Below are positions 1 to 64,000 of a stretch of 64,000 bases of DNA, piece after piece. A program made the translations under genes and the position numbers. Numbering within the stretch: the first letter of the stretch is position 1; each line of letters opens with the position of its first letter. The notes under the pieces were generated by a model that was not told where the DNA came from, did no database searches, and worked only from the letters and a program-made list of their open reading frames with translations. Source of the DNA: Dokdonia pacifica (GTDB lineage: Bacteria > Bacteroidota > Bacteroidia > Flavobacteriales > Flavobacteriaceae); the NCBI RefSeq assembly GCF_900188275.1, contig NZ_FZNY01000001.1, positions 992,001-1,056,000 of the forward strand. The letters are read 5' to 3'.

Positions 1-983
1 TTTCTTCCTATTTCAAATTGTTTATGAATTTGTGCTGCATAATTCCCTTCTCCTTTCATGCGTTGTCCAAACCTAGAATCATTTAATTGTCCTCCATGGC
101 AATCGGCTATTTGATTCAATACTTTATCTGCTTTGTCTGGTAACGTTTTACGAATCCAATCTTCAAAAATCCCTCCTATAGCTCCATTTAATCTTACAAT
201 AGTATACCCTACCTTTAGAGCCCCTCTATGAGCAATTTCTTTTAATAAGGGTAAAATCTCATGCGTGTTAATACCTGGAATCATAGGTCCAGCCATCACC
301 ATTACTGGAATTCCTTCGTTACTTAAACGCTCTATGGCTTGCAGTCTCTTTTTGATAGTTGCAGTGCGAGGCTCCATGAGTCGTCTTGTCTCTTCAGACA
401 GCGTAGTTACTGAAAAAATAACCCTACACAAATTGTCTTTAGCAAGTGCTTTCAAAATATCAATATCACGAGTTACCAAAGTGTTTTTGGTAATAATACC
501 AACGGGATGTTTGTACTTTAAGAATAGTTGTAATAACTGTCTCGTAATTTTCAATTTCTTCTCTATGGGTTGATAACAATCTGTATTTCCTGACAGTACA
601 ATGGTAGCTGCTTCCCAGGACGAGCTTTGTAATTTCTTTTCAAGTAAGCTAGGCGCATTTTTCTTTACCAATATTTTTTGCTCAAAGTCCAGTCCAGCGC
701 CATAACCCCAATATTCATGACTATTGCGAGCATAACAATAAATACATCCATGCTCACAGCCTTGGTAAGGATTTAAAGAATAGCCCATACCTACATCTGG
801 ACTGGTGACTTTGTTTACAATAGTTTTTGGAAAGGTCTCTATATATACCGTTTTTGGATTATTTGGAAGTTCGTTTTCGCGAAAGCAAAATTCTAAGAAG
901 TCATCACGCATCTCTTCACTATGTTCAAAAAAGCGATTAGATACATGTATTTGAGCACCACGTCCTTTTATTGATTCTTTCAT
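1..983 (-). CDS. PA0069-family radical SAM protein (C-terminus cut by window edge)
   Basis: I translated this by hand from the ATG at 983-981; 327 residues are visible and there is no stop before the window edge, so the 3' end is missing. The radical SAM cluster motif CEHGCIYC (C76, C80, C83) is a CX3CX2C that binds the 4Fe-4S cluster used to cleave S-adenosylmethionine. The flanking SLNPYQG and, later, MVMAGPMIPGIN and LNGAIGGIFEDW stretches match the family called PA0069 or Rv2578c, related to spore photoproduct lyase-like proteins; the substrate is unknown. It is divergent from the oxidoreductase on the plus strand. One copy of the TTTCGCGAAA palindrome is inside it (875-884), read as CFREN. 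Confidence 0.88.
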   Translation of the reverse strand, partial: MKESIKGRGAQIHVSNRFFEHSEEMRDDFLEFCFRENELPNNPKTVYIETFPKTIVNKVTSPDVGMGYSLNPYQGCEHGCIYCYARNSHEYWGYGAGLDFEQKILVKKNAPSLLEKKLQSSSWEAATIVLSGNTDCYQPIEKKLKITRQLLQLFLKYKHPVGIITKNTLVTRDIDILKALAKDNLCRVIFSVTTLSEETRRLMEPRTATIKKRLQAIERLSNEGIPVMVMAGPMIPGINTHEILPLLKEIAHRGALKVGYTIVRLNGAIGGIFEDWIRKTLPDKADKVLNQIADCHGGQLNDSRFGQRMKGEGNYAAQIHKQFEIGR

Positions 984-989
984 ATATGC

Positions 990-999
990 TTTCGCGAAA
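990..999. repeat. Intergenic TTTCGCGAAA palindrome
   Basis: TTTCGCGAAA, 6 bp upstream of the radical SAM start codon (minus strand), in the divergent interval with the oxidoreductase. Confidence 0.75.
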
Positions 1000-1109
1000 A
1001 CAGAAGCCTTCTGTATTAAAATTGGATTTAATACAAAAATATGGAAATATTCCATAAATGCAACTATTTAAAAGAATTAATTAACTTTAGAAAAATTAAT
1101 CTCATCACC

Positions 1110-2522
1110 ATGAAACGTCGTTCCTTTATTAAAAAATCTGCTGTAGCTAGTACGGCTTTTACTATCGTCCCTAGTTTTGTTCTAGGAGGAAACCATATTG
1201 CACCTAGCGATACCTTATATATTGCTGCAGTTGGTGTAGGTGGAAGAGGCGGTGGTGTGGTAAGAGATCTCACCAATCATGGGAAAGTAAAATTTGTTGC
1301 TTTATGTGATGTAGATGATAAGATGGGAGCAGGGAGTTATAAATTACATCCCAATGCAAAGCAGTATCGTGACTTTAGAAAAATATACGACAATCATCTC
1401 AATGATATTGATGCCATTATGGTGGGGACACCAGATCATACACACGCAACTATCGCGCTTCCTTTTATGCGTGAAAAAAAACATGCCTATGTAGAAAAAC
1501 CCCTAACCCATAATATCTATGAAGCACGCCTTATGGCTGAAACTGCTGCAAAACAAGGTATTGTTACTCAAATGGGAAATCAAGGGGCTTCTGGAGATGG
1601 GATTCGTATAGCACAAGAATGGATTAATGCTGGAGTCATTGGGAAAGTACATCGTGTAGACTGTTGGACCAACAGACCTGTATGGCCACAAGGATTTAAG
1701 CATATTACACAAGGACAAACCGTTCCAGATCATTTAGATTGGGATTTATGGTTAGGTCCTGCAGCCACACGTCCATATAATGAGAATTACCTTCCTTTTA
1801 AATGGAGAGGTTTCTGGGATTTTGGAACAGGTGCTATGGGAGATATGGGATGTCATATCATGGAAACTCCTTTTAAAACATTAGACTTAGGTTTTCCATA
1901 TGAAGCAGAAGCGAGTTGTACGACCATTTGGTCTGGTGATTTTGTAGAAGCCGATTATTCTGAAGCATGTCCTCCAAGCTCAATTGTTCGTTTAAAATTT
2001 GACTCTCCAACACAAGGAGATGTTTCTTTAAATTGGTATGATGGCGGTATTATGCCTGATCTTCCATCAGAATTAAAAGATGGAGAAAAACCTGGCGACG
2101 GTGGTGGTGGAAGTATCTTTTATGGTACCGATGGTATTATGATTACAGATACGTATTCTCGTAATCCTAGATTACTTCCTAGTGAGCGAATGAAAGACTT
2201 TAAAAGCCCTGCCGAAACTATTGCACGTGTAAAGACATCACATGCTGGCGAGTGGATTGAAGCGTGTCTAAACAATAAACCTACTTCTTCTCCTTTTTCT
2301 TATGGAGGACCGCTTACCGAAGCTGTATTAATGGGTAATCTTGCCATTAAAGCATTTCAATACAAAACCTTAAAAGATGGTAAGAAAGTGGGTGATTGGG
2401 ATCCATATGAGTATCCTGGACGCCGTACTATAAAATGGGACGGTGCTAATATGCGTGTAACCAATTATGAAGCGGCAAATGCATGGGTGAAACGTGCCTA
2501 TCGAGAAGGATGGGAGCTGTAA
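1110..2522 (+). CDS. Gfo/Idh/MocA family oxidoreductase with Tat signal
   Basis: A 470-residue NAD(P)-dependent oxidoreductase. I prefer the ATG at 1110 over an upstream in-frame ATG at 1041, because it starts directly with a twin-arginine signal (MKRRSFIKKSAVASTAF), giving export of a folded, cofactor-bearing protein. The Rossmann segment IAAVGVGGRGGG and the EKP motif (YVEKPLTHN) that carries the conserved lysine of this superfamily are both visible. C-terminal text such as WDFGTGAMGDMGCHIMETPF is typical of Bacteroidota members thought to act on sugars or glycans in the periplasm. The substrate cannot be told from sequence. It appears monocistronic, with no obvious partner. Confidence 0.9.
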   Translation: MKRRSFIKKSAVASTAFTIVPSFVLGGNHIAPSDTLYIAAVGVGGRGGGVVRDLTNHGKVKFVALCDVDDKMGAGSYKLHPNAKQYRDFRKIYDNHLNDIDAIMVGTPDHTHATIALPFMREKKHAYVEKPLTHNIYEARLMAETAAKQGIVTQMGNQGASGDGIRIAQEWINAGVIGKVHRVDCWTNRPVWPQGFKHITQGQTVPDHLDWDLWLGPAATRPYNENYLPFKWRGFWDFGTGAMGDMGCHIMETPFKTLDLGFPYEAEASCTTIWSGDFVEADYSEACPPSSIVRLKFDSPTQGDVSLNWYDGGIMPDLPSELKDGEKPGDGGGGSIFYGTDGIMITDTYSRNPRLLPSERMKDFKSPAETIARVKTSHAGEWIEACLNNKPTSSPFSYGGPLTEAVLMGNLAIKAFQYKTLKDGKKVGDWDPYEYPGRRTIKWDGANMRVTNYEAANAWVKRAYREGWEL

Positions 2523-2595
2523 CGTTTTACCAAAACTATAGTCTAATACGTTAAAAGCATATTAAATAACACTTATCTTAATAGTTCTATCTCAT

Positions 2596-3165
2596 TTGAA
2601 AAAGAAAAACATACTACCATTATTTGCTATCATTTCTTTTATCCTTGGACTTTTTCTTTACTTCAAATATGAAGATTTAGCATTAATGATTTTATGTTTT
2701 TTTATCCCTGTATTCATTACTTTGATCATAACCTATATTGAATACGAAAAAGTCACTACTGGAAATGACTACGTTATGTTATCAAAAAGGAAAGTTCCTA
2801 CTGATTGGAAATGGACTTTTTTTATTGTGGTCATCATGATCAGTTTCAAAAACCTAACAGTATATTCTGGAATACTAATTATTCTTATAATTATCTATGC
2901 TTTTTTAGCATACACAATGTCAAAACGACGTACGTTTACTATAAATATGTCGGGTGTTAAAGAATTAAATATTCAAGAGAAGAAAAGAGAAATTTCTGAA
3001 ATCACTCATTTTGAAATTTATGGAAATAATGTAGAAATGAGATTCAATACTAACGAGTTTTTACAAATCAATAAGAGTGAATTATTATATCCTAAATGGG
3101 ATATTTTTACTTCTCAAATGAATGAGTTAAAACTTTACATAAATCTACAAAAGGAGAAGGAGTAA
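2596..3165 (+). CDS. Hypothetical membrane protein, four predicted helices
   Basis: A 189-residue protein of no family I recognise. The start is a TTG at 2596; no ATG fits better. Two hydrophobic segments lie at about residues 7-23 and 29-47, a short polar loop follows, and two more lie at about 73-88 and 90-108. The last 80 residues are soluble and end in a charged KEKE. That plan (paired helices, then a cytoplasmic tail rich in beta-strand-like sequence) resembles small bacterial PH-like membrane proteins, but this is a guess. The gene is convergent with the head-GIN gene; the stops are 7 bp apart and their codons lie in the arms of a hairpin. Confidence 0.6.
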   Translation: MKKKNILPLFAIISFILGLFLYFKYEDLALMILCFFIPVFITLIITYIEYEKVTTGNDYVMLSKRKVPTDWKWTFFIVVIMISFKNLTVYSGILIILIIIYAFLAYTMSKRRTFTINMSGVKELNIQEKKREISEITHFEIYGNNVEMRFNTNEFLQINKSELLYPKWDIFTSQMNELKLYINLQKEKE

Positions 3166-3182
3166 CAATAAATTATTCCTTC
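3156..3182. terminator. Hairpin formed by the two convergent gene ends
   Basis: GAAGGAGTAA at 3156-3165 pairs with TTATTCCTTC at 3173-3182 (one G-U pair) around a 7-nt loop. Each arm contains the stop codon of one of the two convergent genes. There is no long U-run, so this is a possible shared weak terminator only. Confidence 0.35.
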
Positions 3183-4003
3183 TTCAAGATTTTCGCCTTA
3201 TTCTTTAGTCCAGTTACCGTTATGGTAGGCTCGCCATAAAGTTGCAAGACAGCACTGTCTTGTGCATATAAGGTAATGGCTTCTTTTACTTGCATATAAG
3301 CATCTGAAGAATCTGAAAGATTAATTTCTGTTGTAGTTACTAACGCTTCTTTGGCAGTTAGCTTTCCATTTCCCGTTAACGTCAGGTTTGCGGTTGCGAT
3401 CGTACCATCTAGTAATAGTTTTGACGTATCACTTACTTGAGCGATAAGTGTATCTACAATAGCATACATTTTTAAGGTAGCTCTCCCATCTAAGGTTACA
3501 TTACTTGATGCCGATTTTGTTTTAAGAGTACCATCTGCATCACTAAACAATTCAATATCAATAGCACCAGTATATGATAGATCGAGTTCAAATTTTGAAG
3601 ATTTACCTGCTGTAAGTACTAAGTTGTCTCCATTTATAAGACCTTCTGCTTTTAAACGAGCTTTATTATTTAAATGAATCTCAGCAATCGTACTAACAGT
3701 GATCGTAATTTTAAACTTTTTCTTTTTTACGATACGATGTGTTGCTGTTATTTTAAGTGTATTATCTTCTATAGTAAACTGAATAACATCTATCAGATTA
3801 TCATCTGTCTCTATCGAATATGCATTGGTAGCGCCTTGATTTAGTTCAATATCAAAGTCCCCATCAATATCAATAATATCAAAGGATTCTTCAAGTGCAA
3901 CTTCTTTTAAGGTAACAATTCCTGAGCCTTTGATTTTAGGCAATTGTTGTCCAAGCATACTCATACTCATAAAGAGTACAATTACAATCCATAGTTTTTT
4001 CAT
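3173..4003 (-). CDS. Head-GIN (DUF2807) domain secreted protein
   Basis: A 276-residue exported protein: residues 1-18 are a signal peptide (MKKLWIVIVLFMSMSMLGQ). The segment from GSGIVTLKEV through FDIIDIDGDFDIELNQG to DNTLKI is the usual opening of the DUF2807 or head-GIN family, which continues as a right-handed beta-helix-like repeat of short strands (KSSKFELDLS, SDTSKLLLDG). These proteins are common in Bacteroidota and are described as putative adhesins, with no proven function. It lies downstream of the crotonase gene, 45 bp away on the same strand, and could be the last gene of that group. Confidence 0.8.
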   Translation of the reverse strand: MKKLWIVIVLFMSMSMLGQQLPKIKGSGIVTLKEVALEESFDIIDIDGDFDIELNQGATNAYSIETDDNLIDVIQFTIEDNTLKITATHRIVKKKKFKITITVSTIAEIHLNNKARLKAEGLINGDNLVLTAGKSSKFELDLSYTGAIDIELFSDADGTLKTKSASSNVTLDGRATLKMYAIVDTLIAQVSDTSKLLLDGTIATANLTLTGNGKLTAKEALVTTTEINLSDSSDAYMQVKEAITLYAQDSAVLQLYGEPTITVTGLKNKAKILKKE

Positions 4004-4048
4004 GTGATTATAGAATGTATTAATTAATTCTGTATTTGGAACTCAAAA

Positions 4049-4831
4049 TTACTTTCCAGGAAAATTGGCTTTGCGTTTTTCTAGAAAAGCGGTAGTTCCT
4101 TCTTTAAAATCTTCTGTACCAAAACATGTACCAAAAGCATCTATTTCTGCTTTAAAACCATCTACTCCATTTTTAAAACCTGCATTAATGGCTTTAATTC
4201 CTTCGGCAATAGCTACCGATGAGTTTCGCATTATTTTTCCTGCGATTTTCTCTGCAAGTGGAATTAACTCTTCTTGTGTTACTACATGATTTACAAGTCC
4301 GTAACTCAATGCTGTATTTGCATCTATCATACCAGCAGTCATGATCATCTCCATAGCGCGTCCTTTACCTACTAATTGTGGTAAACGCTGTGTTCCTCCA
4401 TATCCTGGAATAACACCGAGAGAAACTTCTGGTAATCCCATGCGTGCATTATCACTTGCGATTCTAAAATGTGCTGCCATAGCAAGTTCTAAACCGCCAC
4501 CTAAAGCAAATCCGTTTACGGCTGCAATCACAGGTGTGTTTAAGTTTTCTACAAAATCAAATAAATCTTCCTGTCCTTTTCTAGCGAGTTCGGCGCCTTG
4601 ATCTACAGAAAAATCAGCAAATTCAGAAATATCTGCCCCTGCAACAAATGCTTTCTCTCCTGTACCTGTAATGATAATTACTTTTGTGGTTGTGTCTTCG
4701 TTAGCTTTCGCGAAAGCGGAATGCAATTCGGCAATGGTTTCCTTATTTAAGGCATTTAATTTTGTGGGTCTATTAATTGTGATGGTTGTTATACCATCGT
4801 TTTGATTTACAAGAATGTTGTTATAATCCAT
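4049..4831 (-). CDS. Enoyl-CoA hydratase/isomerase (crotonase) family protein
   Basis: A 260-residue crotonase, the normal length for a short-chain enoyl-CoA hydratase that adds water to trans-2-enoyl-CoA in fatty-acid or amino-acid breakdown. The oxyanion-hole segments KAFVAGADISEF and NGFALGGGLELA are intact. Both catalytic glutamates of the hydratase type are present, in GGGLELA and in GLPEVSLGVIPGYGGTQRL, which favours a hydratase over a pure isomerase. It starts 24 bp after the histidine kinase stop on the same strand. A TTTCGCGAAA palindrome (4706-4715) is read as SAFAKAN in the N-terminal third. Confidence 0.9.
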   Translation of the reverse strand: MDYNNILVNQNDGITTITINRPTKLNALNKETIAELHSAFAKANEDTTTKVIIITGTGEKAFVAGADISEFADFSVDQGAELARKGQEDLFDFVENLNTPVIAAVNGFALGGGLELAMAAHFRIASDNARMGLPEVSLGVIPGYGGTQRLPQLVGKGRAMEMIMTAGMIDANTALSYGLVNHVVTQEELIPLAEKIAGKIMRNSSVAIAEGIKAINAGFKNGVDGFKAEIDAFGTCFGTEDFKEGTTAFLEKRKANFPGK

Positions 4832-4855
4832 GTTTTTTATATCTAGGTGTGTGTT

Positions 4856-6307
4856 TTATTCTTTGGGGAATCTTACTGTAAATACAGTTCCTTTTCCTTC
4901 TTGGGATGTAAAATTAATACTTCCATTATAGGTTTCCATAATATTCTTTACCATGGCAAGACCGAGTCCCATCCCACTTGTTTTTGTGGTGAATTTTGGT
5001 TCAAATATTTTAGGTTTATTTTCTTCTGTAATTCCAATTCCGTTATCGCTTACTGTAATCAAAACCTCAGCATCTACCGTTTGTACATCTACTAGAATTT
5101 TAGGCGACTCTGTATTTTTAGTAGCTTGAATTGCGTTTTTAACTAAGTTGGTTACTACTCGTATTAATTGAGTTCTATCAAACTTTGCACGTATTTCATG
5201 GTCCGCTTTCGCGAAAGCGATATTACGTTCTCTAAATATATCTAACGCCAGTTTTACTACATTAGAAACATCTAACGTTTCACTTTGTTGCGCAGGCATA
5301 TCTGCAAAGTTTGAAAATGCAGAAGCAATACTACTCATAGTATCAATTTGTTGAATAAGTGTATTACTGTATTCTTTAATTTTTATGTTAATCTCTGGGT
5401 CTTCAGGATCAAAACGTCTTTCAAAACTCTGCACCGTTAATCGCATAGGAGTTAACGGGTTTTTGATCTCATGAGCTACTTGTTTTGCCATTTCGCGCCA
5501 AGCAGCTTCACGTTCATTTTGAGCTAATTGAGCAGCACTTTCTTCTAGCTCATCTATCATTCTATTATAGGCAGAAACTAGCGTTAATAACTCTGTTGGA
5601 AGGCTTTTAGTGTCTACTTTTTTATTACGCCTATCTAGTTGTGTTTCTTTGATTTTTTCTTCAATATCTTTAAGGCGAAGTGTAATATACCTCGCTAGAA
5701 TAAACGCCAGAAAAATAGCTGTGATAAAAACGATAAGTGCCACAACTCCTATACGTATGAGGAGCTCTCGCATTTCTTTATTAATAAATGACTCACTGTC
5801 TTCATATTGTATTTGAAGAATCGCTAATCGTTTAAACTTCGGGTCATCTATATAGGAATAGGATATCTGTTGTGGTATTTCTGTATCTACTCGCTCTACA
5901 TATCTTTTTTCTAAAGCACTAGCTAATGTCTCTAAAATACGTTTGGGTATGGTTTTTTGAACAGAACTCTTAAAAAGATCTTCTGTAGAAGAAATTAAAG
6001 GGTTTCCTTCTAAATCATAAAGTGTAATATTTTCTCCATGAATACGGGCAATCTCATAAATTTCGTCTTTAAAGATTAAATGAATTTTATCTGTTTGAAG
6101 TAAGAATGTGGTCTCTTTAAGAGTTCTATCTATATCTTTTTTTATAGCATTTTCTTTACGCTCTAAACGGTCTTTATTATAATCTTTTATTTGCTCTCTA
6201 TATTGAAAATAGGTAATCCCAGAAATTAAAGAAAAGGTAATTAATACCAATATGAGCATAGAGGTAAAAATTCGAAAGCTTAATGATTTAGTGTTTAAAT
6301 TGAGCAC
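4856..6307 (-). CDS. Membrane histidine kinase with HAMP domain, NtrY-like
   Basis: A 483-residue sensor kinase. A first membrane helix (about residues 12-34) is followed by an extracytoplasmic sensing domain of about 150 residues, a second helix (about 187-209), HAMP, and the kinase core. The phosphoacceptor is H279 in VAHEIKNPLTPMRL, the form seen in NtrY-type kinases. The N box (LVKNAIQATKN), G1 (DNGIGI) and G2 (GMGLGLAMVKNI) are all intact, so it should be active. No response regulator is adjacent, so its partner lies elsewhere. It follows hemJ by 72 bp and may be co-transcribed with it. Palindrome at 5207-5216, read as IAFAKAD. Confidence 0.92.
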   Translation of the reverse strand: MLNLNTKSLSFRIFTSMLILVLITFSLISGITYFQYREQIKDYNKDRLERKENAIKKDIDRTLKETTFLLQTDKIHLIFKDEIYEIARIHGENITLYDLEGNPLISSTEDLFKSSVQKTIPKRILETLASALEKRYVERVDTEIPQQISYSYIDDPKFKRLAILQIQYEDSESFINKEMRELLIRIGVVALIVFITAIFLAFILARYITLRLKDIEEKIKETQLDRRNKKVDTKSLPTELLTLVSAYNRMIDELEESAAQLAQNEREAAWREMAKQVAHEIKNPLTPMRLTVQSFERRFDPEDPEINIKIKEYSNTLIQQIDTMSSIASAFSNFADMPAQQSETLDVSNVVKLALDIFRERNIAFAKADHEIRAKFDRTQLIRVVTNLVKNAIQATKNTESPKILVDVQTVDAEVLITVSDNGIGITEENKPKIFEPKFTTKTSGMGLGLAMVKNIMETYNGSINFTSQEGKGTVFTVRFPKE

Positions 6308-6379
6308 TGGGTTTTTTCTTAAATGACTAAGGTACTAAGATTACTTTTTTATTAGATAGATAATGTTCTTATAACTTTG

Positions 6380-6931
6380 TTAAGCATCTGGGTTTTTTTC
6401 TTGAATCTTACGATATAATCGTATGCCAAGCATTAATAAAACACCTAGACCAATGATTCCAAATACGCCGTATATCCAGTGGGTTGCACTTTTTGTAACA
6501 GCTAGAAAAACAACTGCAAATAAAATAAGAGTCGCACCTTCATTCCATATACGCATAAACTTAGAAGAATACTTAAATTCTCCTCTTTGAAATTGTTTGT
6601 GAATACTCCATGTCTTTGCATGATAGATATATAGCAATATCACAAAACCTAACTTTATTTGCATCCATGGGCTTTCTAATAATGTAGGTGCAATGTGCAA
6701 CATCAAGAAGGCAAATAGAGAGCAAAGCACTAATGAGGGTCCTGTTATAATTTTCCAAAGGCGCTTGGCCATCAGACCTAGTTGTTTCCCCAAAATCTCA
6801 CGATCTGGAGATGGTTTTTCATTAGCTTCTACTTGATACACAAAAAGCCGTGGCATATAGAAGAGTCCTGCAAACCAAGTTACCATAAAAATAATGTGGA
6901 GTGCTTTTATATAGTTATAGTATTCTGCCAT
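6380..6931 (-). CDS. hemJ: Protoporphyrinogen oxidase HemJ (CopD/UPF0093 family)
   Basis: A 183-residue integral membrane protein with about five hydrophobic helices. The opening KALHIIFMVTWFAGLFYMPRLFVY is the HemJ signature, including the N-terminal histidine thought to bind heme. HemJ oxidises protoporphyrinogen IX to protoporphyrin IX in bacteria lacking HemG and HemY, and neither of those is seen here, while the other late heme enzymes are. CopD family proteins share the fold, but the length and N-terminus favour HemJ. A TATCTTTG -7 box (6936-6943, minus strand) lies only 4 bp before the ATG, so its message probably has almost no leader. Confidence 0.85.
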   Translation of the reverse strand: MAEYYNYIKALHIIFMVTWFAGLFYMPRLFVYQVEANEKPSPDREILGKQLGLMAKRLWKIITGPSLVLCSLFAFLMLHIAPTLLESPWMQIKLGFVILLYIYHAKTWSIHKQFQRGEFKYSSKFMRIWNEGATLILFAVVFLAVTKSATHWIYGVFGIIGLGVLLMLGIRLYRKIQEKNPDA

Positions 6932-6935
6932 ATAG

Positions 6936-6943
6936 CAAAGATA
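6936..6943 (-). promoter_or_regulatory. Flavobacterial -7 box (TATCTTTG) for hemJ
   Basis: An exact match to the Bacteroidota TAnnTTTG element on the minus strand, ending 4 bp before the hemJ start codon. I see no clear TTG at -33. If used, transcription would start at or very near the ATG. Confidence 0.45.
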
Positions 6944-6950
6944 CGCGATC

Positions 6951-7000
6951 CCTATAAATAGTAAAAAGCCTTCGTACGAAGGCTTTTTACTATTTATAGG
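6951..7000 (-). terminator. 50-bp perfect palindrome, probable bidirectional terminator
   Basis: Two 25-bp arms, 6951-6975 and 6976-7000, are perfectly complementary with no mismatch; the centre reads TTCGTACGAA. Each arm carries GCCTTCGT flanked by an A5 or T5 run, so either strand gives a strong stem with a U-rich side. It stands 21 bp past the stop of the outer-membrane barrel gene (minus strand) and just upstream of the hemJ promoter, fitting a terminator that insulates hemJ. Confidence 0.7.
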
Positions 7001-7021
7001 ACTTATTATGTCTTTCTTACA

Positions 7022-7681
7022 TTAAAAGAAAACATTAAAACCTGCATTAAAAGTTATAGTGTTGTTTATATTTCTAAAATTACTTTCATTATCATCTTTA
7101 TCTTTAGAAGATGTAGAAATGTACCCTATTCCTAAATCTACAGAAACAAAATCATTTAAGAAGAAAGCTACTCCCCCATTAAAACCATATGCAAAAATAG
7201 ATCTTCTTGTCTCTGTTGAGTTTATAATATCATCTCCGATAATAACATTTTCACTTTCTGCTTTTAAAGAGCCAAAACCAATAGACCCTTCTAAAAAAGG
7301 TTTAATTTTCGTTTTTCCAAAATAATAACGAACAAAAGGAGAAGCTATAATAGAAGTGCTTTTACTCTCAAGATCAGAATCGTCACTCTTGAATTTTCCT
7401 GTACTAAAAGCTACTTCTGCTCCTACCGCCAGATTATCAATTACAAAATATCCAGTACTTGGTGCTATTGAAAAAAAGGTGTTAGTTCCCAAATCTATAT
7501 CGTCAATATTGTCACTTTTCACTTTTAAACTCTCACTAGAAAAGTTAAAGCTAGAACTACCTCCAACAATAAAATTACCTTTGGTTGTAGGAGGAATAGA
7601 AGTATCATCACCTGATTGAGAAAAACCAGAAAAAGAATAAAAGAATAAAGTTAAAATAAATAGTGTTTTTAATGATTGCAT
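7022..7681 (-). CDS. Outer-membrane beta-barrel protein
   Basis: A 219-residue exported protein with a signal peptide (MQSLKTLFILTLFFYSFSGFSQ). The rest is alternating polar and aromatic strands (FIVGGSSSFNFSS, FFSIAPSTGYFVIDNLAVGAEV, PFVRYYFGKTKIKPFLEGSIGFG, VSVDLGIGYIS) ending in NAGFNVFF; a terminal phenylalanine is the usual signal for the BAM insertion machinery. It fits the eight-stranded OmpW or PorT-like barrel class. No pore substrate can be read. Acidic, serine-rich inserts (SDDSDLESKS, SSKDKDDNESN) look like extracellular loops. It seems to be transcribed alone and stops at the 50-bp palindrome. Confidence 0.8.
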   Translation of the reverse strand: MQSLKTLFILTLFFYSFSGFSQSGDDTSIPPTTKGNFIVGGSSSFNFSSESLKVKSDNIDDIDLGTNTFFSIAPSTGYFVIDNLAVGAEVAFSTGKFKSDDSDLESKSTSIIASPFVRYYFGKTKIKPFLEGSIGFGSLKAESENVIIGDDIINSTETRRSIFAYGFNGGVAFFLNDFVSVDLGIGYISTSSKDKDDNESNFRNINNTITFNAGFNVFF

Positions 7682-7982
7682 AAATTGAAATGAATTAGTT
7701 GTTAAAATGATTTTTTAAGACAATATATCTTGCTTATTGTCTGATTATAAGTATTAAACCCTTACAATATGTTACAGATTATCTCTGATAATAAGATTTA
7801 AAAAACGAAAAAAATTATGTCCAAAAACTGTGACTATTTTTCTTTGAATCTTCTGCAATCTAGGATACAACTTTGTGAAGAAAAAACTACATATCCGTAG
7901 ATTAAACAATATACGGAAGTAAAAAAGCCTAGTAGATTTCTCTACTAGGCCAATATTCTTTAGTTTATTACTTTGTATCTTT
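7682..7982. other. Intergenic stretch without a gene
   Basis: About 300 bp, strongly AT-rich, between two minus-strand genes. It holds the terminator at 7927-7950 of the BNR gene, and a 7-bp inverted repeat, GACAATA at 7719-7725 with TATTGTC at 7735-7741, upstream of the barrel gene; this could be a regulator site for that gene. I see no ORF or RNA gene. Confidence 0.5.
7927..7950 (-). terminator. Rho-independent terminator of the BNR-repeat gene
   Basis: A 10-bp perfect stem (GCCTAGTAGA with TCTACTAGGC) around a 4-nt loop, followed on the minus strand by a T6 run. It lies about 32 bp past the stop codon. Confidence 0.8.
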
Positions 7983-10900
7983 TTAATCCTCTACAAACAG
8001 GTAATTCAACTTTAAATTATTAAAATCTGTATTAAATTGTGCTACCTCAGCATCTAGCATTGTATCAAATGCTTCAAGTTGTTTTGTGATAGCTGCAGAA
8101 AGTTCATTCTTAACAGCAATATCTTGATCGGTAGGTCCAAAATCACCCATTCCTACAAGACTATTTAAGTGCCCTAATTTATTAGTTAACTTAATCGGGA
8201 AATTTAAAGGATCTTGACCTGAACGATTTTTGGTTTGATATAACTCTTTCTCTATTTTACTAAACGCTTCTTGCATTGTTTTTGCTTTCTCACGCAAATC
8301 AGCCGTACGACTATCATCTTTATATTGAGCTTCAAATGCTTTTAGTTGTGCATTCATTTTTCTGATTTTCTTAATGCTCTGATGCGCACGATCAACCGTT
8401 TTATTGACATCACTTATAAAATCATATTGTCGTTGCATATCAGCAACCGTAGCTTCTGCATTTGGATTTGGTCTGATCACAAATGCTTGCGTTTGTTCTT
8501 CTCCATTTACATTCATCACCACTTTATAATTTCCTGGAACAGCTTTAGGCCCATCAAGACTTGCCCACCAAAGAATCATTCCTTTCAATCTTTCTGCACC
8601 GTCTGTACGGGTGTTCCAAGAAAATAAATTCCCTCCTTTTTTTGCTTTAAGTTTATCTTTTTTCTCTTTGGCTCCTGTGCTAAATGATTGTATAGTATCA
8701 CCAGCTACCGTCATATACGTAAGTGAAATCGTATCTTTTTTGGCATCATACTCTTTTAAGTTAAAATACGTCATTACACCACTTGGATGATTGGTTCCGG
8801 TAGTAAGGCTTCCTGTACGACTACCTCCTCCCATACGATAGGTGTCCTTGGGTTTAAATAAATAGTTCGCTTTCGCGAAAGCAGACTGATGCAGCATCCC
8901 CAAGTCATCAATAATCCATAAACTACGTCCTTGTGTAGCTACAATAAGATTATTGTCTTTAATCGTAAGATCAGTAATTGGAACAATTGGAAGGTTTAAC
9001 TGAAATGACTTCCAGTTCTTTCCATCGTCAAAACTAATATACATTCCTGTTTCAGTTCCCGCATATAGCAATCCTTTTTGTTTCGGATCTTCACGTACTA
9101 CGCGCGTAAAATGCTCTGCTGGAATTCCGTTAGTAATTTTCTTCCAGGTCTTTCCATAATCTGTAGTTTTATATAAATACGGAGCAAAATCACCAGATTT
9201 ATAACGTGTTCCAGCAATATACGCAGTACCTTCATCAAAGGCACTAGGCTCTACACTATTAATCATCATCCACTCTGGCATTCCTTTTGGGGTTACATTA
9301 TCCCAAGTTTCTCCACCATTACGACTTACATGCACTAAGCCATCATCACTTCCTACCCAAAGTAATCCTTCTTTAAGTGGAGACTCGGCCGCAGCAAAAA
9401 TGGTACAGTAATATTCTACAGAGGTATTATCTTGAGTAATGGGTCCTCCAGAAGATTTCATTTTTTCTGGATCATTACGGGTTAAATCTGGGCTAATTAC
9501 TTTCCAACTTTGCCCTTCATTTTCAGTGACGTGTACATTTTGTGAAAAGGTGTACATACGATTAGGATTGTGCTTACTAAAAATAATAGGGAAATTCCAT
9601 TGGAAGCGGTATTTCATATCTTCTACGCCATGTCCCATTGGGTTATCTGGCCATACAGAAATAGAACGCACGGTGTTTTTCTCATGGTTTACTCTCGTTA
9701 AGAAACCATCATAACTTCCTCCATATACAATCTCATTATTTTTTGGATCTACTGCAATATGAGCACTCTCACCTCCTGCTGTACTTTCCCAATCGTCTTC
9801 AGAGATACTAAACCCTTCTGTTCTATGCGGAATACGGATGGTACTATTATCCTGTTGTGCTACATAAATACGATATGGAAATGCATTATCTGTTGTGACT
9901 CTATAAAACTGGGAAGTTGGCTGATTTAAATAAGTACTCCAACTACGTCCTCCATCATATGTAACCTGAGCTCCTCCATCATCTCCTATTATCATACGAT
10001 TAGGATCTTCTGGAGCAATCCATAAATCGTGATGATCACCATGTGGTGCATTATACGTACTAAAGGATTTTCCTCCATCGGTAGATTTATGGTAGCGTAC
10101 GTTTAATACATATACTGTATTTTCATCTTTAGTATCTGCATATAAACGTGTATAATACCATGCTCGCTGGCGTAATTTACGCTCTGAATTTATTTTAGAC
10201 CAGTTCATCCCACCATCTTTCGAAGTATAGAGTCCTCCTTCTTTTTCATTTTCTACCATGGCATACAAACGGTTGCTATTTACAGGAGATACGGTAATAC
10301 CCATAATTCCTAAAATTCCTTTGGCAAAACCATCATTTGTAGATAGTTCTGTCCAAGTCTCACCTTCATCTGTACTTTTCCAAAGCGCCGATCCATCTCC
10401 ACCAGAGCTTAAACTATACGGTGTACGTCTCGCATTCCAAGTAGTGGCATATAATACTCTATAATTATTAGGATCTATAATTAAATCTACAACACCTGCA
10501 TTGGCATTGCTAAACAGGGTTTGTCTCCATGTTTTTCCTCCATCAATACTTTTATAGACTCCACGTTCTTGTGTGGGTTTATAGATATTTCCTAGCACTC
10601 CTGCATATACGATATCAGGATTGGTAGGGTGTACTCGAATACGAGGTACATGACGACTATTTTTAAGTCCCATCTGACTCCATGTTTGTCCTGCGTCTAC
10701 AGTTTTCCAGATACCATATCCAGATGACACATTACCACGGAGGGTTTTTTCTCCTCCTCCTACATAAATTACATTAGGGTCGCTTTTAGAAACCTCAACA
10801 GCTCCAATACTTCCTCCAAAGAAACCATCAGAGATGTTTTCCCATTCTTTTCCTCCATTTGTAGTGCGCCATACACCGCCGCCGGTGCTACCCATATAGA

Positions 10901-11075
10901 ATAAATCAGGTTGTCCTGGCACTCCAGTTACAGCAGCGCTTCGACCACCTCTAAAAGGACCAATTAATCGATATTCTAGGGCTTCGTACGAAGATTCGTC
11001 TGGTGTTTGTGCACTCGTTTGTAATGCCATTCCTGAGAAAATACTCAAGAAAAGGAAGAGGATGTTGGTTTTCAT
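7983..11075 (-). CDS. Large secreted BNR/VPS10-type beta-propeller protein
   Basis: A 1030-residue protein with a signal peptide (to about residue 22, ALQTSAQ). Many Asp-box or BNR motifs of the form SxDGGxTW recur through residues 50-720 (TTNGGKEW, SIDGGKTW, STDEGETW, SKDGGMNW, SRNGGETW, SFDDGKNW), which form one or two beta-propellers like those in sortilin VPS10 and sialidases. The last 300 residues are a different domain with a helical, Lys/Glu-rich stretch (QSIKKIRKMNAQLKAFEAQY). Such proteins are annotated as glycosyl hydrolases, but no catalytic residues are identifiable, so the function is open. It ends in FVED and lacks a T9SS sorting domain. Palindrome at 8871-8880, read as SAFAKAN. 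Confidence 0.75.
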   Translation of the reverse strand: MKTNILFLFLSIFSGMALQTSAQTPDESSYEALEYRLIGPFRGGRSAAVTGVPGQPDLFYMGSTGGGVWRTTNGGKEWENISDGFFGGSIGAVEVSKSDPNVIYVGGGEKTLRGNVSSGYGIWKTVDAGQTWSQMGLKNSRHVPRIRVHPTNPDIVYAGVLGNIYKPTQERGVYKSIDGGKTWRQTLFSNANAGVVDLIIDPNNYRVLYATTWNARRTPYSLSSGGDGSALWKSTDEGETWTELSTNDGFAKGILGIMGITVSPVNSNRLYAMVENEKEGGLYTSKDGGMNWSKINSERKLRQRAWYYTRLYADTKDENTVYVLNVRYHKSTDGGKSFSTYNAPHGDHHDLWIAPEDPNRMIIGDDGGAQVTYDGGRSWSTYLNQPTSQFYRVTTDNAFPYRIYVAQQDNSTIRIPHRTEGFSISEDDWESTAGGESAHIAVDPKNNEIVYGGSYDGFLTRVNHEKNTVRSISVWPDNPMGHGVEDMKYRFQWNFPIIFSKHNPNRMYTFSQNVHVTENEGQSWKVISPDLTRNDPEKMKSSGGPITQDNTSVEYYCTIFAAAESPLKEGLLWVGSDDGLVHVSRNGGETWDNVTPKGMPEWMMINSVEPSAFDEGTAYIAGTRYKSGDFAPYLYKTTDYGKTWKKITNGIPAEHFTRVVREDPKQKGLLYAGTETGMYISFDDGKNWKSFQLNLPIVPITDLTIKDNNLIVATQGRSLWIIDDLGMLHQSAFAKANYLFKPKDTYRMGGGSRTGSLTTGTNHPSGVMTYFNLKEYDAKKDTISLTYMTVAGDTIQSFSTGAKEKKDKLKAKKGGNLFSWNTRTDGAERLKGMILWWASLDGPKAVPGNYKVVMNVNGEEQTQAFVIRPNPNAEATVADMQRQYDFISDVNKTVDRAHQSIKKIRKMNAQLKAFEAQYKDDSRTADLREKAKTMQEAFSKIEKELYQTKNRSGQDPLNFPIKLTNKLGHLNSLVGMGDFGPTDQDIAVKNELSAAITKQLEAFDTMLDAEVAQFNTDFNNLKLNYLFVED

Positions 11076-11307
11076 GTGTTTGTTTTTATTGTTTTTTGAT
11101 GGTCACATGTAACTTTAGATGCTTGAAATAATTATAGTATTATATATTTATAATTATTCCCAACACGTCGGTTTCATTGAATTTTAGTTTGGTATTTCGA
11201 TAGAAATTTAAGGAATTCTTAAGAAGGAATCCTTTTTTAGGAGTTTTTTAACGTATTCCGTAAAAGAGAAATTTTGGCTATTTGAAAGGGATTGTAGCTA
11301 AGTTCGA

Positions 11308-11325
11308 TTTCGCGAAAGCGTATAC
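11308..11325. repeat. Intergenic TTTCGCGAAA palindrome, GTATAC-extended
   Basis: TTTCGCGAAAGCGTATAC lies directly after the stop codon of the minus-strand MATE gene (11327). It is one of six intergenic copies of this repeat in the window. Confidence 0.8.
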
Positions 11326-11326
11326 A

Positions 11327-12712
11327 TTATCCTTCTGCTTGGAGTGCCAGTTTAGTTTTTACTTCTTTATTTAAGAAATATCCTGTCACCATAGTAGAAA
11401 GAATATCAGCTATAGGGAATGCAATCCATACGCCCCAAACACCTAAAAACGGAGGTAATATTAGAATTAAAGGAATTAAGAAAAATCCTTGTTTTGTCAG
11501 GCTTAAAAGTAAGGCTGGCACTGCTTTTCCTATAGATTGAAAATAGGCCGAACCTATAAGTTGTACTACAATAATAGGGGTTGCTGCAAATACCCAACGT
11601 AATGCATTTGGTGTTCTTGCAAAAATCTCAGCATTATCTGCAATAGTTTGAGGATCTCCTCCTTTGTCACTTAAGAATATGGAGACAAAGAAATCTGGAA
11701 AACTCATAATAATGGCAAAAATAAGTAATGCCAGTATCCCTGCATATTTGATAGACGTATTGATGGTTTCTCGTACACGTTTGTATTTTTCTGCTCCATA
11801 ATTATACCCAGCTATAGGCATAAACCCTTGTGTCACTCCTATTACAGGAAAAAGTGCAAACATGAGCATTCTACTTATAATACCATAAGAGGCTTGGTCT
11901 AAAGCATCTCCATAGGTAATCAATACATTATTTAATAAAATTCCAAGAACACTAATGATTCCTTGACGCGCTAATGTAACACCACTCAGTCCACTAATTT
12001 CTTTGAAAATAGTAGGTTCTAGAATAAAGGAATTTAATTTAAGACGCAATTCACTTTTGGCGACAAAAAACCAAAAGATAAAACCAAAACAGATCCCGTA
12101 ACTTATAAAGGTTGCCCACGCGGCGCCTTCCATTCCATAGCCTAATACTTTAATCAAAATGTAATCCATGATAATATTACCAACCGCTGGAAGGATCATG
12201 GCATACATGGCAAATTTAGGTTTTCCTTCTGCTCGTATGACATTATTACCCATCATACACAACGCAAGCATCAAGATACCATAAAGAACAATACGGTAAT
12301 AGACAAGTGCCATTTCTTTATAGGAGTCGGCAGCGCCAAAAAATTCTATAAAATAATCCTGAAAAACAAGTCCAATAATGGCTAAAGAACCAGATATAAG
12401 TGTGGTCAATGTAATTTGATTCCCAAAAACTTTTAAGGCCTTTTTATCATCTCCTGCTCCTAAAGCTCTTGAGAGTACAGAACTACCTCCAATCCCTACA
12501 GCAAGACCAATAGCGGCAATAAAAAAAGTAAAAGGAATTACAACCGTAATGGCAGAAATTGCCTGAGGGCCAATCCATCTTCCTACAAAAATGGTATCTA
12601 CAATCATATTCAAAGACATGACTAGAATACCTATAGAAGCAGGTACTGCCTGTTTAACAAGTAGTTTTGAGATAGGTTCTGTGCCTAAGGCTGTGGAGTT
12701 TTTTTTGGACAA
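11327..12712 (-). CDS. MATE family efflux transporter
   Basis: A 461-residue polytopic membrane protein with about 12 hydrophobic segments in two repeated halves, the MATE plan. The opening PISKLLVKQAVPASIGILVMSLNMIVDTIFVGRWIGPQAISAI and the internal-repeat start GVTLARQGIISVLG support it. MATE proteins export cationic drugs or metabolites by Na+ or H+ antiport across the inner membrane. It does not share an operon with the second MATE protein at 39.4 kb, and the two sequences are only distantly alike by eye. It lies downstream of hemH on the same strand, with 67 bp between. Confidence 0.88.
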   Translation of the reverse strand: MSKKNSTALGTEPISKLLVKQAVPASIGILVMSLNMIVDTIFVGRWIGPQAISAITVVIPFTFFIAAIGLAVGIGGSSVLSRALGAGDDKKALKVFGNQITLTTLISGSLAIIGLVFQDYFIEFFGAADSYKEMALVYYRIVLYGILMLALCMMGNNVIRAEGKPKFAMYAMILPAVGNIIMDYILIKVLGYGMEGAAWATFISYGICFGFIFWFFVAKSELRLKLNSFILEPTIFKEISGLSGVTLARQGIISVLGILLNNVLITYGDALDQASYGIISRMLMFALFPVIGVTQGFMPIAGYNYGAEKYKRVRETINTSIKYAGILALLIFAIIMSFPDFFVSIFLSDKGGDPQTIADNAEIFARTPNALRWVFAATPIIVVQLIGSAYFQSIGKAVPALLLSLTKQGFFLIPLILILPPFLGVWGVWIAFPIADILSTMVTGYFLNKEVKTKLALQAEG

Positions 12713-12779
12713 AAATTATGTGTTAGCTCCCTGCAAGATGCAACCACTTTTTGAAAAAGTGTGTTAATAGAACGTGAAA

Positions 12780-13814
12780 TTAAACGACTTCTACTTTAGC
12801 TTCTTCCCACGCTGCAATCCAACCTGCAATAACGGCCGCCCAATCATCTCGATCATTTAAACATGGAATCGTTGTAAACTCTTTTCCCCCTGCTTCATGG
12901 AAAATTTCTTCCCCTTCCATCGCAATTTCTTCTAGTGTTTCCAAACAATCAGAAACAAAAGCTGGTGTAACTATTGCCATTTTTTTAAATCCTTCTTTTC
13001 CCATACGTTCTATGGTTCTATCTGTATAAGGCTGTAACCAAGGATCAAACCCTAAACGTGATTGAAAAGATGTAGAAAAAGTTCCTGGTTCTAAGTTGAG
13101 ATATTGACCTACTTTACGAGTAGTTTCATAACATTGATGACGATAGCAAAACTCATGTGCTTTTGAAGCTGCACTACAACAACTTCCGTCAATCTTACAA
13201 TGAAGCTTGGTCACATCACTTTTACGTATATGCCTTTCAGGTACTCCATGGTAACTAAATAGTAAATGCTCGTAATCTAATTCTTTAAGATGTTCTCCTA
13301 TACTTTCTGACAGTACTTTGATATAGTCATCTTTACGATAAAACGCAGGAACATCTGTGATTTTCATCGTTGGAAAATGTGTAGCTCTTAACTCTTCGGC
13401 AAGTACTAAAATGGTCTCTGTAGTTGCCATTGCAAACTGAGGGTATAATGGCAATAACATCACATCATCTACTCCTTGATCATGTAATTTTTGTAATCCT
13501 TCCTTTATAGAAGGCGTACCGTAACGCATTGCAATTTCCACAGGCAATTCTGTATGTGCTTGAACTTTCTTTTGCAGACGCTCTGTAAGAACAATAAGCG
13601 GAGATCCTTCTTCCCACCAAATCTTACTATACGCTTTAGCACTTTGTTTAGGGCGCGTATTCAAAATAATACCTTTTACTAGTAATGCGCGAGCCGCATA
13701 GGGAACATCAATTACCCGCTCGTCCATCAAAAATTCACCTAAATACTTTTTTACATCCTTAGGATCTGTACTCTTTGGAGATCCTAAATTAACGAGTAAA
13801 ACACCTTTGCTCAT
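12780..13814 (-). CDS. hemH: Ferrochelatase
   Basis: A 344-residue HemH, the last enzyme of heme synthesis, inserting Fe2+ into protoporphyrin IX at the inner face of the membrane. The start (GVLLVNLGSPKSTDPKDVKKYLGEFL) and the catalytic-histidine motif LLFSYHGVPERHI are typical; the conserved acidic metal-path residues lie in FVSDCLETLEEIAMEG. A cysteine-rich stretch (DGSCCSAASKAHEFCYRHQC) is present, as in other Bacteroidota ferrochelatases; it might bind a metal centre. It is transcribed alone, from a -7 box at 13910-13917, with a 9-bp inverted repeat in the leader. It sits close to hemA, so the first and last heme steps are neighbours. Confidence 0.95.
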   Translation of the reverse strand: MSKGVLLVNLGSPKSTDPKDVKKYLGEFLMDERVIDVPYAARALLVKGIILNTRPKQSAKAYSKIWWEEGSPLIVLTERLQKKVQAHTELPVEIAMRYGTPSIKEGLQKLHDQGVDDVMLLPLYPQFAMATTETILVLAEELRATHFPTMKITDVPAFYRKDDYIKVLSESIGEHLKELDYEHLLFSYHGVPERHIRKSDVTKLHCKIDGSCCSAASKAHEFCYRHQCYETTRKVGQYLNLEPGTFSTSFQSRLGFDPWLQPYTDRTIERMGKEGFKKMAIVTPAFVSDCLETLEEIAMEGEEIFHEAGGKEFTTIPCLNDRDDWAAVIAGWIAAWEEAKVEVV

Positions 13815-13868
13815 TGTTTTTTCTTTTATAATAGCTCTCTACGTTGTAGAAATGAATCTTATTTAAAA

Positions 13869-13898
13869 TGTCTAAACTTTATTAGTTATGTTTAGACA
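13869..13898 (-). promoter_or_regulatory. Inverted repeat in the hemH leader, candidate operator
   Basis: TGTCTAAAC at 13869-13877 and GTTTAGACA at 13890-13898 are perfectly complementary with a 12-bp spacer. The pair lies just downstream of the putative hemH -7 box and 55 bp before the start codon, so it could be a dimeric repressor site or an RNA hairpin in the leader. The binding protein is unknown. Confidence 0.4.
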
Positions 13899-13909
13899 AA
13901 ATTCGTTCG

Positions 13910-13917
13910 CAAAAATA
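13910..13917 (-). promoter_or_regulatory. Flavobacterial -7 box (TATTTTTG) for hemH
   Basis: Exact TAnnTTTG match on the minus strand, about 95 bp before the hemH ATG. I see no clear -33 TTG. Confidence 0.45.
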
Positions 13918-13969
13918 CGGAGTATCTTACAATACGTCATTATGAAACATATAAGAGTTTTTGATAGTA

Positions 13970-14740
13970 CTATTCTAAACACCATAAAAGGGCTTCTTCT
14001 AGGTGTTTTCTAAACCCTATTTCTTCATAAGATTCTTTGGTATGACCGCCTCCTGTATAAAAAGCTTTTCCTCCATCATACAAATGATACCACGCAATAG
14101 GATGGAAATCCCCATTGGTGCCACCTTCATAACTTGTTTCATCGAGTTGCAATACAGCAGTAATAGTAGGGTTTAAGTTTTTATAATTATACCACTCATC
14201 ATCTCTTGAAAACGATGATTCATAATGTTTTGTACTTCCGTGCTTGTTTATTGTTTTTTGTACTGTTGCTTTCCTAATATTGGGATTATTAGGGTGGCTT
14301 TCAAAATAGCCTCCTACTAATTTTCCATACCAAGGCCATTCATATTCGGTATCGGCAGCAGCATGTATTCCTAAATAACTTCCACCTCCTTGAATGTAGG
14401 CTTCAAACTTCTTTTGAGCTTCATTATCTAGTACATTTCCTGTAGTACTTAAAAATACAATTGCATCATATTGAGGTAAAAAAGCAGTTGAGAAATGCGT
14501 ACTATCTTCTGTGTGCTCTACCACAAAGTTGTGTGTTTTTCCAAAATCCTTGATTGTCGCGATCCCAGTTTCTATAGATTTATGACGCCACCCTAAAGTT
14601 TTAGTAAATACTAATACCTTCTTCGTTTGGGTTTGTTTTTCTGTGGCAAGGCTTGTATTTGCGGCCTCTGTATTTTTTTTCGCGCAAGCGGAAAGAAGAA
14701 TACCTATAAAAAAAGAGAGTGCTATTAATTTAATTTTCAT
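13970..14740 (-). CDS. ThuA-domain lipoprotein
   Basis: A 256-residue lipoprotein with the lipobox LLSAC at residues 15-19. Residues 42-255 form a ThuA domain, a class-I glutamine amidotransferase-like fold: VLVFTKTLGWRHKSIETGI, then GGSYLGIHAAADTEYEWPWYGKLVGGYFESHP, then FHPIAWYHLYDGGKAFYTGGGH. In Bacteroidota such proteins are linked to trehalose or other glycoside metabolism, but no reaction is established. The stop of the AraC-type regulator gene is 10 bp upstream on the same strand, so the two are probably co-transcribed. The CSACAKK text at the lipobox comes from a near-copy of the genome palindrome (CGCTTGCGCGAAA). Confidence 0.82.
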   Translation of the reverse strand: MKIKLIALSFFIGILLSACAKKNTEAANTSLATEKQTQTKKVLVFTKTLGWRHKSIETGIATIKDFGKTHNFVVEHTEDSTHFSTAFLPQYDAIVFLSTTGNVLDNEAQKKFEAYIQGGGSYLGIHAAADTEYEWPWYGKLVGGYFESHPNNPNIRKATVQKTINKHGSTKHYESSFSRDDEWYNYKNLNPTITAVLQLDETSYEGGTNGDFHPIAWYHLYDGGKAFYTGGGHTKESYEEIGFRKHLEEALLWCLE

Positions 14741-14750
14741 GTATATATGT

Positions 14751-15671
14751 TTATCCTAAAGACATTAAATATTTCTTAGGAGTGGTTCCAAACTTCTTTT
14801 TAAATCCTGCAATAAAATGACTTGAAGTACTATAGCCTACTTTAAGACCTACTTCATTGACATTATAATGACCAGAAGCAAGTAATTGCCTAGCGACTTC
14901 CATCTTGTAATCAAATAAAAAACTATACACAGAATCTCCATAAATCTGTTTAAATCCTTCTTTAAGTTTTTTAAGAGATAACCCAACTTCCAAAGAAAGT
15001 TCTGATAAGGTTGGAGGTTCTGTCATACGAGCAATAATAATTTCTTTGGCTTTTTTTATTTTGGTGACATTGTCTTCATCTGCAAGAAAAGGGCATTGTG
15101 CAATGTCTGCATCTACAGGTCTATTAAAATAAAGACTCAATAATTCATACGCCTTTCCTTTAAAATACAACTCCTTAATACTAGGGTGTAAATTATAATT
15201 CATTAATTGATTCAGAACAATTGCCATACTAGGGGTTACAATTCCATCTTTATAATATTTACGATCCTTATTTTCTTCACTTAAAAAAGTAATATAATTT
15301 GCTTCGCGCGAAAAAAGACTATGAAATTTTTTGATCGAAACCAAAATAGAAACAACCCACGTATCAGGTTGTAATTGTAAATTCATAGGTAAATCTCGCT
15401 GTGGATTATATAGTAATAATGATTGATCTTCTGGCATAGGTAAACGATACGCACCATTATTAAATGTAAAAACAGATTGTCCTTTTAAACAAAAATGAAA
15501 TTGAATAATACTACTATCTACTTCTCGAACTATTTGCCTATTGAAATCTAGCATATTAGAAAATGCCAGCACAGAAAACCCTGGTTCTAATATGGTTTCA
15601 GTTTCCAAACCTTGAGCGACACTTTTAGGATCTGTTTGAAGAGTCATAGTTACTGTTTTATTTAGAATCAT
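14751..15671 (-). CDS. AraC-family transcriptional regulator
   Basis: A 306-residue regulator. The N-terminal 190 residues are a cupin-like sensor part; the C-terminal 100 residues are two helix-turn-helix motifs (LSELSLEVGLSLKKLKEGFKQIYG and VNEVGLKVGYSTSSHFIAGFKKKFG) ending in TPKKYLM, the classic AraC signature. It is divergent from hemA, with 156 bp between, and the same arrangement is common around heme genes in Flavobacteriaceae. That makes heme-gene control a reasonable inference, but the ligand is not known. A small inverted repeat, CGATAT-GCAA-ATATCG (15681-15696), stands just before its start and could be an autoregulatory site. Confidence 0.88.
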   Translation of the reverse strand: MILNKTVTMTLQTDPKSVAQGLETETILEPGFSVLAFSNMLDFNRQIVREVDSSIIQFHFCLKGQSVFTFNNGAYRLPMPEDQSLLLYNPQRDLPMNLQLQPDTWVVSILVSIKKFHSLFSREANYITFLSEENKDRKYYKDGIVTPSMAIVLNQLMNYNLHPSIKELYFKGKAYELLSLYFNRPVDADIAQCPFLADEDNVTKIKKAKEIIIARMTEPPTLSELSLEVGLSLKKLKEGFKQIYGDSVYSFLFDYKMEVARQLLASGHYNVNEVGLKVGYSTSSHFIAGFKKKFGTTPKKYLMSLG

Positions 15672-15680
15672 TCTAATTAA

Positions 15681-15696
15681 CGATATGCAAATATCG
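15681..15696. promoter_or_regulatory. Short inverted repeat upstream of the AraC-type gene
   Basis: CGATAT, 4-nt spacer, ATATCG, located 10 bp before the regulator start codon in the divergent hemA interval. A possible binding site only; short AT-rich dyads arise often by chance. Confidence 0.25.
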
Positions 15697-15812
15697 CTTA
15701 TAGCACCACTAAAATAAGGTGTTTTAAGTAAATCTGCACGTAGAAATACCCGAATTTGCGCAATTCGACAATTTTGGAACGTCTAGCGTTATTTTTTTTC
15801 GACTAAGGAAGA

Positions 15813-15820
15813 TATTTTTG
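15813..15820 (+). promoter_or_regulatory. Flavobacterial -7 box (TATTTTTG) for hemA
   Basis: Exact TAnnTTTG match ending 7 bp before the hemA ATG. Transcription would begin close to the start codon, giving a leaderless or nearly leaderless message. Confidence 0.5.
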
Positions 15821-15827
15821 CGCCACT

Positions 15828-17078
15828 ATGAACGTTTTAGGGTCATCAGAATTTTATGTCATCGGACTTAGCTATAAAAAAGCTGATGCCGAAGTACGTG
15901 GACATTTTAGTGTTTCTGAAGAAGCACAGGAACAAATCCTATCAAATGCAAAAGCATCTGGGGTAGAAGCACTCACTGTAATCTCTACCTGTAACAGAAC
16001 TGAACTGTATGGTTTTGCACAAAACCCTTCACAATTAATACAACTCCTTTGTAAGTATACACAAGGTAATGTAGAAGAGTTTGAAAAAGTATCCTACATC
16101 CATGAAAGTGATGATGCTATTCAGCATTTATTTAAAGTAGGAACAGGTCTTGACAGCCAAATACTAGGAGATTTTGAAATCATAGGACAGCTAAAGGTTG
16201 GGTTTAAAAAAGCAAAAACACATGATTTAGTCAATCCATTTATGGAACGATTAATTAATAGTGTGATTCAGGCCAGTAAGCGCATTAAGACAGAAACAGA
16301 AATTTCTTCGGGAGCTACTTCAGTAAGCTTTGCTGCTGTACAATATATCATGGCTCGCGTGCCTTATGTTTCTGAGAAAAACATTTTACTTTTCGGAACT
16401 GGAAAAATAGGACGTAACACTTGTGAAAATCTTATTAAGCATACTAAAAATGAACACATCACACTCATAAATCGCACCAAAGAAAAAGCGCAGAAAATAG
16501 CAGGAAAATTCAATTTACTTGTGAAGGATTATGCAGATATTCAAAGTGAGATTTCACAAACAGATGTATTAGTTGTTGCTACCGGAGCCCAAAATCCTAC
16601 CATTACTAAAGAGCTTATTTATACTAAAAAACCATTACTTATACTTGATTTATCTATTCCAAAAAATGTAGCAAGTAATGTCACAGATTTAGAAAACGTA
16701 ACACTTATTCATCTAGATCAACTTTCTAAAATGACAGATGACACATTAAAGCGTCGTCAACAATACATTCCTAAAGCAGAGGCTATTATAGCACAAATCA
16801 CAAAAGAATTTAAAGCTTGGTTATCTACAAGAGCATTTGCCCCTACGATTCAAGCATTAAAATCAAAATTGAATGATATAAGTGCTTTAGAGCTAAATAA
16901 TCACCGTAAGAAAATAGACAGCTTCAATGAAGATCAAGCACATTTAATTTCTGATCGCCTTATCCAGAAGATCACTAATAGATTTGCAAATCATTTACGT
17001 AATGCTAATGGCACTACAGAACAAAGCATTGAACTTATAAAAGCTATTTTTGAACTAGAACAATCAGACAGTGAATAG
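15828..17078 (+). CDS. hemA: Glutamyl-tRNA reductase
   Basis: A 416-residue HemA, which reduces glutamyl-tRNA to glutamate-1-semialdehyde with NADPH and commits carbon to tetrapyrroles by the C5 route. The catalytic cysteine lies in TVISTCNRTELYGF; the activator loop LGDFEIIGQLKVGFKKA and the NADPH-binding FGTGKIGRNTCENL follow; a helical dimerisation domain fills the last 100 residues (STRAFAPTIQALK). It opens the main heme operon; the hemC GTG start overlaps its stop by 8 bp, implying coupled translation. hemL, the next enzyme, is not in the window. Confidence 0.97.
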   Translation: MNVLGSSEFYVIGLSYKKADAEVRGHFSVSEEAQEQILSNAKASGVEALTVISTCNRTELYGFAQNPSQLIQLLCKYTQGNVEEFEKVSYIHESDDAIQHLFKVGTGLDSQILGDFEIIGQLKVGFKKAKTHDLVNPFMERLINSVIQASKRIKTETEISSGATSVSFAAVQYIMARVPYVSEKNILLFGTGKIGRNTCENLIKHTKNEHITLINRTKEKAQKIAGKFNLLVKDYADIQSEISQTDVLVVATGAQNPTITKELIYTKKPLLILDLSIPKNVASNVTDLENVTLIHLDQLSKMTDDTLKRRQQYIPKAEAIIAQITKEFKAWLSTRAFAPTIQALKSKLNDISALELNNHRKKIDSFNEDQAHLISDRLIQKITNRFANHLRNANGTTEQSIELIKAIFELEQSDSE

Positions 17079-17988
17079 AGTCATACGCATCGGGACTCGT
17101 GATAGTGAGCTCGCATTATGGCAAGCAACCACCGTACAGAAACAACTTGAACATCACGGTTATAAAACAGAACTAGTGCCCGTAAAATCTACTGGAGATC
17201 TTGTACTAGACAAACCTTTATACGAATTAGGAATTACAGGAATTTTCACCAAAACCCTTGATGTAGCTATGCTTAATGGCACTGTAGATATTGCCGTGCA
17301 TAGTATGAAAGATGTTCCTACTGCACTTCCTATAGGTATTGTACAAGCAGCTGTTTTAGAGAGAGCCGCTACTCAAGATTTATTAGTACACAAAGGGACT
17401 CCTGATTATACACAAGACTGTATCATTGCAACAGGAAGTCTTCGTCGTCAAGCACAATGGCTTAACAAGTATCCACATCACCAAACAACAGATTTACGAG
17501 GTAATGTAAATACACGACTCCAAAAATTAGATGATAGTGATTGGACCGGGGCTATTTTCGCGAAAGCGGGATTAGAACGTATTAATATCCTTCCATCTAA
17601 TTACGAAGTATTAGACTGGATGACACCAGCGCCAGCACAAGGAGCTATGCTTATTGTTGCCTTAGAAAATGATGATTTTTCTAAAACCGCTTGCGCGAAA
17701 TTAAACCATGAAGCAACCGCTTTGTGTACCCATATAGAAAGAGAATTTTTACGAACCCTAGAAGGAGGTTGTACCGCACCTATAGGAGCTATTGCTAATA
17801 TAAAAGAAGAAACTATTCACTTTACCGGTGTTTTATTTTCACTAGATGGCAAGACAAAATTAGAGGTCAATCAGTCTGTTTCTGTATCACATAGTCAAGG
17901 ATTTGGTGTAGACTGTGCTTTAGAGATATTAGATAATGGTGGTCGTGAACTCATGAAAGAGATTAAAGCATCTATTAATAAGAAATAA
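17071..17988 (+). CDS. hemC: Hydroxymethylbilane synthase (porphobilinogen deaminase)
   Basis: A 305-residue HemC that joins four porphobilinogens into hydroxymethylbilane. The start is a GTG at 17071 overlapping the hemA stop. The opening RIGTRDSELALWQA, the substrate-binding arginines in SLRRQAQW and LRGNVNTRLQKLD, and the dipyrromethane cofactor cysteine in TLEGGCTAPIGA are all intact. Palindrome at 17556-17565, read as IFAKAG, and a near-copy at 17689-17700, read as ACAK. The gene ends only 45 bp before the DUF559 ORF and 5 bp before the left inverted repeat. Confidence 0.97.
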   Translation: MNRVIRIGTRDSELALWQATTVQKQLEHHGYKTELVPVKSTGDLVLDKPLYELGITGIFTKTLDVAMLNGTVDIAVHSMKDVPTALPIGIVQAAVLERAATQDLLVHKGTPDYTQDCIIATGSLRRQAQWLNKYPHHQTTDLRGNVNTRLQKLDDSDWTGAIFAKAGLERINILPSNYEVLDWMTPAPAQGAMLIVALENDDFSKTACAKLNHEATALCTHIEREFLRTLEGGCTAPIGAIANIKEETIHFTGVLFSLDGKTKLEVNQSVSVSHSQGFGVDCALEILDNGGRELMKEIKASINKK

Positions 17989-17992
17989 AATG

Positions 17993-18026
17993 CCCTCATC
18001 CCTAACCCTTCTCCCACTGAGATGGG
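17993..18026. repeat. Left inverted repeat of the DUF559 element
   Basis: The run CCCTCATCCCTAACCCTTCT and following bases at 17993-18026 read, on the opposite strand, as GGGAGAAGG then GGGATGAGGG. This matches the repeat at 18383-18418 in inverted orientation. It starts 5 bp after the hemC stop. Confidence 0.8.
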
Positions 18027-18032
18027 AAAATT

Positions 18033-19082
18033 ATGAAGAAGATTTCTAAGAAAAATATTGCCAGACATCTCAGACAGGAACAAACACCTGCCGAGGAACA
18101 TCTATGGCAATTACTAAGAAATAGACAATTTGAAGATCTTAAATTTAGAAGACAACACCCTATAAAAAAATATATCGTTGATTTTTGCTGTCTAGAAATT
18201 ATGTTAGTTATTGAGCTTGATGGAGCATATCACAATGATAACTATCAAAAAGAAAAAGATGACCTAAGAGACGCTCATTTAAGAGGTTTAGGATATCGAG
18301 TATTACGCTATCCTAATAAAATAGCACTTGAAAACACTCAAATTATTTATGATGATATTCTTAAAAGAAAAGAAGAGTCAACTCCTTCTCTCTTGAGGGA
18401 GAAGGCTGGGATGAGGGTGCTATCCACAAAAAAACTAAAACCTAACCAGCGAGAATTACTTCTTAATGCGGGTGTGAGTTTTGTGGAATATGATGCTATC
18501 TCTATTGCACCTATTGATTTTGAGATTCCAGAAGAAATAGAAAATATTATCATTACAAGTCAAAACGGAGCAAAATTCTTTATAAACAAACTTAAAACGC
18601 TACCTCTCCTTGAGGAGAAGGCTGAGGCGAGGTATTTTGCAGTTGGAGAAAAAACAACAGCACTTCTAGAAGAAAACAACTATAAAGTAGCCAAAACAGC
18701 TCAAAATGGAGCAGAATTAGGGCATTTTATAGTAAAAAACCACAAAAATGGGCATTTCACCTATTTCTGCGGAAAACAACGTAGAGATGAATTACCCACT
18801 ATTTTAAAAGAGGCCGCTATTTTGTGTAACGAAATTGTGACTTATGAAACTCATCTTAATGAGCAGTCATTTATTCAGAAGTTTGATGGGATTTTATTCT
18901 ATAGTCCTAGTGCTGTATCCGCTTTCGCGAAAGCGAATAAAATAAATAAAGCTTTTTGCATTGGTAATACCACAGCAACAGAAGCAAGAAAATATACAGA
19001 TCAAGTAATTGTATCTAATGCAACAACCATAGAGAGTACCATTGCAAAAGCTGTAAATACATTAAAAAAATTGACTAGTTAA
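18033..19082 (+). CDS. hemD: DUF559 endonuclease-like domain in frame with uroporphyrinogen-III synthase
   Basis: One 349-residue open frame joins two unrelated parts. Residues 1-126 are a DUF559 domain (QTPAEEHLWQLLRNRQF, KFRRQHPI, then D50, E61 and D63 in YIVDFCCLEIMLVIELDGAYH), a Vsr-like nuclease fold. Residues 127-349 are HemD, which closes hydroxymethylbilane to uroporphyrinogen III: MRVLSTKKLKPNQRELLLNAG, IITSQNGA, FAVGEKT, FFCGKQRRDELP in outline, GILFYSPSAVSAF, CIGNTTATEA. HemD normally starts near LSTKKL, so the ATG at 18411, inside the right repeat, is probably its true start, giving 223 residues. An in-frame repeat copy adds about 11 residues (TLPLLEEKAEA). Palindrome at 18923-18932. 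Whether a fused protein is made is unknown. Confidence 0.88.
   Translation: MKKISKKNIARHLRQEQTPAEEHLWQLLRNRQFEDLKFRRQHPIKKYIVDFCCLEIMLVIELDGAYHNDNYQKEKDDLRDAHLRGLGYRVLRYPNKIALENTQIIYDDILKRKEESTPSLLREKAGMRVLSTKKLKPNQRELLLNAGVSFVEYDAISIAPIDFEIPEEIENIIITSQNGAKFFINKLKTLPLLEEKAEARYFAVGEKTTALLEENNYKVAKTAQNGAELGHFIVKNHKNGHFTYFCGKQRRDELPTILKEAAILCNEIVTYETHLNEQSFIQKFDGILFYSPSAVSAFAKANKINKAFCIGNTTATEARKYTDQVIVSNATTIESTIAKAVNTLKKLTS
18383..18418. repeat. Right inverted repeat of the DUF559 element
   Basis: Reads TCTCTTGAGGGAGAAGG then CTGGGATGAGGG. It mirrors the left copy at 17993-18026. It encodes LLREKAGMR in the open frame and holds the ATG (18411) that is the likely hemD start. Confidence 0.8.
18601..18634. 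repeat. Third copy of the repeat, inserted in frame inside hemD
   Basis: CTCTCCTTGAGGAGAAGG followed by CTGAGGCGAGG matches the right repeat closely (one gap and a few substitutions). It is translated as PLLEEKAEARY, parallel to SLLREKAGMRV in the right repeat. It keeps the hemD frame. Confidence 0.75.
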
Positions 19083-19099
19083 GTTTAACAAAACAAACA

Positions 19100-19171
19100 T
19101 GTCCCCTCGAGCGCAGTCGAGAGGACAATAAATAGAATATTATTTTAGTTCTCGACTGCGCTCGAACAGAC
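19100..19171. repeat. Pair of REP-like GAGCGCAGTCGA palindromic repeats
   Basis: Copy 1, 19100-19127, is TGTCC, then CTCGAGCGCAGTCGAG, then AGGACA, with self-complementary ends. Copy 2, 19148-19171, carries CTCGACTGCGCTCGA in the opposite orientation. They lie about 20 bp apart between hemD and hemE. Similar CTCGACTGCGCTCGA units occur in many Bacteroidota genomes as intergenic REP-type repeats. They may fold into one cruciform or mRNA hairpin in the operon. Confidence 0.75.
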
Positions 19172-19179
19172 AAAATGCT

Positions 19180-20211
19180 ATGAGCACACTGAAAAACGAT
19201 TTATTTTTAAGGGCCTTAAATGGAGAAACTGTAGAGCGTCCTCCTGTATGGATGATGCGTCAAGCTGGAAGATATCTTCCTGAGTTTATGGAAATCAAAG
19301 CCAAGTATGATTTCTTTACACGCTGCCAAACTCCTGAATTAGCTAGTGAAATTACGGTACAACCCATACGTCGTTATGGAATGGACGCCGCTATTTTATT
19401 TTCTGATATTCTAGTGATCCCACAAGCCATGAATATTGATGTAGAAATGAAACCAAACATAGGGCCTTGGTTACCTAATCCTATTCGATCTGCAAAAGAT
19501 GTAGAACAGGTGATTGTTCCAGATATTCAGGAGACATTAGGATATGTAATGGATGCTATCAAAATGACCAAAGAAAAACTCAATGATGAAATCCCATTGA
19601 TTGGTTTTGCTGGAAGTCCGTGGACAATCCTTTGCTATTGTGTACAAGGGCAGGGTTCAAAAAACTTTGATAAAGCTAAAGAGTTTTGTTTTACACAACC
19701 ATTGGCTGCTCATACATTATTACAAAAAATTACAGATACCACCATTGCGTATCTTAAAGAAAAAGTTAAAGCAGGTGTAAATGCCGTACAAGTATTTGAT
19801 AGCTGGGGAGGCATGCTCTCTCCTGAAGATTATCAAACATTTTCATGGCAATACATCCAGCAAATTATAGATGCGCTTAAAGAAGAATCTCCAGTAATTG
19901 CTTTTGGAAAAGGATGCTGGTTTGCTCTAGACACGATGGCAAAATCTGGCGCATCGGCATTAGGTGTAGATTGGACCGTAAGTGCTCGTAATGCACGTTA
20001 TTTAACAGGTGGAAATATTACATTACAAGGTAATTTTGATCCAACCCGATTATTTTCACCTCCTAACGAAATCAAACGCATGGTTACTGAGATGATTCGC
20101 GCCTTTGGAAAAGACAAATACATTGTAAACTTAGGACATGGTATTTTACCAAATGTGCCATTAGAAAATGCTGGTGCCTTTATAGAAGCTGTAAAAGAGT
20201 ACAAAGAATAG
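19180..20211 (+). CDS. hemE: Uroporphyrinogen decarboxylase
   Basis: A 343-residue HemE, decarboxylating the four acetate side chains of uroporphyrinogen III to give coproporphyrinogen III. The N-terminal signature [17 protein letters not shown] is intact, with the catalytic aspartate in [14 protein letters not shown], and [12 protein letters not shown] and [11 protein letters not shown] follow. It is soluble and dimeric in the family. The upstream 98 bp hold two REP-like repeats and no obvious promoter, so it is probably read through from hemA. The next ORF starts 1 bp after its stop. Confidence 0.97.
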
Positions 20212-20212
20212 T

Positions 20213-20701
20213 GTGAATCTCAATAAGGTCATAAAATCAATGGATTTTAAGCAACTCTGGAGTCTTGCAGGGTTTTGCTTAAGACATCCATTGTATGTGA
20301 TTCCAACGTATACAGCCACTCGTAAAACAGTTAAAATTTGTGATCAAAAATTTGGAAAAGCACATCATAAAAATGGTCGTGCTAATGCATTTAGACATGC
20401 ATTATGGAATGTCCTTATTATTCATAGATGTAAACGATGGTCTTCTATAGAAAAAGCTGTTTCATGGGCAAAGCGTATCACCGACTGGCATGAAGATTTT
20501 TCTATAAATGAACCCTTAGCAAGAGCTATGGATTTACATAATAATCATATAGGGCGTACCTTTGTTATGAAACACAAAGAGGCAAGCGAAAGCCAACTCG
20601 TACAATTGGTTATGGTATTGATTCCGCTTTCGCGAAAAATTACCACCATAGAACAAATGCAGGAACATCCTAATACATTAACACATATAGAAGATGATTA
20701 A
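20213..20701 (+). CDS. DUF6973-like conserved protein in the heme operon
   Basis: A 162-residue protein starting at a GTG 1 bp after the hemE stop. The motifs NGRANAFRHALWNVLI, ITDWHEDF and RAMDLHNNHIGR are conserved-looking His/Asp/Asn-rich stretches that I associate with the Bacteroidota family DUF6973; the assignment is from memory. No signal peptide; residues 13-28 are mildly hydrophobic. The spaced histidines suggest a metal or catalytic site, but no reaction is known. The tight packing, with an 8-bp overlap into the EI24 gene, argues for a role linked to heme synthesis or to the membrane. Palindrome at 20628-20637, read as LSRK. Confidence 0.6.
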   Translation: MNLNKVIKSMDFKQLWSLAGFCLRHPLYVIPTYTATRKTVKICDQKFGKAHHKNGRANAFRHALWNVLIIHRCKRWSSIEKAVSWAKRITDWHEDFSINEPLARAMDLHNNHIGRTFVMKHKEASESQLVQLVMVLIPLSRKITTIEQMQEHPNTLTHIEDD

Positions 20702-21473
20702 AGGTATTCTTAACGGACTTAAAACCTACGGTAATTCTTTTGGACTTGTTACCAAACTTGGTCTTTGGAAATATTTTGCCATTCCTATGGTTATTAGTTT
20801 ACTCACAGCGACTATTATCATAGTTTCTGCCTATGGCCTTTCTGATAATATTGGCCATTGGATTGCTGGAATTTGGCCTTGGGAATGGGGTGCAAGTGTT
20901 TTTGAAGGAGTTGCAAGTTTTATTGGAGGAGCTATCATTATTGTTGTTGGGTTTATACTTTATAAGCACATTGTCATGGCACTAAGTGCCCCTTTTATGA
21001 GTCCTGTATCTGAAAAAATTGAAGCTCACATATTGGGATCAAACCATGCGCATACCAATACAAGTTTTAGTGCTCAATTATGGCGAGGTATTCGAATAAA
21101 TGTGCGTAACCTTGGCATGGAACTGCTCTTAACAATTCCTATATTGTTAGTCGGTTTAATTCCTATTATTGGTCTTGTTTCGACAGTGCTTTTATTTTTA
21201 ATGCAAGCCTATTATGCTGGTTTTGGTAATATGGATTATACCTTAGAACGTCATTATGACTATGATAAAAGTATTCAGTTTGTTAGAAAAAATAAAGGAC
21301 AAGCGATAGGAAATGGCATTGTTTTTATGCTGTTTTTATTAATTCCAATTGTAGGAGTTATTCTTGTATTACCGCTCTCTGTAACTGCAGCGACAGTACA
21401 AACCGTCGATTTATTAGATCCTGAAATGAAGCAACAACTCCCTACATCTCAAGAAAACAAAAAACTCTCTTAA
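20694..21473 (+). CDS. EI24/CysZ-like membrane protein
   Basis: A 259-residue membrane protein with about four to five helices (around residues 28-48, 75-100, 143-170, 210-240). The segment HIVMALSAPFMSPVSEKIEAHILG and the amphipathic GYFG-like AYYAGFGNMDYTLERH are characteristic of the EI24 domain, the family that includes the sulfate transporter CysZ. Its ATG overlaps the previous stop by 8 bp. In Flavobacteriaceae an EI24 gene in front of hemF is usual, so it may move a small anion or affect the envelope; no substrate is established. Confidence 0.82.
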   Translation: MIKGILNGLKTYGNSFGLVTKLGLWKYFAIPMVISLLTATIIIVSAYGLSDNIGHWIAGIWPWEWGASVFEGVASFIGGAIIIVVGFILYKHIVMALSAPFMSPVSEKIEAHILGSNHAHTNTSFSAQLWRGIRINVRNLGMELLLTIPILLVGLIPIIGLVSTVLLFLMQAYYAGFGNMDYTLERHYDYDKSIQFVRKNKGQAIGNGIVFMLFLLIPIVGVILVLPLSVTAATVQTVDLLDPEMKQQLPTSQENKKLS

Positions 21474-21487
21474 GCAGTAAATATCTT

Positions 21488-22390
21488 ATGAAAGATCAAT
21501 TTGTATCTTATATTAAAAACTTACAAGACACCATTACAACAGCTATAGAAACTATAGATGGTAAAGCTACCTTCCAAGAAGATATATGGAAACGTCCTGA
21601 AGGTGGTGGTGGTCGCACTCGTGTGATTGAAAACGGGAATGTATTTGAAAAAGGAGGTGTTAATATTTCTCAGGTACACGGCGAGTTGCCCGTAACCATG
21701 CAAAACTATTTTGGTGTAAAAGACGCAAACTTCTTTGCCTGCGGATTGTCTCTTGTGTTACATCCTAAAAGCCCAATGGTACCCACCGTGCATGCTAATT
21801 GGCGTTATTTCGAAATGTATAACAAAGAAGGGGAGATTGTAGATCAATGGTTTGGTGGAGGTCAAGATTTGACGCCATATTATCTTTTTGACGAAGACGC
21901 TATTCATTTTCATATGGTATGTAAAAATGCCTGTGATGCTCACAATGCCGAATTTTATCCAAAATATAAAGCACGTTGTGACGAGTATTTTTATAACGCA
22001 CATCGCAATGAAGGTCGTGGTTTAGGCGGTCTCTTTTTTGATTACCTTAAAAAGACTGAAGAAACGACTATGCAAGATTGGTATAACTTTGTAACGACCG
22101 TTGGTGATAGCTTTCTAGAAGCCTATATGCCAATAGTGGAACGTAGGAAAAATACCGCTTTCGCGAAAGCACAAAAAGACTGGCAAGAAGTACGTCGTGG
22201 GCGTTATGTAGAATTTAATTTGGTACATGACAAAGGCACTTTATTTGGCCTTAAAACCAATGGCCGTATTGAAAGTATCTTAATGAGTCTTCCTCCGGTA
22301 GTACAATGGAAATACGACCATCATCCAGAAGAAGGAAGTGAAGAAGCTAGACTTCTAGAAGTATTAAAAAACCCAAAAGAGTGGGTGTAG
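21488..22390 (+). CDS. hemF: Oxygen-dependent coproporphyrinogen-III oxidase
   Basis: A 300-residue HemF, using O2 to convert the two propionates of coproporphyrinogen III to vinyls. The motifs FQEDIWKRPEGGGGRTRVIENGNVFEKGGVN in outline, VPTVHANWRYFE, and WFGGGQDLTPYY are all intact, as is GRYVEFNLVHDKGT. Its presence, with HemJ rather than HemG, points to an aerobic lifestyle; no HemN is seen here. It is the last gene of the hemA operon and is convergent with the helicase gene, the stops being 2 bp apart. Palindrome at 22159-22168, read as TAFAKAQ. Confidence 0.97.
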   Translation: MKDQFVSYIKNLQDTITTAIETIDGKATFQEDIWKRPEGGGGRTRVIENGNVFEKGGVNISQVHGELPVTMQNYFGVKDANFFACGLSLVLHPKSPMVPTVHANWRYFEMYNKEGEIVDQWFGGGQDLTPYYLFDEDAIHFHMVCKNACDAHNAEFYPKYKARCDEYFYNAHRNEGRGLGGLFFDYLKKTEETTMQDWYNFVTTVGDSFLEAYMPIVERRKNTAFAKAQKDWQEVRRGRYVEFNLVHDKGTLFGLKTNGRIESILMSLPPVVQWKYDHHPEEGSEEARLLEVLKNPKEWV

Positions 22391-22392
22391 CA

Positions 22393-25068
22393 TCACTTCC
22401 AAATAGCAGCTGTTTTTGTTTTAAAACCGCCTTCTGTATTTAAATAGTGAAACCGAGCTTTTAATAGTTTTTTGCGACCCTCTTTACTCCTCGTATATAG
22501 TAAAGAAGCTTTCCCTTTATACCTCATCCAGTGTCTTAAAAAAAGAGTAGCATCCTTCTTATGTTCTGAAAAAATAGAGGGAACACCGTAATATTTTGGG
22601 AAACCAAAAGTCTTTTGCAGTCCCTCAAATTCTTTAATCATATATCTTGGGTTATCAATGCTTTGAACAATCTCTTCAAGACTATTTACAAATAAGACTT
22701 CTTCTTTCACTGTGGCACCACTTATAAAACATGTCACCTCTGTATGATCTATTTTTTGGACATCAAGCGTCACTTTTGAAAAAGGAGTTGTGATTAATCG
22801 TTTCTCATACATAGCATGTAGTAACGCTTCGCCTATTTTATAAAGTGCTCTATCTACCTGACCATATCTTAAAAACAATAATAACGCTTTATACATTTTT
22901 GGAAAATAGCCTATAAAAACACCTAAAGCAACAACTAAAAATAATAAAGCTACCTCTCTAGGTAACACATTACTTAAGAGTACAATATATAATAGCACAC
23001 ATATAACAAGGAGTAATACTTCAATTACTATAAACTCTATTACTTTTCTAAAATATACTTTTTGCGTTTTATACCTTGTTGTATCTTTCTCTTTTATAGT
23101 TTCATTAAAATTCAGTTTTAATTCTCTTACAAGAATAGTACCCGAAGCAATGGCCTGATCCCAGCGTACCTTTATTTGTTCTCGTTGTTTTGCGATAGAA
23201 AACATATTTTCATTAAGACGATTTGTATTAAAATCATTCTTCGGAAGCCCAAATCGATCGGGGCCATTTTCTACATACGACGGCCCTTGTAATGAGACTC
23301 CACAAAAAGCATCAAACCTATTATATAGTTTCTTTACATCTTCTCCTCCATCAGCAACTGTAGGATCTATGCAAGCTAGATGCCATACAGAAGCTATTTT
23401 ATCAGGATGTTTAGGATATATGCGTATTGCCCTGCCTCGCATCTGGTTAGACATCACAAAAGAACCTACGTATGAAGCTAGCACTAGTGTATTAATAGCG
23501 GGTGCGTCCCATCCTTCTCCCAATAGTGATGTGGTGCCTATTAGAATCTCTATATGACCTTTAGTAAATAAAGCTGTGATAACACTTACTATATGACTTT
23601 TCCCTTTTTCTTTAGGCTTCAATATTAAAAAATCAGTATCACCAAGAGGAGATAACGTATAATAATCTTCAGGAATTTCACTTGCAATATGCGCTCGTAA
23701 ACGATCATGAACAATTACTAAAGTGCCTGTAAGAACGGCTAGTTTTTCTTGTCTGTTTGCAGCTTGCCATCTTTCTGGGTCTGGCGCCAGAGAAGCTCGC
23801 AAATAATGAAATATAGGTACAACCCCTAGTTTGTTGATAGTGGGCAAATCTTCTTCTGCAATAGATTCTAGAAATTCTTTACGTATATAATCTGCAAGAA
23901 CAACCGCTCGTAATTTATTTTTTAATTGCCTCGCTTCAAAAGTAATAATCTCTTGTATGCTTTTTAATTTATTTGGGCTTTGCGTTAATGAGGTGTATAA
24001 TTCTTTATTACCTTCTAAACGTAATTGTTGTTTATCAAAAGCGCCTATTTTACGTAAGGTATTCTCTATGCTTTTTAAAAGCTTTTCATGTTTAGAAAAT
24101 GATTCCCGATCTATCACTAGTACCGATTGCAATAAAACTTCTAGCCAAGAATACGTCAAGGGTGGTATCGCAATAATTTCAGTTTCTATACCTAACAATG
24201 CTACTTTTCCAGGTAAAATATCTGTTTTTGCAGCATTTAAGTATATAAGAATTGCTGCATACACATCAGGTTGCTCATAGATAGTTTCTAATACCGTATC
24301 TGTTTGTGCATAAAAAGGATGCTCTAAAACAAACGCTTTAAAAGAAGTATCAACAAGAAGTTGTTGTACAAAGGCATCTACTTTTTTACGAAATGCCTCA
24401 ATATATTCCATTTGAGCATTATCGGGCTCAGAAAAATGAATATAATCCTGATGCGGACACAAATTCCCTTCTTTTACTAATTCTGGAACACCTATCTCTA
24501 CATCAATAGGACCACATAATTCAAAATACTTTTTGATTTCTCGTTGCGAACTATCATATGGCGGTGTTGCCGTAAGAGCAATCAAGGAGCAATCTGGTAA
24601 TGCTTTTAGAGCAAAAAGAGGTTTCCACCATTCGTTTTTAAGGTGGTGTGCTTCGTCTAATACGATGTTTTTTATACCCGCTTTCGCGAAAAAAGCCACA
24701 AGCTTCTCCCCATCTCCTTCCATTTCATTTTTAAAAAATGCGTGTAATGACTGATACGTTGAAAACGTAATATGTGCGGGCTGTTTCATATTTCGCGAAA
24801 GCGGAATATCACACGTTTCCTTATCCACATAACACTCAAACATACGCTCTTCCCACTGATTACGTATAGTCAATGTAGGAGCAAATACGATGGTCTTTTG
24901 ATCAACCCGACGCATCATTTCTAACCCTAGCACCGTTTTTCCAGAACCAGGAGGCGCTACAACATGTAAATGAAGGTCTTTAAAATGAATATCAAACCCT
25001 TCTAAAAAACGACGTTGATAGCTACGCCAAGCGTATTTAAACTGAAAGGTTTTTTGTAATGATATCAA
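22393..25068 (-). CDS. SF2 DEAD/DEAH-box helicase with a membrane hairpin
   Basis: An 891-residue protein from the TTG at 25068; an in-frame TTG at 25122 would add 18 residues but would overlap the hemB promoter. Walker A is APPGSGKT near residue 40, DEAHH (Walker B) near 140 and LTATPP (motif III) follow, and the C-terminal helicase lobe ends in LLGEGWDAPAINTLV and QMRGRAIRIYP. That is the Ssl2/XPB/RecG-like SF2 plan with a degenerate insert between lobes. Unusually, after the helicase core come two strongly hydrophobic stretches (EFIVIEVLLLVICVLLYIVLL in outline and EVALLFLVVALGVFIGY) that look like a membrane hairpin. Substrate unknown. Palindromes at 24682-24691 (FAKAG) and 24791-24800 (LSRN). 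Confidence 0.82.
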   Translation of the reverse strand: MISLQKTFQFKYAWRSYQRRFLEGFDIHFKDLHLHVVAPPGSGKTVLGLEMMRRVDQKTIVFAPTLTIRNQWEERMFECYVDKETCDIPLSRNMKQPAHITFSTYQSLHAFFKNEMEGDGEKLVAFFAKAGIKNIVLDEAHHLKNEWWKPLFALKALPDCSLIALTATPPYDSSQREIKKYFELCGPIDVEIGVPELVKEGNLCPHQDYIHFSEPDNAQMEYIEAFRKKVDAFVQQLLVDTSFKAFVLEHPFYAQTDTVLETIYEQPDVYAAILIYLNAAKTDILPGKVALLGIETEIIAIPPLTYSWLEVLLQSVLVIDRESFSKHEKLLKSIENTLRKIGAFDKQQLRLEGNKELYTSLTQSPNKLKSIQEIITFEARQLKNKLRAVVLADYIRKEFLESIAEEDLPTINKLGVVPIFHYLRASLAPDPERWQAANRQEKLAVLTGTLVIVHDRLRAHIASEIPEDYYTLSPLGDTDFLILKPKEKGKSHIVSVITALFTKGHIEILIGTTSLLGEGWDAPAINTLVLASYVGSFVMSNQMRGRAIRIYPKHPDKIASVWHLACIDPTVADGGEDVKKLYNRFDAFCGVSLQGPSYVENGPDRFGLPKNDFNTNRLNENMFSIAKQREQIKVRWDQAIASGTILVRELKLNFNETIKEKDTTRYKTQKVYFRKVIEFIVIEVLLLVICVLLYIVLLSNVLPREVALLFLVVALGVFIGYFPKMYKALLLFLRYGQVDRALYKIGEALLHAMYEKRLITTPFSKVTLDVQKIDHTEVTCFISGATVKEEVLFVNSLEEIVQSIDNPRYMIKEFEGLQKTFGFPKYYGVPSIFSEHKKDATLFLRHWMRYKGKASLLYTRSKEGRKKLLKARFHYLNTEGGFKTKTAAIWK

Positions 25069-25093
25069 ACTACAGACTCGGTTTTTAATTTGG

Positions 25094-25101
25094 TAAATTT
25101 G
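25094..25101 (+). promoter_or_regulatory. Flavobacterial -7 box (TAAATTTG) for hemB
   Basis: Exact TAnnTTTG match, 34 bp before the hemB ATG, in the interval shared with the divergent helicase. Confidence 0.45.
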
Positions 25102-25135
25102 TAATCCTAAAAAGAATAGCAAAATACAGTATTTT

Positions 25136-26125
25136 ATGTATCCATTACGAAGAAATCGTAGATTAAGAACATCAGAGGCTATCCGTAGTCTTGTACGTGA
25201 AACTATTATTACACCAAACGACTTTATTGTACCGCTTTTTGTCGTAGAGGGTTCTGGGATTAAAGAAGAAATCCCTTCAATGCCTAATTATTACAGACAG
25301 AGTTTAGATCTTCTTGGAAAAGAAGTAAAAGAGCTTTGGGCAATGGGACTCAAATCTGTGTTGTTATTTGTAAAGGTGCATGACCATTTAAAAGACAATG
25401 CAGGAACTGAAGCTATAAATCCTGATGGACTCATGCAACGCGCTATTAAGACAGTAAAAGATGCCTGTCCTGACATGTTGGTTATGACCGATGTTGCTTT
25501 AGATCCTTATTCAAGTTATGGACATGATGGTATTGTAGGGAATGGTGAAATTCTAAATGATGAGACCAATGTTGCGCTTGCTAAAATGGGACTTTCTCAT
25601 GCGCAAGCTGGTGCTGATATTTTAGCACCAAGTGATATGATGGACGGTCGTATTTATGAAATGCGTACAACATTAGAAGAAGAAGGATTTCTCAACACAG
25701 GGATTATGAGTTATAGTGCAAAATATGCCTCTGCTTTTTATGGCCCTTTTAGAGATGCTTTAGATAGTGCTCCTGCAGATATCCAAGATGTTCCTAAAGA
25801 TAAAAAGACCTACCAAATGGACTTTGCCAATCGTGATGAAGCAGTTAAGGAAACCCTTATGGATATTGAAGAAGGTGCCGATATTGTCATGGTAAAACCT
25901 GGGCTTGCCTATCTAGATATTGTACGTGATATTCGTGATGCTGTAGATGTTCCTGTGGCTGTGTATCAAGTAAGTGGGGAATATGCCATGTTGAAAGCTG
26001 CAGCGGCACAAGGTTGGTTAGATCACGATGCTGTCATGCTAGAACAAATAACCGCTATTAAAAGAGCGGGTGCACATATGATGGCAAGTTATTTTGCTAA
26101 AGACGTTGTAAAATTATTAGGATAA
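25136..26125 (+). CDS. hemB: Delta-aminolevulinic acid dehydratase (porphobilinogen synthase)
   Basis: A 329-residue HemB, condensing two 5-aminolevulinates to porphobilinogen. The two Schiff-base lysine regions are intact: MSYSAKYASAFYGPFRDA and DIVMVKPGLAYLDI. The metal region reads MTDVALDPYSSYGHDGIV, with Asp where Zn-type enzymes have Cys, so this is the Mg-dependent form. HemB is a cytosolic homo-octamer in the family. It has its own -7 box at 25094-25101 and is followed by a cytochrome gene 1 bp later. It is set apart from the hemA operon by the divergent helicase. Confidence 0.97.
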   Translation: MYPLRRNRRLRTSEAIRSLVRETIITPNDFIVPLFVVEGSGIKEEIPSMPNYYRQSLDLLGKEVKELWAMGLKSVLLFVKVHDHLKDNAGTEAINPDGLMQRAIKTVKDACPDMLVMTDVALDPYSSYGHDGIVGNGEILNDETNVALAKMGLSHAQAGADILAPSDMMDGRIYEMRTTLEEEGFLNTGIMSYSAKYASAFYGPFRDALDSAPADIQDVPKDKKTYQMDFANRDEAVKETLMDIEEGADIVMVKPGLAYLDIVRDIRDAVDVPVAVYQVSGEYAMLKAAAAQGWLDHDAVMLEQITAIKRAGAHMMASYFAKDVVKLLG

Positions 26126-26126
26126 C

Positions 26127-26540
26127 ATGAAAGATAATACCGTACTTATATATGCGGTTACCCTCATAGGAATAGCACTGCTAAGTTATATTCTATGGAA
26201 TCTTGATTATTCTCAACAACCTATTGAAGAACCAGTAGCGGTTAATAATAACTTTTGTGGCACTGTAGGTTTTAATACACATACGTCTTTAGGGAGAGAG
26301 GGAAGAGTTTTATTCAAGTCAAATTGCGCTGCTTGTCATAAATTATACAAACCAATGATGGGACCTGCCTTGTATGGATCTATGGAGAGATTTCCTTCTG
26401 ATTCTATATTTCACGAATATATAAAAGGACAAAAAGTTCTAGACAGTCTAGAGCATAATGCATCTAAAAATATAAATTGGTTTCCACACTTAAGTCTTGA
26501 AGAAGCAAAAGCTTTAAGAGAATATATAAGTGTTCCATAA
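26127..26540 (+). CDS. Membrane-anchored c-type cytochrome
   Basis: A 137-residue protein starting 1 bp after the hemB stop. Residues 5-24 are a membrane anchor (TVLIYAVTLIGIALLSYILW); the rest is periplasmic. The heme c motif is CAACH (C67, C70, H71), and the downstream KPMMGPALYG offers a methionine axial ligand. The size fits a monoheme class I cytochrome. Co-transcription with hemB would couple heme supply to a heme protein. The electron partner is not visible. The gene ends at a palindromic terminator. Confidence 0.88.
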   Translation: MKDNTVLIYAVTLIGIALLSYILWNLDYSQQPIEEPVAVNNNFCGTVGFNTHTSLGREGRVLFKSNCAACHKLYKPMMGPALYGSMERFPSDSIFHEYIKGQKVLDSLEHNASKNINWFPHLSLEEAKALREYISVP

Positions 26541-26541
26541 A

Positions 26542-26575
26542 AATATAAAGCCACTCATATGAGTGGCTTTATATT
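26542..26575. terminator. 34-bp perfect palindrome, bidirectional terminator
   Basis: AATATAAAGCCACTCAT and its exact complement form two 17-bp arms. It stands between the convergent cytochrome and sodA genes. The U-rich part is short (TTTATATT), but the stem GCCACTC/GAGTGGC is strong and usable from both strands. Confidence 0.7.
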
Positions 26576-26595
26576 ATCTATACAACAGTAATTTC

Positions 26596-27204
26596 TTACT
26601 TGTTTTTTGCATATTTTGAACTCACAACTTCCCAGTTAATTACATTAAAAAATGCATTGATATAATCTGGACGTCTGTTTTGGTAGTTTAAGTAATACGC
26701 ATGCTCCCATACATCTACTCCTAAGATAGGAGTTCCTCCACATCCTACGCCTGGCATTAAACTATTATCTTGATTTGGAGTAGAGCAAACTTCTACTTTT
26801 CCTCCTTCATGTACACATAACCATGCCCATCCAGATCCAAATTGTGTGGCTGCTGCTTTTGAAAATGCATCTTTAAATGCTTCAAAGTTTCCATAGGCAT
26901 CATTAATAGCATCTGCAAGTTCTCCAGAAGGTTCTCCTCCTCCATTTGGAGACATTACTTCCCAGAATAAACGGTGGTTATAAAAACCTCCTCCGTTATT
27001 GCGGACAGCTCCATTTGACATATCAAGATTTGTCAATATATTTTCTATTGTCTTTCCTTCCAAGTCTGTTCCTTCTATAGCAGCATTAAGCTTAGAAGTA
27101 TATCCATTATGGTGTTTACTATGGTGAATCTCCATAGTACGTGCGTCTATATGTGGCTCTAATGCATCATATGCATAGTTCAGTTTTGGTAACTCAAATG
27201 ACAT
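26596..27204 (-). CDS. sodA: Superoxide dismutase (Mn/Fe type)
   Basis: A 202-residue enzyme of the Fe/Mn superoxide dismutase family, usually a cytosolic dimer that converts superoxide to H2O2 and O2. The first half has the metal histidines in [16 protein letters not shown] and NHRLFW; the second has the [19 protein letters not shown] signature with the Asp and His ligands. [12 protein letters not shown] is also typical. No signal peptide is present. I call it sodA by Mn-type convention, but the metal cannot be settled from sequence alone. A TAACTTTG -7 box at 27241-27248 (minus) leaves a 36-bp leader. Confidence 0.9.
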
Positions 27205-27240
27205 ATCTGTATAATTTTAAGTGAATAAATCGATTGCACA

Positions 27241-27248
27241 CAAAGTTA
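27241..27248 (-). promoter_or_regulatory. Flavobacterial -7 box (TAACTTTG) for sodA
   Basis: Exact TAnnTTTG match on the minus strand, 36 bp before the sodA start codon. A TTG occurs further upstream (27265-27263, minus), but the 14-bp spacing is shorter than usual. Confidence 0.5.
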
Positions 27249-27474
27249 CGTAATAGTAAGAGCAATTAAAATGCTTATAGCTATAAATATCAAATCGCAG
27301 TATAGATAGTATTTATACCTTATATAAGCTTTGTTTATTAGCTCTTTTTAATCTTTTCAATAAAAATTTTATAAAATAAAGCAACCCTTTTGACATTCTT
27401 CCGTCTTTTGTATATGTAACGGTGTTGGTTTTAGTCGCATTCTTACATTTTAAGTTGGTTAGTTAGGTTTGTTT

Positions 27475-27507
27475 AGAAAAGCTACTCGCGTCTCGAGTAG
27501 CTTTTCT
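27475..27507 (+). terminator. Strong hairpin ahead of the AddA-like gene
   Basis: AGAAAAGCTACTCG at 27475-27488 pairs perfectly with CGAGTAGCTTTTCT at 27494-27507 around a 5-nt loop. The U-rich 3' arm resembles other terminators in this window. It is 21 bp before the next start codon, with a TATCTTTA near-promoter box starting at its end, so it may end an upstream small transcript or act as an attenuator. Confidence 0.5.
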
Positions 27508-27528
27508 ATCTTTATACCTCTATAATCA

Positions 27529-30500
27529 ATGGTATCTTCAAACAGTTTAACGGTATTAAATGCTTCGGCGGGATCTGGAAAGACCTATAGTCTTGTAAAG
27601 GCGTATATCACTACGTTACTTATAAGCGAAAACTCTAATAAATACAGACAGCTTCTAGCGATTACTTTTACAAATAAAGCGGTCCAAGAGATGAAAGAGC
27701 GTATTTTAGAAACCTTATACGCTTTTAGTGTTTATAAAGATCAGGATGCTATTCCAGAGATGATGACTTCTATTTCTAAAGAGATAGAGGAATCCCCTAT
27801 TACTATTGCTAAAAAAGCATCTCATATTTTAAATGCCATTTTGCACAATTATGCTGCCTTTGATGTTGTTACGATAGATACATTAACACATCGTATTTTA
27901 AGAACATTTTCTAAAGATCTTGAGATTTCTGGAAATTTTGAAGTGTCATTAGATACGAAAACACTACAAGCAAGAGCTGTAGATGCGCTTATAGATAGTG
28001 CTGGTCAGGATGAGCGTATTACAAATATTCTGGTAGAATTTGCATTGCAAAAGGCAGATGATGATAAAAGCTGGGATATTACTCGTGATCTTAATGAAAT
28101 TGCTCAGTTACTTTCCAGTGAAAATGATGCTCCGTATGTCGCTCAATTACAATCTAAGACATTAGATGATTTTGACGCATTAAAGAAAGAGTTGCACCAG
28201 TTTGAAATTTCGCTTAAAGCGGGTATAGAACATAGCGCCAAAACACATATAGAACTCATACATAGTTTAGGCTTAGACGAAAATCACTTTTCAGGAAAAT
28301 ATTTTTATAACCATCTAGTTAAACTACAAGAAAATCCTCTGGAGGTAGATTATAAAGCAAAGTGGAAACAAGATATTGACAATTATACTTTTTATAAAAA
28401 AGCCGAAAAGCAACCTATAAAAGATGACATAGATAGTATTCGAGAACAGCTTATCATATGCTTTAAAGAGACTAAAAACCTATACTATAAACTTCAGTTG
28501 GTGATTGCTTTTACAAAAAAAGTAGTGCCCTTATCCGTATTACAACTCATTCATAAAGAACTTCAAAAGATTAAAGAAGATGAGAATATTCTATTAATCT
28601 CTGATTTTAATGCGTTGATTTATAAATCTCTTAGAGAGCAACCTGCTGCTTTTATTTATGAGCGTTTGGGAGAACGATATGCCAACTATTTTATAGATGA
28701 GTTTCAAGATACTTCTGTCGTGCAATGGCATAATTTAATTCCATTGGTAGATAGTGCCATCACAACAGAAACTAGAGATGCTGTTAAAAACAGTTTACTT
28801 TTAGTGGGAGACCCAAAACAAGCTATTTATAGATGGCGCGGAGGAAAAGCTGAGCAATTTATAGACCTTTCTAATGAAATACATCCTTTTTCTATAGAAA
28901 GTACTAGTGTGCAACAACTTGATACAAACTATAGGAGTTATTCGGAAATTATTCATTTTAACAACCGCTTTTTCACATACATTTCATCCTTTTTTAAAGA
29001 TCCCACGTATACTTCTATCTACAAAACAGATAATAATCAAGCATTTAATCATAGAAAAGGAGGACTTGTTTCTTTACAATTTATAGAAGCAGAAACAGCT
29101 CAAGATGCAGATGAAATTTACCCAGCCGAAGTATTAAAAATTATTCATGAAGTAGTAGACCAAGGCTTTCTTAAAAGTGATATTTGTATCCTAACTCGGA
29201 GTAATAAACACGGGGCTCATATAGCACAATATCTAGCTGCAAATCAAATAAAAGTTGTTTCTTCAGAAAGCTTACTCATACATAGTGCTCCTTCCGTTAG
29301 GTTTGTACATGCTATTTTAGAATTACAATTACAGCCTAATACTCCTCAAATTACACTTAAGCTCCTTTCCTTTTTGGCTAATAGATTTCAGATTGAAGAT
29401 ACACATGACTTCTACAATCAATGGGCTAAAACTCCTACAGCAGATTTTCTGAAAAGCTTAGAAGAAAGACATATTTATTACTCGCCTTCCCTCTTTGAAT
29501 CACTGAGTTTATATGAAGGTGTAGAATATATGATACGTGCTTTTCATCTTGAAAAGGAAGCAGATGCCTATTTGTTTGGATATCTTAATGCGATTTTTGA
29601 ATACACACAACGCAATAATGGTGGTCTTATAGGTTTTTTAAACTACTGGGAAGAAAAGAAAGATACACTTAGTATTGTTGCACCTCCACAAAGTGATGCC
29701 ATACAAATTATGAGTGTGCATAAATCAAAAGGGCTGGAGTTTGATATTGTAATTTATCCATATGCTGATTCAGAATTATATACACATCGTAACGAGCATC
29801 ATTGGTATCCTACCAACGCTTCAGATTTTGCAGGATTTGAACACTTATTAATAGGACATAAAACAGATGTGTCATCCTATAGTAGTCATGGAGCAGTTTT
29901 ATATGACGAACGGATCTCACAACAGCAATTTGATGCGGTTAACATTTTATATGTAGCCCTAACCAGAGCTATAGAACGGGTGTATGTCTTGTCACGCTTT
30001 CGCGAAAGCGCACTCAAAACAAATACCATTAGTGATCCAAAAACATTTAGTGATTTATTTATAGCCCATTTACATCAAGAAGGAATTTGGGAAGGGCCTG
30101 AAAAACCATATATATATGGAGAGGCATCTATTAAAGTTCAAAACGACATAGAAGACACCAAAAAAGTAGTGACCATTCCTTTCTTATCTTCTTCTAAAGA
30201 ATCCCATAATATTCGCACCATAACCAAAGCAGGTTTTTTATGGAATGAAGAACGCCAAAATGCCATTGCATATGGAAATCTAATCCATGAGTTAATGGCA
30301 AAAATCATAGATCGTCAAGATATAGAGGATGCCGTTACAGAAGCTGTTTATGAAGGAATGATTACCGAAGATGAAAAAAATGCAGTAAAAGCTGTGCTCT
30401 CTAGTGTGGTAAATCATCCTGAATTACAACCGTACTTCTCTCGTGCAAATACGGTGTATAATGAACGGAAAATTCTTTCGGCCGATGGTACAATTCATAT

Positions 30501-30687
30501 TCCTGATAGAATAGAGGTCCTTCCTGATGGAAGTGCGATTATAATGGATTATAAGACAGGAATTCCTTTAGAAAATCATGCTTATCAAATACAGCAATAT
30601 GCCCAATTATTAAAGGAGATGGATATTGTTGTGAAACAATTATTCTTACTATACATAAATAAAGAAGTAACTATTATTAAGGTATAA
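27529..30687 (+). CDS. AddA-like UvrD helicase-nuclease
   Basis: A 1052-residue double-strand-break repair protein. Helicase motifs occur in order: Walker A NASAGSGKTYS (residues 10-20), ITFTNKAVQEMKERI, DEFQDTS (motif II), VGDPKQAIYRWRGG, TNYRS, IMSVHKSKGLEFDIVIYPY and YVALTRA (motif VI). A RecB-type nuclease domain follows, with YGNLIHELM and the catalytic IMDYKTG near the C-terminus. This is the AddA plan: helicase plus nuclease in one chain, acting at DNA ends with an AddB partner. The AddB-like gene is at 33.5 kb, with kbl and ompA between, so co-transcription is uncertain. Palindrome at 29998-30007, read as SRFRES. Confidence 0.9.
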   Translation: MVSSNSLTVLNASAGSGKTYSLVKAYITTLLISENSNKYRQLLAITFTNKAVQEMKERILETLYAFSVYKDQDAIPEMMTSISKEIEESPITIAKKASHILNAILHNYAAFDVVTIDTLTHRILRTFSKDLEISGNFEVSLDTKTLQARAVDALIDSAGQDERITNILVEFALQKADDDKSWDITRDLNEIAQLLSSENDAPYVAQLQSKTLDDFDALKKELHQFEISLKAGIEHSAKTHIELIHSLGLDENHFSGKYFYNHLVKLQENPLEVDYKAKWKQDIDNYTFYKKAEKQPIKDDIDSIREQLIICFKETKNLYYKLQLVIAFTKKVVPLSVLQLIHKELQKIKEDENILLISDFNALIYKSLREQPAAFIYERLGERYANYFIDEFQDTSVVQWHNLIPLVDSAITTETRDAVKNSLLLVGDPKQAIYRWRGGKAEQFIDLSNEIHPFSIESTSVQQLDTNYRSYSEIIHFNNRFFTYISSFFKDPTYTSIYKTDNNQAFNHRKGGLVSLQFIEAETAQDADEIYPAEVLKIIHEVVDQGFLKSDICILTRSNKHGAHIAQYLAANQIKVVSSESLLIHSAPSVRFVHAILELQLQPNTPQITLKLLSFLANRFQIEDTHDFYNQWAKTPTADFLKSLEERHIYYSPSLFESLSLYEGVEYMIRAFHLEKEADAYLFGYLNAIFEYTQRNNGGLIGFLNYWEEKKDTLSIVAPPQSDAIQIMSVHKSKGLEFDIVIYPYADSELYTHRNEHHWYPTNASDFAGFEHLLIGHKTDVSSYSSHGAVLYDERISQQQFDAVNILYVALTRAIERVYVLSRFRESALKTNTISDPKTFSDLFIAHLHQEGIWEGPEKPYIYGEASIKVQNDIEDTKKVVTIPFLSSSKESHNIRTITKAGFLWNEERQNAIAYGNLIHELMAKIIDRQDIEDAVTEAVYEGMITEDEKNAVKAVLSSVVNHPELQPYFSRANTVYNERKILSADGTIHIPDRIEVLPDGSAIIMDYKTGIPLENHAYQIQQYAQLLKEMDIVVKQLFLLYINKEVTIIKV

Positions 30688-30694
30688 TAATCTA

Positions 30695-30702
30695 TACATT
30701 TG
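30695..30702 (+). promoter_or_regulatory. Flavobacterial -7 box (TACATTTG) for kbl
   Basis: Exact TAnnTTTG match, 15 bp before the ATG at 30718. It overlaps an upstream in-frame TTG (30700), which argues against that TTG as the start. Confidence 0.5.
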
Positions 30703-30717
30703 CAAAAAACTAAAACC

Positions 30718-31914
30718 ATGTACGGAAAAATACAAGAGCACTTACAAAATGAACTTGCGGCTATAAAAGAAGCAGGACTCTATAAAAAAGAACGCATTAT
30801 TACATCTCCTCAGGATGCTGTAATTAAAATTTCGACAGGAGAAGAGGTGATTAACTTCTGTGCAAATAACTATTTAGGGCTATCATCAAATAAAGAAGTC
30901 ATCCAAGCGGCAAAAGATGCTATGGATACTCATGGTTTTGGGATGAGCTCTGTACGTTTTATCTGTGGTACTCAAGATATACATAAAGAATTAGAACAAA
31001 AGATTGCAGATTTTTATGGCACGGAAGATACCATACTATATGCAGCAGCATTTGATGCAAATGGAGGTGTTTTTGAACCCTTATTAGGTAAAGAGGATGC
31101 TATTATTTCAGATTCTTTAAACCATGCTTCTATTATAGACGGAGTACGTTTATGTAAAGCTGCGCGCTATCGTTACCAAAACAATGACATGCAAGATCTT
31201 GAAGAACAGCTTATAAAAGCAAATGAAGCTGGGGCACGTCATAAAATTATTGTAACAGACGGAGTGTTTTCTATGGATGGGCTTGTCGCTCCTTTAGATG
31301 AAATCTGTGACCTAGCCGATAAGTATGATGCTTTAGTAATGATAGATGAGTGTCATGCTACAGGATTTATTGGTGAAACTGGTCGTGGGACTCTTGAAGA
31401 AAAAGGAGTCATGGGACGTATTGATATTATTACAGGGACTCTTGGAAAAGCAATGGGAGGTGCTATGGGAGGATATACAACTGCCAAAAAAGAAGTGATT
31501 GAAATTTTAAGACAACGTAGTAGACCTTATCTTTTTTCAAACTCTCTTGCACCAGCAATTGTAGGAGCATCTATTAAAGTATTTGAAATGTTAGGAAGTG
31601 ACACTTCTTTACGCGATAAACTAGCAAAAAACACCACTTATTTTAAAAATGGGATGAAAAATGCAGGATTTGATATCATTGATGGTGATTCTGCTATTGT
31701 TCCTGTTATGCTATATGATGCAAAGCTTTCTCAACAAATGGCAGATGCATTATTAGAAGAAGGCATCTATGTTATAGGCTTCTTTTTTCCAGTGGTACCA
31801 AAGGGTAAAGCCCGTATACGTGTACAATTAAGTGCTGCCCACGAGGTAGAACATCTTGATAAAGCGATAGAAGCATTTACAAAAGTAGGAAAAGAATTAG
31901 GCGTTATTAATTAG
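30718..31914 (+). CDS. kbl: Glycine C-acetyltransferase (2-amino-3-ketobutyrate CoA ligase)
   Basis: A 398-residue PLP enzyme of the alpha-oxoamine synthase family, which converts 2-amino-3-ketobutyrate plus CoA to glycine and acetyl-CoA in threonine breakdown. I use the ATG at 30718 ([20 protein letters not shown]), as an upstream TTG overlaps the promoter. [36 protein letters not shown] and the PLP lysine in [16 protein letters not shown] are intact. The family also includes BioF and serine palmitoyltransferase, but the length and the [18 protein letters not shown] segment fit Kbl. The usual partner, threonine dehydrogenase tdh, is not next to it. Confidence 0.92.
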
Positions 31915-31961
31915 CAAACTTTACACTATAGTCAATGCATTTTCTAAAATTTTAGTACTTT

Positions 31962-31969
31962 TATCTTTG
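31962..31969 (+). promoter_or_regulatory. Flavobacterial -7 box (TATCTTTG) for the OmpA-family gene
   Basis: Exact TAnnTTTG match, 60 bp before the ATG at 32030. A strong, isolated promoter fits an abundant outer-membrane protein. Confidence 0.5.
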
Positions 31970-32029
31970 TTGATTAGTTTTAACAACTTACTTTTGCTTT
32001 TAATTAACACTTAAAATTAAGAATAAACA

Positions 32030-33436
32030 ATGAAACATCTTAGCAGATTTTTAGTTGCTTCGCTTCTGATCATGGTAATCGGATCGGTGAATGCACAAGA
32101 CAAAAATAACCCTTGGGCAATTAGTGTCGGTGCCAATGCTATTGACACTTATCCTGTTGGGGACCGTGCTCGTCAAGCCGGAACAAATCTTGAAATTAGA
32201 GGAGGCGTATTTGAAGAATTTTATAATGTAAATGATCACTGGAATATCCTTCCATCTGTTTCTTATATTAACATTTCTAGATATGTTGGTGACGGATTTG
32301 TAGTTGGAGTAACTGGAACATTAAACAGAATTGATAAGTTAGGAGATTCTTCTCCAACAAATGAATTACAGCATTATGCTGTAGACGGTGCTGTTTCATA
32401 TAGTCTTAAAGAAGTTATCGGAAGTACTTGGTTTGATCCATATTTATCAGTTGGAGCTGGTTATACTTGGTTAGATAGTGAATTAACAGGAGGAACTCCT
32501 GGTTTTGGAACTGCTAACGGAGGTGCTGGAGTTCGTTTCTGGTTATCTGAAAACTTTAACATAGGACTTCAGTCATTATATAAGCATGTATTCGAAGAAG
32601 AAACAGGACCTAAGCACTTTCAGCACTCTGCTTCTTTAGGATTCTCTTTTGGAGGTAAAGATACTGACGGAGACGGAATCTATGATAAAGATGATGCTTG
32701 TCCAGAAGTTGCAGGTATTCCTGAATTTGATGGGTGTCCTGATTCTGACGGAGATGGTATCCAAGATTCTAAAGATGCTTGTCCTACTGTAGCTGGTTCA
32801 GCTGAATTTGAAGGATGTCCTGATACTGACGGAGACGGAATTCCTGATCCTAAGGATGCTTGTCCTACTGTAGCTGGTGTTGCTGCTTTAGGTGGATGTC
32901 CAGATGCTGATAGCGATGGAATCAAAGATTCTGATGATGGTTGTCCAAACGAGGCTGGTCCACGTGCTAACAACGGATGTCCTTACCAAGATAAAGATGG
33001 TGACGGTGTATTAGATAAAGATGATGATTGTCCAGATGTTGCAGGTACTGTAGCAAACAATGGATGTCCTGAAGTATCTGTAGAAGTTCTTAACGATCTT
33101 AACGTACAGTTCAAATCAGTTCTTTTTGATTACAACGCAGCTAGTGTTCGTGCAGAATCTCACGCAACTCTTGATAATGTAGCAAAAATCATGAAAGAAT
33201 ATCCTACGACTCGTTTCTTAATTGAAGGTCATACGGATGATAGAGGACGTGATGCTTATAACTTAAACCTTTCTAACGAAAGAGCAGCTTCAGTTAAAAA
33301 CTATTTAACTAGTCATGGTATTGATGCTTCTCGTTTAGAGTCTAAAGGTTTTGGTGAGTCTCAACCAATCGCTTCTAACAAAACTGCTGCTGGGCGTCAA
33401 GAAAACAGACGTGTACAGCTTTCTATCCTTAAGTAA
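32030..33436 (+). CDS. OmpA-family protein with thrombospondin type-3 repeats
   Basis: A 468-residue outer-membrane protein. After a signal peptide (to about residue 22, GSVNAQD) comes an N-terminal barrel (about 25-205, ending SLGFSFGGK). Five Ca2+-binding type-3 repeats of the form DxDGDGIxDxxDxCP follow (about 206-345), then a C-terminal OmpA peptidoglycan-binding domain with FDYNAASVRAES, IEGHTDDRGRDAYNLNLSNERA and ENRRVQLSILK. Such proteins tie the outer membrane to the cell wall and are among the most abundant outer-membrane proteins in Flavobacteriia. It has its own -7 box and a strong terminator, so it is monocistronic. Confidence 0.93.
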   Translation: MKHLSRFLVASLLIMVIGSVNAQDKNNPWAISVGANAIDTYPVGDRARQAGTNLEIRGGVFEEFYNVNDHWNILPSVSYINISRYVGDGFVVGVTGTLNRIDKLGDSSPTNELQHYAVDGAVSYSLKEVIGSTWFDPYLSVGAGYTWLDSELTGGTPGFGTANGGAGVRFWLSENFNIGLQSLYKHVFEEETGPKHFQHSASLGFSFGGKDTDGDGIYDKDDACPEVAGIPEFDGCPDSDGDGIQDSKDACPTVAGSAEFEGCPDTDGDGIPDPKDACPTVAGVAALGGCPDADSDGIKDSDDGCPNEAGPRANNGCPYQDKDGDGVLDKDDDCPDVAGTVANNGCPEVSVEVLNDLNVQFKSVLFDYNAASVRAESHATLDNVAKIMKEYPTTRFLIEGHTDDRGRDAYNLNLSNERAASVKNYLTSHGIDASRLESKGFGESQPIASNKTAAGRQENRRVQLSILK

Positions 33437-33461
33437 TAGAAAAACAAACATATATTATAAA

Positions 33462-33487
33462 AAGCCTTGCTCACGCAAGGCTTTTTT
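33462..33487 (+). terminator. Rho-independent terminator of the OmpA-family gene
   Basis: AAGCCTTGC at 33462-33470 pairs with GCAAGGCTT at 33475-33483 around a 4-nt loop, then a T-run. It is 25 bp past the stop codon. Confidence 0.9.
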
Positions 33488-33549
33488 ATTTTCCTTAATT
33501 TATTCTAGGACAATGCTCCATTTATAGAATAAGTGATTATTTTAGATAC

Positions 33550-36270
33550 ATGCAATCATTTATAGAAGATGTTATCACTAAATGCATTGAAGAGCTAGAC
33601 TCCCTTTCTTCTGTTGCTTTTATTGTACCTAGTAGACGTGCGGGTAGTTTCCTTCGTAATCGTATTGCACTACATTTAGAAAAATCTATTTTCTCTCCAG
33701 AAATATATAGTATTGAAGAGTTTATAGAATACCTTTCTGGTTTAAAACAAGCTTCACAAACTGATCAAATATTTGCTCTATATCAGGCATACTTAAAAAT
33801 AACACCTCCTAAAGAAAAAGAATCGTTCTCTATTTTTTACGGATGGGCACAAACGATATTAAGTGATTTTAATGAAATAGATAGATATCTTGTAGATCAC
33901 TCTTCCTTTTTTGATTATTTGAGCGCTATACAAGATTTAAATCATTGGTCTAAAGAAAAAGACGCAACCTCTCTAATTAAGAATTACCTTAAATTCTGGA
34001 AATTACTTCCTGAGTATTATGCGCATTTCACCTCAATATTACTTGAAGCAAATACGGCACACCAAGGACTTATTTATAGAAAAGCAGCAGAAGACATAGA
34101 ATATTATATTCATAATAACGAACATAAAAAGCATGTGTTTTTAGGATTTAATGCCTTAAACACTTCTGAACAACATCTTATTCAGGCTCTTTTAGCAACA
34201 GGGAATACTAAAATTTATTGGGATGCTGAGTCGCATTTTATGGACAATAAGGCACATGAAGCTTCTCTTTTTATGAGGGAGCACATAAAAACATGGCCCT
34301 ATTTTAAATCAAACCCTTTTGAAACGGTATACACTCACTATAATGAACAAAAGGAAATTACTATTACAGAAGTCACACAAGGACTACAACTTGCCAAATA
34401 TGTAGGCCATCTTCTTTCTTCTTACACAAAAGAACAATTAAATGAAACTGTTCTAGTATTAGGAGATGAATCCCTTTTATTGCCCATTATTAATGCCCTT
34501 CCTAAAAACATTAAGAATATTAATGTCACTATGGGAATTCCATTACGACAAACACCTCTTGCCTCTTTATTTGAGCATTTTTTTATACTCAAAAAAGAAC
34601 ACAACCAAAAAGGGTTCTATTATAAAAACGTAATTACATTATTACAACAACCAATTATTCAAAAGCTTCTTCTAGATCAATCGTCGTTGATTATTACTGC
34701 GATTCAACAATCAAATAGTATTTATATCAATACGGACGATTTAAAAGAAATGACAAACACAAATGAGCTTCCCGAATCTCTTATCGTGCTATTCAATATT
34801 TGGGAAGACAACCCCGTAAAAGCTATTAAAAATTGCCTAGCACTTATACAATTACTTAAAAACACATTAGATCCTGTTGAAGATGCGCTTAACTTAGAAT
34901 ACTTATTTGGTTTTCATAAAGCATTCAACAAACTAGTAACATTAAATAATACACATACGTATATAGAAGACATTCCTACATTTATACGATTTTATAGAGA
35001 TACCATATCTTCAGAGACTATAGATCTACAAGGAGATCCTCATCAAGGGTTACAAATCATGGGAATGTTAGAATCTCGCCTTTTAGATTTTAAACATGTA
35101 ATTGTCACTTCGCTTAATGAAGGTATTTTACCTGCCGGGAAAAGCAGTAATTCATATATTCCGTATGACTTAAAGTACATGCATAAATTACCTACTTACC
35201 AGGAAAAAGATGCTGTATATGCCTATCATTTTTATCGTTTACTACATAGATCTGAAGATATTCATCTTATATATACTTCGGCAACAGAAGGTGTAGGCGC
35301 TACAGAAAAAAGTCGTTTTATATTACAATTAGAACTAGAAAATACACATACTATTCATCATGAAGTAGCCACGCCTGCAGTGACTATGACTACACTCCCA
35401 ACGCACGCAATCACAAAGACCGATACTGTTATTGAAACACTTAAAGGATTATTTGCGTCTGGATTGTCACCATCGGCATTAGGAACCTATTTACGCAATC
35501 CTTTAGAGTTTTATTATAAGTATGTGTTAGGCATTAAAGAACTGGATGAAGTAGAAGAAATTGTGGCTGCCAATACCATGGGAACTATCATTCATGATGC
35601 GTTAGAGTTTTTGTATAAACCTTATGTAAATACGGTATTAACGGTAGCCCATATTGATACCATGCTTTCAAAAATAACGCCGGTGATCAAAGCACAATTT
35701 GATCTTATTTTTAAAAGCATGAATCTTTCTAAAGGAAAGAACTTAATTATCTATGAGGTGATACAACGCTATCTTATTAATTTTTTGGCTTTTGAGAAAC
35801 AATGCATTCAAAAAGGGGATCAGATACGTATTATACAGTTAGAACAACAACTACAAACTTCTTTACAGCACACACCACTTCCTTTTGCCACAGTTTTAAA
35901 AGGAACCGCTGATCGTATTGAGATTCGAAACAATGAAGTACGCATTATTGATTATAAATCTGGAAGTGTAGATCGAGGTGATCTGGTGATTAAGGAATGG
36001 GAAGATTTACTAGCTGCTGAAGGCAAACGCGAAAAAGCATTTCAAGTACTATTATACACCTACATGCTTTATAAATCTGGCGATATTACCTTTCCTGCAA
36101 AAGCGGGGATTATTTCCTTTAAACGTCTTAAAAACGGCTTTATGCCTTTTAAATTCCAAAGAGATAGTGATATCACAGAAGAGACTTTGCTAGAATTTGA
36201 AAAGATCTTAGTACAATTAATCAGTGAAATTGGAAGTCAGGAGTTTGTTTTTGAGGAATACAAAACTTAA
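33550..36270 (+). CDS. AddB-like PD-(D/E)XK nuclease
   Basis: A 906-residue protein with the opening FIVPSRRAGSFLRNRIA, an inactive-helicase-like N-terminal region (VFLGFNALNTSEQ), the segment HVIVTSLNEGILPAGKSSNSYIPYDLK, and a C-terminal nuclease domain: LSPSALGTYLRNPLEFYYKYVLG, MGTIIHDALEFLY, and GTADRIEIRNNEVRIIDYKSG carrying the D and the catalytic DYK. This is the AddB or RecC-like partner of AddA in Bacteroidota. A cluster of four Cys like the Fe-S site of some AddB proteins is not obvious. It starts 63 bp after the ompA terminator. Confidence 0.85.
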   Translation: MQSFIEDVITKCIEELDSLSSVAFIVPSRRAGSFLRNRIALHLEKSIFSPEIYSIEEFIEYLSGLKQASQTDQIFALYQAYLKITPPKEKESFSIFYGWAQTILSDFNEIDRYLVDHSSFFDYLSAIQDLNHWSKEKDATSLIKNYLKFWKLLPEYYAHFTSILLEANTAHQGLIYRKAAEDIEYYIHNNEHKKHVFLGFNALNTSEQHLIQALLATGNTKIYWDAESHFMDNKAHEASLFMREHIKTWPYFKSNPFETVYTHYNEQKEITITEVTQGLQLAKYVGHLLSSYTKEQLNETVLVLGDESLLLPIINALPKNIKNINVTMGIPLRQTPLASLFEHFFILKKEHNQKGFYYKNVITLLQQPIIQKLLLDQSSLIITAIQQSNSIYINTDDLKEMTNTNELPESLIVLFNIWEDNPVKAIKNCLALIQLLKNTLDPVEDALNLEYLFGFHKAFNKLVTLNNTHTYIEDIPTFIRFYRDTISSETIDLQGDPHQGLQIMGMLESRLLDFKHVIVTSLNEGILPAGKSSNSYIPYDLKYMHKLPTYQEKDAVYAYHFYRLLHRSEDIHLIYTSATEGVGATEKSRFILQLELENTHTIHHEVATPAVTMTTLPTHAITKTDTVIETLKGLFASGLSPSALGTYLRNPLEFYYKYVLGIKELDEVEEIVAANTMGTIIHDALEFLYKPYVNTVLTVAHIDTMLSKITPVIKAQFDLIFKSMNLSKGKNLIIYEVIQRYLINFLAFEKQCIQKGDQIRIIQLEQQLQTSLQHTPLPFATVLKGTADRIEIRNNEVRIIDYKSGSVDRGDLVIKEWEDLLAAEGKREKAFQVLLYTYMLYKSGDITFPAKAGIISFKRLKNGFMPFKFQRDSDITEETLLEFEKILVQLISEIGSQEFVFEEYKT

Positions 36271-36352
36271 TAAAGGAATCGTTTAGCTGAAAGTAAGACA
36301 GCCATACATCACCTTGAAGAAGTAACCAAAAAGAATCTTGAAAAATTTAAAG

Positions 36353-37249
36353 ATGAAATTGAAAATATTCAACCCCCTCCTTCTAATCAGTAGTGTTTTT
36401 CTTTTTTTTATTTGTTGCAAGACTAATGATATTGCCAAAATAAAAAACGATTCACAATTTTCACTAACAGTAGATAACTGTTCCATTACAAAAGATAATA
36501 GTAATTTAAAAATTGGTGAAAATATTCAAGAATGGGTTAATACTCTAGGCAGATATGATCGTGTAAAATATGCTGAAATAGGTGTTCCCTTTTTTTCAAG
36601 GAGAGATAGTATTTATGTCTGGGACTCTTTAGGTATTACCGTTATTTCTAGTCCTGATAAAAATGAAAGCTGGAATGTTTCAGACATTTTCATTTTTTTC
36701 ACTAATCCAAATGTTTCTGGAGTTAATAAACAAAAACTATACTTTAATGATTTAGAAAATACTCTTAAAGATATATATAAAGATTCTCCAGATTTAATAA
36801 AAGAAACTGAAAATGCTTTTAATGAATATGCAGAAGAAGATACAAAAAAGAAGAATCGAGAATTATTGATGAAAATTAAAAATGATTCAGAAAATCTATC
36901 AAAATACTTTTATCCAAAATCTGCATTTAAAGGAAATGTTGTGATGTATGATGTTAATTTAAATAACCAAACATCAATAATGGAGATAAATAAAAATTCG
37001 AAGAATAATAATCTTCCATTGATTGCATATAAATCAAAAGATATTTATCCTAATCTTATATCTGATTTAAAATTAGTTAAATACTATACAGATGAAGAAT
37101 ATAAAAAAGATATAAATTATAATAAAACAGATATATCTATTAATGGACACTACGGTTTAATTAAGAACTCTATGGATTTAATAAACAATATTGTAGTCAA
37201 TAATAATAGAGTAGAATTTATTACAATCTCATCGCATACTTGTAACTGA
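36353..37249 (+). CDS. Hypothetical AT-rich lipoprotein
   Basis: A 298-residue lipoprotein of no family I recognise. I chose the ATG at 36353 over a TTG at 36338, since it gives MKLKIFNPLLLISSVFLFFICC, a lipoprotein signal with Cys at 21 or 22. The mature part is very rich in Asn, Lys, Asp and Ile (KNNNLPLIAYKSKDIYPN, NNIVVNNNRVEF), and the DNA looks more AT-rich than its neighbours, suggesting transfer. There is a possible domain of about 100 residues (LKIGENIQEWVNTLGRYDRV) resembling an immunity-like or DUF7738-type fold, but I cannot confirm it. It stands alone between AddB and RadC, which points the other way. Confidence 0.6.
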   Translation: MKLKIFNPLLLISSVFLFFICCKTNDIAKIKNDSQFSLTVDNCSITKDNSNLKIGENIQEWVNTLGRYDRVKYAEIGVPFFSRRDSIYVWDSLGITVISSPDKNESWNVSDIFIFFTNPNVSGVNKQKLYFNDLENTLKDIYKDSPDLIKETENAFNEYAEEDTKKKNRELLMKIKNDSENLSKYFYPKSAFKGNVVMYDVNLNNQTSIMEINKNSKNNNLPLIAYKSKDIYPNLISDLKLVKYYTDEEYKKDINYNKTDISINGHYGLIKNSMDLINNIVVNNNRVEFITISSHTCN

Positions 37250-37268
37250 TTAAGGTCTTCCTAAATTT

Positions 37269-37733
37269 TTAAAATGGTTTTAGGCCATTGTCAGCAAATG
37301 AAAAATAATCATCATTAGTTAAGATGATATGATCTAAAACTTTTAGATCAAGATACTTTCCACCAAGGTCTAGTTTTTCTGTAAGCGCAATATCGCTTTT
37401 GCTAGCTTGCAAGTTACCTGACGGATGATTATGCCCTAATATAATTGCACAGGCTCGTGCTTTTAATGCGCTTACAAAAACAAGTTTTGGATCAACAAGC
37501 GTACCTAATACACCACCTTGGGAGAGTGTCACAATTCCCATACATTGATTGTTACGATCAAGAAGTAATATTTTAAACTTTTCAAATAGATTAATCGTTA
37601 AATCATTCCAATTTTCACGAAATAATTGATATGCTGACGAAGAACTAGAAACCTTCGGGCGATCACTTGCTCGAACCTTACCTTTATAATGAAGGGATAT
37701 TTCGCTGATGTTAGTTTTGAATTTGCTAGTCAT
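37269..37733 (-). CDS. Short RadC/JAB-domain protein
   Basis: A 154-residue protein made only of the RadC C-terminal (JAB/MPN-like) domain. The metal motif HNHPSGNLQASKSDIALTEK (HxHPSG...SxxD) is intact, so a zinc-dependent isopeptidase-like activity is possible, though no reaction is proven for RadC. Full RadC (about 220-230 residues) has a helix-hairpin-helix start, absent here. Short forms of this type often travel with mobile elements. The neighbour is the convergent AT-rich lipoprotein gene, and a tRNA gene is 100 bp away. A TATTCTTG near-promoter box precedes it on the minus strand. Confidence 0.85.
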   Translation of the reverse strand: MTSKFKTNISEISLHYKGKVRASDRPKVSSSSSAYQLFRENWNDLTINLFEKFKILLLDRNNQCMGIVTLSQGGVLGTLVDPKLVFVSALKARACAIILGHNHPSGNLQASKSDIALTEKLDLGGKYLDLKVLDHIILTNDDYFSFADNGLKPF

Positions 37734-37794
37734 GCAAGAATAATGGCAGAAAATTCAAATAAGAAAATGCACAATAATGCGTGCAAATAAAAAA

Positions 37795-37822
37795 TTAAAA
37801 AAGCTTCACATTTCTGTGAAGC
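37795..37822 (-). terminator. Rho-independent terminator of the tRNA gene
   Basis: GCTTCACA, loop TTTC, TGTGAAGC (37803-37822); read on the minus strand the stem is followed by a T-run (37795-37802). It ends 14 bp past the tRNA 3' end. Confidence 0.9.
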
Positions 37823-37836
37823 CTTGTTATTACTAG

Positions 37837-37910
37837 TGGAGAAGATGGGGCTCGAACCCACGACCTTTTGACTGCCAGTCAAGCGCTCTAGCCAGCTGAG
37901 CTACATCCCC
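37837..37910 (-). tRNA. tRNA-Ala (anticodon GGC)
   Basis: A 74-nt cloverleaf on the minus strand: GGGGATG acceptor, GCTC D-stem, anticodon loop CTGGCAG with GGC at 34-36, TTCGAGC T-loop. The G3-U70 acceptor pair, the identity mark of tRNA-Ala, is present, and agrees with the GGC anticodon. One U-U mismatch (6-67) is in the acceptor stem and 27-43 does not pair. CCA is not encoded, as is usual in this phylum. Confidence 0.92.
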
Positions 37911-37928
37911 AAAACATCTTGTATATGT

Positions 37929-37946
37929 TTTCGCGAAAGCGTATAC
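37929..37946. repeat. Intergenic TTTCGCGAAA palindrome, GTATAC-extended
   Basis: TTTCGCGAAAGCGTATAC lies between the tRNA gene and the stop of the UspA gene, 18 bp upstream of the tRNA 5' end (minus strand). Upstream position near the tRNA promoter is worth noting. Confidence 0.8.
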
Positions 37947-37950
37947 AAAA

Positions 37951-38748
37951 TTAATCTTCCTGTACTCGTAAAATAAGAAGTGGTTTTGTAGTATAGAAAT
38001 CTCTCTTTAATACAGCATTGGCTTCCCATAATTTCTTAAAGAACCCTCGTTTTCTTCGTACCACACAAATCATATCTGGTTCTACAGATTGATAATGCTC
38101 TAAAACACCTTGGTATGTTGTTGCATTTTTGGTTTGTGTATAGGAAGCACTTATTCTTTTTAATTTTCCACTTACTTCTAACATTTCTGAAGTGTTCTCA
38201 GGTGTCTCCACATGAAGAAGGTGTACTTCGCTATTAAAGTAATTTTGTATTTTATATAAAGGCTCCAATAGTTTTTTCTTAGCAAATTTTCCATTTTTAA
38301 AAGCCATCAATATCTTTTCAGGTACTTTAAAAACTTCATTTTCTGGAACAACAAGTACAGGAATATTAGTATCCTTTACTAGTTTGCCAGAGGTTTTACC
38401 AAGATATACCTCATCTCTTTGTGAGTTACTTCGTGGAGATAACACCATTAAATCTACAGGAACATGACTGTTAAAACGTTTTACGCCTTCTAGAATTTCA
38501 CCTTTAATTGGGTGTGCAATCACAGAAACCTCTTTTTTATCTACGGTATTAAGTACTTCGGTAATACGATTTTCAGACTCTTCTTTAAGTAGCGTATTTA
38601 CTTTAGACATACCACCTACTCTAGAAAACTCCTGAAAAACAGAAATCACATATACATTTGCATCAATCTTTTCTGCTAGATCAATGGCATATTGTAAAGT
38701 AGTAATGGCACCATTAGATGAACCTATAGGAACTAGTATATTTTTCAT
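37951..38748 (-). CDS. Universal stress protein with two UspA domains
   Basis: A 265-residue cytosolic protein made of two tandem UspA domains. The first begins NILVPIGSSNGAITTLQYAIDLAEK and ends with the nucleotide-loop form GKTSGKLVKDTNIPVLVVPE (GxxG then the hydrophobic strand); the second (about 140-265) begins ILMAFKNGKFAKKKLLEPLYKI and is more degenerate, lacking the full loop. Such tandem UspA proteins dominate in Bacteroidota and respond to stress, often binding ATP in the first domain only. A -7 box (38780-38787, minus) precedes it. It is divergent from the GNAT gene, with 49 bp between. Confidence 0.85.
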   Translation of the reverse strand: MKNILVPIGSSNGAITTLQYAIDLAEKIDANVYVISVFQEFSRVGGMSKVNTLLKEESENRITEVLNTVDKKEVSVIAHPIKGEILEGVKRFNSHVPVDLMVLSPRSNSQRDEVYLGKTSGKLVKDTNIPVLVVPENEVFKVPEKILMAFKNGKFAKKKLLEPLYKIQNYFNSEVHLLHVETPENTSEMLEVSGKLKRISASYTQTKNATTYQGVLEHYQSVEPDMICVVRRKRGFFKKLWEANAVLKRDFYTTKPLLILRVQED

Positions 38749-38779
38749 AGAATAAGGCTTATTTTAGCTAATTATAAAG

Positions 38780-38787
38780 CAAAAATA
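38780..38787 (-). promoter_or_regulatory. Flavobacterial -7 box (TATTTTTG) for the UspA gene
   Basis: Exact TAnnTTTG match on the minus strand, 31 bp before the UspA start codon, in the 49-bp divergent interval. Confidence 0.45.
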
Positions 38788-38797
38788 CTTCATATCT

Positions 38798-39301
38798 GTG
38801 ATTGTACCCGCAAAAATTTCGGAAATCCCTGAAATTCTATCGCTTACTAAGGCCTGTGCTGCCTTTATGATCTCCAAAGGAATCTATCAATGGAACGAGC
38901 ATTATCCATCTAAAGAGGCGTTTGAGAGAGATATAGACCGCAACGAACTCTATGTTTTAAAAATAGAAAACCAGATTATAGGTACGATTGTCATTTCCAC
39001 TTATATGGATGATGAATATACAGCTATTGATTGGCTTTCGCCAAATACAAATAACCTATACATCCATAGGCTGGCTGTGCATCCATCGTTTCAGAAGAAA
39101 GGCTATGCTGTTCAGTTAATGGATCATGCAGAAGCTTTCGCGAAAGCAAATAATGTCGCCTCCATACGTTTAGATACCTTTAGCCAAAATTCAAGAAACC
39201 AGAAGTTTTATGAGCAAAGAGGTTATAAACGTCTTGGGAGTATTTATTTTCCAAAACAAAGCGAATTTCCCTTTTATTGTTATGAACTTCTCTTGACATA
39301 G
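38798..39301 (+). CDS. GNAT-family N-acetyltransferase
   Basis: A 167-residue acetyltransferase starting at a GTG (38798). The acetyl-CoA pyrophosphate-binding motif reads LAVHPSFQKKGYAVQLMDHAEAFA (Q/RxxGxA/G form), with HRLAVHP before and SRNQKFYEQRGYK near the end, all typical of GNAT enzymes. It would acetylate an amine of a small molecule or protein; the acceptor is not readable. It is followed at 39387 by the MATE gene on the same strand. Palindrome at 39136-39145 encodes EAFAKAN inside the acetyl-CoA helix region. Confidence 0.88.
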   Translation: MIVPAKISEIPEILSLTKACAAFMISKGIYQWNEHYPSKEAFERDIDRNELYVLKIENQIIGTIVISTYMDDEYTAIDWLSPNTNNLYIHRLAVHPSFQKKGYAVQLMDHAEAFAKANNVASIRLDTFSQNSRNQKFYEQRGYKRLGSIYFPKQSEFPFYCYELLLT

Positions 39302-39386
39302 ACTAAAGGGTTCATTCAGTTTATAAAACATAGCACTCATCGAAGATAACGCCTCCATAAACATCTCTTTTAAACGTATCCAGCAA

Positions 39387-40685
39387 TTGGCAATCCCTGC
39401 TATTATTGCAGGAATAGCAGAACCCATACTTTCTAGTACAGATGCTGCTATTGTTGGGAATATGGACACATACAGTACCGAATCACTTGCTGCAGTAGGT
39501 ATTGTAGGTGCATTTTTATCGATGCTTATTTGGATTTTAGGACAAACTCGAAGTGCTATCTCTACCATTATTTCTCAAAATCTAGGCGCTGGAAAACTAG
39601 AAGATATTAAGGTGCTCCCTGCGCAAGCTATCTTCTTCAATATTTTGCTAAGCTTTGTCTTTCTGGGAGGCACTTATTTTTTTGTAGATGAGATTTTTAC
39701 ATTTCTCAATGCAGAAGGAATGGTCCTAGACTTGAGTATAGATTATTACAATATACGCGTATGGGGATTTCCGCTCACGCTTTTTACATTTGCTATTTTT
39801 GGAATTTTTAGAGGTTTACAAAACACCTTTTGGCCTATGCTTGTTGCCATTGCAGGAGCTCTTATCAATATAGGTCTTGATATTATTCTAGTATACGGAG
39901 TAGAAGGGATGATTGATCCAATGGGTGTAAAAGGAGCGGCATGGGCAAGTTTGTTATCGCAAGCCGTAATGGCTATAATGGCACTTATCTTTTTACTCGT
40001 AAAAACAAATGTGTCCTTGCGACTACGCTTTCCGTTACATCCAGAAATTAATAGACTTGTAAGTATGAGTTTAAATCTGTTTGCTAGATCATTTTCTCTT
40101 AATGTAGCACTCGTTATTGCTGTAAAAGAAGCTACTGCTTTAGGTACTGCCAATATTGCCGCGCATACCATAGCTGTCAATATTTGGCTGTTTACTGCCT
40201 TTTTTATTGATGGATATGGTGCTGCTGGAAATTTACTCAGTGGTCGTCTTTTAGGAGCAAAAGACTATAAAAAGCTTTGGATTCTTACCAAAAGAGTAAA
40301 TACGTATAATCTTTTTGTTGCTGGATTATTAATGATCGCATGTACTGTAGGATATACATTTGCTGGAGAACTATTTACAAATGAAGATATAGTTCTCAAA
40401 GCTTTTTATAGTGTCTTCTTTATTGTCATACTCATACAGCCTCTTAATTCGATTGCATTTACGCTAGATGCTATATTTAAAGGGCTAGGAGAAATGGCAT
40501 ACCTTCGTAATACACTACTTGGTGCTACATTTTTAGGGTTTGTTCCTATGGTGTATTTTGGGAAATGGATGCATTGGGAACTCAAAGGAATCTGGTACGC
40601 CTTTGTGGTGTGGATGGTTTTTCGCGCAAGCGCGCTATGTATAAAATATTATAACTCTTATTATAAACTCGCTAAAAATGCCTAA
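39387..40685 (+). CDS. MATE family transporter with unclear start codon
   Basis: A 432-residue transporter when started at the TTG 39387. About 12 membrane segments and the phrases SEPILSSTDAAIVGNM-like EPILSSTDAAIVGNMDT and QTRSAISTIISQNLGAGK mark it as MATE. The family's conserved N-terminus, SFKRIQQLAIPAIIAGIAEP, begins about 20 codons before that TTG in the same frame (open from 39327), where no ATG, GTG or TTG exists. So either an unusual codon (ATA at 39330 or 39357, ATC at 39339) is used, or the protein is short. It ends convergent with the antiporter, the coding regions overlapping by 4 bp. Confidence 0.85.
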   Translation: MAIPAIIAGIAEPILSSTDAAIVGNMDTYSTESLAAVGIVGAFLSMLIWILGQTRSAISTIISQNLGAGKLEDIKVLPAQAIFFNILLSFVFLGGTYFFVDEIFTFLNAEGMVLDLSIDYYNIRVWGFPLTLFTFAIFGIFRGLQNTFWPMLVAIAGALINIGLDIILVYGVEGMIDPMGVKGAAWASLLSQAVMAIMALIFLLVKTNVSLRLRFPLHPEINRLVSMSLNLFARSFSLNVALVIAVKEATALGTANIAAHTIAVNIWLFTAFFIDGYGAAGNLLSGRLLGAKDYKKLWILTKRVNTYNLFVAGLLMIACTVGYTFAGELFTNEDIVLKAFYSVFFIVILIQPLNSIAFTLDAIFKGLGEMAYLRNTLLGATFLGFVPMVYFGKWMHWELKGIWYAFVVWMVFRASALCIKYYNSYYKLAKNA

Positions 40686-42538
40686 AGCGAATCTTTTGTG
40701 ATTCCTTCTAATTCATTTATAATAGGCTTTCCTAAATACACGACTTTACTTCCTTCAAAAGAACTTAATTCTGTTTCTTCTACAAAGGAACTTATAATAT
40801 CTATATAGCCATCTTTTTGTTTAAGAAATAGCGGAATCATTTCTTTCTCTTTTAGTAAAAGAGCTAGTGTAGATGTAAACTCTTCTTGAGAATTTACAGG
40901 CACTTCTTGAATCGTAGGGAATTTTCTAGCAACTTCTACAAGATTGATATAATCATCTGTGGTAGAAAAAAGACCTTCTTTAGGAATACTATTAGGATCG
41001 TCCATCTCTCGTTTAGATATAAGCCTAAAAGCACCATTTTCACCAAACTGTTTCCTAAAACGATTTAAAGCATAATTATTAATATCATTACTCCCTGTAA
41101 GTGCCATCAAATAGCCTACATGACTAAGCTCTACATTGTCCGTAACATCATCAGAATATATATTGGCTTCTATAGCATCTAAATCTAACTCTTTTGCCAT
41201 ACGTACATTTGTACTATTGCTATCTAGAAGAATGACATGTCTATCATTTTTTTGTAAGTACTTTGCAATTAATCGTGATACTTCAGAGGCTCCTACAATA
41301 AGAATTCCGTCAGATTTCTTTAAGAAAACGCCTATCGCTTTGGCAAAAATACGAGCTGTTGTCGCATTTAATAATACGGTTCCTAATACAATCATAAAAA
41401 CCAAGGGTGTAATATACTCAGCACCTGGTTCTCCTTTTAGTAGTAATTTTGATCCAAACAGCGAAGCAATACCTGCAGCTACAATACCTCTTGGCCCCAC
41501 CCAACTAATAAAAATACGTTCATTCATTTTCAGATCTGATCCATGTGTACTTAACAAAACACCAAGCGGCCTGACTATAAAAACAACAATGGCAAATAAT
41601 GCTACGGTTTCCCATCTATACAACAGCTCTAGGTCTTCTATATTAATATTTGCCGATAATAAAATGAATAGTATTGATATTAATAATACACTCAGAGATT
41701 CCTTAAAATAAAGTAGTTCTTTAAGATTTGGCAAATCCATATTCCCTAATACCATTCCCATGACAACCACAGCAAGTAACCCTGACTCATGCGCAAAAAT
41801 ATCTGACTCTACAAATACAAGAAGTACTACAGAAAGAGAAACGACATTCAATAAATAGTGAGGGATTAATTTTTTCTTGATAGCAAATGCTAGCCCATGA
41901 GCAAATGTAAACCCAAAGGTAGTTCCAAAAAGTAATATTTTTCCAAATTCAATAAGTGCTGTTTTAGTATATTCTTGACCCTCGCCTACACTTATAAATT
42001 CAAACACCAAAACCGCCACTAAAGCTCCTATAGGGTCAATTAAAATTCCTTCCCATTTTAATACAGAAGAGACATCTTTTTTAAGGGGGATATTTCTTAA
42101 AATAGGAGAGATTACGGTAGGTCCCGTAACAATAATCAATGCAGAAAATAAGAATGAAATCTTAAGGCTTAGTCCAAAAATAAAATAAGCAGCAGCACCT
42201 GCTAGAAAAAAGGTAACGGCACTCCCGATTGTAATTAGTTTTGTGATCACAGGCCCGATAGTTCTAATTTCAGAACGTTTAAGGGTTAGTCCTCCTTCAA
42301 AAAGAATAATACTAATCGCTAGTGATACAAAATAATAAAGGCTTTCTCCTGGAAATAATCCTTTCTCTCCATTCCACAATGGCTCTATCCATTTAGTACC
42401 ATCTTCAGAAAGTAATGTAGATATAGGCCCTACAAAAAGCCCTATAAGGATTAAAGGCAAGATTGCTGGCAATTTTAATCGCCATGCGGCCCATTGTGCA
42501 ATAATTCCTAGAATAATAATTCCTGCTAATTCTAACAT
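40682..42538 (-). CDS. Na+/H+ antiporter with RCK (TrkA-N) domain
   Basis: A 618-residue CPA1/NhaP-type monovalent cation:proton antiporter. About 12 helices fill residues 1-390 (LLAVVVMGMVLGN, FISWVGPRGIVAAGIASLFGSKL, with the family GPRG motif; the GPTVISPILR stretch carries the substrate-site region). A TrkA-N domain follows (about 400-540), opening DGILIVGASEVSRLIAKYLQKNDRHVILLDSN, likely binding a nucleotide to gate transport. A short TrkA-C-like tail ends the protein. It maintains ion and pH balance across the inner membrane in a marine cell. It is divergent from the MBL gene, with a 24-bp palindrome in between. Confidence 0.9.
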   Translation of the reverse strand: MLELAGIIILGIIAQWAAWRLKLPAILPLILIGLFVGPISTLLSEDGTKWIEPLWNGEKGLFPGESLYYFVSLAISIILFEGGLTLKRSEIRTIGPVITKLITIGSAVTFFLAGAAAYFIFGLSLKISFLFSALIIVTGPTVISPILRNIPLKKDVSSVLKWEGILIDPIGALVAVLVFEFISVGEGQEYTKTALIEFGKILLFGTTFGFTFAHGLAFAIKKKLIPHYLLNVVSLSVVLLVFVESDIFAHESGLLAVVVMGMVLGNMDLPNLKELLYFKESLSVLLISILFILLSANINIEDLELLYRWETVALFAIVVFIVRPLGVLLSTHGSDLKMNERIFISWVGPRGIVAAGIASLFGSKLLLKGEPGAEYITPLVFMIVLGTVLLNATTARIFAKAIGVFLKKSDGILIVGASEVSRLIAKYLQKNDRHVILLDSNSTNVRMAKELDLDAIEANIYSDDVTDNVELSHVGYLMALTGSNDINNYALNRFRKQFGENGAFRLISKREMDDPNSIPKEGLFSTTDDYINLVEVARKFPTIQEVPVNSQEEFTSTLALLLKEKEMIPLFLKQKDGYIDIISSFVEETELSSFEGSKVVYLGKPIINELEGITKDSL

Positions 42539-42678
42539 ATATCCTCCTTTTAAACGTTAAAGCTACATCACAAACAAGGAATATACAATTCTTTGTTAAA
42601 AAGGTATCGAGAAATCTTTGTAAAAATGCCTTTTTCATTATTTTGCATAGATTTTTAAATCTGAGGAGAGGGTTGTTT

Positions 42679-42702
42679 TATACGCTTTCGCGAAAGCGTA
42701 TA
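42679..42702. repeat. 24-bp perfect palindrome with TTTCGCGAAA core
   Basis: Arms of 12 bp are perfectly complementary; the outer parts are TATACG and CGTATA, the core CTTTCGCGAAAG. It stands 52 bp before the MBL gene and 140 bp before the antiporter start, the most extended copy of the repeat in this window. Confidence 0.85.
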
Positions 42703-42754
42703 CATAAAAATACCTATTGCATCTACTTTCTTTCTAATTATACAAATAGATCTT

Positions 42755-43612
42755 ATGAAAATATATCCCATAGAAGCTGGTCATTTCAAACTAGATGGTG
42801 GCGCTATGTTTGGTGTAGTTCCTAAAACATTATGGACCCGTACCAATCCTGCAGATGCGCATAACATGATTGATATTGCAGCACGTTGTATGCTTATAGA
42901 AGATGGCAATCGTCTTATTCTCATAGATACTGGAATGGGTGACAAGCAATCTGATAAGTTTTATAGTTATTATCATTTATGGGGAGATTATAGCATAGAT
43001 AGTTCATTGGCATTTTACGGATTTCACAGAGATGATATTACAGATGTATTTATGACGCATCTGCATTTTGACCACTGTGGGGGTTCTGTACAATGGAATA
43101 AAGATAGAACAGGCTATGAACCTGCTTTTAAAAATGCTACTTTTTGGAGCAATGAAGATCATTGGAAATGGGCTACTCAACCTAATCGAAGAGAGCGTGC
43201 TTCTTTCTTAAAAGAAAACATTTTGCCTATGCAAGAAAGCGGGCAATTACGATATGTCTCAAGAGAAGGAAACGTTTTTCAAGAAACTTCAGAACTAGGT
43301 TTTGGTATCTTTTTTGCAGATGGTCATACAGATAAACAGATGATTCCTCATATTACCTATCAAGATAAAACAATTGTCTTTATGGCAGATTTACTTCCTA
43401 CTGCAGGACATCTGCCCTTACCATTTGTGATGGGATACGATACACGTCCATTATTAACACTTGATGAGAAGGAACTCTTTTTAAATACTGCTGCAGATAA
43501 AGGATACTATTTATGGCTGGAACATGATGCTCACAATCCCATTATCACAGTACAACATACAGAAAAAGGTGTTCGCCTTAAAGACACTTTTACTCTACAG
43601 GAAATTCTTTAA
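42755..43612 (+). CDS. Lactonase-like MBL-fold metallo-hydrolase
   Basis: A 285-residue metallo-beta-lactamase-fold enzyme. The dinuclear metal motif THLHFDHCGG (H102, H104, D106, H107) is the HxHxDH of the family, with FADGHTDKQ carrying another histidine and LEHDAHNP the last one. The overall plan (N-terminal GGAMFGVVPKTLWTR, early insertion, no signal peptide) fits N-acylhomoserine-lactonase-like and related Bacteroidota proteins. The family also includes ring-opening hydrolases of other lactones, so quorum quenching is a guess. The next gene starts 17 bp downstream. Confidence 0.88.
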   Translation: MKIYPIEAGHFKLDGGAMFGVVPKTLWTRTNPADAHNMIDIAARCMLIEDGNRLILIDTGMGDKQSDKFYSYYHLWGDYSIDSSLAFYGFHRDDITDVFMTHLHFDHCGGSVQWNKDRTGYEPAFKNATFWSNEDHWKWATQPNRRERASFLKENILPMQESGQLRYVSREGNVFQETSELGFGIFFADGHTDKQMIPHITYQDKTIVFMADLLPTAGHLPLPFVMGYDTRPLLTLDEKELFLNTAADKGYYLWLEHDAHNPIITVQHTEKGVRLKDTFTLQEIL

Positions 43613-43629
43613 ATTTATTACCTATAAAA

Positions 43630-45297
43630 ATGTATACTATTTATAAAAAAATCACCCTTGCTATTACCATATCAGCTCTCATTGTAGGATGTGATACACC
43701 TGCGCCTTTAGTGAGTGTTGTAGAGGCCAATATAGATAGCAATCCTTTAAAAATTACACCACTTACAGATACTCAAGAAAAATCTTGGGGAGCTAAAGAT
43801 TTAGTCATTGATACCATTCCTGGTATGAGTGTCGAAAAAACATATGCAGAAATTCTTCCTGGAAAGTCAGGAGTGCAAACCATCGTTGCTGTGATTGATA
43901 GTGGTACAGACATTACCCACAAGGATCTTAAAAATGTTATATGGACCAATCCTAAAGAAATCCCTAATAATGGCAAAGACGATGACAATAATGGATATAT
44001 AGATGATATTCACGGATGGAATTTCTTAGGAGACGTTTTAGATGAGCAGTTAGAGCTTGCTAGAATTATAGATCGTTATGACAGTGAGTTTAAAGGAAAA
44101 ACCATCGCTCAAATTCCAGCCAATAAAAGGGATATTTTTCTTTCTTATCAAAAAGCACGAACCGAGCACGATAGAGAATATTCTGAATTACAACGCTTGA
44201 AACAAGATCGAGATCAGATTCTTAGAGAGGTGACCTCTTCTCATGCTATCATTTCAAAAAAGTTAGGAAAAGAAACGTATACGATTAAAGAGTTACGTGC
44301 CATTCCAAACCCTAATGAAGAAATGCAAAATCATATTGGGTTCTTATCACAGATGTTCCAATATGAAGAAACTATTCCAAAATTTATAACATTAATAGAA
44401 GGCGACTTAGAGCAAATTGAAGGTCAATTAATAAATTATAGTTTAAATGCTTCTTTCAGGGATGTGCTAGGAGATAATCCTTATGATATTAATGATAATA
44501 GCTATGGAGATAATAATGTTTCAGGGCCTAATCAAGAAGATGCATTACACGGTACGCATGTAGCAGGTATTATCGCTGCACAACGCGATAATGGTATCGG
44601 TATGGATGGTATTGCAAATAGCAATATTAAACTTATGATATTAAGGGCTGTCTCTAAGGGAGACGAATATGATAAAGATATTGCACTTGCTATTCGTTAT
44701 GCTGTAGATAATGGGGCAAAAGTAATTAATACCTCTTTTGGTAAATATTATTCTCAAAACCCAGAATGGGTATATGATGCGATTAAATATGCAGCCAAAA
44801 AAGATGTGCTTATTGTTAATGCTGCTGGAAATGAAGGTCTTAATCTAGATGATTCCTCCAATAGGGTGTATCCTAATGACCAATGGAATAATAGCACTGA
44901 AATAAGCGATACATTTTTAACAGTAGGAGCTTTAAACAAAAAATATGGAAGTGAGATGGTTGCAGATTTTTCAAATTATGGAAAATCCAATGTGGATGTT
45001 TTTGCTCCTGGAGTACGTATTTGGTCTACAGCTCCTAATAATACGTATGAGTTCTTACAAGGAACCTCTATGGCTGCTCCAAATACAACAGGAGTAGCTG
45101 CTATGTTACGAAGTTATTACCCTAAACTCAAAGCAAGTCAAATAAAAAATATTATCATTAAAAGTGGATTACTAACCACAAATTCAGTTATTGTATCTGG
45201 AGACCCTTCTAAAAGAACTCGTTTTGACGAGCTTTCTAAGTCAGGGAAAATAGTAAATATGTATAATGCCTTTAAATTGGCAGCACTAAACAAATAA
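43630..45297 (+). CDS. Subtilisin-like S8 peptidase, lipoprotein with long insertion
   Basis: A 555-residue serine protease. A lipobox (LIVGC at residues 18-22) anchors it to a membrane. The catalytic triad is D90 (AVIDSGTDITHKDL), H307 (HGTHVAGIIAA) and S480 (GTSMAAPNTTGVAAM). The gap of 217 residues between Asp and His is far longer than in typical subtilases; it holds DDDNNGYIDDIHGWNFLG and a Glu/Arg/Lys-rich, probably coiled-coil segment (YQKARTEHDREYSELQRLKQ). This may be a regulatory or autoinhibitory insert. The M1 peptidase starts 2 bp after its stop, so the two are co-transcribed. Confidence 0.92.
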   Translation: MYTIYKKITLAITISALIVGCDTPAPLVSVVEANIDSNPLKITPLTDTQEKSWGAKDLVIDTIPGMSVEKTYAEILPGKSGVQTIVAVIDSGTDITHKDLKNVIWTNPKEIPNNGKDDDNNGYIDDIHGWNFLGDVLDEQLELARIIDRYDSEFKGKTIAQIPANKRDIFLSYQKARTEHDREYSELQRLKQDRDQILREVTSSHAIISKKLGKETYTIKELRAIPNPNEEMQNHIGFLSQMFQYEETIPKFITLIEGDLEQIEGQLINYSLNASFRDVLGDNPYDINDNSYGDNNVSGPNQEDALHGTHVAGIIAAQRDNGIGMDGIANSNIKLMILRAVSKGDEYDKDIALAIRYAVDNGAKVINTSFGKYYSQNPEWVYDAIKYAAKKDVLIVNAAGNEGLNLDDSSNRVYPNDQWNNSTEISDTFLTVGALNKKYGSEMVADFSNYGKSNVDVFAPGVRIWSTAPNNTYEFLQGTSMAAPNTTGVAAMLRSYYPKLKASQIKNIIIKSGLLTTNSVIVSGDPSKRTRFDELSKSGKIVNMYNAFKLAALNK

Positions 45298-45299
45298 CA

Positions 45300-47138
45300 A
45301 TGATCAAACCTATTCTAAAATGCATTCTTTTTGTAGGCGTATGCGCTATTTCTATAACAAATAGTAATGCACAAAACACTTCATATTGGCAACAACATGT
45401 TGATTACAAAATGGAAATCGACATGAATGTAAACAACTATCAATATGATGGGACACAAGAGTTGACCTATACAAACAACTCACCAGACACTTTAACACAA
45501 GTCTTTTATCACTTATTTTTCAATGCTTTTCAGCCTGGAAGTGAAATGGATGTAAGATCACGTACTATTCCAGATCCAGACCCGCGTGTTGGCGATAGAA
45601 TAAGCAAATTAGCTCCTGACGAAATAGGGTTTATGAAAGTAAACAGTCTAAGTCAAGATGGAAAAAACACATCATATACTGTTGCAGGTACTATATTGGA
45701 AGTTACATTGGCACAGCCTATTTTACCTGGTCAAAAAACTACATTTAATATGGATTTTACAGGACAAGTGCCTGTACAAATACGTCGTAGTGGGCGTAAC
45801 AACAAAGAAGGTGTTGCATTATCTATGACACAATGGTATCCTAAACTTGCTGAGTATGATTTTGAAGGATGGCATGCAGACCCATATATAGGACGCGAAT
45901 TTCATGGAGTATGGGGTGATTTTGACGTAAAAATTACTATAGATGCTGACTTTACATTGGGAGGAACAGGATATGTGCAAAACGGAAATAAAGTAGGGCA
46001 TGGCTACCAAGATAAAGGAGCTTCTGCTACTCCTAGAACAAAAAGAGGGAAATACACATGGCATTTTGTAGCACCTAATGTACATGACTTTACATGGGCT
46101 GCAGATCCAAATTATAGACATGATACTATCATTGGTGAAAATGGAGTAGAATTACATTTTTTATATAAGAACAATCCTGAAATAATAGAAAACTGGAAAA
46201 AGTTACAGCCTAAAACAGCTGAAATACTCTCTTATTTCAACAAGCATATTGGAAAGTACCCATACAAGCAATACTCTGTTATACAAGGAGGAGATGGAGG
46301 TATGGAGTATGCAATGTGTACTTTAATAACTGGAGAGCGTAGTTTTGGAAGTTTAGTGGGCGTAACAGCACATGAGTTTGCACACACATGGTTTCAATTT
46401 TTATTAGCTACAAATGAAGCCAAACATGAATGGATGGATGAAGGATTTACATCATATATCTCTGCAAAAGCCATGAACGAGGTAATGCAACAAAACAGAG
46501 AAAACCCTGTATCTGGATCTTATAGCGGATACTATCGATTAGTGGAGAGTGGATATGAACAATCACAATCAACACACGCAGATCGTTATAATAGAAATTT
46601 TGCCTATGGTGTTGCTGCTTATAGTAAAGGAGCTATTTTCCTATCACAATTAGGGTATATTATTGGGGAAGAAAATCTAGAAAAAACCATCAAAAAGTAT
46701 TTTAACGATTTTGCTTTTAAACACCCAACACCAAATGATATCAAACGTACTGCCGAAAAAGTATCTGGAATGCAATTAGACTGGTACCTTACTGACTGGA
46801 CACAAACAACAAATACGATTGATTACGCAATTACGGAAGTTGTAGAAGACGGAAATAAAACAAAGGTCACGCTTTCGCGAAAAGGTACAATGCCTATGCC
46901 TATAGATCTACAAGTAACTACCAATAAAGGAGAAACAACATACTATGTCCCTTTACGTATGATGCGCGGGGAAAAGCCAAATACCACTAATTATACATTA
47001 TTAGAAGATTGGCCTTGGACAAACCCAACGTATACATTTACTATTGATGTTCCTATGTCTAAAATAAAATCTATGACGATTGATTCTAGTACATTAATGG
47101 CAGATATAAATCGCGAAAATAACGATTGGAGGAAATAA
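45300..47138 (+). CDS. M1-family zinc aminopeptidase
   Basis: A 612-residue exported metallopeptidase: signal peptide to about residue 25 (SITNSNAQ). The zinc ligands are H358 and H362 in HEFAH and E381 in WMDEGF, the HExxH-18-E pattern; the exopeptidase-type motif GGMEYAM (GxMEN-like) is at about 336-342. It would trim N-terminal residues from peptides released by the neighbouring S8 protease. In Bacteroidota the M1 family also includes outer-surface enzymes. The gene ends in a shared bidirectional terminator. Palindrome at 46873-46882, read as LSRKG. Confidence 0.93.
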   Translation: MIKPILKCILFVGVCAISITNSNAQNTSYWQQHVDYKMEIDMNVNNYQYDGTQELTYTNNSPDTLTQVFYHLFFNAFQPGSEMDVRSRTIPDPDPRVGDRISKLAPDEIGFMKVNSLSQDGKNTSYTVAGTILEVTLAQPILPGQKTTFNMDFTGQVPVQIRRSGRNNKEGVALSMTQWYPKLAEYDFEGWHADPYIGREFHGVWGDFDVKITIDADFTLGGTGYVQNGNKVGHGYQDKGASATPRTKRGKYTWHFVAPNVHDFTWAADPNYRHDTIIGENGVELHFLYKNNPEIIENWKKLQPKTAEILSYFNKHIGKYPYKQYSVIQGGDGGMEYAMCTLITGERSFGSLVGVTAHEFAHTWFQFLLATNEAKHEWMDEGFTSYISAKAMNEVMQQNRENPVSGSYSGYYRLVESGYEQSQSTHADRYNRNFAYGVAAYSKGAIFLSQLGYIIGEENLEKTIKKYFNDFAFKHPTPNDIKRTAEKVSGMQLDWYLTDWTQTTNTIDYAITEVVEDGNKTKVTLSRKGTMPMPIDLQVTTNKGETTYYVPLRMMRGEKPNTTNYTLLEDWPWTNPTYTFTIDVPMSKIKSMTIDSSTLMADINRENNDWRK

Positions 47139-47160
47139 AATGATTATCTAAAAACAAAAA

Positions 47161-47188
47161 ATCCCGCTTTAATAGCGGGATTTTTTTT
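47161..47188. terminator. Bidirectional terminator between convergent genes
   Basis: ATCCCGCT, loop, AGCGGGAT with a T8 run on the plus strand and a T-run (TTTTTTG) on the minus strand. It serves both the M1 peptidase gene and the T9SS gene. Confidence 0.92.
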
Positions 47189-47204
47189 GAATTTATTCTT
47201 CAGA

Positions 47205-50018
47205 TTATCTCTTAATAAATCGAGTGGTTACTGTTGCATTATTCTGAGTAGTAGCACGTATAAAATAGACTCCATTAGTATATGCACTTACATCTATTGT
47301 ACCCTGAGAAAGATTATCTATATCACCTTCTTCAAGGATTCTTCCTGTATAATCTATAATTTGATATCCTGCAATACTAGTTGCACCTGTAGTTCTGAAA
47401 TTTAATACATCGCTAGTAGGGTTAGGGAATACACGTAGTATATTCTCATCTCCAGCGTTTTCAGCAAAATCATCTATAGAAAGTGGTGTTGCTTCTGTAT
47501 CATACATCCCATTTCCATGGGTACCAATAAGCAATCTATTATCAGATGGACGGTATACAAGCCCACTTACAATAGCCATTCCTATTTCATCACTAGCCTC
47601 CATAGACCAATCTTCTTCTCTTGGATCTGGACTACTAAATAATCCTCTTGCAGTACCTACATAATATCCAGCTTGACCATTTACCTCTGTGATCGCTGCA
47701 GAACGTATTGAATGTGCAGATAAATTACGCTCTACTACTTCCCAAGTAGGGTTATTACTCGTTGCATTGGTAGTTAAGAAGATATTAGTAATATTATAAT
47801 TTCCATATACAGCTAATACAATGTCTGGATTTGTAGGGTGAATTGCAAACCCAGAAACTATAGTTCCTCCTGCTGTAGAAGCTTCTGGAGGTGTTATCGT
47901 AATTGCCTCAGATATGTCAGTAGCATTTTGAGGATCATTAAGCTTAAAGATACCTCCGCTTTGTCCACCTATCAATAAATAACTTGTTGCTGGGTCATAT
48001 TCTCCTCTGGTAGCAGCAAGCTGTCTCAAGAATTGATTCCCTGGTAAATTACCCATATCATCCCAATTATTTGGATTTACACCTACAGCATTTGTGGTTC
48101 TATACATGGTTCCACCATCTGCATAATAAAGTGCATTTGTATTGTCTGGGTCTAAGTAGAAATAAGTCACAAAAATACTGCTGTTTGCTCCTGCAGGAGT
48201 AATTTCAACAAATGTGTTAGCTGCTTGATTAAACCTTAAAATCTGTCCTCCTTGAGAACCTAAGTATAATCTGAAAGGATTATTCCCATCTTCTCTACCG
48301 ATACCTACCGATACACCATCACCTCCAAAAAATCGCGTGTGTGCCGTATTATTTGGCTGTCCAACAGTTGTTCCTCCAAATGTAGTACCATTATCTTGTG
48401 CGCCACCAAAAACAAAATCAGAACCTTCTTCCGGATCTAACGCTACATGATAAAATTGATACGTTTGGTAATTATTATTAAGATTATCCCAAGCAATACT
48501 TGCTGCATTGATATCGTCTGTTCTATGTATACCACCATCTGTTCCTGTAAAAAAGACATCAGCATTATTAGGGTCAAAAACAAGATCATGAATATCTGGA
48601 TGGTGCTCATCACCTCCGCCATTTTGTTGGTTTTGATCATATAAGAACGTACTTACTCTATCGTATCCCCCTATAAGTTCAAATTCATCGTCTGTTTCAA
48701 TATCTTCAATTCGATAAACACTACTACCACCTATAACGACAAAATTTTCATCATCAGGTTTTACAGATACTACGATATCATAACCACTTTGTATAGAAAA
48801 AGGATCAACACCTCGTAAATTTTCTGGGTTTTGGGCAGGGTTACTAGGATCATTACTTGGTAAATCTGGTAACTTTGAAGAAAAATCTGTCCAAGTATCT
48901 GTACTTAAATCATAACGCCATAAATCTGCATCTGGTACTAAATCTGGAGAGGTTTGAGGAAGATTACCATTATTATTCACATTAGGAAATAATGCATATA
49001 ATAAGTTTTCATTTGAAGGAACCGTACTTAATACAATACGACCTGTTGAACCAGGTTGCCATCCCATAGGATCTCCATTTTGAGCAATGCGTACCCAACT
49101 TCCATTTCCTGTTTCAGAGGTATATACACCATTATCTGGATTATTTGCTGTACCTCGCAAACTAGCATATACTCTCCCAGTACTATCTATCGTTACATCA
49201 GAAAAACCTCCATTATTACCTGGCTCTTGTAATTCAATAGTAAGCGTCGTCCCATCATATCTATAAATTCTTCCGAAGTTTGCTATAAATAAATCTCCAT
49301 TTACTGGGCTTACAGCCAATGCATGATTAAAATCAAAGAAAGAATCAAAGTTTTCAAAGCTAGAATTAGTACCAGGTATTTGTTCCCAGTTTAAACCTCC
49401 ATCTTCAGATCTCCAAACTCCCTGTCCTAAAAATTGTCCTGCACCAATAGATGCTGAATTTCCAATAAGTTCTCCAGTAGCATAGTACCAGATATTTTGA
49501 AATCCATCTCTTGGGTCTTGAGCAATAGACGTTACATTATGTATTTCACTATTTGGTGAGACTTTTGTCCAACTCTGTCCACCATCTGTAGTTCTAAAAA
49601 CACCCCCACTTACAGCTCCTGCAAGTATCGTATTACTAGTGGCATCACTTACATCTATAGCGAGTGTTCTTGTACGGCCTCCAAGATTAGAAGGTCCTCT
49701 ATTGATATACACATTTTGAGAAGTTCGTAATCCTTCTTGATTACGTAACTGATCTACAGATGTTAAGAACTCCAATTCTTTTTGATCTCTTGGAATGATC
49801 CCTGTTTGAGGGTCTCTTTGAAATTGTAATTCATATTCCAAACGTTCTTGAGCAAATTGATACTTCTTCTCAATAGGTGTTTTTTCCTTTTTTTCAACGA
49901 CAGGTGCCGTTAATGTGGTCTCGTTTGCTGCTACTGTTTCATTAGCGCTTCTATTTATAATAAAATAGGATAACACCCCCACAGATAAGAGTGCTAAAGC
50001 GTAGGTAGTTTTTTTCAT
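47205..50018 (-). CDS. T9SS-secreted BNR/VPS10-type protein
   Basis: A 937-residue cell-surface protein. The signal peptide covers about residues 1-20 (YALALLSVGVLSYFI). The central 700 residues hold BNR or Asp-box motifs (TTDGGQSWT, SEDGGLNWEQ, FFTGTDGGIHRT) forming beta-propellers; no active-site set is recognised. The last 80 residues are a type A T9SS sorting domain (VFPNPTSDVLNFRT, GYQIIDYTGRILEEG, YTNGVYFIRATT, ending RFIKR), so it is exported by the type IX system and probably attached to the cell surface. It is related in plan to the BNR protein at 8-11 kb, but that one lacks a sorting domain. Confidence 0.88.
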   Translation of the reverse strand: MKKTTYALALLSVGVLSYFIINRSANETVAANETTLTAPVVEKKEKTPIEKKYQFAQERLEYELQFQRDPQTGIIPRDQKELEFLTSVDQLRNQEGLRTSQNVYINRGPSNLGGRTRTLAIDVSDATSNTILAGAVSGGVFRTTDGGQSWTKVSPNSEIHNVTSIAQDPRDGFQNIWYYATGELIGNSASIGAGQFLGQGVWRSEDGGLNWEQIPGTNSSFENFDSFFDFNHALAVSPVNGDLFIANFGRIYRYDGTTLTIELQEPGNNGGFSDVTIDSTGRVYASLRGTANNPDNGVYTSETGNGSWVRIAQNGDPMGWQPGSTGRIVLSTVPSNENLLYALFPNVNNNGNLPQTSPDLVPDADLWRYDLSTDTWTDFSSKLPDLPSNDPSNPAQNPENLRGVDPFSIQSGYDIVVSVKPDDENFVVIGGSSVYRIEDIETDDEFELIGGYDRVSTFLYDQNQQNGGGDEHHPDIHDLVFDPNNADVFFTGTDGGIHRTDDINAASIAWDNLNNNYQTYQFYHVALDPEEGSDFVFGGAQDNGTTFGGTTVGQPNNTAHTRFFGGDGVSVGIGREDGNNPFRLYLGSQGGQILRFNQAANTFVEITPAGANSSIFVTYFYLDPDNTNALYYADGGTMYRTTNAVGVNPNNWDDMGNLPGNQFLRQLAATRGEYDPATSYLLIGGQSGGIFKLNDPQNATDISEAITITPPEASTAGGTIVSGFAIHPTNPDIVLAVYGNYNITNIFLTTNATSNNPTWEVVERNLSAHSIRSAAITEVNGQAGYYVGTARGLFSSPDPREEDWSMEASDEIGMAIVSGLVYRPSDNRLLIGTHGNGMYDTEATPLSIDDFAENAGDENILRVFPNPTSDVLNFRTTGATSIAGYQIIDYTGRILEEGDIDNLSQGTIDVSAYTNGVYFIRATTQNNATVTTRFIKR

Positions 50019-50098
50019 TTTAATAACATTTTTTAATTATTCTTAGTATAATAGGGATTGACTAGGTTTCGTTAGGTCGTTATTATTTATAATTCATT

Positions 50099-50719
50099 TC
50101 ATTTTGTATCGGTTTTAGGAAACACTCGTTTGTTAAAAACAAGAAGAATTCCTACTCCTGTACTTATGGCCATATCTGCTATATTAAAAATAGCATTAAA
50201 AAAAGTAAAGGTTTTCCCTCCTATAAAAGGAATCCATGAAGGGAATGTAGCGTCTTTTATAAATGGAAAGTAGAGCATATCTACTACTTTACCATATAAT
50301 GGTTTTGCATAACCACCTCCTTCAGGTAAAAAAGTAGCCACTTGATTCTCATAACTAGCGTCAAAAATCACTCCATATAGAAGTGAATCTATAATATTAC
50401 CTACGGCCCCTGCAAATATTAAAGACACCGAAATGATAAGCAACTTAGGTGCATTTTCTTTTACCGATTTATACAACCAATACCCTATTAATGGTGCAAT
50501 AACCAAACGAAATAGTGAAAGTGCAATTTTACCATATTCTCCAGGCAATTGCGCTCCCCAAGCCGCGCCTTCATTTTCAACAAAATAAATTTGAAACCAA
50601 TCAAGTCCAAAAACCTTAATAGATTCCGTTAAATGAAAATGTGTTTTTATATAAATCTTGATACATTGATCTACAAGAAGTATTAAAAAAACAATAAGTC
50701 CAGCTTTTTTTAGTGACAT
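50099..50719 (-). CDS. lspA: Lipoprotein signal peptidase (signal peptidase II)
   Basis: A 206-residue inner-membrane aspartyl protease that removes lipoprotein signals after diacylglyceryl transfer. The catalytic Asp pair lies in GNIIDSLLYG and FNIADMAI; the usual FVENEGAAWG and NAIFNIADMA blocks are present. Four hydrophobic helices fit LspA. The protein is somewhat longer than LspA of E. coli (about 164), because of an insert around FDASYENQVATFLPEGGGYAKP. It is the last gene of the ileS-dksA-like group; many lipoproteins in this window are its substrates. Confidence 0.95.
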   Translation of the reverse strand: MSLKKAGLIVFLILLVDQCIKIYIKTHFHLTESIKVFGLDWFQIYFVENEGAAWGAQLPGEYGKIALSLFRLVIAPLIGYWLYKSVKENAPKLLIISVSLIFAGAVGNIIDSLLYGVIFDASYENQVATFLPEGGGYAKPLYGKVVDMLYFPFIKDATFPSWIPFIGGKTFTFFNAIFNIADMAISTGVGILLVFNKRVFPKTDTK

Positions 50720-50752
50720 ACAATATATTTAGGATGGTAAAAATACGTCTTT

Positions 50753-51382
50753 TTACTGTGAATTTATAACTGTTATATCACCATCAATACTCTGTAAATG
50801 TATTGTTTTAGCTCCAGTCATCCCTTTAGGAATAACGATAGTTCCGTTACGAGATTGTGCATGTATGGCTGCTTTTTTTGTTTCCAACTCAATATTTCCA
50901 GATATTGTATTGATACGTACGCTTTCGCGAAAGCGGAAATTAGATAAATTACAGCCGCCTCTTCCTAAATTAACTTGTATTTGAGTATAGTCTCCTTGTG
51001 CTTTTACACTTGCTAGAGTAGAATACACCTCAAGTGTGAGTCCCTCAGGAAGTGACACTTCCAAAACAATAGATAAGATTTTGTGTGCTGATAACTTATC
51101 ATTAAAAGGGATATAGTCTGGTGTGCGTCCAGTCGTGATTTTTAAGATTCCATCTTCAATTTCTGTATGAAGCAATGTACTCTCAAATGTTTCTCCTTCT
51201 ATCTGAGTGTAAATAGCTATTTTATCTGTTGTACTAGTAGTGACTTTAATTTGAAAAATATCATCACTTTTAATATATACCGTATGGGTGTCCCCTACAT
51301 CATATTCTTTAAACAGTTTTTTCTGGCCTAATAGGTTGTGCGAACACACAACTATGACTATAAAAAAGAAGTAATATTTCAT
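50753..51382 (-). CDS. Hypothetical secreted DUF4097-like protein
   Basis: A 209-residue exported protein with a signal peptide to about residue 19 (FFIVIVVCSHNLLGQ). The mature part is short repeated beta strands (IEDGILKITTGRTPD, VYSTLASVKAQG, VRINTISGNIELETK, IHLQSIDGDITVINS) like DUF4097 or head-GIN beta-helix proteins, common but uncharacterised in Bacteroidota. It starts 33 bp upstream of lspA on the same strand, inside the ileS-lspA group. Palindrome at 50923-50932, read as FRFRESV, breaks the beta-repeat. Confidence 0.6.
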   Translation of the reverse strand: MKYYFFFIVIVVCSHNLLGQKKLFKEYDVGDTHTVYIKSDDIFQIKVTTSTTDKIAIYTQIEGETFESTLLHTEIEDGILKITTGRTPDYIPFNDKLSAHKILSIVLEVSLPEGLTLEVYSTLASVKAQGDYTQIQVNLGRGGCNLSNFRFRESVRINTISGNIELETKKAAIHAQSRNGTIVIPKGMTGAKTIHLQSIDGDITVINSQ

Positions 51383-51388
51383 AAAAAA

Positions 51389-51404
51389 GCGTCCCTTAGG
51401 ACGC
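51389..51404 (-). terminator. Terminator between the DksA-like and DUF4097-like genes
   Basis: GCGTCC, loop CTTA, GGACGC, then on the minus strand a T6 run. It lies 11 bp past the DksA-like stop, so ileS and the DksA-like gene may end here, with partial read-through to lspA. Confidence 0.75.
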
Positions 51405-51414
51405 TGTTATTTTT

Positions 51415-51801
51415 TTAACTCTGCATATTCTTAGCTTCTATACTAAGTGTTGCATGTGGTACTAGTTTTAATCGTTCAGGATTAATAAGTTTTCCAGTAA
51501 CACGACAAATACCATACGTTTTATTATTGATACGAGTAATGGCATTTCTAAGGTCTCTAATAAACTTTTCTTGCCTAATAGCCAATGCGCTATTTGCTTC
51601 TTTACTCATAGTTGCACTTCCTTCCTCAAAAGATTTAAATTGTGGAGAAGTATCATCTGTACCGTTAGTACCATCATTAAGATACGCACTTTTAATTAAG
51701 TCTAAATCACGTTGTGCTTTATCTATTTTTTCTTGAATAATTACGCGAAAATCTTCTAATTCAGCATCGCTATATCTCTGTCCTTTTGTTGTATCTGCCA
51801 T
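51415..51801 (-). CDS. TraR/DksA-family protein with a degenerate zinc finger
   Basis: A 128-residue DksA-like protein. Residues 9-80 form the helical coiled-coil finger region (AELEDFRVIIQEKIDKAQRDLDLIKS); the C-terminal YGICRVTGKLINPERLKLVPHATLSIEAKN is the finger fold. Only one of the four zinc Cys (in GICRVTG) remains, so it probably does not bind zinc, as in other Bacteroidota members. DksA binds RNA polymerase secondary channel and modulates rRNA and stress transcription; this form may do likewise. It follows ileS by 5 bp and so responds to the same promoter. Confidence 0.85.
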   Translation of the reverse strand: MADTTKGQRYSDAELEDFRVIIQEKIDKAQRDLDLIKSAYLNDGTNGTDDTSPQFKSFEEGSATMSKEANSALAIRQEKFIRDLRNAITRINNKTYGICRVTGKLINPERLKLVPHATLSIEAKNMQS

Positions 51802-51806
51802 ACTAC

Positions 51807-54800
51807 TTAATGTTTTGATATGGTTAAATATGTTGTTATGTTATCAAAGCTTATTTCAAGCCCATCTGTTATTTTTTCTACTACTTCAAGAGAATCTGCT
51901 AGTGTTTCTGTTTTAATATACGCAGCATTATCTTTTACAGTTTGCTCAATAAGCGGTTCTTTTTGTAAAACAATATGAATACGATCTGTCACTTCATATC
52001 CAGAATCTTTACGTAAATTCTGAATACGATTCACCAATTCTCGTGCCACACCTTCTTTACGAAGTTCTTCTGTGATTGTAATGTCTAGTGCTACGGTCAT
52101 TCCATTCTGACTTGCTACTAACCAGCCATCTATATCTTGAGAAGAAATTTCTACATCACCCGATTCTAATGTAGTCATTTTTCCATTAATTTCTATCTCA
52201 ATTTTACCATCACGTTCAATTTTTGCAATTTCATCAGCCCCAAAACCTTGTATAGCACTAGCTATCAGCTTCATATCTTTTCCAAATCGAGGTCCTAAAA
52301 CTTTAAAATTAGGCTTAATTTGTTTAACTAAAATACCAGAATCGTCACTTATAAGCTCAACTTCTTTAACATTTACCTCCGATTTTATAAGATCTGCTAC
52401 CGCTAATATTTCTTCTTTATCAGTATCTGATAATACTGGAATCATAATACGTTGTAACGGCTGACGAACCTTAATTTTCTCTTTTGCACGAAGTGATAAT
52501 ACTAATGAACTGGCTGTTTGTGCCTTTTCCATCTTGTGCTCTAACGTGCTATCTATATAATTAGTATCACTTTTTGGAAAATGTGACAGATGTATACTAT
52601 CAAATTTTTCTTTTCCAGTAATGGCATTCAAATCTTTATAAAGTCTCTCCATAAAAAATGGAGCTACAGGCGCTGCTAGTTTCGCTACCTCAACAAGGCA
52701 CGTATAAAGGGTTTGATAAGCACTTATTTTGTCTGTACCATATGATCCTTTCCAGAATCTTCTACGGCTTAATCGCACAAACCAATTTGATAGATTCTCT
52801 TGTACAAACGTATCTATAGCTCTGGTCGCTTTTGTTGGCTCATATTCAGCATAGAACTTGTCTACTTTCCCTATAAGGGTATGTAATTCAGAAAGAATCC
52901 AGCGATCTATTTCTGGGCGTTCTGCAAAAGGTGTTTCTGCCTCTGCATAGGTAAAATTATCAAGGTTTGCATATAAAGCAAAGAAACCATACGTATTATA
53001 TAGAGTTCCAAAGAACTTACGTTTTACCTCTTCTATTCCTGCTAAATTAAACTTTAAATTATCCCATGGGTTTGCATTACTGATCATGTACCAACGTGTA
53101 GCATCTGGTCCATATGTGGCAAGTGTCTCAAATGGATCTACAGCATTACCAAGACGCTTAGACATTTTCTGTCCATTTTTATCAAGTACCAATCCATTAG
53201 ATACGACATTTTTATAGGCAACATCATCAAAAATCATTGTTGCAATGGCATGTAATGTATAGAACCACCCTCTGGTTTGATCTACCCCTTCTGCAATAAA
53301 ATCTGCTTTACGCCATGTATCTTCTACCAACTCTTTATTTTCAAATGGGTAGTGCCATTGTGCATACGGCATAGATCCAGAATCAAACCAAACATCAATC
53401 AAATCACTTTCACGCTTCATTGTTTGTCCAGATGGAGATACTAATACAATACGATCTACTACATTTTTATGAAGATCAACGAGTTCATAATTTTCTTCAC
53501 TCATATCATCAGACACAAATCCTTCAAAAGGATCGCTATCCATCACACCAGCAGTTATTGCTTTTTGAATGGCTTCTTGGAGTTCTTTTATAGATCCAAT
53601 AACCACCTCTTCTTTACCATCTTCGGTACGCCAAATAGGTAATGGAATTCCCCAAAAACGACTACGAGATAAATTCCAATCATTGGCATTGGCAAGCCAA
53701 TTTCCAAAACGACCTTCTCCTGTAGCCTTAGGTTTCCAATTAACACCAAGATTAAGCTCGTGCATACGATCTTTAAAATCGGTTACTTTGATAAACCAAG
53801 AGTCTAATGGGTAATATAAAACAGGTTTGTCTGTACGCCAACAGTGTGGATAACTGTGGACATATTTTTCTACTTTAAACGCTTTGTTTTCTTCCTTCAA
53901 ACGGATAGCTAACTCAACATCCATAGATTTTTCTGGAGCTTCCCCATCGGTATAATATTCATTTTTGATATACTTATTTCCAAATTCCTTCATTTCAGGA
54001 CGGAATCTTCCTTGAAGATCTACTAAGGGAACTAAATTATCATTCTCATCTTTAATTAATAATGGCGGCACTTCTGGAGATGCTTGTTTTGCTACCATAG
54101 CATCATCTGCTCCAAAAGTAGGTGCTGTATGCACAATACCTGTACCATCTTCGGTCGTTACAAAATCTCCTGCAATAACTCTAAAGGCATCTTGAGGATT
54201 ATCATGAGGTTGTACAAAATCAAATAGTTGTTCATAACGTAATTCTAAAAGATCAGCTCCTTTAAATTGGCGAGTTACGGTGTATGGTATTTTTTTATCG
54301 CCTGCATTATACGTTTCTAAGTCCGCTTTCGCGAAAGCGGTATCACCTCCAACTTCATAATATTTTCCTGTAAACTGCTTCCCTACGAGTGCTTTTGCTA
54401 GAATTACTTTAACAGGCTCAAATGTATATTGATTATACGTCTCTATAAGTACATATTCTATCTTCTTACCTACCGTAAGTGCTGTATTAGATGGTAATGT
54501 CCAAGGAGTTGTTGTCCAAGCTAGGAAATAGGTTTGCCCATCAGACAGTTCTTTTGCTAACGGATTTTCTCCTTGTGCCGTTATTTTAAATTGCGCAACA
54601 ACCGTAGTATCTGTAACATCTCTATAACATCCAGGTTGATTAAGTTCATGCGAGCTCAACCCTGTTCCAGCTTTTGGAGAATAGGGTTGTATGGTATATC
54701 CTTTATATAATAGGTCTTTAGAATAAATCTGCTTGAGTAGCCACCAAACAGTTTCCATATATTTAGACTTATAAGTGATATATGGATCTGTCATATCTAC

Positions 54801-55229
54801 CCAGTATCCCATCTTTTCCGTAAGATCATTCCAGATATCTGTATAACGCATCACAGCTTTTTTACAAGCTTCATTATACTCTTCGACAGTAATTTTTTTA
54901 CCAATATCTTCTTTGGTAATTCCAAGTTCTTTCTCTACTCCTAGCTCTACGGGAAGACCGTGTGTATCCCATCCTGCCTTACGTTTTACTTGAAAACCTT
55001 TCATGGTTTTATACCTTGGAAAGATATCTTTGATCGCACGTGCCAGTACGTGGTGTACTCCTGGCAATCCATTGGCAGAAGGTGGTCCTTCAAAAAAGAC
55101 ATAAGGGGTTGCGCCTTCACGAGTGGTGACACTCTTTTCAAAAACGTTATTTTCTTTCCAAAAGGCAAGAACCTCATCGGCTACTTGAGGAAGGTTTAAT
55201 CCTTTATATTCAGTGAACTTAGCGCTCAT
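51807..55229 (-). CDS. ileS: Isoleucyl-tRNA synthetase, type 2 with GxHH signature
   Basis: A 1140-residue class I synthetase that charges tRNA-Ile in the cytosol. N-terminal EGPPSANGLPGVHHVLAR carries the first signature as G57-V58-H59-H60, where most class I enzymes have HxGH. KMSKR is intact (VLDKNGQKMSKRLGNAVDP, near residue 685). Editing-domain and WAS/anticodon regions are present, and the C-terminus lacks a zinc finger, as in the eukaryote-like type 2 enzymes. Length above 1100 also fits type 2. The GxHH swap is known in some type 2 enzymes with extreme mupirocin resistance. Palindrome at 54327-54336, read as DTAFAKAD. Confidence 0.95.
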   Translation of the reverse strand: MSAKFTEYKGLNLPQVADEVLAFWKENNVFEKSVTTREGATPYVFFEGPPSANGLPGVHHVLARAIKDIFPRYKTMKGFQVKRKAGWDTHGLPVELGVEKELGITKEDIGKKITVEEYNEACKKAVMRYTDIWNDLTEKMGYWVDMTDPYITYKSKYMETVWWLLKQIYSKDLLYKGYTIQPYSPKAGTGLSSHELNQPGCYRDVTDTTVVAQFKITAQGENPLAKELSDGQTYFLAWTTTPWTLPSNTALTVGKKIEYVLIETYNQYTFEPVKVILAKALVGKQFTGKYYEVGGDTAFAKADLETYNAGDKKIPYTVTRQFKGADLLELRYEQLFDFVQPHDNPQDAFRVIAGDFVTTEDGTGIVHTAPTFGADDAMVAKQASPEVPPLLIKDENDNLVPLVDLQGRFRPEMKEFGNKYIKNEYYTDGEAPEKSMDVELAIRLKEENKAFKVEKYVHSYPHCWRTDKPVLYYPLDSWFIKVTDFKDRMHELNLGVNWKPKATGEGRFGNWLANANDWNLSRSRFWGIPLPIWRTEDGKEEVVIGSIKELQEAIQKAITAGVMDSDPFEGFVSDDMSEENYELVDLHKNVVDRIVLVSPSGQTMKRESDLIDVWFDSGSMPYAQWHYPFENKELVEDTWRKADFIAEGVDQTRGWFYTLHAIATMIFDDVAYKNVVSNGLVLDKNGQKMSKRLGNAVDPFETLATYGPDATRWYMISNANPWDNLKFNLAGIEEVKRKFFGTLYNTYGFFALYANLDNFTYAEAETPFAERPEIDRWILSELHTLIGKVDKFYAEYEPTKATRAIDTFVQENLSNWFVRLSRRRFWKGSYGTDKISAYQTLYTCLVEVAKLAAPVAPFFMERLYKDLNAITGKEKFDSIHLSHFPKSDTNYIDSTLEHKMEKAQTASSLVLSLRAKEKIKVRQPLQRIMIPVLSDTDKEEILAVADLIKSEVNVKEVELISDDSGILVKQIKPNFKVLGPRFGKDMKLIASAIQGFGADEIAKIERDGKIEIEINGKMTTLESGDVEISSQDIDGWLVASQNGMTVALDITITEELRKEGVARELVNRIQNLRKDSGYEVTDRIHIVLQKEPLIEQTVKDNAAYIKTETLADSLEVVEKITDGLEISFDNITTYLTISKH

Positions 55230-55339
55230 TTTATATGCTTTTAAATAAGGGAGCGAATTTACGGAATTTGAAGGAGAAATAATATACCGAATGTAGTTAA
55301 GAATACTAATAACAAATAGCGGTATCTTCTTTTAAAAAA

Positions 55340-55375
55340 CAAAACCTCTTTGAATTTGAATTCGAAGAGGTTTTG
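55340..55375 (-). terminator. Terminator of the lipoprotein gene at 55.4 kb
   Basis: CAAAACCTCTT (55340-55350) pairs with AAGAGGTTTTG (55365-55375); the loop region TGAATTTGAATTCG adds an inner GAATT/AATTC stem. On the minus strand a T6 run follows. It lies about 40 bp past the stop codon. Confidence 0.85.
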
Positions 55376-55415
55376 TAGTAGTTAAGAAATACTATTTTAA
55401 CACCAAAGAGTGTTT

Positions 55416-56489
55416 TTATTTATTGTCTAGTAAAACCTTTTTAAAATCTTGTATTGCTGCTATAGATCTTGTAGGGGGTGGTGTAAATGCATCATCATCA
55501 AATGAAATAGTCCCTGAACGACCGTTCCATTCCCAGACGCCTTGTACTCCAAAAGAAACATAACAACCAATTGCTGGATTTGCGCCCGTAAGATCAACAT
55601 TAAAAAGACCTACTGTTTCTCCGTTAGCATCACTTACCATGGTGCTTACACCTATAGAGTAAGAAGCATTTGTATCTCCAATAGCAAGTGTTTGGCCTTG
55701 AGCCCAAAATTCATTTCCAGATAGCGGATTATTTGGGTCTCCAAATCTGGCAAAGATGGGCGTAAATGTCTGAACAGAACCTACAAAACAACTCCAATCA
55801 AAAGGTTCCATCGTCATATCTGTAAACATAGCTCCCGTAGGTCCTACTGTACACGTTTGTGTCAGGACAGGTAATCCAATAATAGGATCTAAGGTACCGT
55901 CAGTCATTAAATCCCATGTGCCAGCAAATGTAGCATCACCAGTATCTACATAAGTACCTAGAGCAACATCGGCTCTTTGGTCACTTCGATCTTTAACTGT
56001 CTGAATATATCCTTCTTTTTCGTCTATTACAACATCTGTAGCAATTGGGTTGTTATAGTCTGAAACATCATAGACAAAAGATCCTCTTTCTCCAACAAAT
56101 GTTATTGCAGAAAAAGAGTTTTTAGATGATGCTCTTCCCATATTGGCAAAAAAGGAGAATTTATCATCAGTATTTGTAACAACAATCGCATTATACTTTC
56201 CATCGTTTTCAAGGTTTATCCATATTTTACCATGTATTTCAGTATCTGATGAAACAATAATCCCATGATACATTCCTTTAGCATTCGTATTAAATCTGGC
56301 TTCTGGTAGTGTCGTAATGGGATTAATTGCTCCTTTATACTCTCCACTTATCGCTGTAGATGCCTGTTGAGCAATTATAGTTTCTGTCGTAATATCAAAA
56401 TTTACAGTTATCGTTTCTGAAGGTATTTCATCATTACTACAAGAAAAACATATGGCTATTGCAAAAGCCCCTAAAATTAGTTTTTTCAT
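55416..56489 (-). CDS. Lipoprotein of a tandem paralogous pair (downstream copy)
   Basis: A 357-residue lipoprotein (CFSCSNDE; lipobox cysteine near residue 17). No family I recognise. It is clearly paralogous to the upstream gene: YHGIIVSSDTEIHGKIWINL against YHGIIVTLDTDIHGKIWVNI, GERGSFVYDVSDYNNPIA against GDRGSFDYDVSNIDKPVA, and SVKDR followed by the QRA motif in both. A mostly beta secreted domain with a recurring TWDLMTDG and WEWNGRSGTISFDD near the end looks like a duplicated-strand fold. The pair may be sandwiched by type-2 secretion or binding roles, but nothing is known. Confidence 0.7.
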   Translation of the reverse strand: MKKLILGAFAIAICFSCSNDEIPSETITVNFDITTETIIAQQASTAISGEYKGAINPITTLPEARFNTNAKGMYHGIIVSSDTEIHGKIWINLENDGKYNAIVVTNTDDKFSFFANMGRASSKNSFSAITFVGERGSFVYDVSDYNNPIATDVVIDEKEGYIQTVKDRSDQRADVALGTYVDTGDATFAGTWDLMTDGTLDPIIGLPVLTQTCTVGPTGAMFTDMTMEPFDWSCFVGSVQTFTPIFARFGDPNNPLSGNEFWAQGQTLAIGDTNASYSIGVSTMVSDANGETVGLFNVDLTGANPAIGCYVSFGVQGVWEWNGRSGTISFDDDAFTPPPTRSIAAIQDFKKVLLDNK

Positions 56490-56647
56490 ACTTCAAAGAA
56501 TAAATGTTAGAGTTAAAGCTAAATGTAACCATTACACATTGACTTATACATAATTCATATATTTTTCGATATTATTTAAAACAAATGCGATTATAACACA
56601 TAAATCCATATAGCCTCAGCGTTTTTTCTTACTAAATTAATATGCTA

Positions 56648-56682
56648 TAAAAAAACCTCCATAACATTGCTGTTATAGAGGT
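56648..56682 (-). terminator. Terminator of the upstream tandem lipoprotein gene
   Basis: ACCTCC-ATAACA pairs with TGTTATAGAGGT (one C-A mismatch) around TTGC at 56655-56682, followed on the minus strand by a T7 run. It lies about 26 bp past the stop. Confidence 0.85.
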
Positions 56683-56707
56683 GCTATATTTTTAGACTAT
56701 TTTATTT

Positions 56708-57751
56708 CTAATTGTTTGCTCTAAGCATTTCTTTAAATGCTTCATAATTTGCATTTTCTGAAGCTCTCATAGGAACATCAAATGGATCATCAAAACTAGA
56801 GGTACCTGTACGACCATTCCAAGTCCAGATTCCTTTTTGTCCGTCTATTGCTGTACATACTGAAGTTGGTGGATCTGCAAAATTATTATTATGGAATCCG
56901 TGATCTGCAAAGCTAACCCCATTAATATCTACCAATCCACTACTTTGTCCTAACCAATAGTTTAAGGTTGCATTCCCTAATAGAAATGATTGATCTTGTG
57001 CCCAAAACTCATTACGACCATTTGGCGTTGTCATAGGGTCTTCATGTAAAAATACTGGAGTGATAGGACCTGATGGAAGGAAGAAACAAGGGTAATCAAA
57101 TGTTTCAAAATCTGTATCTGAATATACATTCCCATTATTTGTAACTGTAATAACAACTTCTGTTAGATTAGGGAAATCAAACGCATCTGAATTTGTACTA
57201 CCATCGGTAATTAAATCCCAAGTTCCAGAGATAACGTTAGCTGGATCATCATTTGTTTCAAATGAACCTAATATTGCTGCCGCACGTTGCCCTGCTCTGT
57301 CTTTTACAGAGGCAATATGTCCTTGTTTTGAATCTATATTTACATTTAAAGCTACAGGCTTATCAATATTAGAGACATCATAGTCAAAAGAACCTCTATC
57401 TCCTGTAAAAGAAAACTTTGTATTGTCACGACTGGTTGGTATTCCTGAAAATCTAAACTTATCTCCTTCATTGGTAACAACCGTAGCATTATAATGACCG
57501 TCATTATTAATGTTTACCCAAATTTTACCGTGAATGTCTGTATCTAATGTTACAATAATTCCGTGGTAGAGACCATCTGTAGTAGTATTAAAGCTGCGGT
57601 TAGGCTCTGCCGTTGCTGGGTCAAAATCTATTTGCTCAATAGCTACCTCAAAATCTGTAGTAGTATCATTGCTTGTAATTATTTCTTCATCACTACATGA
57701 AGCAAAAAAAGCAGTTGCAAATACACTTAAAAGTAGGATTTGTTTTTTCAT
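56708..57751 (-). CDS. Lipoprotein of a tandem paralogous pair (upstream copy)
   Basis: A 347-residue lipoprotein (TAFFASCSDEEI; lipobox cysteine at 19). The mature half starts with DFEVAIEQIDFD and continues LYHGIIVTLDTDIHGKIWVNINNDGHYNATVV, FTGDRGSFDYDVSN, INSKQG-like IDSKQGHIASVKDRAGQRAAAILG, then GTWDLITDGSTNS and KGIWTWNGRTGTSSFDDP. The paralog 219 bp downstream shares these elements. Each gene has its own terminator, so the two are separate units that may be expressed under different conditions. No enzymatic motif is visible. Confidence 0.7.
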   Translation of the reverse strand: MKKQILLLSVFATAFFASCSDEEIITSNDTTTDFEVAIEQIDFDPATAEPNRSFNTTTDGLYHGIIVTLDTDIHGKIWVNINNDGHYNATVVTNEGDKFRFSGIPTSRDNTKFSFTGDRGSFDYDVSNIDKPVALNVNIDSKQGHIASVKDRAGQRAAAILGSFETNDDPANVISGTWDLITDGSTNSDAFDFPNLTEVVITVTNNGNVYSDTDFETFDYPCFFLPSGPITPVFLHEDPMTTPNGRNEFWAQDQSFLLGNATLNYWLGQSSGLVDINGVSFADHGFHNNNFADPPTSVCTAIDGQKGIWTWNGRTGTSSFDDPFDVPMRASENANYEAFKEMLRANN

Positions 57752-58132
57752 TTTACATATAATTTTAGTTTCAAAAAATCTTACGTAAATATAGAGTTAA
57801 TGGGTCTTTTTTTTATTTAAAAACAAACCGTATCTGCTTTTTAACAAATATGTGTTTTTTAGCCGATAAATATGCTTTTCAAAGAATTTTATGCTATACA
57901 AAGTAAGAATTATGCACCAAACATAAGAAAAAATTACGTTTTTACCGTAGCATCATTAAGGTTTTTTACTATTTATTAAAGTCATAAACTTCTATAAACG
58001 AACAATTAGCTACAAATAACACTCCGTTTTTAATCACATCTATAAATTAAAAATGCAAAGAAGATGAACTGTCAAAGCTCATCTTCCTTGCATAAAATAA
58101 GTATTACTTTTTAAGTATCTATTGCGTTTTAC
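57752..58132. other. Intergenic stretch without a gene
   Basis: About 380 bp, strongly AT-rich. It contains the terminator at 58053-58092 of the AhpD-like gene and a TATGTTTG match to the TAnnTTTG box (57918-57925, minus), about 170 bp before the lipoprotein start; I cannot say that it is used. No ORF or RNA gene is evident. Confidence 0.4.
58053..58092 (-). terminator. Terminator of the AhpD-like gene
   Basis: ATGCAAAGAAGATGA pairs with TCATCTTCCTTGCAT (one mismatch) around an 11-nt loop; the minus strand continues with a T5 run. It lies about 40 bp past the stop codon. Confidence 0.75.
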
Positions 58133-58723
58133 TTAAACGTGTTTTCCTACTTCAAAGCCGTGTTTTCCTAGATATTGATTTCCGCTTTCAATAGCATCTC
58201 CTTCTAATGTTGTTCCCATAGAGTCATTCCAGCGATTTAAATATCCAAATAAAGAGATAACGCCTAGCATTTCTACAATTTCACCCTCATCCCAATATTT
58301 ATATAACTCTTCTTTAATCTTATCATCTACCGCATTAGGTACTTGACTCGCAGCTAATGAGAAATCTAGAGCTGCTCTTTCTGCATCAGAAAAGGCAGCG
58401 TGTGTTCTATACTCCCATATATTATCTAGTTGCTCTTGTTCTGCTCCATAACGCTCTGCTGCTCGTATAGCATGAGCTTGACAGTAACGACATCCTGTTG
58501 CATTACTAGAAACCCAAGCAATCATACGCTTTAAGGCAGAGGTAACATTACCATGATTAGCCATTACAGCTTTATTAAGGTTTATAAATGCACGAGAAAT
58601 ATCTGGACGACGTTGCATCGTAAGTACAGAATTAGGACAAAACCCTAACGTCTCATTAAAGAATTCAGCAAGTTCTCTGGTTGTTTCATCATGTGCTGCA
58701 TTCAATGGTGTTACTAATGGCAT
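58133..58723 (-). CDS. AhpD-like carboxymuconolactone decarboxylase-family protein
   Basis: A 196-residue protein of the CMD/AhpD fold. The catalytic-site type motif CRYCQAH (CxxC followed by His) lies in SNATGCRYCQAHAIRAAERYG, the peroxidase-related pattern in which the two Cys act as an alkylhydroperoxidase or disulfide pair. No signal peptide is present, so it is cytosolic. It is divergent from OsmC, another thiol peroxide-resistance protein, across a 243-bp region with two palindrome copies, so the two may form a redox-stress pair. Confidence 0.85.
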   Translation of the reverse strand: MPLVTPLNAAHDETTRELAEFFNETLGFCPNSVLTMQRRPDISRAFINLNKAVMANHGNVTSALKRMIAWVSSNATGCRYCQAHAIRAAERYGAEQEQLDNIWEYRTHAAFSDAERAALDFSLAASQVPNAVDDKIKEELYKYWDEGEIVEMLGVISLFGYLNRWNDSMGTTLEGDAIESGNQYLGKHGFEVGKHV

Positions 58724-58792
58724 AGTTTTTTTATTTGTTGTGGTCGTAAAAATGAATTCTACCTCACAAGTGTTATTTTTTTATTTTTTTGC

Positions 58793-58807
58793 TTTCGCGA
58801 AAGCGTA
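58793..58807. repeat. Intergenic TTTCGCGAAA palindrome, GCGTA-extended
   Basis: TTTCGCGAAAGCGTA lies 70 bp upstream of the AhpD-like gene (minus strand), in the divergent interval with OsmC. One of two copies in this interval. Confidence 0.8.
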
Positions 58808-58893
58808 TAGCTAAATATAGCTCGTTTTTAAGACTTTTTATATATCATAAAAGCAGTATTTTTACACAGTATTTATAATACATATCTATTTTT

Positions 58894-58906
58894 TTTCGCG
58901 AAAGCA
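58894..58906. repeat. Intergenic TTTCGCGAAA palindrome
   Basis: TTTCGCGAAAGCA, 91 bp downstream of the previous copy and 61 bp before the OsmC start. Confidence 0.75.
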
Positions 58907-58966
58907 AGATAGGCATTTCCCTATCATTTTTGTACCTTCAATTCTTTAAAAAAAATCAAAAAAATA

Positions 58967-59401
58967 ATGGCATCACACACAGTAACTACCATCTATAAAA
59001 AAGAAATGCAATTTGAAACCGATAGCCCTACTGGTTACAAAACACTCATAGACACCTCTCCAGAAAATGGAGGTAACAATGACGGGATGGGGCCTAAAGC
59101 TCTTATGCTGTCTTCATTAGCTGGATGCACAGGTCTTGATATTGTTTTTGTCTTAAATAAAATGCGTGTTGCGGTTCCTGAATTTAAAATGGAAGTAAAA
59201 GGAGAACTCACCGAAGAACACCCAAAATATTATCATAAAGTTTGGTTAGATTATCACTTTTATGGAGATGATCTTGATGAAGCAAAAATTCAAAAAGCTG
59301 TAGACCTTTCTGAGAGCACATATTGTGGTGTTATGGAAATGTTTAGAAGATTTGCTACCTTAGAGGTTGGCGTGCATTTCCATAAAGCACCGCTCAACTA
59401 A
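58967..59401 (+). CDS. OsmC-family peroxiredoxin-like protein
   Basis: A 144-residue OsmC/Ohr-type protein. The two reactive cysteines lie in LSSLAGCTGLDIVFVLNKM and in ESTYCGVMEM, the positions of the peroxidatic and resolving Cys that reduce organic hydroperoxides. The length and no signal peptide fit a cytosolic dimer. It faces the AhpD-like gene across two palindromes. It is followed by a SPOR-domain gene after 18 bp on the same strand, so it may be the first of that group. Confidence 0.88.
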   Translation: MASHTVTTIYKKEMQFETDSPTGYKTLIDTSPENGGNNDGMGPKALMLSSLAGCTGLDIVFVLNKMRVAVPEFKMEVKGELTEEHPKYYHKVWLDYHFYGDDLDEAKIQKAVDLSESTYCGVMEMFRRFATLEVGVHFHKAPLN

Positions 59402-59419
59402 CTATAGCCCCTAATATTT

Positions 59420-60979
59420 ATGCGTCTTTTTTTTGCTTTATCGTCTTTACTTTTTGTCACTTCATTAACCGCACAAAATAGTAAAGCGTTTACGAGAATT
59501 AATGAATTTTATATTCATGGAAATACCCAAGTTATAGGTAATAATAATTTAAGTAAGCATAAAAGTAAAGCTATAGATGCTACCGATGAGTTTAATGATG
59601 AAACGAAGATGAAATATGTAGATATAGACAATGACGTATCTACATATAACTCTAGTAGTGCTAATCTTGTTATTCCTAATAGTGCTTCTATAAAATATGC
59701 TGCACTCTACTGGGCAGCTACTTATCCTACAGAAAAAGGAACGAAGGCTGTAAAAGGAAATCGTTATGTCTATAAAGCAAATGGAGAGCCTACTAGTGAT
59801 ATTCAGGAAATACAATTAAAAATTCCTGGTGCAGCTTACACTCCAATAAGAGGTAACTTAATTTATGATGGAAAACAAGGTTCTGTAAGAGGTGTTACTT
59901 CTAGTAGACCTTATACTTGCTATAAAGATATTACGGATCTTATAAAAAGCAATCAAACTGTTAATGGCACCTACAGTGTTGCTAATATCGCAGCTACACA
60001 AGGATATATTTCCGGAGGAAGTTCGGCGGGATGGATGTTATATGTTGTTTATGAAAATGAACAAGATCCGTTACAGTATATCACTACTTATAATGGCTTT
60101 AATCACATTAGTAAAAAAGGTGTAGAAATTAATTTTGGAAACTTTAAAGCTCCTGAAAAAACAGAAACAAAAACTGTTGTCACAGTAAGTGCTCTTGAAG
60201 GTGATAGTACTCTTAAAAAAGACCAAATGGCCATCTACTATCCCGAAGAACAAAAATTTGTAACCTTGGATAACGGTGTGAGAGCTTCTGACAATTTTTT
60301 TAATAGTAGCATTACAATAGACAACACCTATTATACAGATCGCAACCCAAATAGCAAAAACACCCTAGGTTTTGATATTGCTAGAATTGCCATTCCTAAT
60401 GAAGTAAATACCAGTATCGCAACGAGCACTTCTGGTTTTAAATTACAATTCAAAACACGTTCAGATAGGTATTATATCTATTTTGCCGCTTTTCAAACCA
60501 CTCTTAATAAATCTGAAGTAGAAACGACACCCGTGCTTACAGAAGAAGAGCCCATCGTTGAAGTATCTACACCTGAAGCAGAAGAACCTATCATAGAAAT
60601 AGCCGAAGAAAAAGAGGAAGTATCTATTGCCCAAGAACAACCAAAAGAATCTCAAGAACTTCCTAAAGAAACAGTCACTCCTATTGATGATGCATTAGTA
60701 GAAATTATTGACAAAAAACCAACGAATGTCCCCAATGTTTTAAGGGGTTATTACATGATCTCTAATGTTTTTTCTTCAAAAACAAATGCCGAAAATTGGG
60801 CCGAAAAACTAAAAAACAAAAACATACAATCTACTATCTTTCAACGTCCAGAAAACAACTTCTACTATGTTTCTATAGGAAATAGTGAAGATCCAGTACT
60901 ACTATATGAAGTTTTAAAGAAAATGAGAAAAGATCAAGACTTAAAAGATACTTGGATACTCAAAATAAATATCCAGTAA
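59420..60979 (+). CDS. Secreted SPOR-domain protein with acidic linker
   Basis: A 519-residue protein, signal peptide to about residue 20 (LFVTSLTAQN). Residues 25-365 form a mostly beta domain (YAALYWAATYPTEKGTKAVKG, SSAGWMLYVVYENEQDP, NGVRASDNFFNSSI, KLQFKTRSDRYYIYFAAFQTT) that I do not recognise with confidence; related ones are seen in other Bacteroidota surface proteins. A linker of about 60 residues is Glu/Pro-rich (EEEPIVEVSTPEAEEPIIEIAEE). The C-terminal 75 residues are a SPOR fold (GYYMISNVFSSKTNAENWAEKLKNK), which usually binds bare-glycan septal peptidoglycan. RecJ follows 3 bp later. Confidence 0.72.
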   Translation: MRLFFALSSLLFVTSLTAQNSKAFTRINEFYIHGNTQVIGNNNLSKHKSKAIDATDEFNDETKMKYVDIDNDVSTYNSSSANLVIPNSASIKYAALYWAATYPTEKGTKAVKGNRYVYKANGEPTSDIQEIQLKIPGAAYTPIRGNLIYDGKQGSVRGVTSSRPYTCYKDITDLIKSNQTVNGTYSVANIAATQGYISGGSSAGWMLYVVYENEQDPLQYITTYNGFNHISKKGVEINFGNFKAPEKTETKTVVTVSALEGDSTLKKDQMAIYYPEEQKFVTLDNGVRASDNFFNSSITIDNTYYTDRNPNSKNTLGFDIARIAIPNEVNTSIATSTSGFKLQFKTRSDRYYIYFAAFQTTLNKSEVETTPVLTEEEPIVEVSTPEAEEPIIEIAEEKEEVSIAQEQPKESQELPKETVTPIDDALVEIIDKKPTNVPNVLRGYYMISNVFSSKTNAENWAEKLKNKNIQSTIFQRPENNFYYVSIGNSEDPVLLYEVLKKMRKDQDLKDTWILKINIQ

Positions 60980-60982
60980 TCT

Positions 60983-62674
60983 ATGCGATGGAACTTAAAA
61001 CCTGTACAAAATTCTGAAAACGTACAAACTCTTTCTCAAGCCTTACACGTTGATCCTATTATCGCACAACTTTTAATAGAAAGAAATATTGATAGTTTTG
61101 ATAAAGCAAAACAATTTTTTAGACCTTCATTAGACGAACTCCATGATCCATTTCTTATGAAAGATATGGAGAAAGCCGTTACACGTATTGAACAAGCTAT
61201 CGCACAAGAAGAAAACATACTCGTTTATGGAGATTATGATGTAGATGGCACCACAAGTGTCGCATTAATGTCTTCCTATTTAAAAACAATTCACCCCGCT
61301 ATTGCAACTTATATTCCAGATCGATACGCAGAAGGGTATGGAGTTTCCTATATGGGTATTGATTATGCATCAGATAATGATATTACTCTTATCATTGCAT
61401 TAGATTGTGGTGTAAAAGCAATAGATAAAGTAGCCTATGCAAAAGAAAAAGGGATTGATTTTATTATCTGTGATCATCACCGCCCTGGACCGCAATTACC
61501 AGATGCTATTGCTGTTTTAGATCCTAAACGTGAGGATTGCGAGTATCCATATGATGAGTTGTGTGGTTGTGGAGTAGGATTTAAATTAATAAGTGCGCTT
61601 TCGCGAAAGCGTAATCAGCCATTTTCAGAGCTTCATCCATACCTAGATCTTGTTGCCACCGCAATAGGTGCAGATATTGTTCCTATTACGGGTGAAAATA
61701 GAATCCTTGCGTATTATGGTCTTGAAGTAATCAATACAGCTCCTCGGGCAGGCTTTAAAGCGATCATACATCAACTCAAAAAAGATACCCTTACCATTAC
61801 AGATGTTGTTTTTATCATCGCACCACGTATCAATGCTGCTGGACGTATGAAACATGGAAATCATGCAGTAGCACTACTCATAGAAGAAGACGATCATACC
61901 GCACAGAATTATGCTGTCGAAATAGAACAATACAATTCAGACCGTAAAGAGGCAGATAAAGCAATTACAGAAGAGGCACTAGTTCAAATTCAAAAAAACA
62001 ACGAAACAGAGAGAAAAACAACCGTTGTGTATCAAGAAGATTGGCACAAAGGTGTGATAGGTATTGTTGCCTCTAGACTTACTGAAACCTATTATCGTCC
62101 TACATTAGTTTTTACAAAAAGTGGTGAAAATCTTGCCGCCTCTGCTAGATCTGTAAAAGGATTTGATGTCTATAATGCATTGCATCAGTGTGAAGAGTTT
62201 ATAGAGCAATTTGGAGGTCATAAATATGCCGCAGGACTGACCTTAAAAGAAGAAAATTACGAAGCATTTAAACAACGCTTTGAAGAGGTAGTAAAAGCAT
62301 CATGTGAAGAACGATTATTGATTCCAGAAATCACCATAGATGCCAAAATTAATCTTACTGATATTACACCAAAGTTTTATCGTATTTTAAAACAATTTGC
62401 TCCCTTTGGACCTGGTAATATGAAACCTACCTTTATGACAGAAAATCTTGTAGATACAGGATATGGAAAAAAAGTAGGCGCAGACGAATCACATCTTAAA
62501 GTAACGGTTACCCAAAATAATACAGGGCCACGCATAGGAGGCATTGGTTTTGGACTAGGAAATGCATATGATCTCATTAGTAATAAAAAACCATTTAGTG
62601 CAGCTTATGTACTAGATGAAAATACATGGAATGGTGAAGTAAGTTTACAATTACGAATAAAAGACATTAAATAA
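60983..62674 (+). CDS. recJ: Single-stranded-DNA-specific exonuclease RecJ
   Basis: A 563-residue 5'-3' exonuclease. DHH-family motifs are intact: YGDYDVDGTTSVALM (motif I, metal-binding D), IALDCGVKAI, then FIICDHHRPGPQLPDA (DHH), and DDHTAQ, with the DHHA1 and OB-like C-terminal parts (SARSVKGFDVYNALHQCEEFIEQFGGHKYAAGLTL) that position the ssDNA. It acts in RecF-type recombination and mismatch repair. The start is 3 bp after the SPOR gene and the GldL-like peptide is 2 bp after its stop. Palindrome at 61599-61608, read as ALSRKR. Confidence 0.96.
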   Translation: MRWNLKPVQNSENVQTLSQALHVDPIIAQLLIERNIDSFDKAKQFFRPSLDELHDPFLMKDMEKAVTRIEQAIAQEENILVYGDYDVDGTTSVALMSSYLKTIHPAIATYIPDRYAEGYGVSYMGIDYASDNDITLIIALDCGVKAIDKVAYAKEKGIDFIICDHHRPGPQLPDAIAVLDPKREDCEYPYDELCGCGVGFKLISALSRKRNQPFSELHPYLDLVATAIGADIVPITGENRILAYYGLEVINTAPRAGFKAIIHQLKKDTLTITDVVFIIAPRINAAGRMKHGNHAVALLIEEDDHTAQNYAVEIEQYNSDRKEADKAITEEALVQIQKNNETERKTTVVYQEDWHKGVIGIVASRLTETYYRPTLVFTKSGENLAASARSVKGFDVYNALHQCEEFIEQFGGHKYAAGLTLKEENYEAFKQRFEEVVKASCEERLLIPEITIDAKINLTDITPKFYRILKQFAPFGPGNMKPTFMTENLVDTGYGKKVGADESHLKVTVTQNNTGPRIGGIGFGLGNAYDLISNKKPFSAAYVLDENTWNGEVSLQLRIKDIK

Positions 62675-62676
62675 CT

Positions 62677-62874
62677 ATGAAAGTAAAACATATACTCGCA
62701 TTATTCTTGATCGCATATATTGTGATGACTGTAGGGGCACTATTAAAAGTTATGCATTGGCCTTATGGGAATGAACTCATTACATTTTCTACAGTATTAA
62801 AAGTAATTGCGGCCTTAACTGCTATATGGAAGGTCTTCACCATGCAAAGCTTCAAAGACTTTCTGAATAAATAG
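62677..62874 (+). CDS. GldL-like small membrane peptide
   Basis: A 65-residue peptide with two predicted helices (KVKHILALFLIAYIVMTVGALL and LITFSTVLKVIAALTAIWKVF). The middle KVMHWPYGNEL resembles the HWPG region of GldL, the inner-membrane subunit of the type IX secretion and gliding motor, but the rest of GldL (about 200 residues) is missing, so this is not the motor subunit. Small HWP-containing peptides occur near recJ in other Flavobacteriia. It starts 2 bp after recJ and is probably co-translated. Role unknown. Confidence 0.7.
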   Translation: MKVKHILALFLIAYIVMTVGALLKVMHWPYGNELITFSTVLKVIAALTAIWKVFTMQSFKDFLNK

Positions 62875-62882
62875 AGAAGAGA

Positions 62883-63815
62883 TTACTTAATAAATGCTAA
62901 AATCATCTGTACAATTTCCTGTGGCTTCTCTTCTTGAATAAAATGCTTTGCCTCTAGAATATGTACATCTTCATCGTTTATTCCTAAATCCTTCTGAATA
63001 GCTACTTGCTGTGGTTCAAGTTTTAAGAATGTGTCATTCTTTCCCCAAATAATTGTAGTAGGCGTATCCATTTTTTGAATCATAGGCTGATACTCTGGAA
63101 GTTCATTACAAGTTTGTGTAAAAAAGTAATACATAGCTCGAGTTTTCCCTTCTTTAAGTGGTCGTTTATACCCTTCTATGTCTGTTTTATTTAAGTTGTT
63201 TTCTGTGAGTCCTTCTTTAAAAAGACCCTTCAACATCATATTTGTTGTAATACCATTACGATAACCCCACATAGCCACGCGTGCCATAAATCCTGGTTCA
63301 AAACGTATAGGAGGGTCAAACCCTTCTTCATAAATAATGGTATTTAAAATAACTAAATGATTTACTTTATCCGAAGCTTGTTCTAAAAGTTCCCAAGTCC
63401 ACAAACCTCCAGCATCATGCATTACGTGTGTCCAAGAATCTATATGAAGATGGTCTAATAATTCTAATAATCGTTGTGCATGCATCTCTTCAGAATAAAT
63501 CTCATAGCCTTCTGGAGAATCACTATTTCCAAAGCCTAGCATATCTGGCGCAATCACACGATAGCCACTATCTACTAATGGATCTATCATTTTACGATAT
63601 AACCATCCTGACGTTGGAACTCCATGTAATAAGACAATAACAGGACCTTCACCTTTGTCTATATATTTTATAACACCATCTCTTGAAGTATACGATTTTT
63701 GCTGTGCTCTAAAACTATCATACGTTATTTGTTCTGGTCTCATAGTAGTTGACTGATAAGGTTTACAAGCCGTGAAAAATAAAACAAAAGATAATATTGT
63801 AAGAATGTATCGCAT
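62883..63815 (-). CDS. Alpha/beta-hydrolase lipoprotein, haloalkane dehalogenase-like
   Basis: A 310-residue lipoprotein (lipobox FFTAC at about residues 13-17). The oxyanion HGVPTSGW (64-71) and the IAPDMLGFGNSD stretch are the start of the fold; the nucleophile is D134 in THVMHDAGGLWTWEL (the HDxGG form of haloalkane dehalogenases, where esterases have Ser). H291 in AKHFIQEEKP completes the triad, with the acid in WGKNDTF. This points to a dehalogenase or a related epoxide hydrolase-like activity on an unknown substrate, possibly outside the cytosol. Convergent with the recJ operon. Confidence 0.85.
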   Translation of the reverse strand: MRYILTILSFVLFFTACKPYQSTTMRPEQITYDSFRAQQKSYTSRDGVIKYIDKGEGPVIVLLHGVPTSGWLYRKMIDPLVDSGYRVIAPDMLGFGNSDSPEGYEIYSEEMHAQRLLELLDHLHIDSWTHVMHDAGGLWTWELLEQASDKVNHLVILNTIIYEEGFDPPIRFEPGFMARVAMWGYRNGITTNMMLKGLFKEGLTENNLNKTDIEGYKRPLKEGKTRAMYYFFTQTCNELPEYQPMIQKMDTPTTIIWGKNDTFLKLEPQQVAIQKDLGINDEDVHILEAKHFIQEEKPQEIVQMILAFIK

Positions 63816-63842
63816 AACTCTTAATTTCTATAAATATACACC

Positions 63843-64000
63843 TTAGTCTTGAGTAGGCTCAAATTTCTTAATTAAAAACGATGTTCCATCAAAAACACCA
63901 TAGGTATAATGATCAATCCAATCTCCTATATTAAAATAAGTAGATTGTTCTCCTACTTTAATTTCCATAGGTAAGTGACGATGTCCAAAAACAAAGTAGT
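63843..64000 (-). CDS. lpxH: LpxH-like UDP-2,3-diacylglucosamine hydrolase (N-terminus cut by window edge)
   Basis: I read 52 codons from the stop (63843-63845) to the edge: YFVFGHRHLPMEIKVGEQ, then STYFNIGDWIDHYTYGVFDG and the end SFLIKKFEPTQD. The GHRH at the start is the late metal-binding GHxH of calcineurin-like phosphoesterases, and FNIGDWIDHYTYGVFDG resembles the C-terminus of Bacteroidota LpxH, which removes UMP from UDP-2,3-diacylglucosamine in lipid A synthesis. Related phosphatases share GHxH, so the label is moderate. The N-terminal part lies outside the window. Confidence 0.68.
   Translation of the reverse strand, partial: YFVFGHRHLPMEIKVGEQSTYFNIGDWIDHYTYGVFDGTSFLIKKFEPTQD

Follow-up and report, generated by a model that had tools for sequence, protein, structure and literature searches.

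A DUF559 nuclease domain between inverted BoxC/PIT-like repeats, in frame with hemD of Dokdonia pacifica: a probable resident mobile unit

The hemC–DUF559–hemD locus

In the window (the whole 64,000-nucleotide stretch of Dokdonia pacifica DNA analysed here), hemC (porphobilinogen deaminase; 17071-17988, + strand, assigned by Pfam with its start codon taken from a mechanical ORF list) is followed on the same strand by a single open frame, 18033-19082, whose 349 residues span a DUF559 domain and HemD without an intervening stop. Pfam places DUF559 (PF04480) at residues 6-112 (E 5e-35; positions 18048-18368) and HEM4/HemD at residues 141-337 (E 4e-31), with two weaker matches over the DUF559 part to nuclease or unknown-function families and no intein in the frame. 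The DUF559 part (18033-18382, +), a Vsr-like PD-(D/E)XK nuclease domain according to the ORF, Pfam, AlphaFold and Foldseek, lies between two repeats on the + strand. The left repeat (17993-18026, delimited by eye) begins 4 bp downstream of the hemC stop at 17988 and consists of a tail, CCCTCATCC(CTAA), and then an imperfect hairpin; the right repeat (18383-18418, identified by eye, by genome pattern search and by motif scan) consists of a hairpin and then the tail GGATGAGGG. Both tails point outward from DUF559. The pairing of CCCTCATCCCTAACCCTTCTCCC (from 17993) with GGGAGAAGGCTGGGATGAGGG (to 18417), across a small gap, was found by eye, the pair being absent from the listing of an ungapped repeat finder.

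The repeats have a BoxC/PIT-like anatomy, with one pyrimidine and one purine arm and a third strand that runs antiparallel to the latter. A hairpin with a matching third strand, as in BoxC/PIT, was found in the right repeat, where the triplex-motif scan detected a 34-base motif of the intrastrand-triplex type at 18384-18417, the sole one in the window; the imperfect hairpin of the left repeat failed that scan. An ATG within the right repeat (18411-18413, +) is in frame with hemD (uroporphyrinogen-III synthase; 18411-19082, +, by ORF and Pfam) and could serve as a separate HemD start. An earlier note on this DNA had described a DUF559 frame bounded by inverted repeats, continuing without a stop into HemD and with a candidate hemD start inside the right repeat, and the ORF, the Pfam matches and the repeats as seen by eye bear this description out.

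A second, solo repeat-like stretch lies in frame within HemD at 18604-18632 (+), with counterparts in the relatives G012, G013 and G015 and none in G002 or in five other relatives compared. These solo repeat-like inserts, all in frame, occupy two loops of HemD; the second loop carries one in G015 and none in its close relative D. pacifica. Another palindromic repeat, of the CGAGCGCAGTCGAG type, stands at 19100-19172 between hemD and hemE. An Rfam search of 17000-19400 returned no known RNA family. In a named collection the best-matching locus belongs to an uncultured Dokdonia and is 80% identical across the segment matched.

We compared the hemC–hemD region, as the earlier note had proposed, in 18 genomes of the genus including the source genome (G000), with hemC found in all 18 and the sequence downstream of it read in each. 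The unit is patchy: 13 genomes have hemC–hemD without it, and five (G000, G002, G012, G013, G015) have DUF559 before hemD, consistent with the positions of DUF559 matches in these genomes. HemD of several empty relatives (e.g. G004, G007, G014) begins M-T-V-L-S-T-K-K-L, while translation from ATG 18411 in D. pacifica gives M-R-V-L-S-T-K-K-L, and the unit therefore appears to have entered at the start of hemD. The reading frame from DUF559 into HemD is preserved in all five genomes that carry the unit. An ATG ahead of the left repeat of G015 is in frame through the repeat, DUF559 and HemD; the corresponding repeat of G000, G012 and G013 is not in that frame. The repeats vary between species and retain their hairpin-plus-tail form, the left repeat being arranged in the same way in G012, G013 and G015.

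Association of DUF559 genes with BoxC/PIT-type repeats

The earlier note had stated that DUF559 genes are widely found next to such repeats, and a survey agreed with it. We scanned the 250-bp flanks of 187 distinct DUF559 genes for the triplex motif, with controls drawn from their own loci; the flank surveys left out duplicate domains, any copy with under 250 bp available on either side and any containing N. The motif was present on both sides of 82 of the 187 genes, from many phyla, versus none of 561 control positions, and on either side of 118 versus 16 of 561. Shuffled flanks of the same genes gave 0/187. Some of the surveyed regions had been picked for their long frames, so the shares of fused genes in this survey are not frequencies. 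Inverted repeats between the flanks, at a score of at least 28, were found for 121 of the 187 genes and for 8 of 932 same-locus control positions; mismatched pairs of flanks reached this score in 54 of 560 cases, since repeats are alike from genome to genome. In a named cross-phylum set, whose titles include Bacteroidota, Chloroflexota, Pseudomonadota, cyanobacteria, Nitrospira and candidate phyla, 56 of 69 DUF559 genes passed the inverted-repeat test and 56 of 69, not necessarily the same genes, passed the triplex test. Among free-standing DUF559 genes of the Bacteroidota set, the triplex motif was found in just 16 of 43.

The repeat also occurs away from the nuclease. Its right-hand core has 12 matches in the D. 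pacifica genome including its own (none with the reversed pattern), and the 11 outside the unit answer the search for further copies that the earlier note had suggested. All but one of the 12 lie outside open frames of at least 100 aa. All 12 end in GGATGAGGG, which was a fixed part of the search pattern, and carry no GTAG or CGTC end tag. Across the genus the core of the hemD-unit repeat was matched 12 times in G000, 20 in G012, 15 in G013 and 11 in G015, and in none of the 14 other genomes. All four of these genomes carry this lineage of the hemD-unit nuclease; they also form one clade, so this association of repeat and nuclease may be ancestry. The hemD-unit repeat of G002 gave few matches, which were not specific to that genome, and the co-occurrence was not replicated there. 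A repeat of the type that bounds LeuRS inserts is likewise present in G002, G012 and G013, genomes in which we saw no insert in LeuRS (the G012 gene being covered only in part). Within 17 genomes, the left and right repeats of one unit matched each other (score of at least 28) in 24 of 41 cases, against 6 of 70 for different units of the same genome. Similarity of the nucleases at unrelated sites correlated with similarity of their repeats (partial r 0.245, p 0.001, 1262 pairs), a correlation to which shared ancestry may add.

One possible explanation for these patterns is that the repeats are spread by another agent, such as another transposase or replication slippage, and that DUF559 units are passengers that arise where two repeats happen to flank a nuclease gene. 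We regard this as rather unlikely: nuclease and repeat co-vary, their association spans many phyla in both tests of the cross-phylum set, and a search confined to the Y1/RAYT transposase (PF01797) found none in D. pacifica, the family being present in 5 of 14 control genomes. Its attraction lies in the excess of solo repeats over units in D. pacifica, in the 66 of 187 DUF559 genes that fall under the inverted-repeat threshold of 28, and in the G002 repeat that is not dispersed.

We also considered whether the repeats are specially free of stops and preadapted to landing in frame, and rejected the idea, as the share of open frames was 0.66 both in the repeats and in their mononucleotide shuffles, against 0.61 for random stretches. 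Nor was support found for the idea that free-standing units read through their own repeats, with 6 of 44 doing so through the 3′ repeat.

DUF559 inside other genes

Hosts that contain DUF559 in frame or are fused to it include LeuRS, MetH, RecG, HisD, HemF, HisF, UvrD, HrpA, Lhr and restriction enzymes. Among the matches listed for 199 Flavobacteriaceae genomes (E ≤ 1e-20), 34 of 102 lie in frames longer than 200 aa by a hand count. In seven chosen frames Pfam placed the domain inside LeuRS (at two sites), MetH (in two genera), RecG or HsdR, or downstream of histidinol dehydrogenase. In nine chosen frames it precedes HisF, RNase H, HemF or a PLP-dependent enzyme that we read as threonine dehydratase, or lies within methylmalonyl-CoA mutase, either of two UvrD helicases, or enzymes of the Eco57I and ISP types. 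In the cross-phylum material, all ten frames checked, chosen from 31, combine DUF559 with another Pfam family: HsdM-type methylase (twice), an Eco57I-type enzyme, an HrpA-like helicase, LeuRS, two class I synthetases (ValRS in our reading), MmeI, Lhr and a Mur-ligase family protein (FolC in our reading). Phages were considered as carriers and set aside, with a DUF559 match in just 2 of 50,697 phage records.

Lineages of the domain are largely bound to their host sites. On a quick tree of 71 labelled rows, with host labels assigned by hand and spot-checked with Pfam, the host site changes 16 times, where 11 is the least possible and shuffled labels average 46.2 with none of 200 shuffles as low. 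The HemD, MetH, RecG, HemF and mutase inserts need one change each, and the MetH group spans several families. Sites are mixed in the restriction-enzyme group (HsdM, ISP), two of whose rows come from Pseudomonadota; six changes are required for the LeuRS inserts.

Movement and decay of LeuRS units

A LeuRS insert is present in five of the 18 genus genomes and absent from 11, with no call in two. Between G015 and G017 the insert is identical at 402 of 408 bases (98.5%), and its flanks are 87.0 and 88.1% identical; at a difference rate of 12.5%, the binomial probability of such insert identity is 1e-16. Identity drops no more than about 10 bp from the outer ends of the repeats. The leuS flanks of G015 are closest to those of D. 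pacifica (92.7 and 91.6%), whose site is empty with a plain loop. The unit alone therefore passed into the G015 line, and these comparisons document one interspecies movement of a DUF559 unit with edges near its repeats. No other clear recent transfer was seen in the 306 pairs whose flanks are related, the next close pair (L046/L054) having 95.0% in the core versus 85.1 and 88.7% in the flanks. By eye we saw no target-site duplication at hemD or leuS; the insertions are old, and about six codons were replaced at the LeuRS site.

LeuRS of G130 and G019 (L152 and L154) retains the insert without the RRQH and DGxxH motifs. In shorter windows their inverted-repeat scores are 15 and 16, against 26 and 23 for two intact inserts, both of which also lie under the threshold of 28. 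The loss of nuclease motifs together with the lower repeat scores points to decay in place. These two DUF559-derived domains may be exapted relics.

Other insertions were observed in LeuRS and HemC. Palindromes of the CGAGCGCAGTCGAG type, in frame and 7-8 codons long, occupy a LeuRS loop of G013, G002 and G009 (L265, L269, L270), the very loop used elsewhere by DUF559 units, and in HemC of G010 (L031) a palindrome of the CCTCCCCAACCCCTCC type accompanies an extra stretch of about 10 codons that keeps the frame. A further DUF559 copy of D. pacifica (L009, G000:C21:787884-788186) lies about 3 kb downstream of leuS with its frame broken by one TAA.

Selection on the hemD unit

In the six pairs of G000, G012, G013 and G015, dN/dS is 0.10-0.14 for the DUF559 part and 0.15-0.24 for HemD, and dS of the DUF559 part is similar to that of hemC and hemD; pairs involving G002 were mostly saturated. 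These sequence comparisons indicate that the hemD copy of the unit is old, vertically inherited and under purifying selection. The earlier note had held that a mobile origin would fail if all close relatives carried the fused protein, with the DUF559 part under protein-level selection and with no homologs of the repeats elsewhere. Of these, selection was found; fusion in all relatives and a lack of repeat homologs were not.

Such values, with HemD the less constrained part, together with the matching dS and the frame intact in all five carriers, would also be expected if DUF559 had been domesticated and now served a function within HemD (as within LeuRS, MetH and other hosts), inherited vertically, with the repeats left as linker relics. 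This account must face the absence of the unit from 13 of 18 genomes, the presence of the same domain in unrelated hosts and the horizontal gain in LeuRS. Selection on the nuclease, moreover, is equally expected of an element that spreads itself. We therefore consider domestication unlikely.

The nuclease fold

Across 66 rows the invariant residues of DUF559 are E21, Q41, D50, E61, D63 and H67. The AlphaFold model of the domain has a pLDDT of 90. In a Foldseek search with this model, the predicted fold ranked first with 3hrl, a solved DUF559 protein, and then with the homing endonuclease I-Bth0305I, which we take to belong to the EDxHD family; Vsr ranked lower. I-Bth0305I was the best match outside DUF559 (E 1.2e-4, TM 0.73 by target), which suggests a nuclease fold in common with this Vsr-like homing endonuclease.

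That DUF559 is a Vsr-like repair enzyme positioned to protect unstable triplex repeats is suggested by the relation to Vsr (Foldseek; available text of PMC1189080) and by the Caulobacter DUF559 protein VsrA, described in the available text of PMC12907096 as a predicted mismatch-repair endonuclease on which scmA mutants depend for their DNA damage response, but it would leave in-frame insertion into housekeeping genes, site-bound lineages and horizontal gain unexplained, and we judge it very improbable.

Comparison with known elements

Knowledge of BoxC/PIT repeats dates from the 1990s. According to the available text of a 2015 survey, this intrastrand-triplex motif occurs in E. coli and more than 260 genomes as dispersed intergenic copies (PMC4666352). 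The DUF559 repeats resemble it in their pyrimidine arm, purine arm and antiparallel third strand and in their dispersed intergenic copies; unlike in that survey, whose authors state in the text available that they never found mobility genes near the motif, a nuclease here lies between two repeats. The main text of PMC4666352 never mentions nuclease, endonuclease or DUF, and among open-access papers, with bioRxiv preprints outside the search, we found no link of DUF559 to BoxC/PIT-type repeats.

Terminal inverted repeats are a feature that the unit shares with insertion sequences and MITEs. REP/RAYT systems combine an HUH/Y1 transposase with a GTAG or CGTC tag at the end of the repeat. The DUF559 unit is like these systems (REPINs) in having a gene between inverted palindromic repeats and dispersed solo copies in the same genome, but its protein is a PD-(D/E)XK nuclease and not HUH/Y1, the tag is absent and the unit resides inside genes. 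Rickettsia palindromic elements likewise place palindromic sequence in frame in unrelated metabolic genes; in the available account they are about 150 bp long and encode a peptide (PMC10969869), whereas the DUF559 unit encodes a full nuclease domain of about 110 residues.

Many homing endonucleases, although not all, are housed in a self-splicing intron or intein. DUF559 resembles homing endonucleases in having one site per lineage, a patchy distribution, horizontal gain at an empty site (with one clear transfer) and decay in place. It differs in that no intron or intein was found here, in that the unit remains in the protein and in its repeat ends, and the one LeuRS case shows no co-conversion of flanks beyond about 10 bp.

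A probable resident minimal mobile element

The idea of the earlier note that a small mobile unit landed between hemC and hemD gains support from the 13 empty relatives, from the repeats elsewhere in the genome and from the interspecies movement of a like unit in LeuRS. We consider it probable that the locus holds an old, resident minimal mobile element, a DUF559 nuclease between inverted BoxC/PIT-type repeats, which entered the hemD start and has been inherited vertically since, with homing-like spread as the general mode of such units. The entry would have taken place in an ancestor of this Dokdonia clade, with vertical inheritance thereafter within the hem operon. DUF559-HemD is most likely translated as a fusion, although an internal start at ATG 18411 is possible. 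The element would reside, in frame, in permissive places of genes; its spread would be mostly to the same site in another lineage and rarely to new sites, with later decay in place. The nuclease may recognise its own end repeats, probably as a hairpin or triplex, and may cut at these ends, at the empty target or at both, and repair would copy the unit. The same nuclease activity could seed the solo repeats.

The presence of relatives of the unit inside many housekeeping genes across bacteria suggests a mobile element of a kind not yet described, and with it a candidate mover of the repeats. Whether DUF559 proteins are the mobilisers of BoxC/PIT triplex repeats across bacteria, and whether the two jointly form a class of mobile elements that lacks an intron or intein, is translated in frame inside essential proteins and homes between lineages there, we put at even chances. 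If so, LeuRS, HemD, MetH and similar enzymes can harbour selfish nucleases that are not spliced out, which matters for annotation, for protein evolution and for understanding what the widespread DUF559 family does.

With a nuclease between two BoxC/PIT-type repeats in many phyla, the spread of the repeats becomes testable, also in E. coli K-12, whose DUF559 gene is ycjD. A 950-base query that contains ycjD is covered to 80% or more in 3361 of 5426 E. coli genomes. We found no clean empty site, and three E. coli strains without ycjD carry efflux genes there (cf. the available text of PMC12817139). BoxC-type repeats lie close downstream of ycjD, in K-12 too. Upstream, in the sapF-ycjD-fabI region of K-12 (L251), ycjD is preceded by a near-perfect palindrome of another kind (CACCTCATTCTGACAA...), unlike BoxC.
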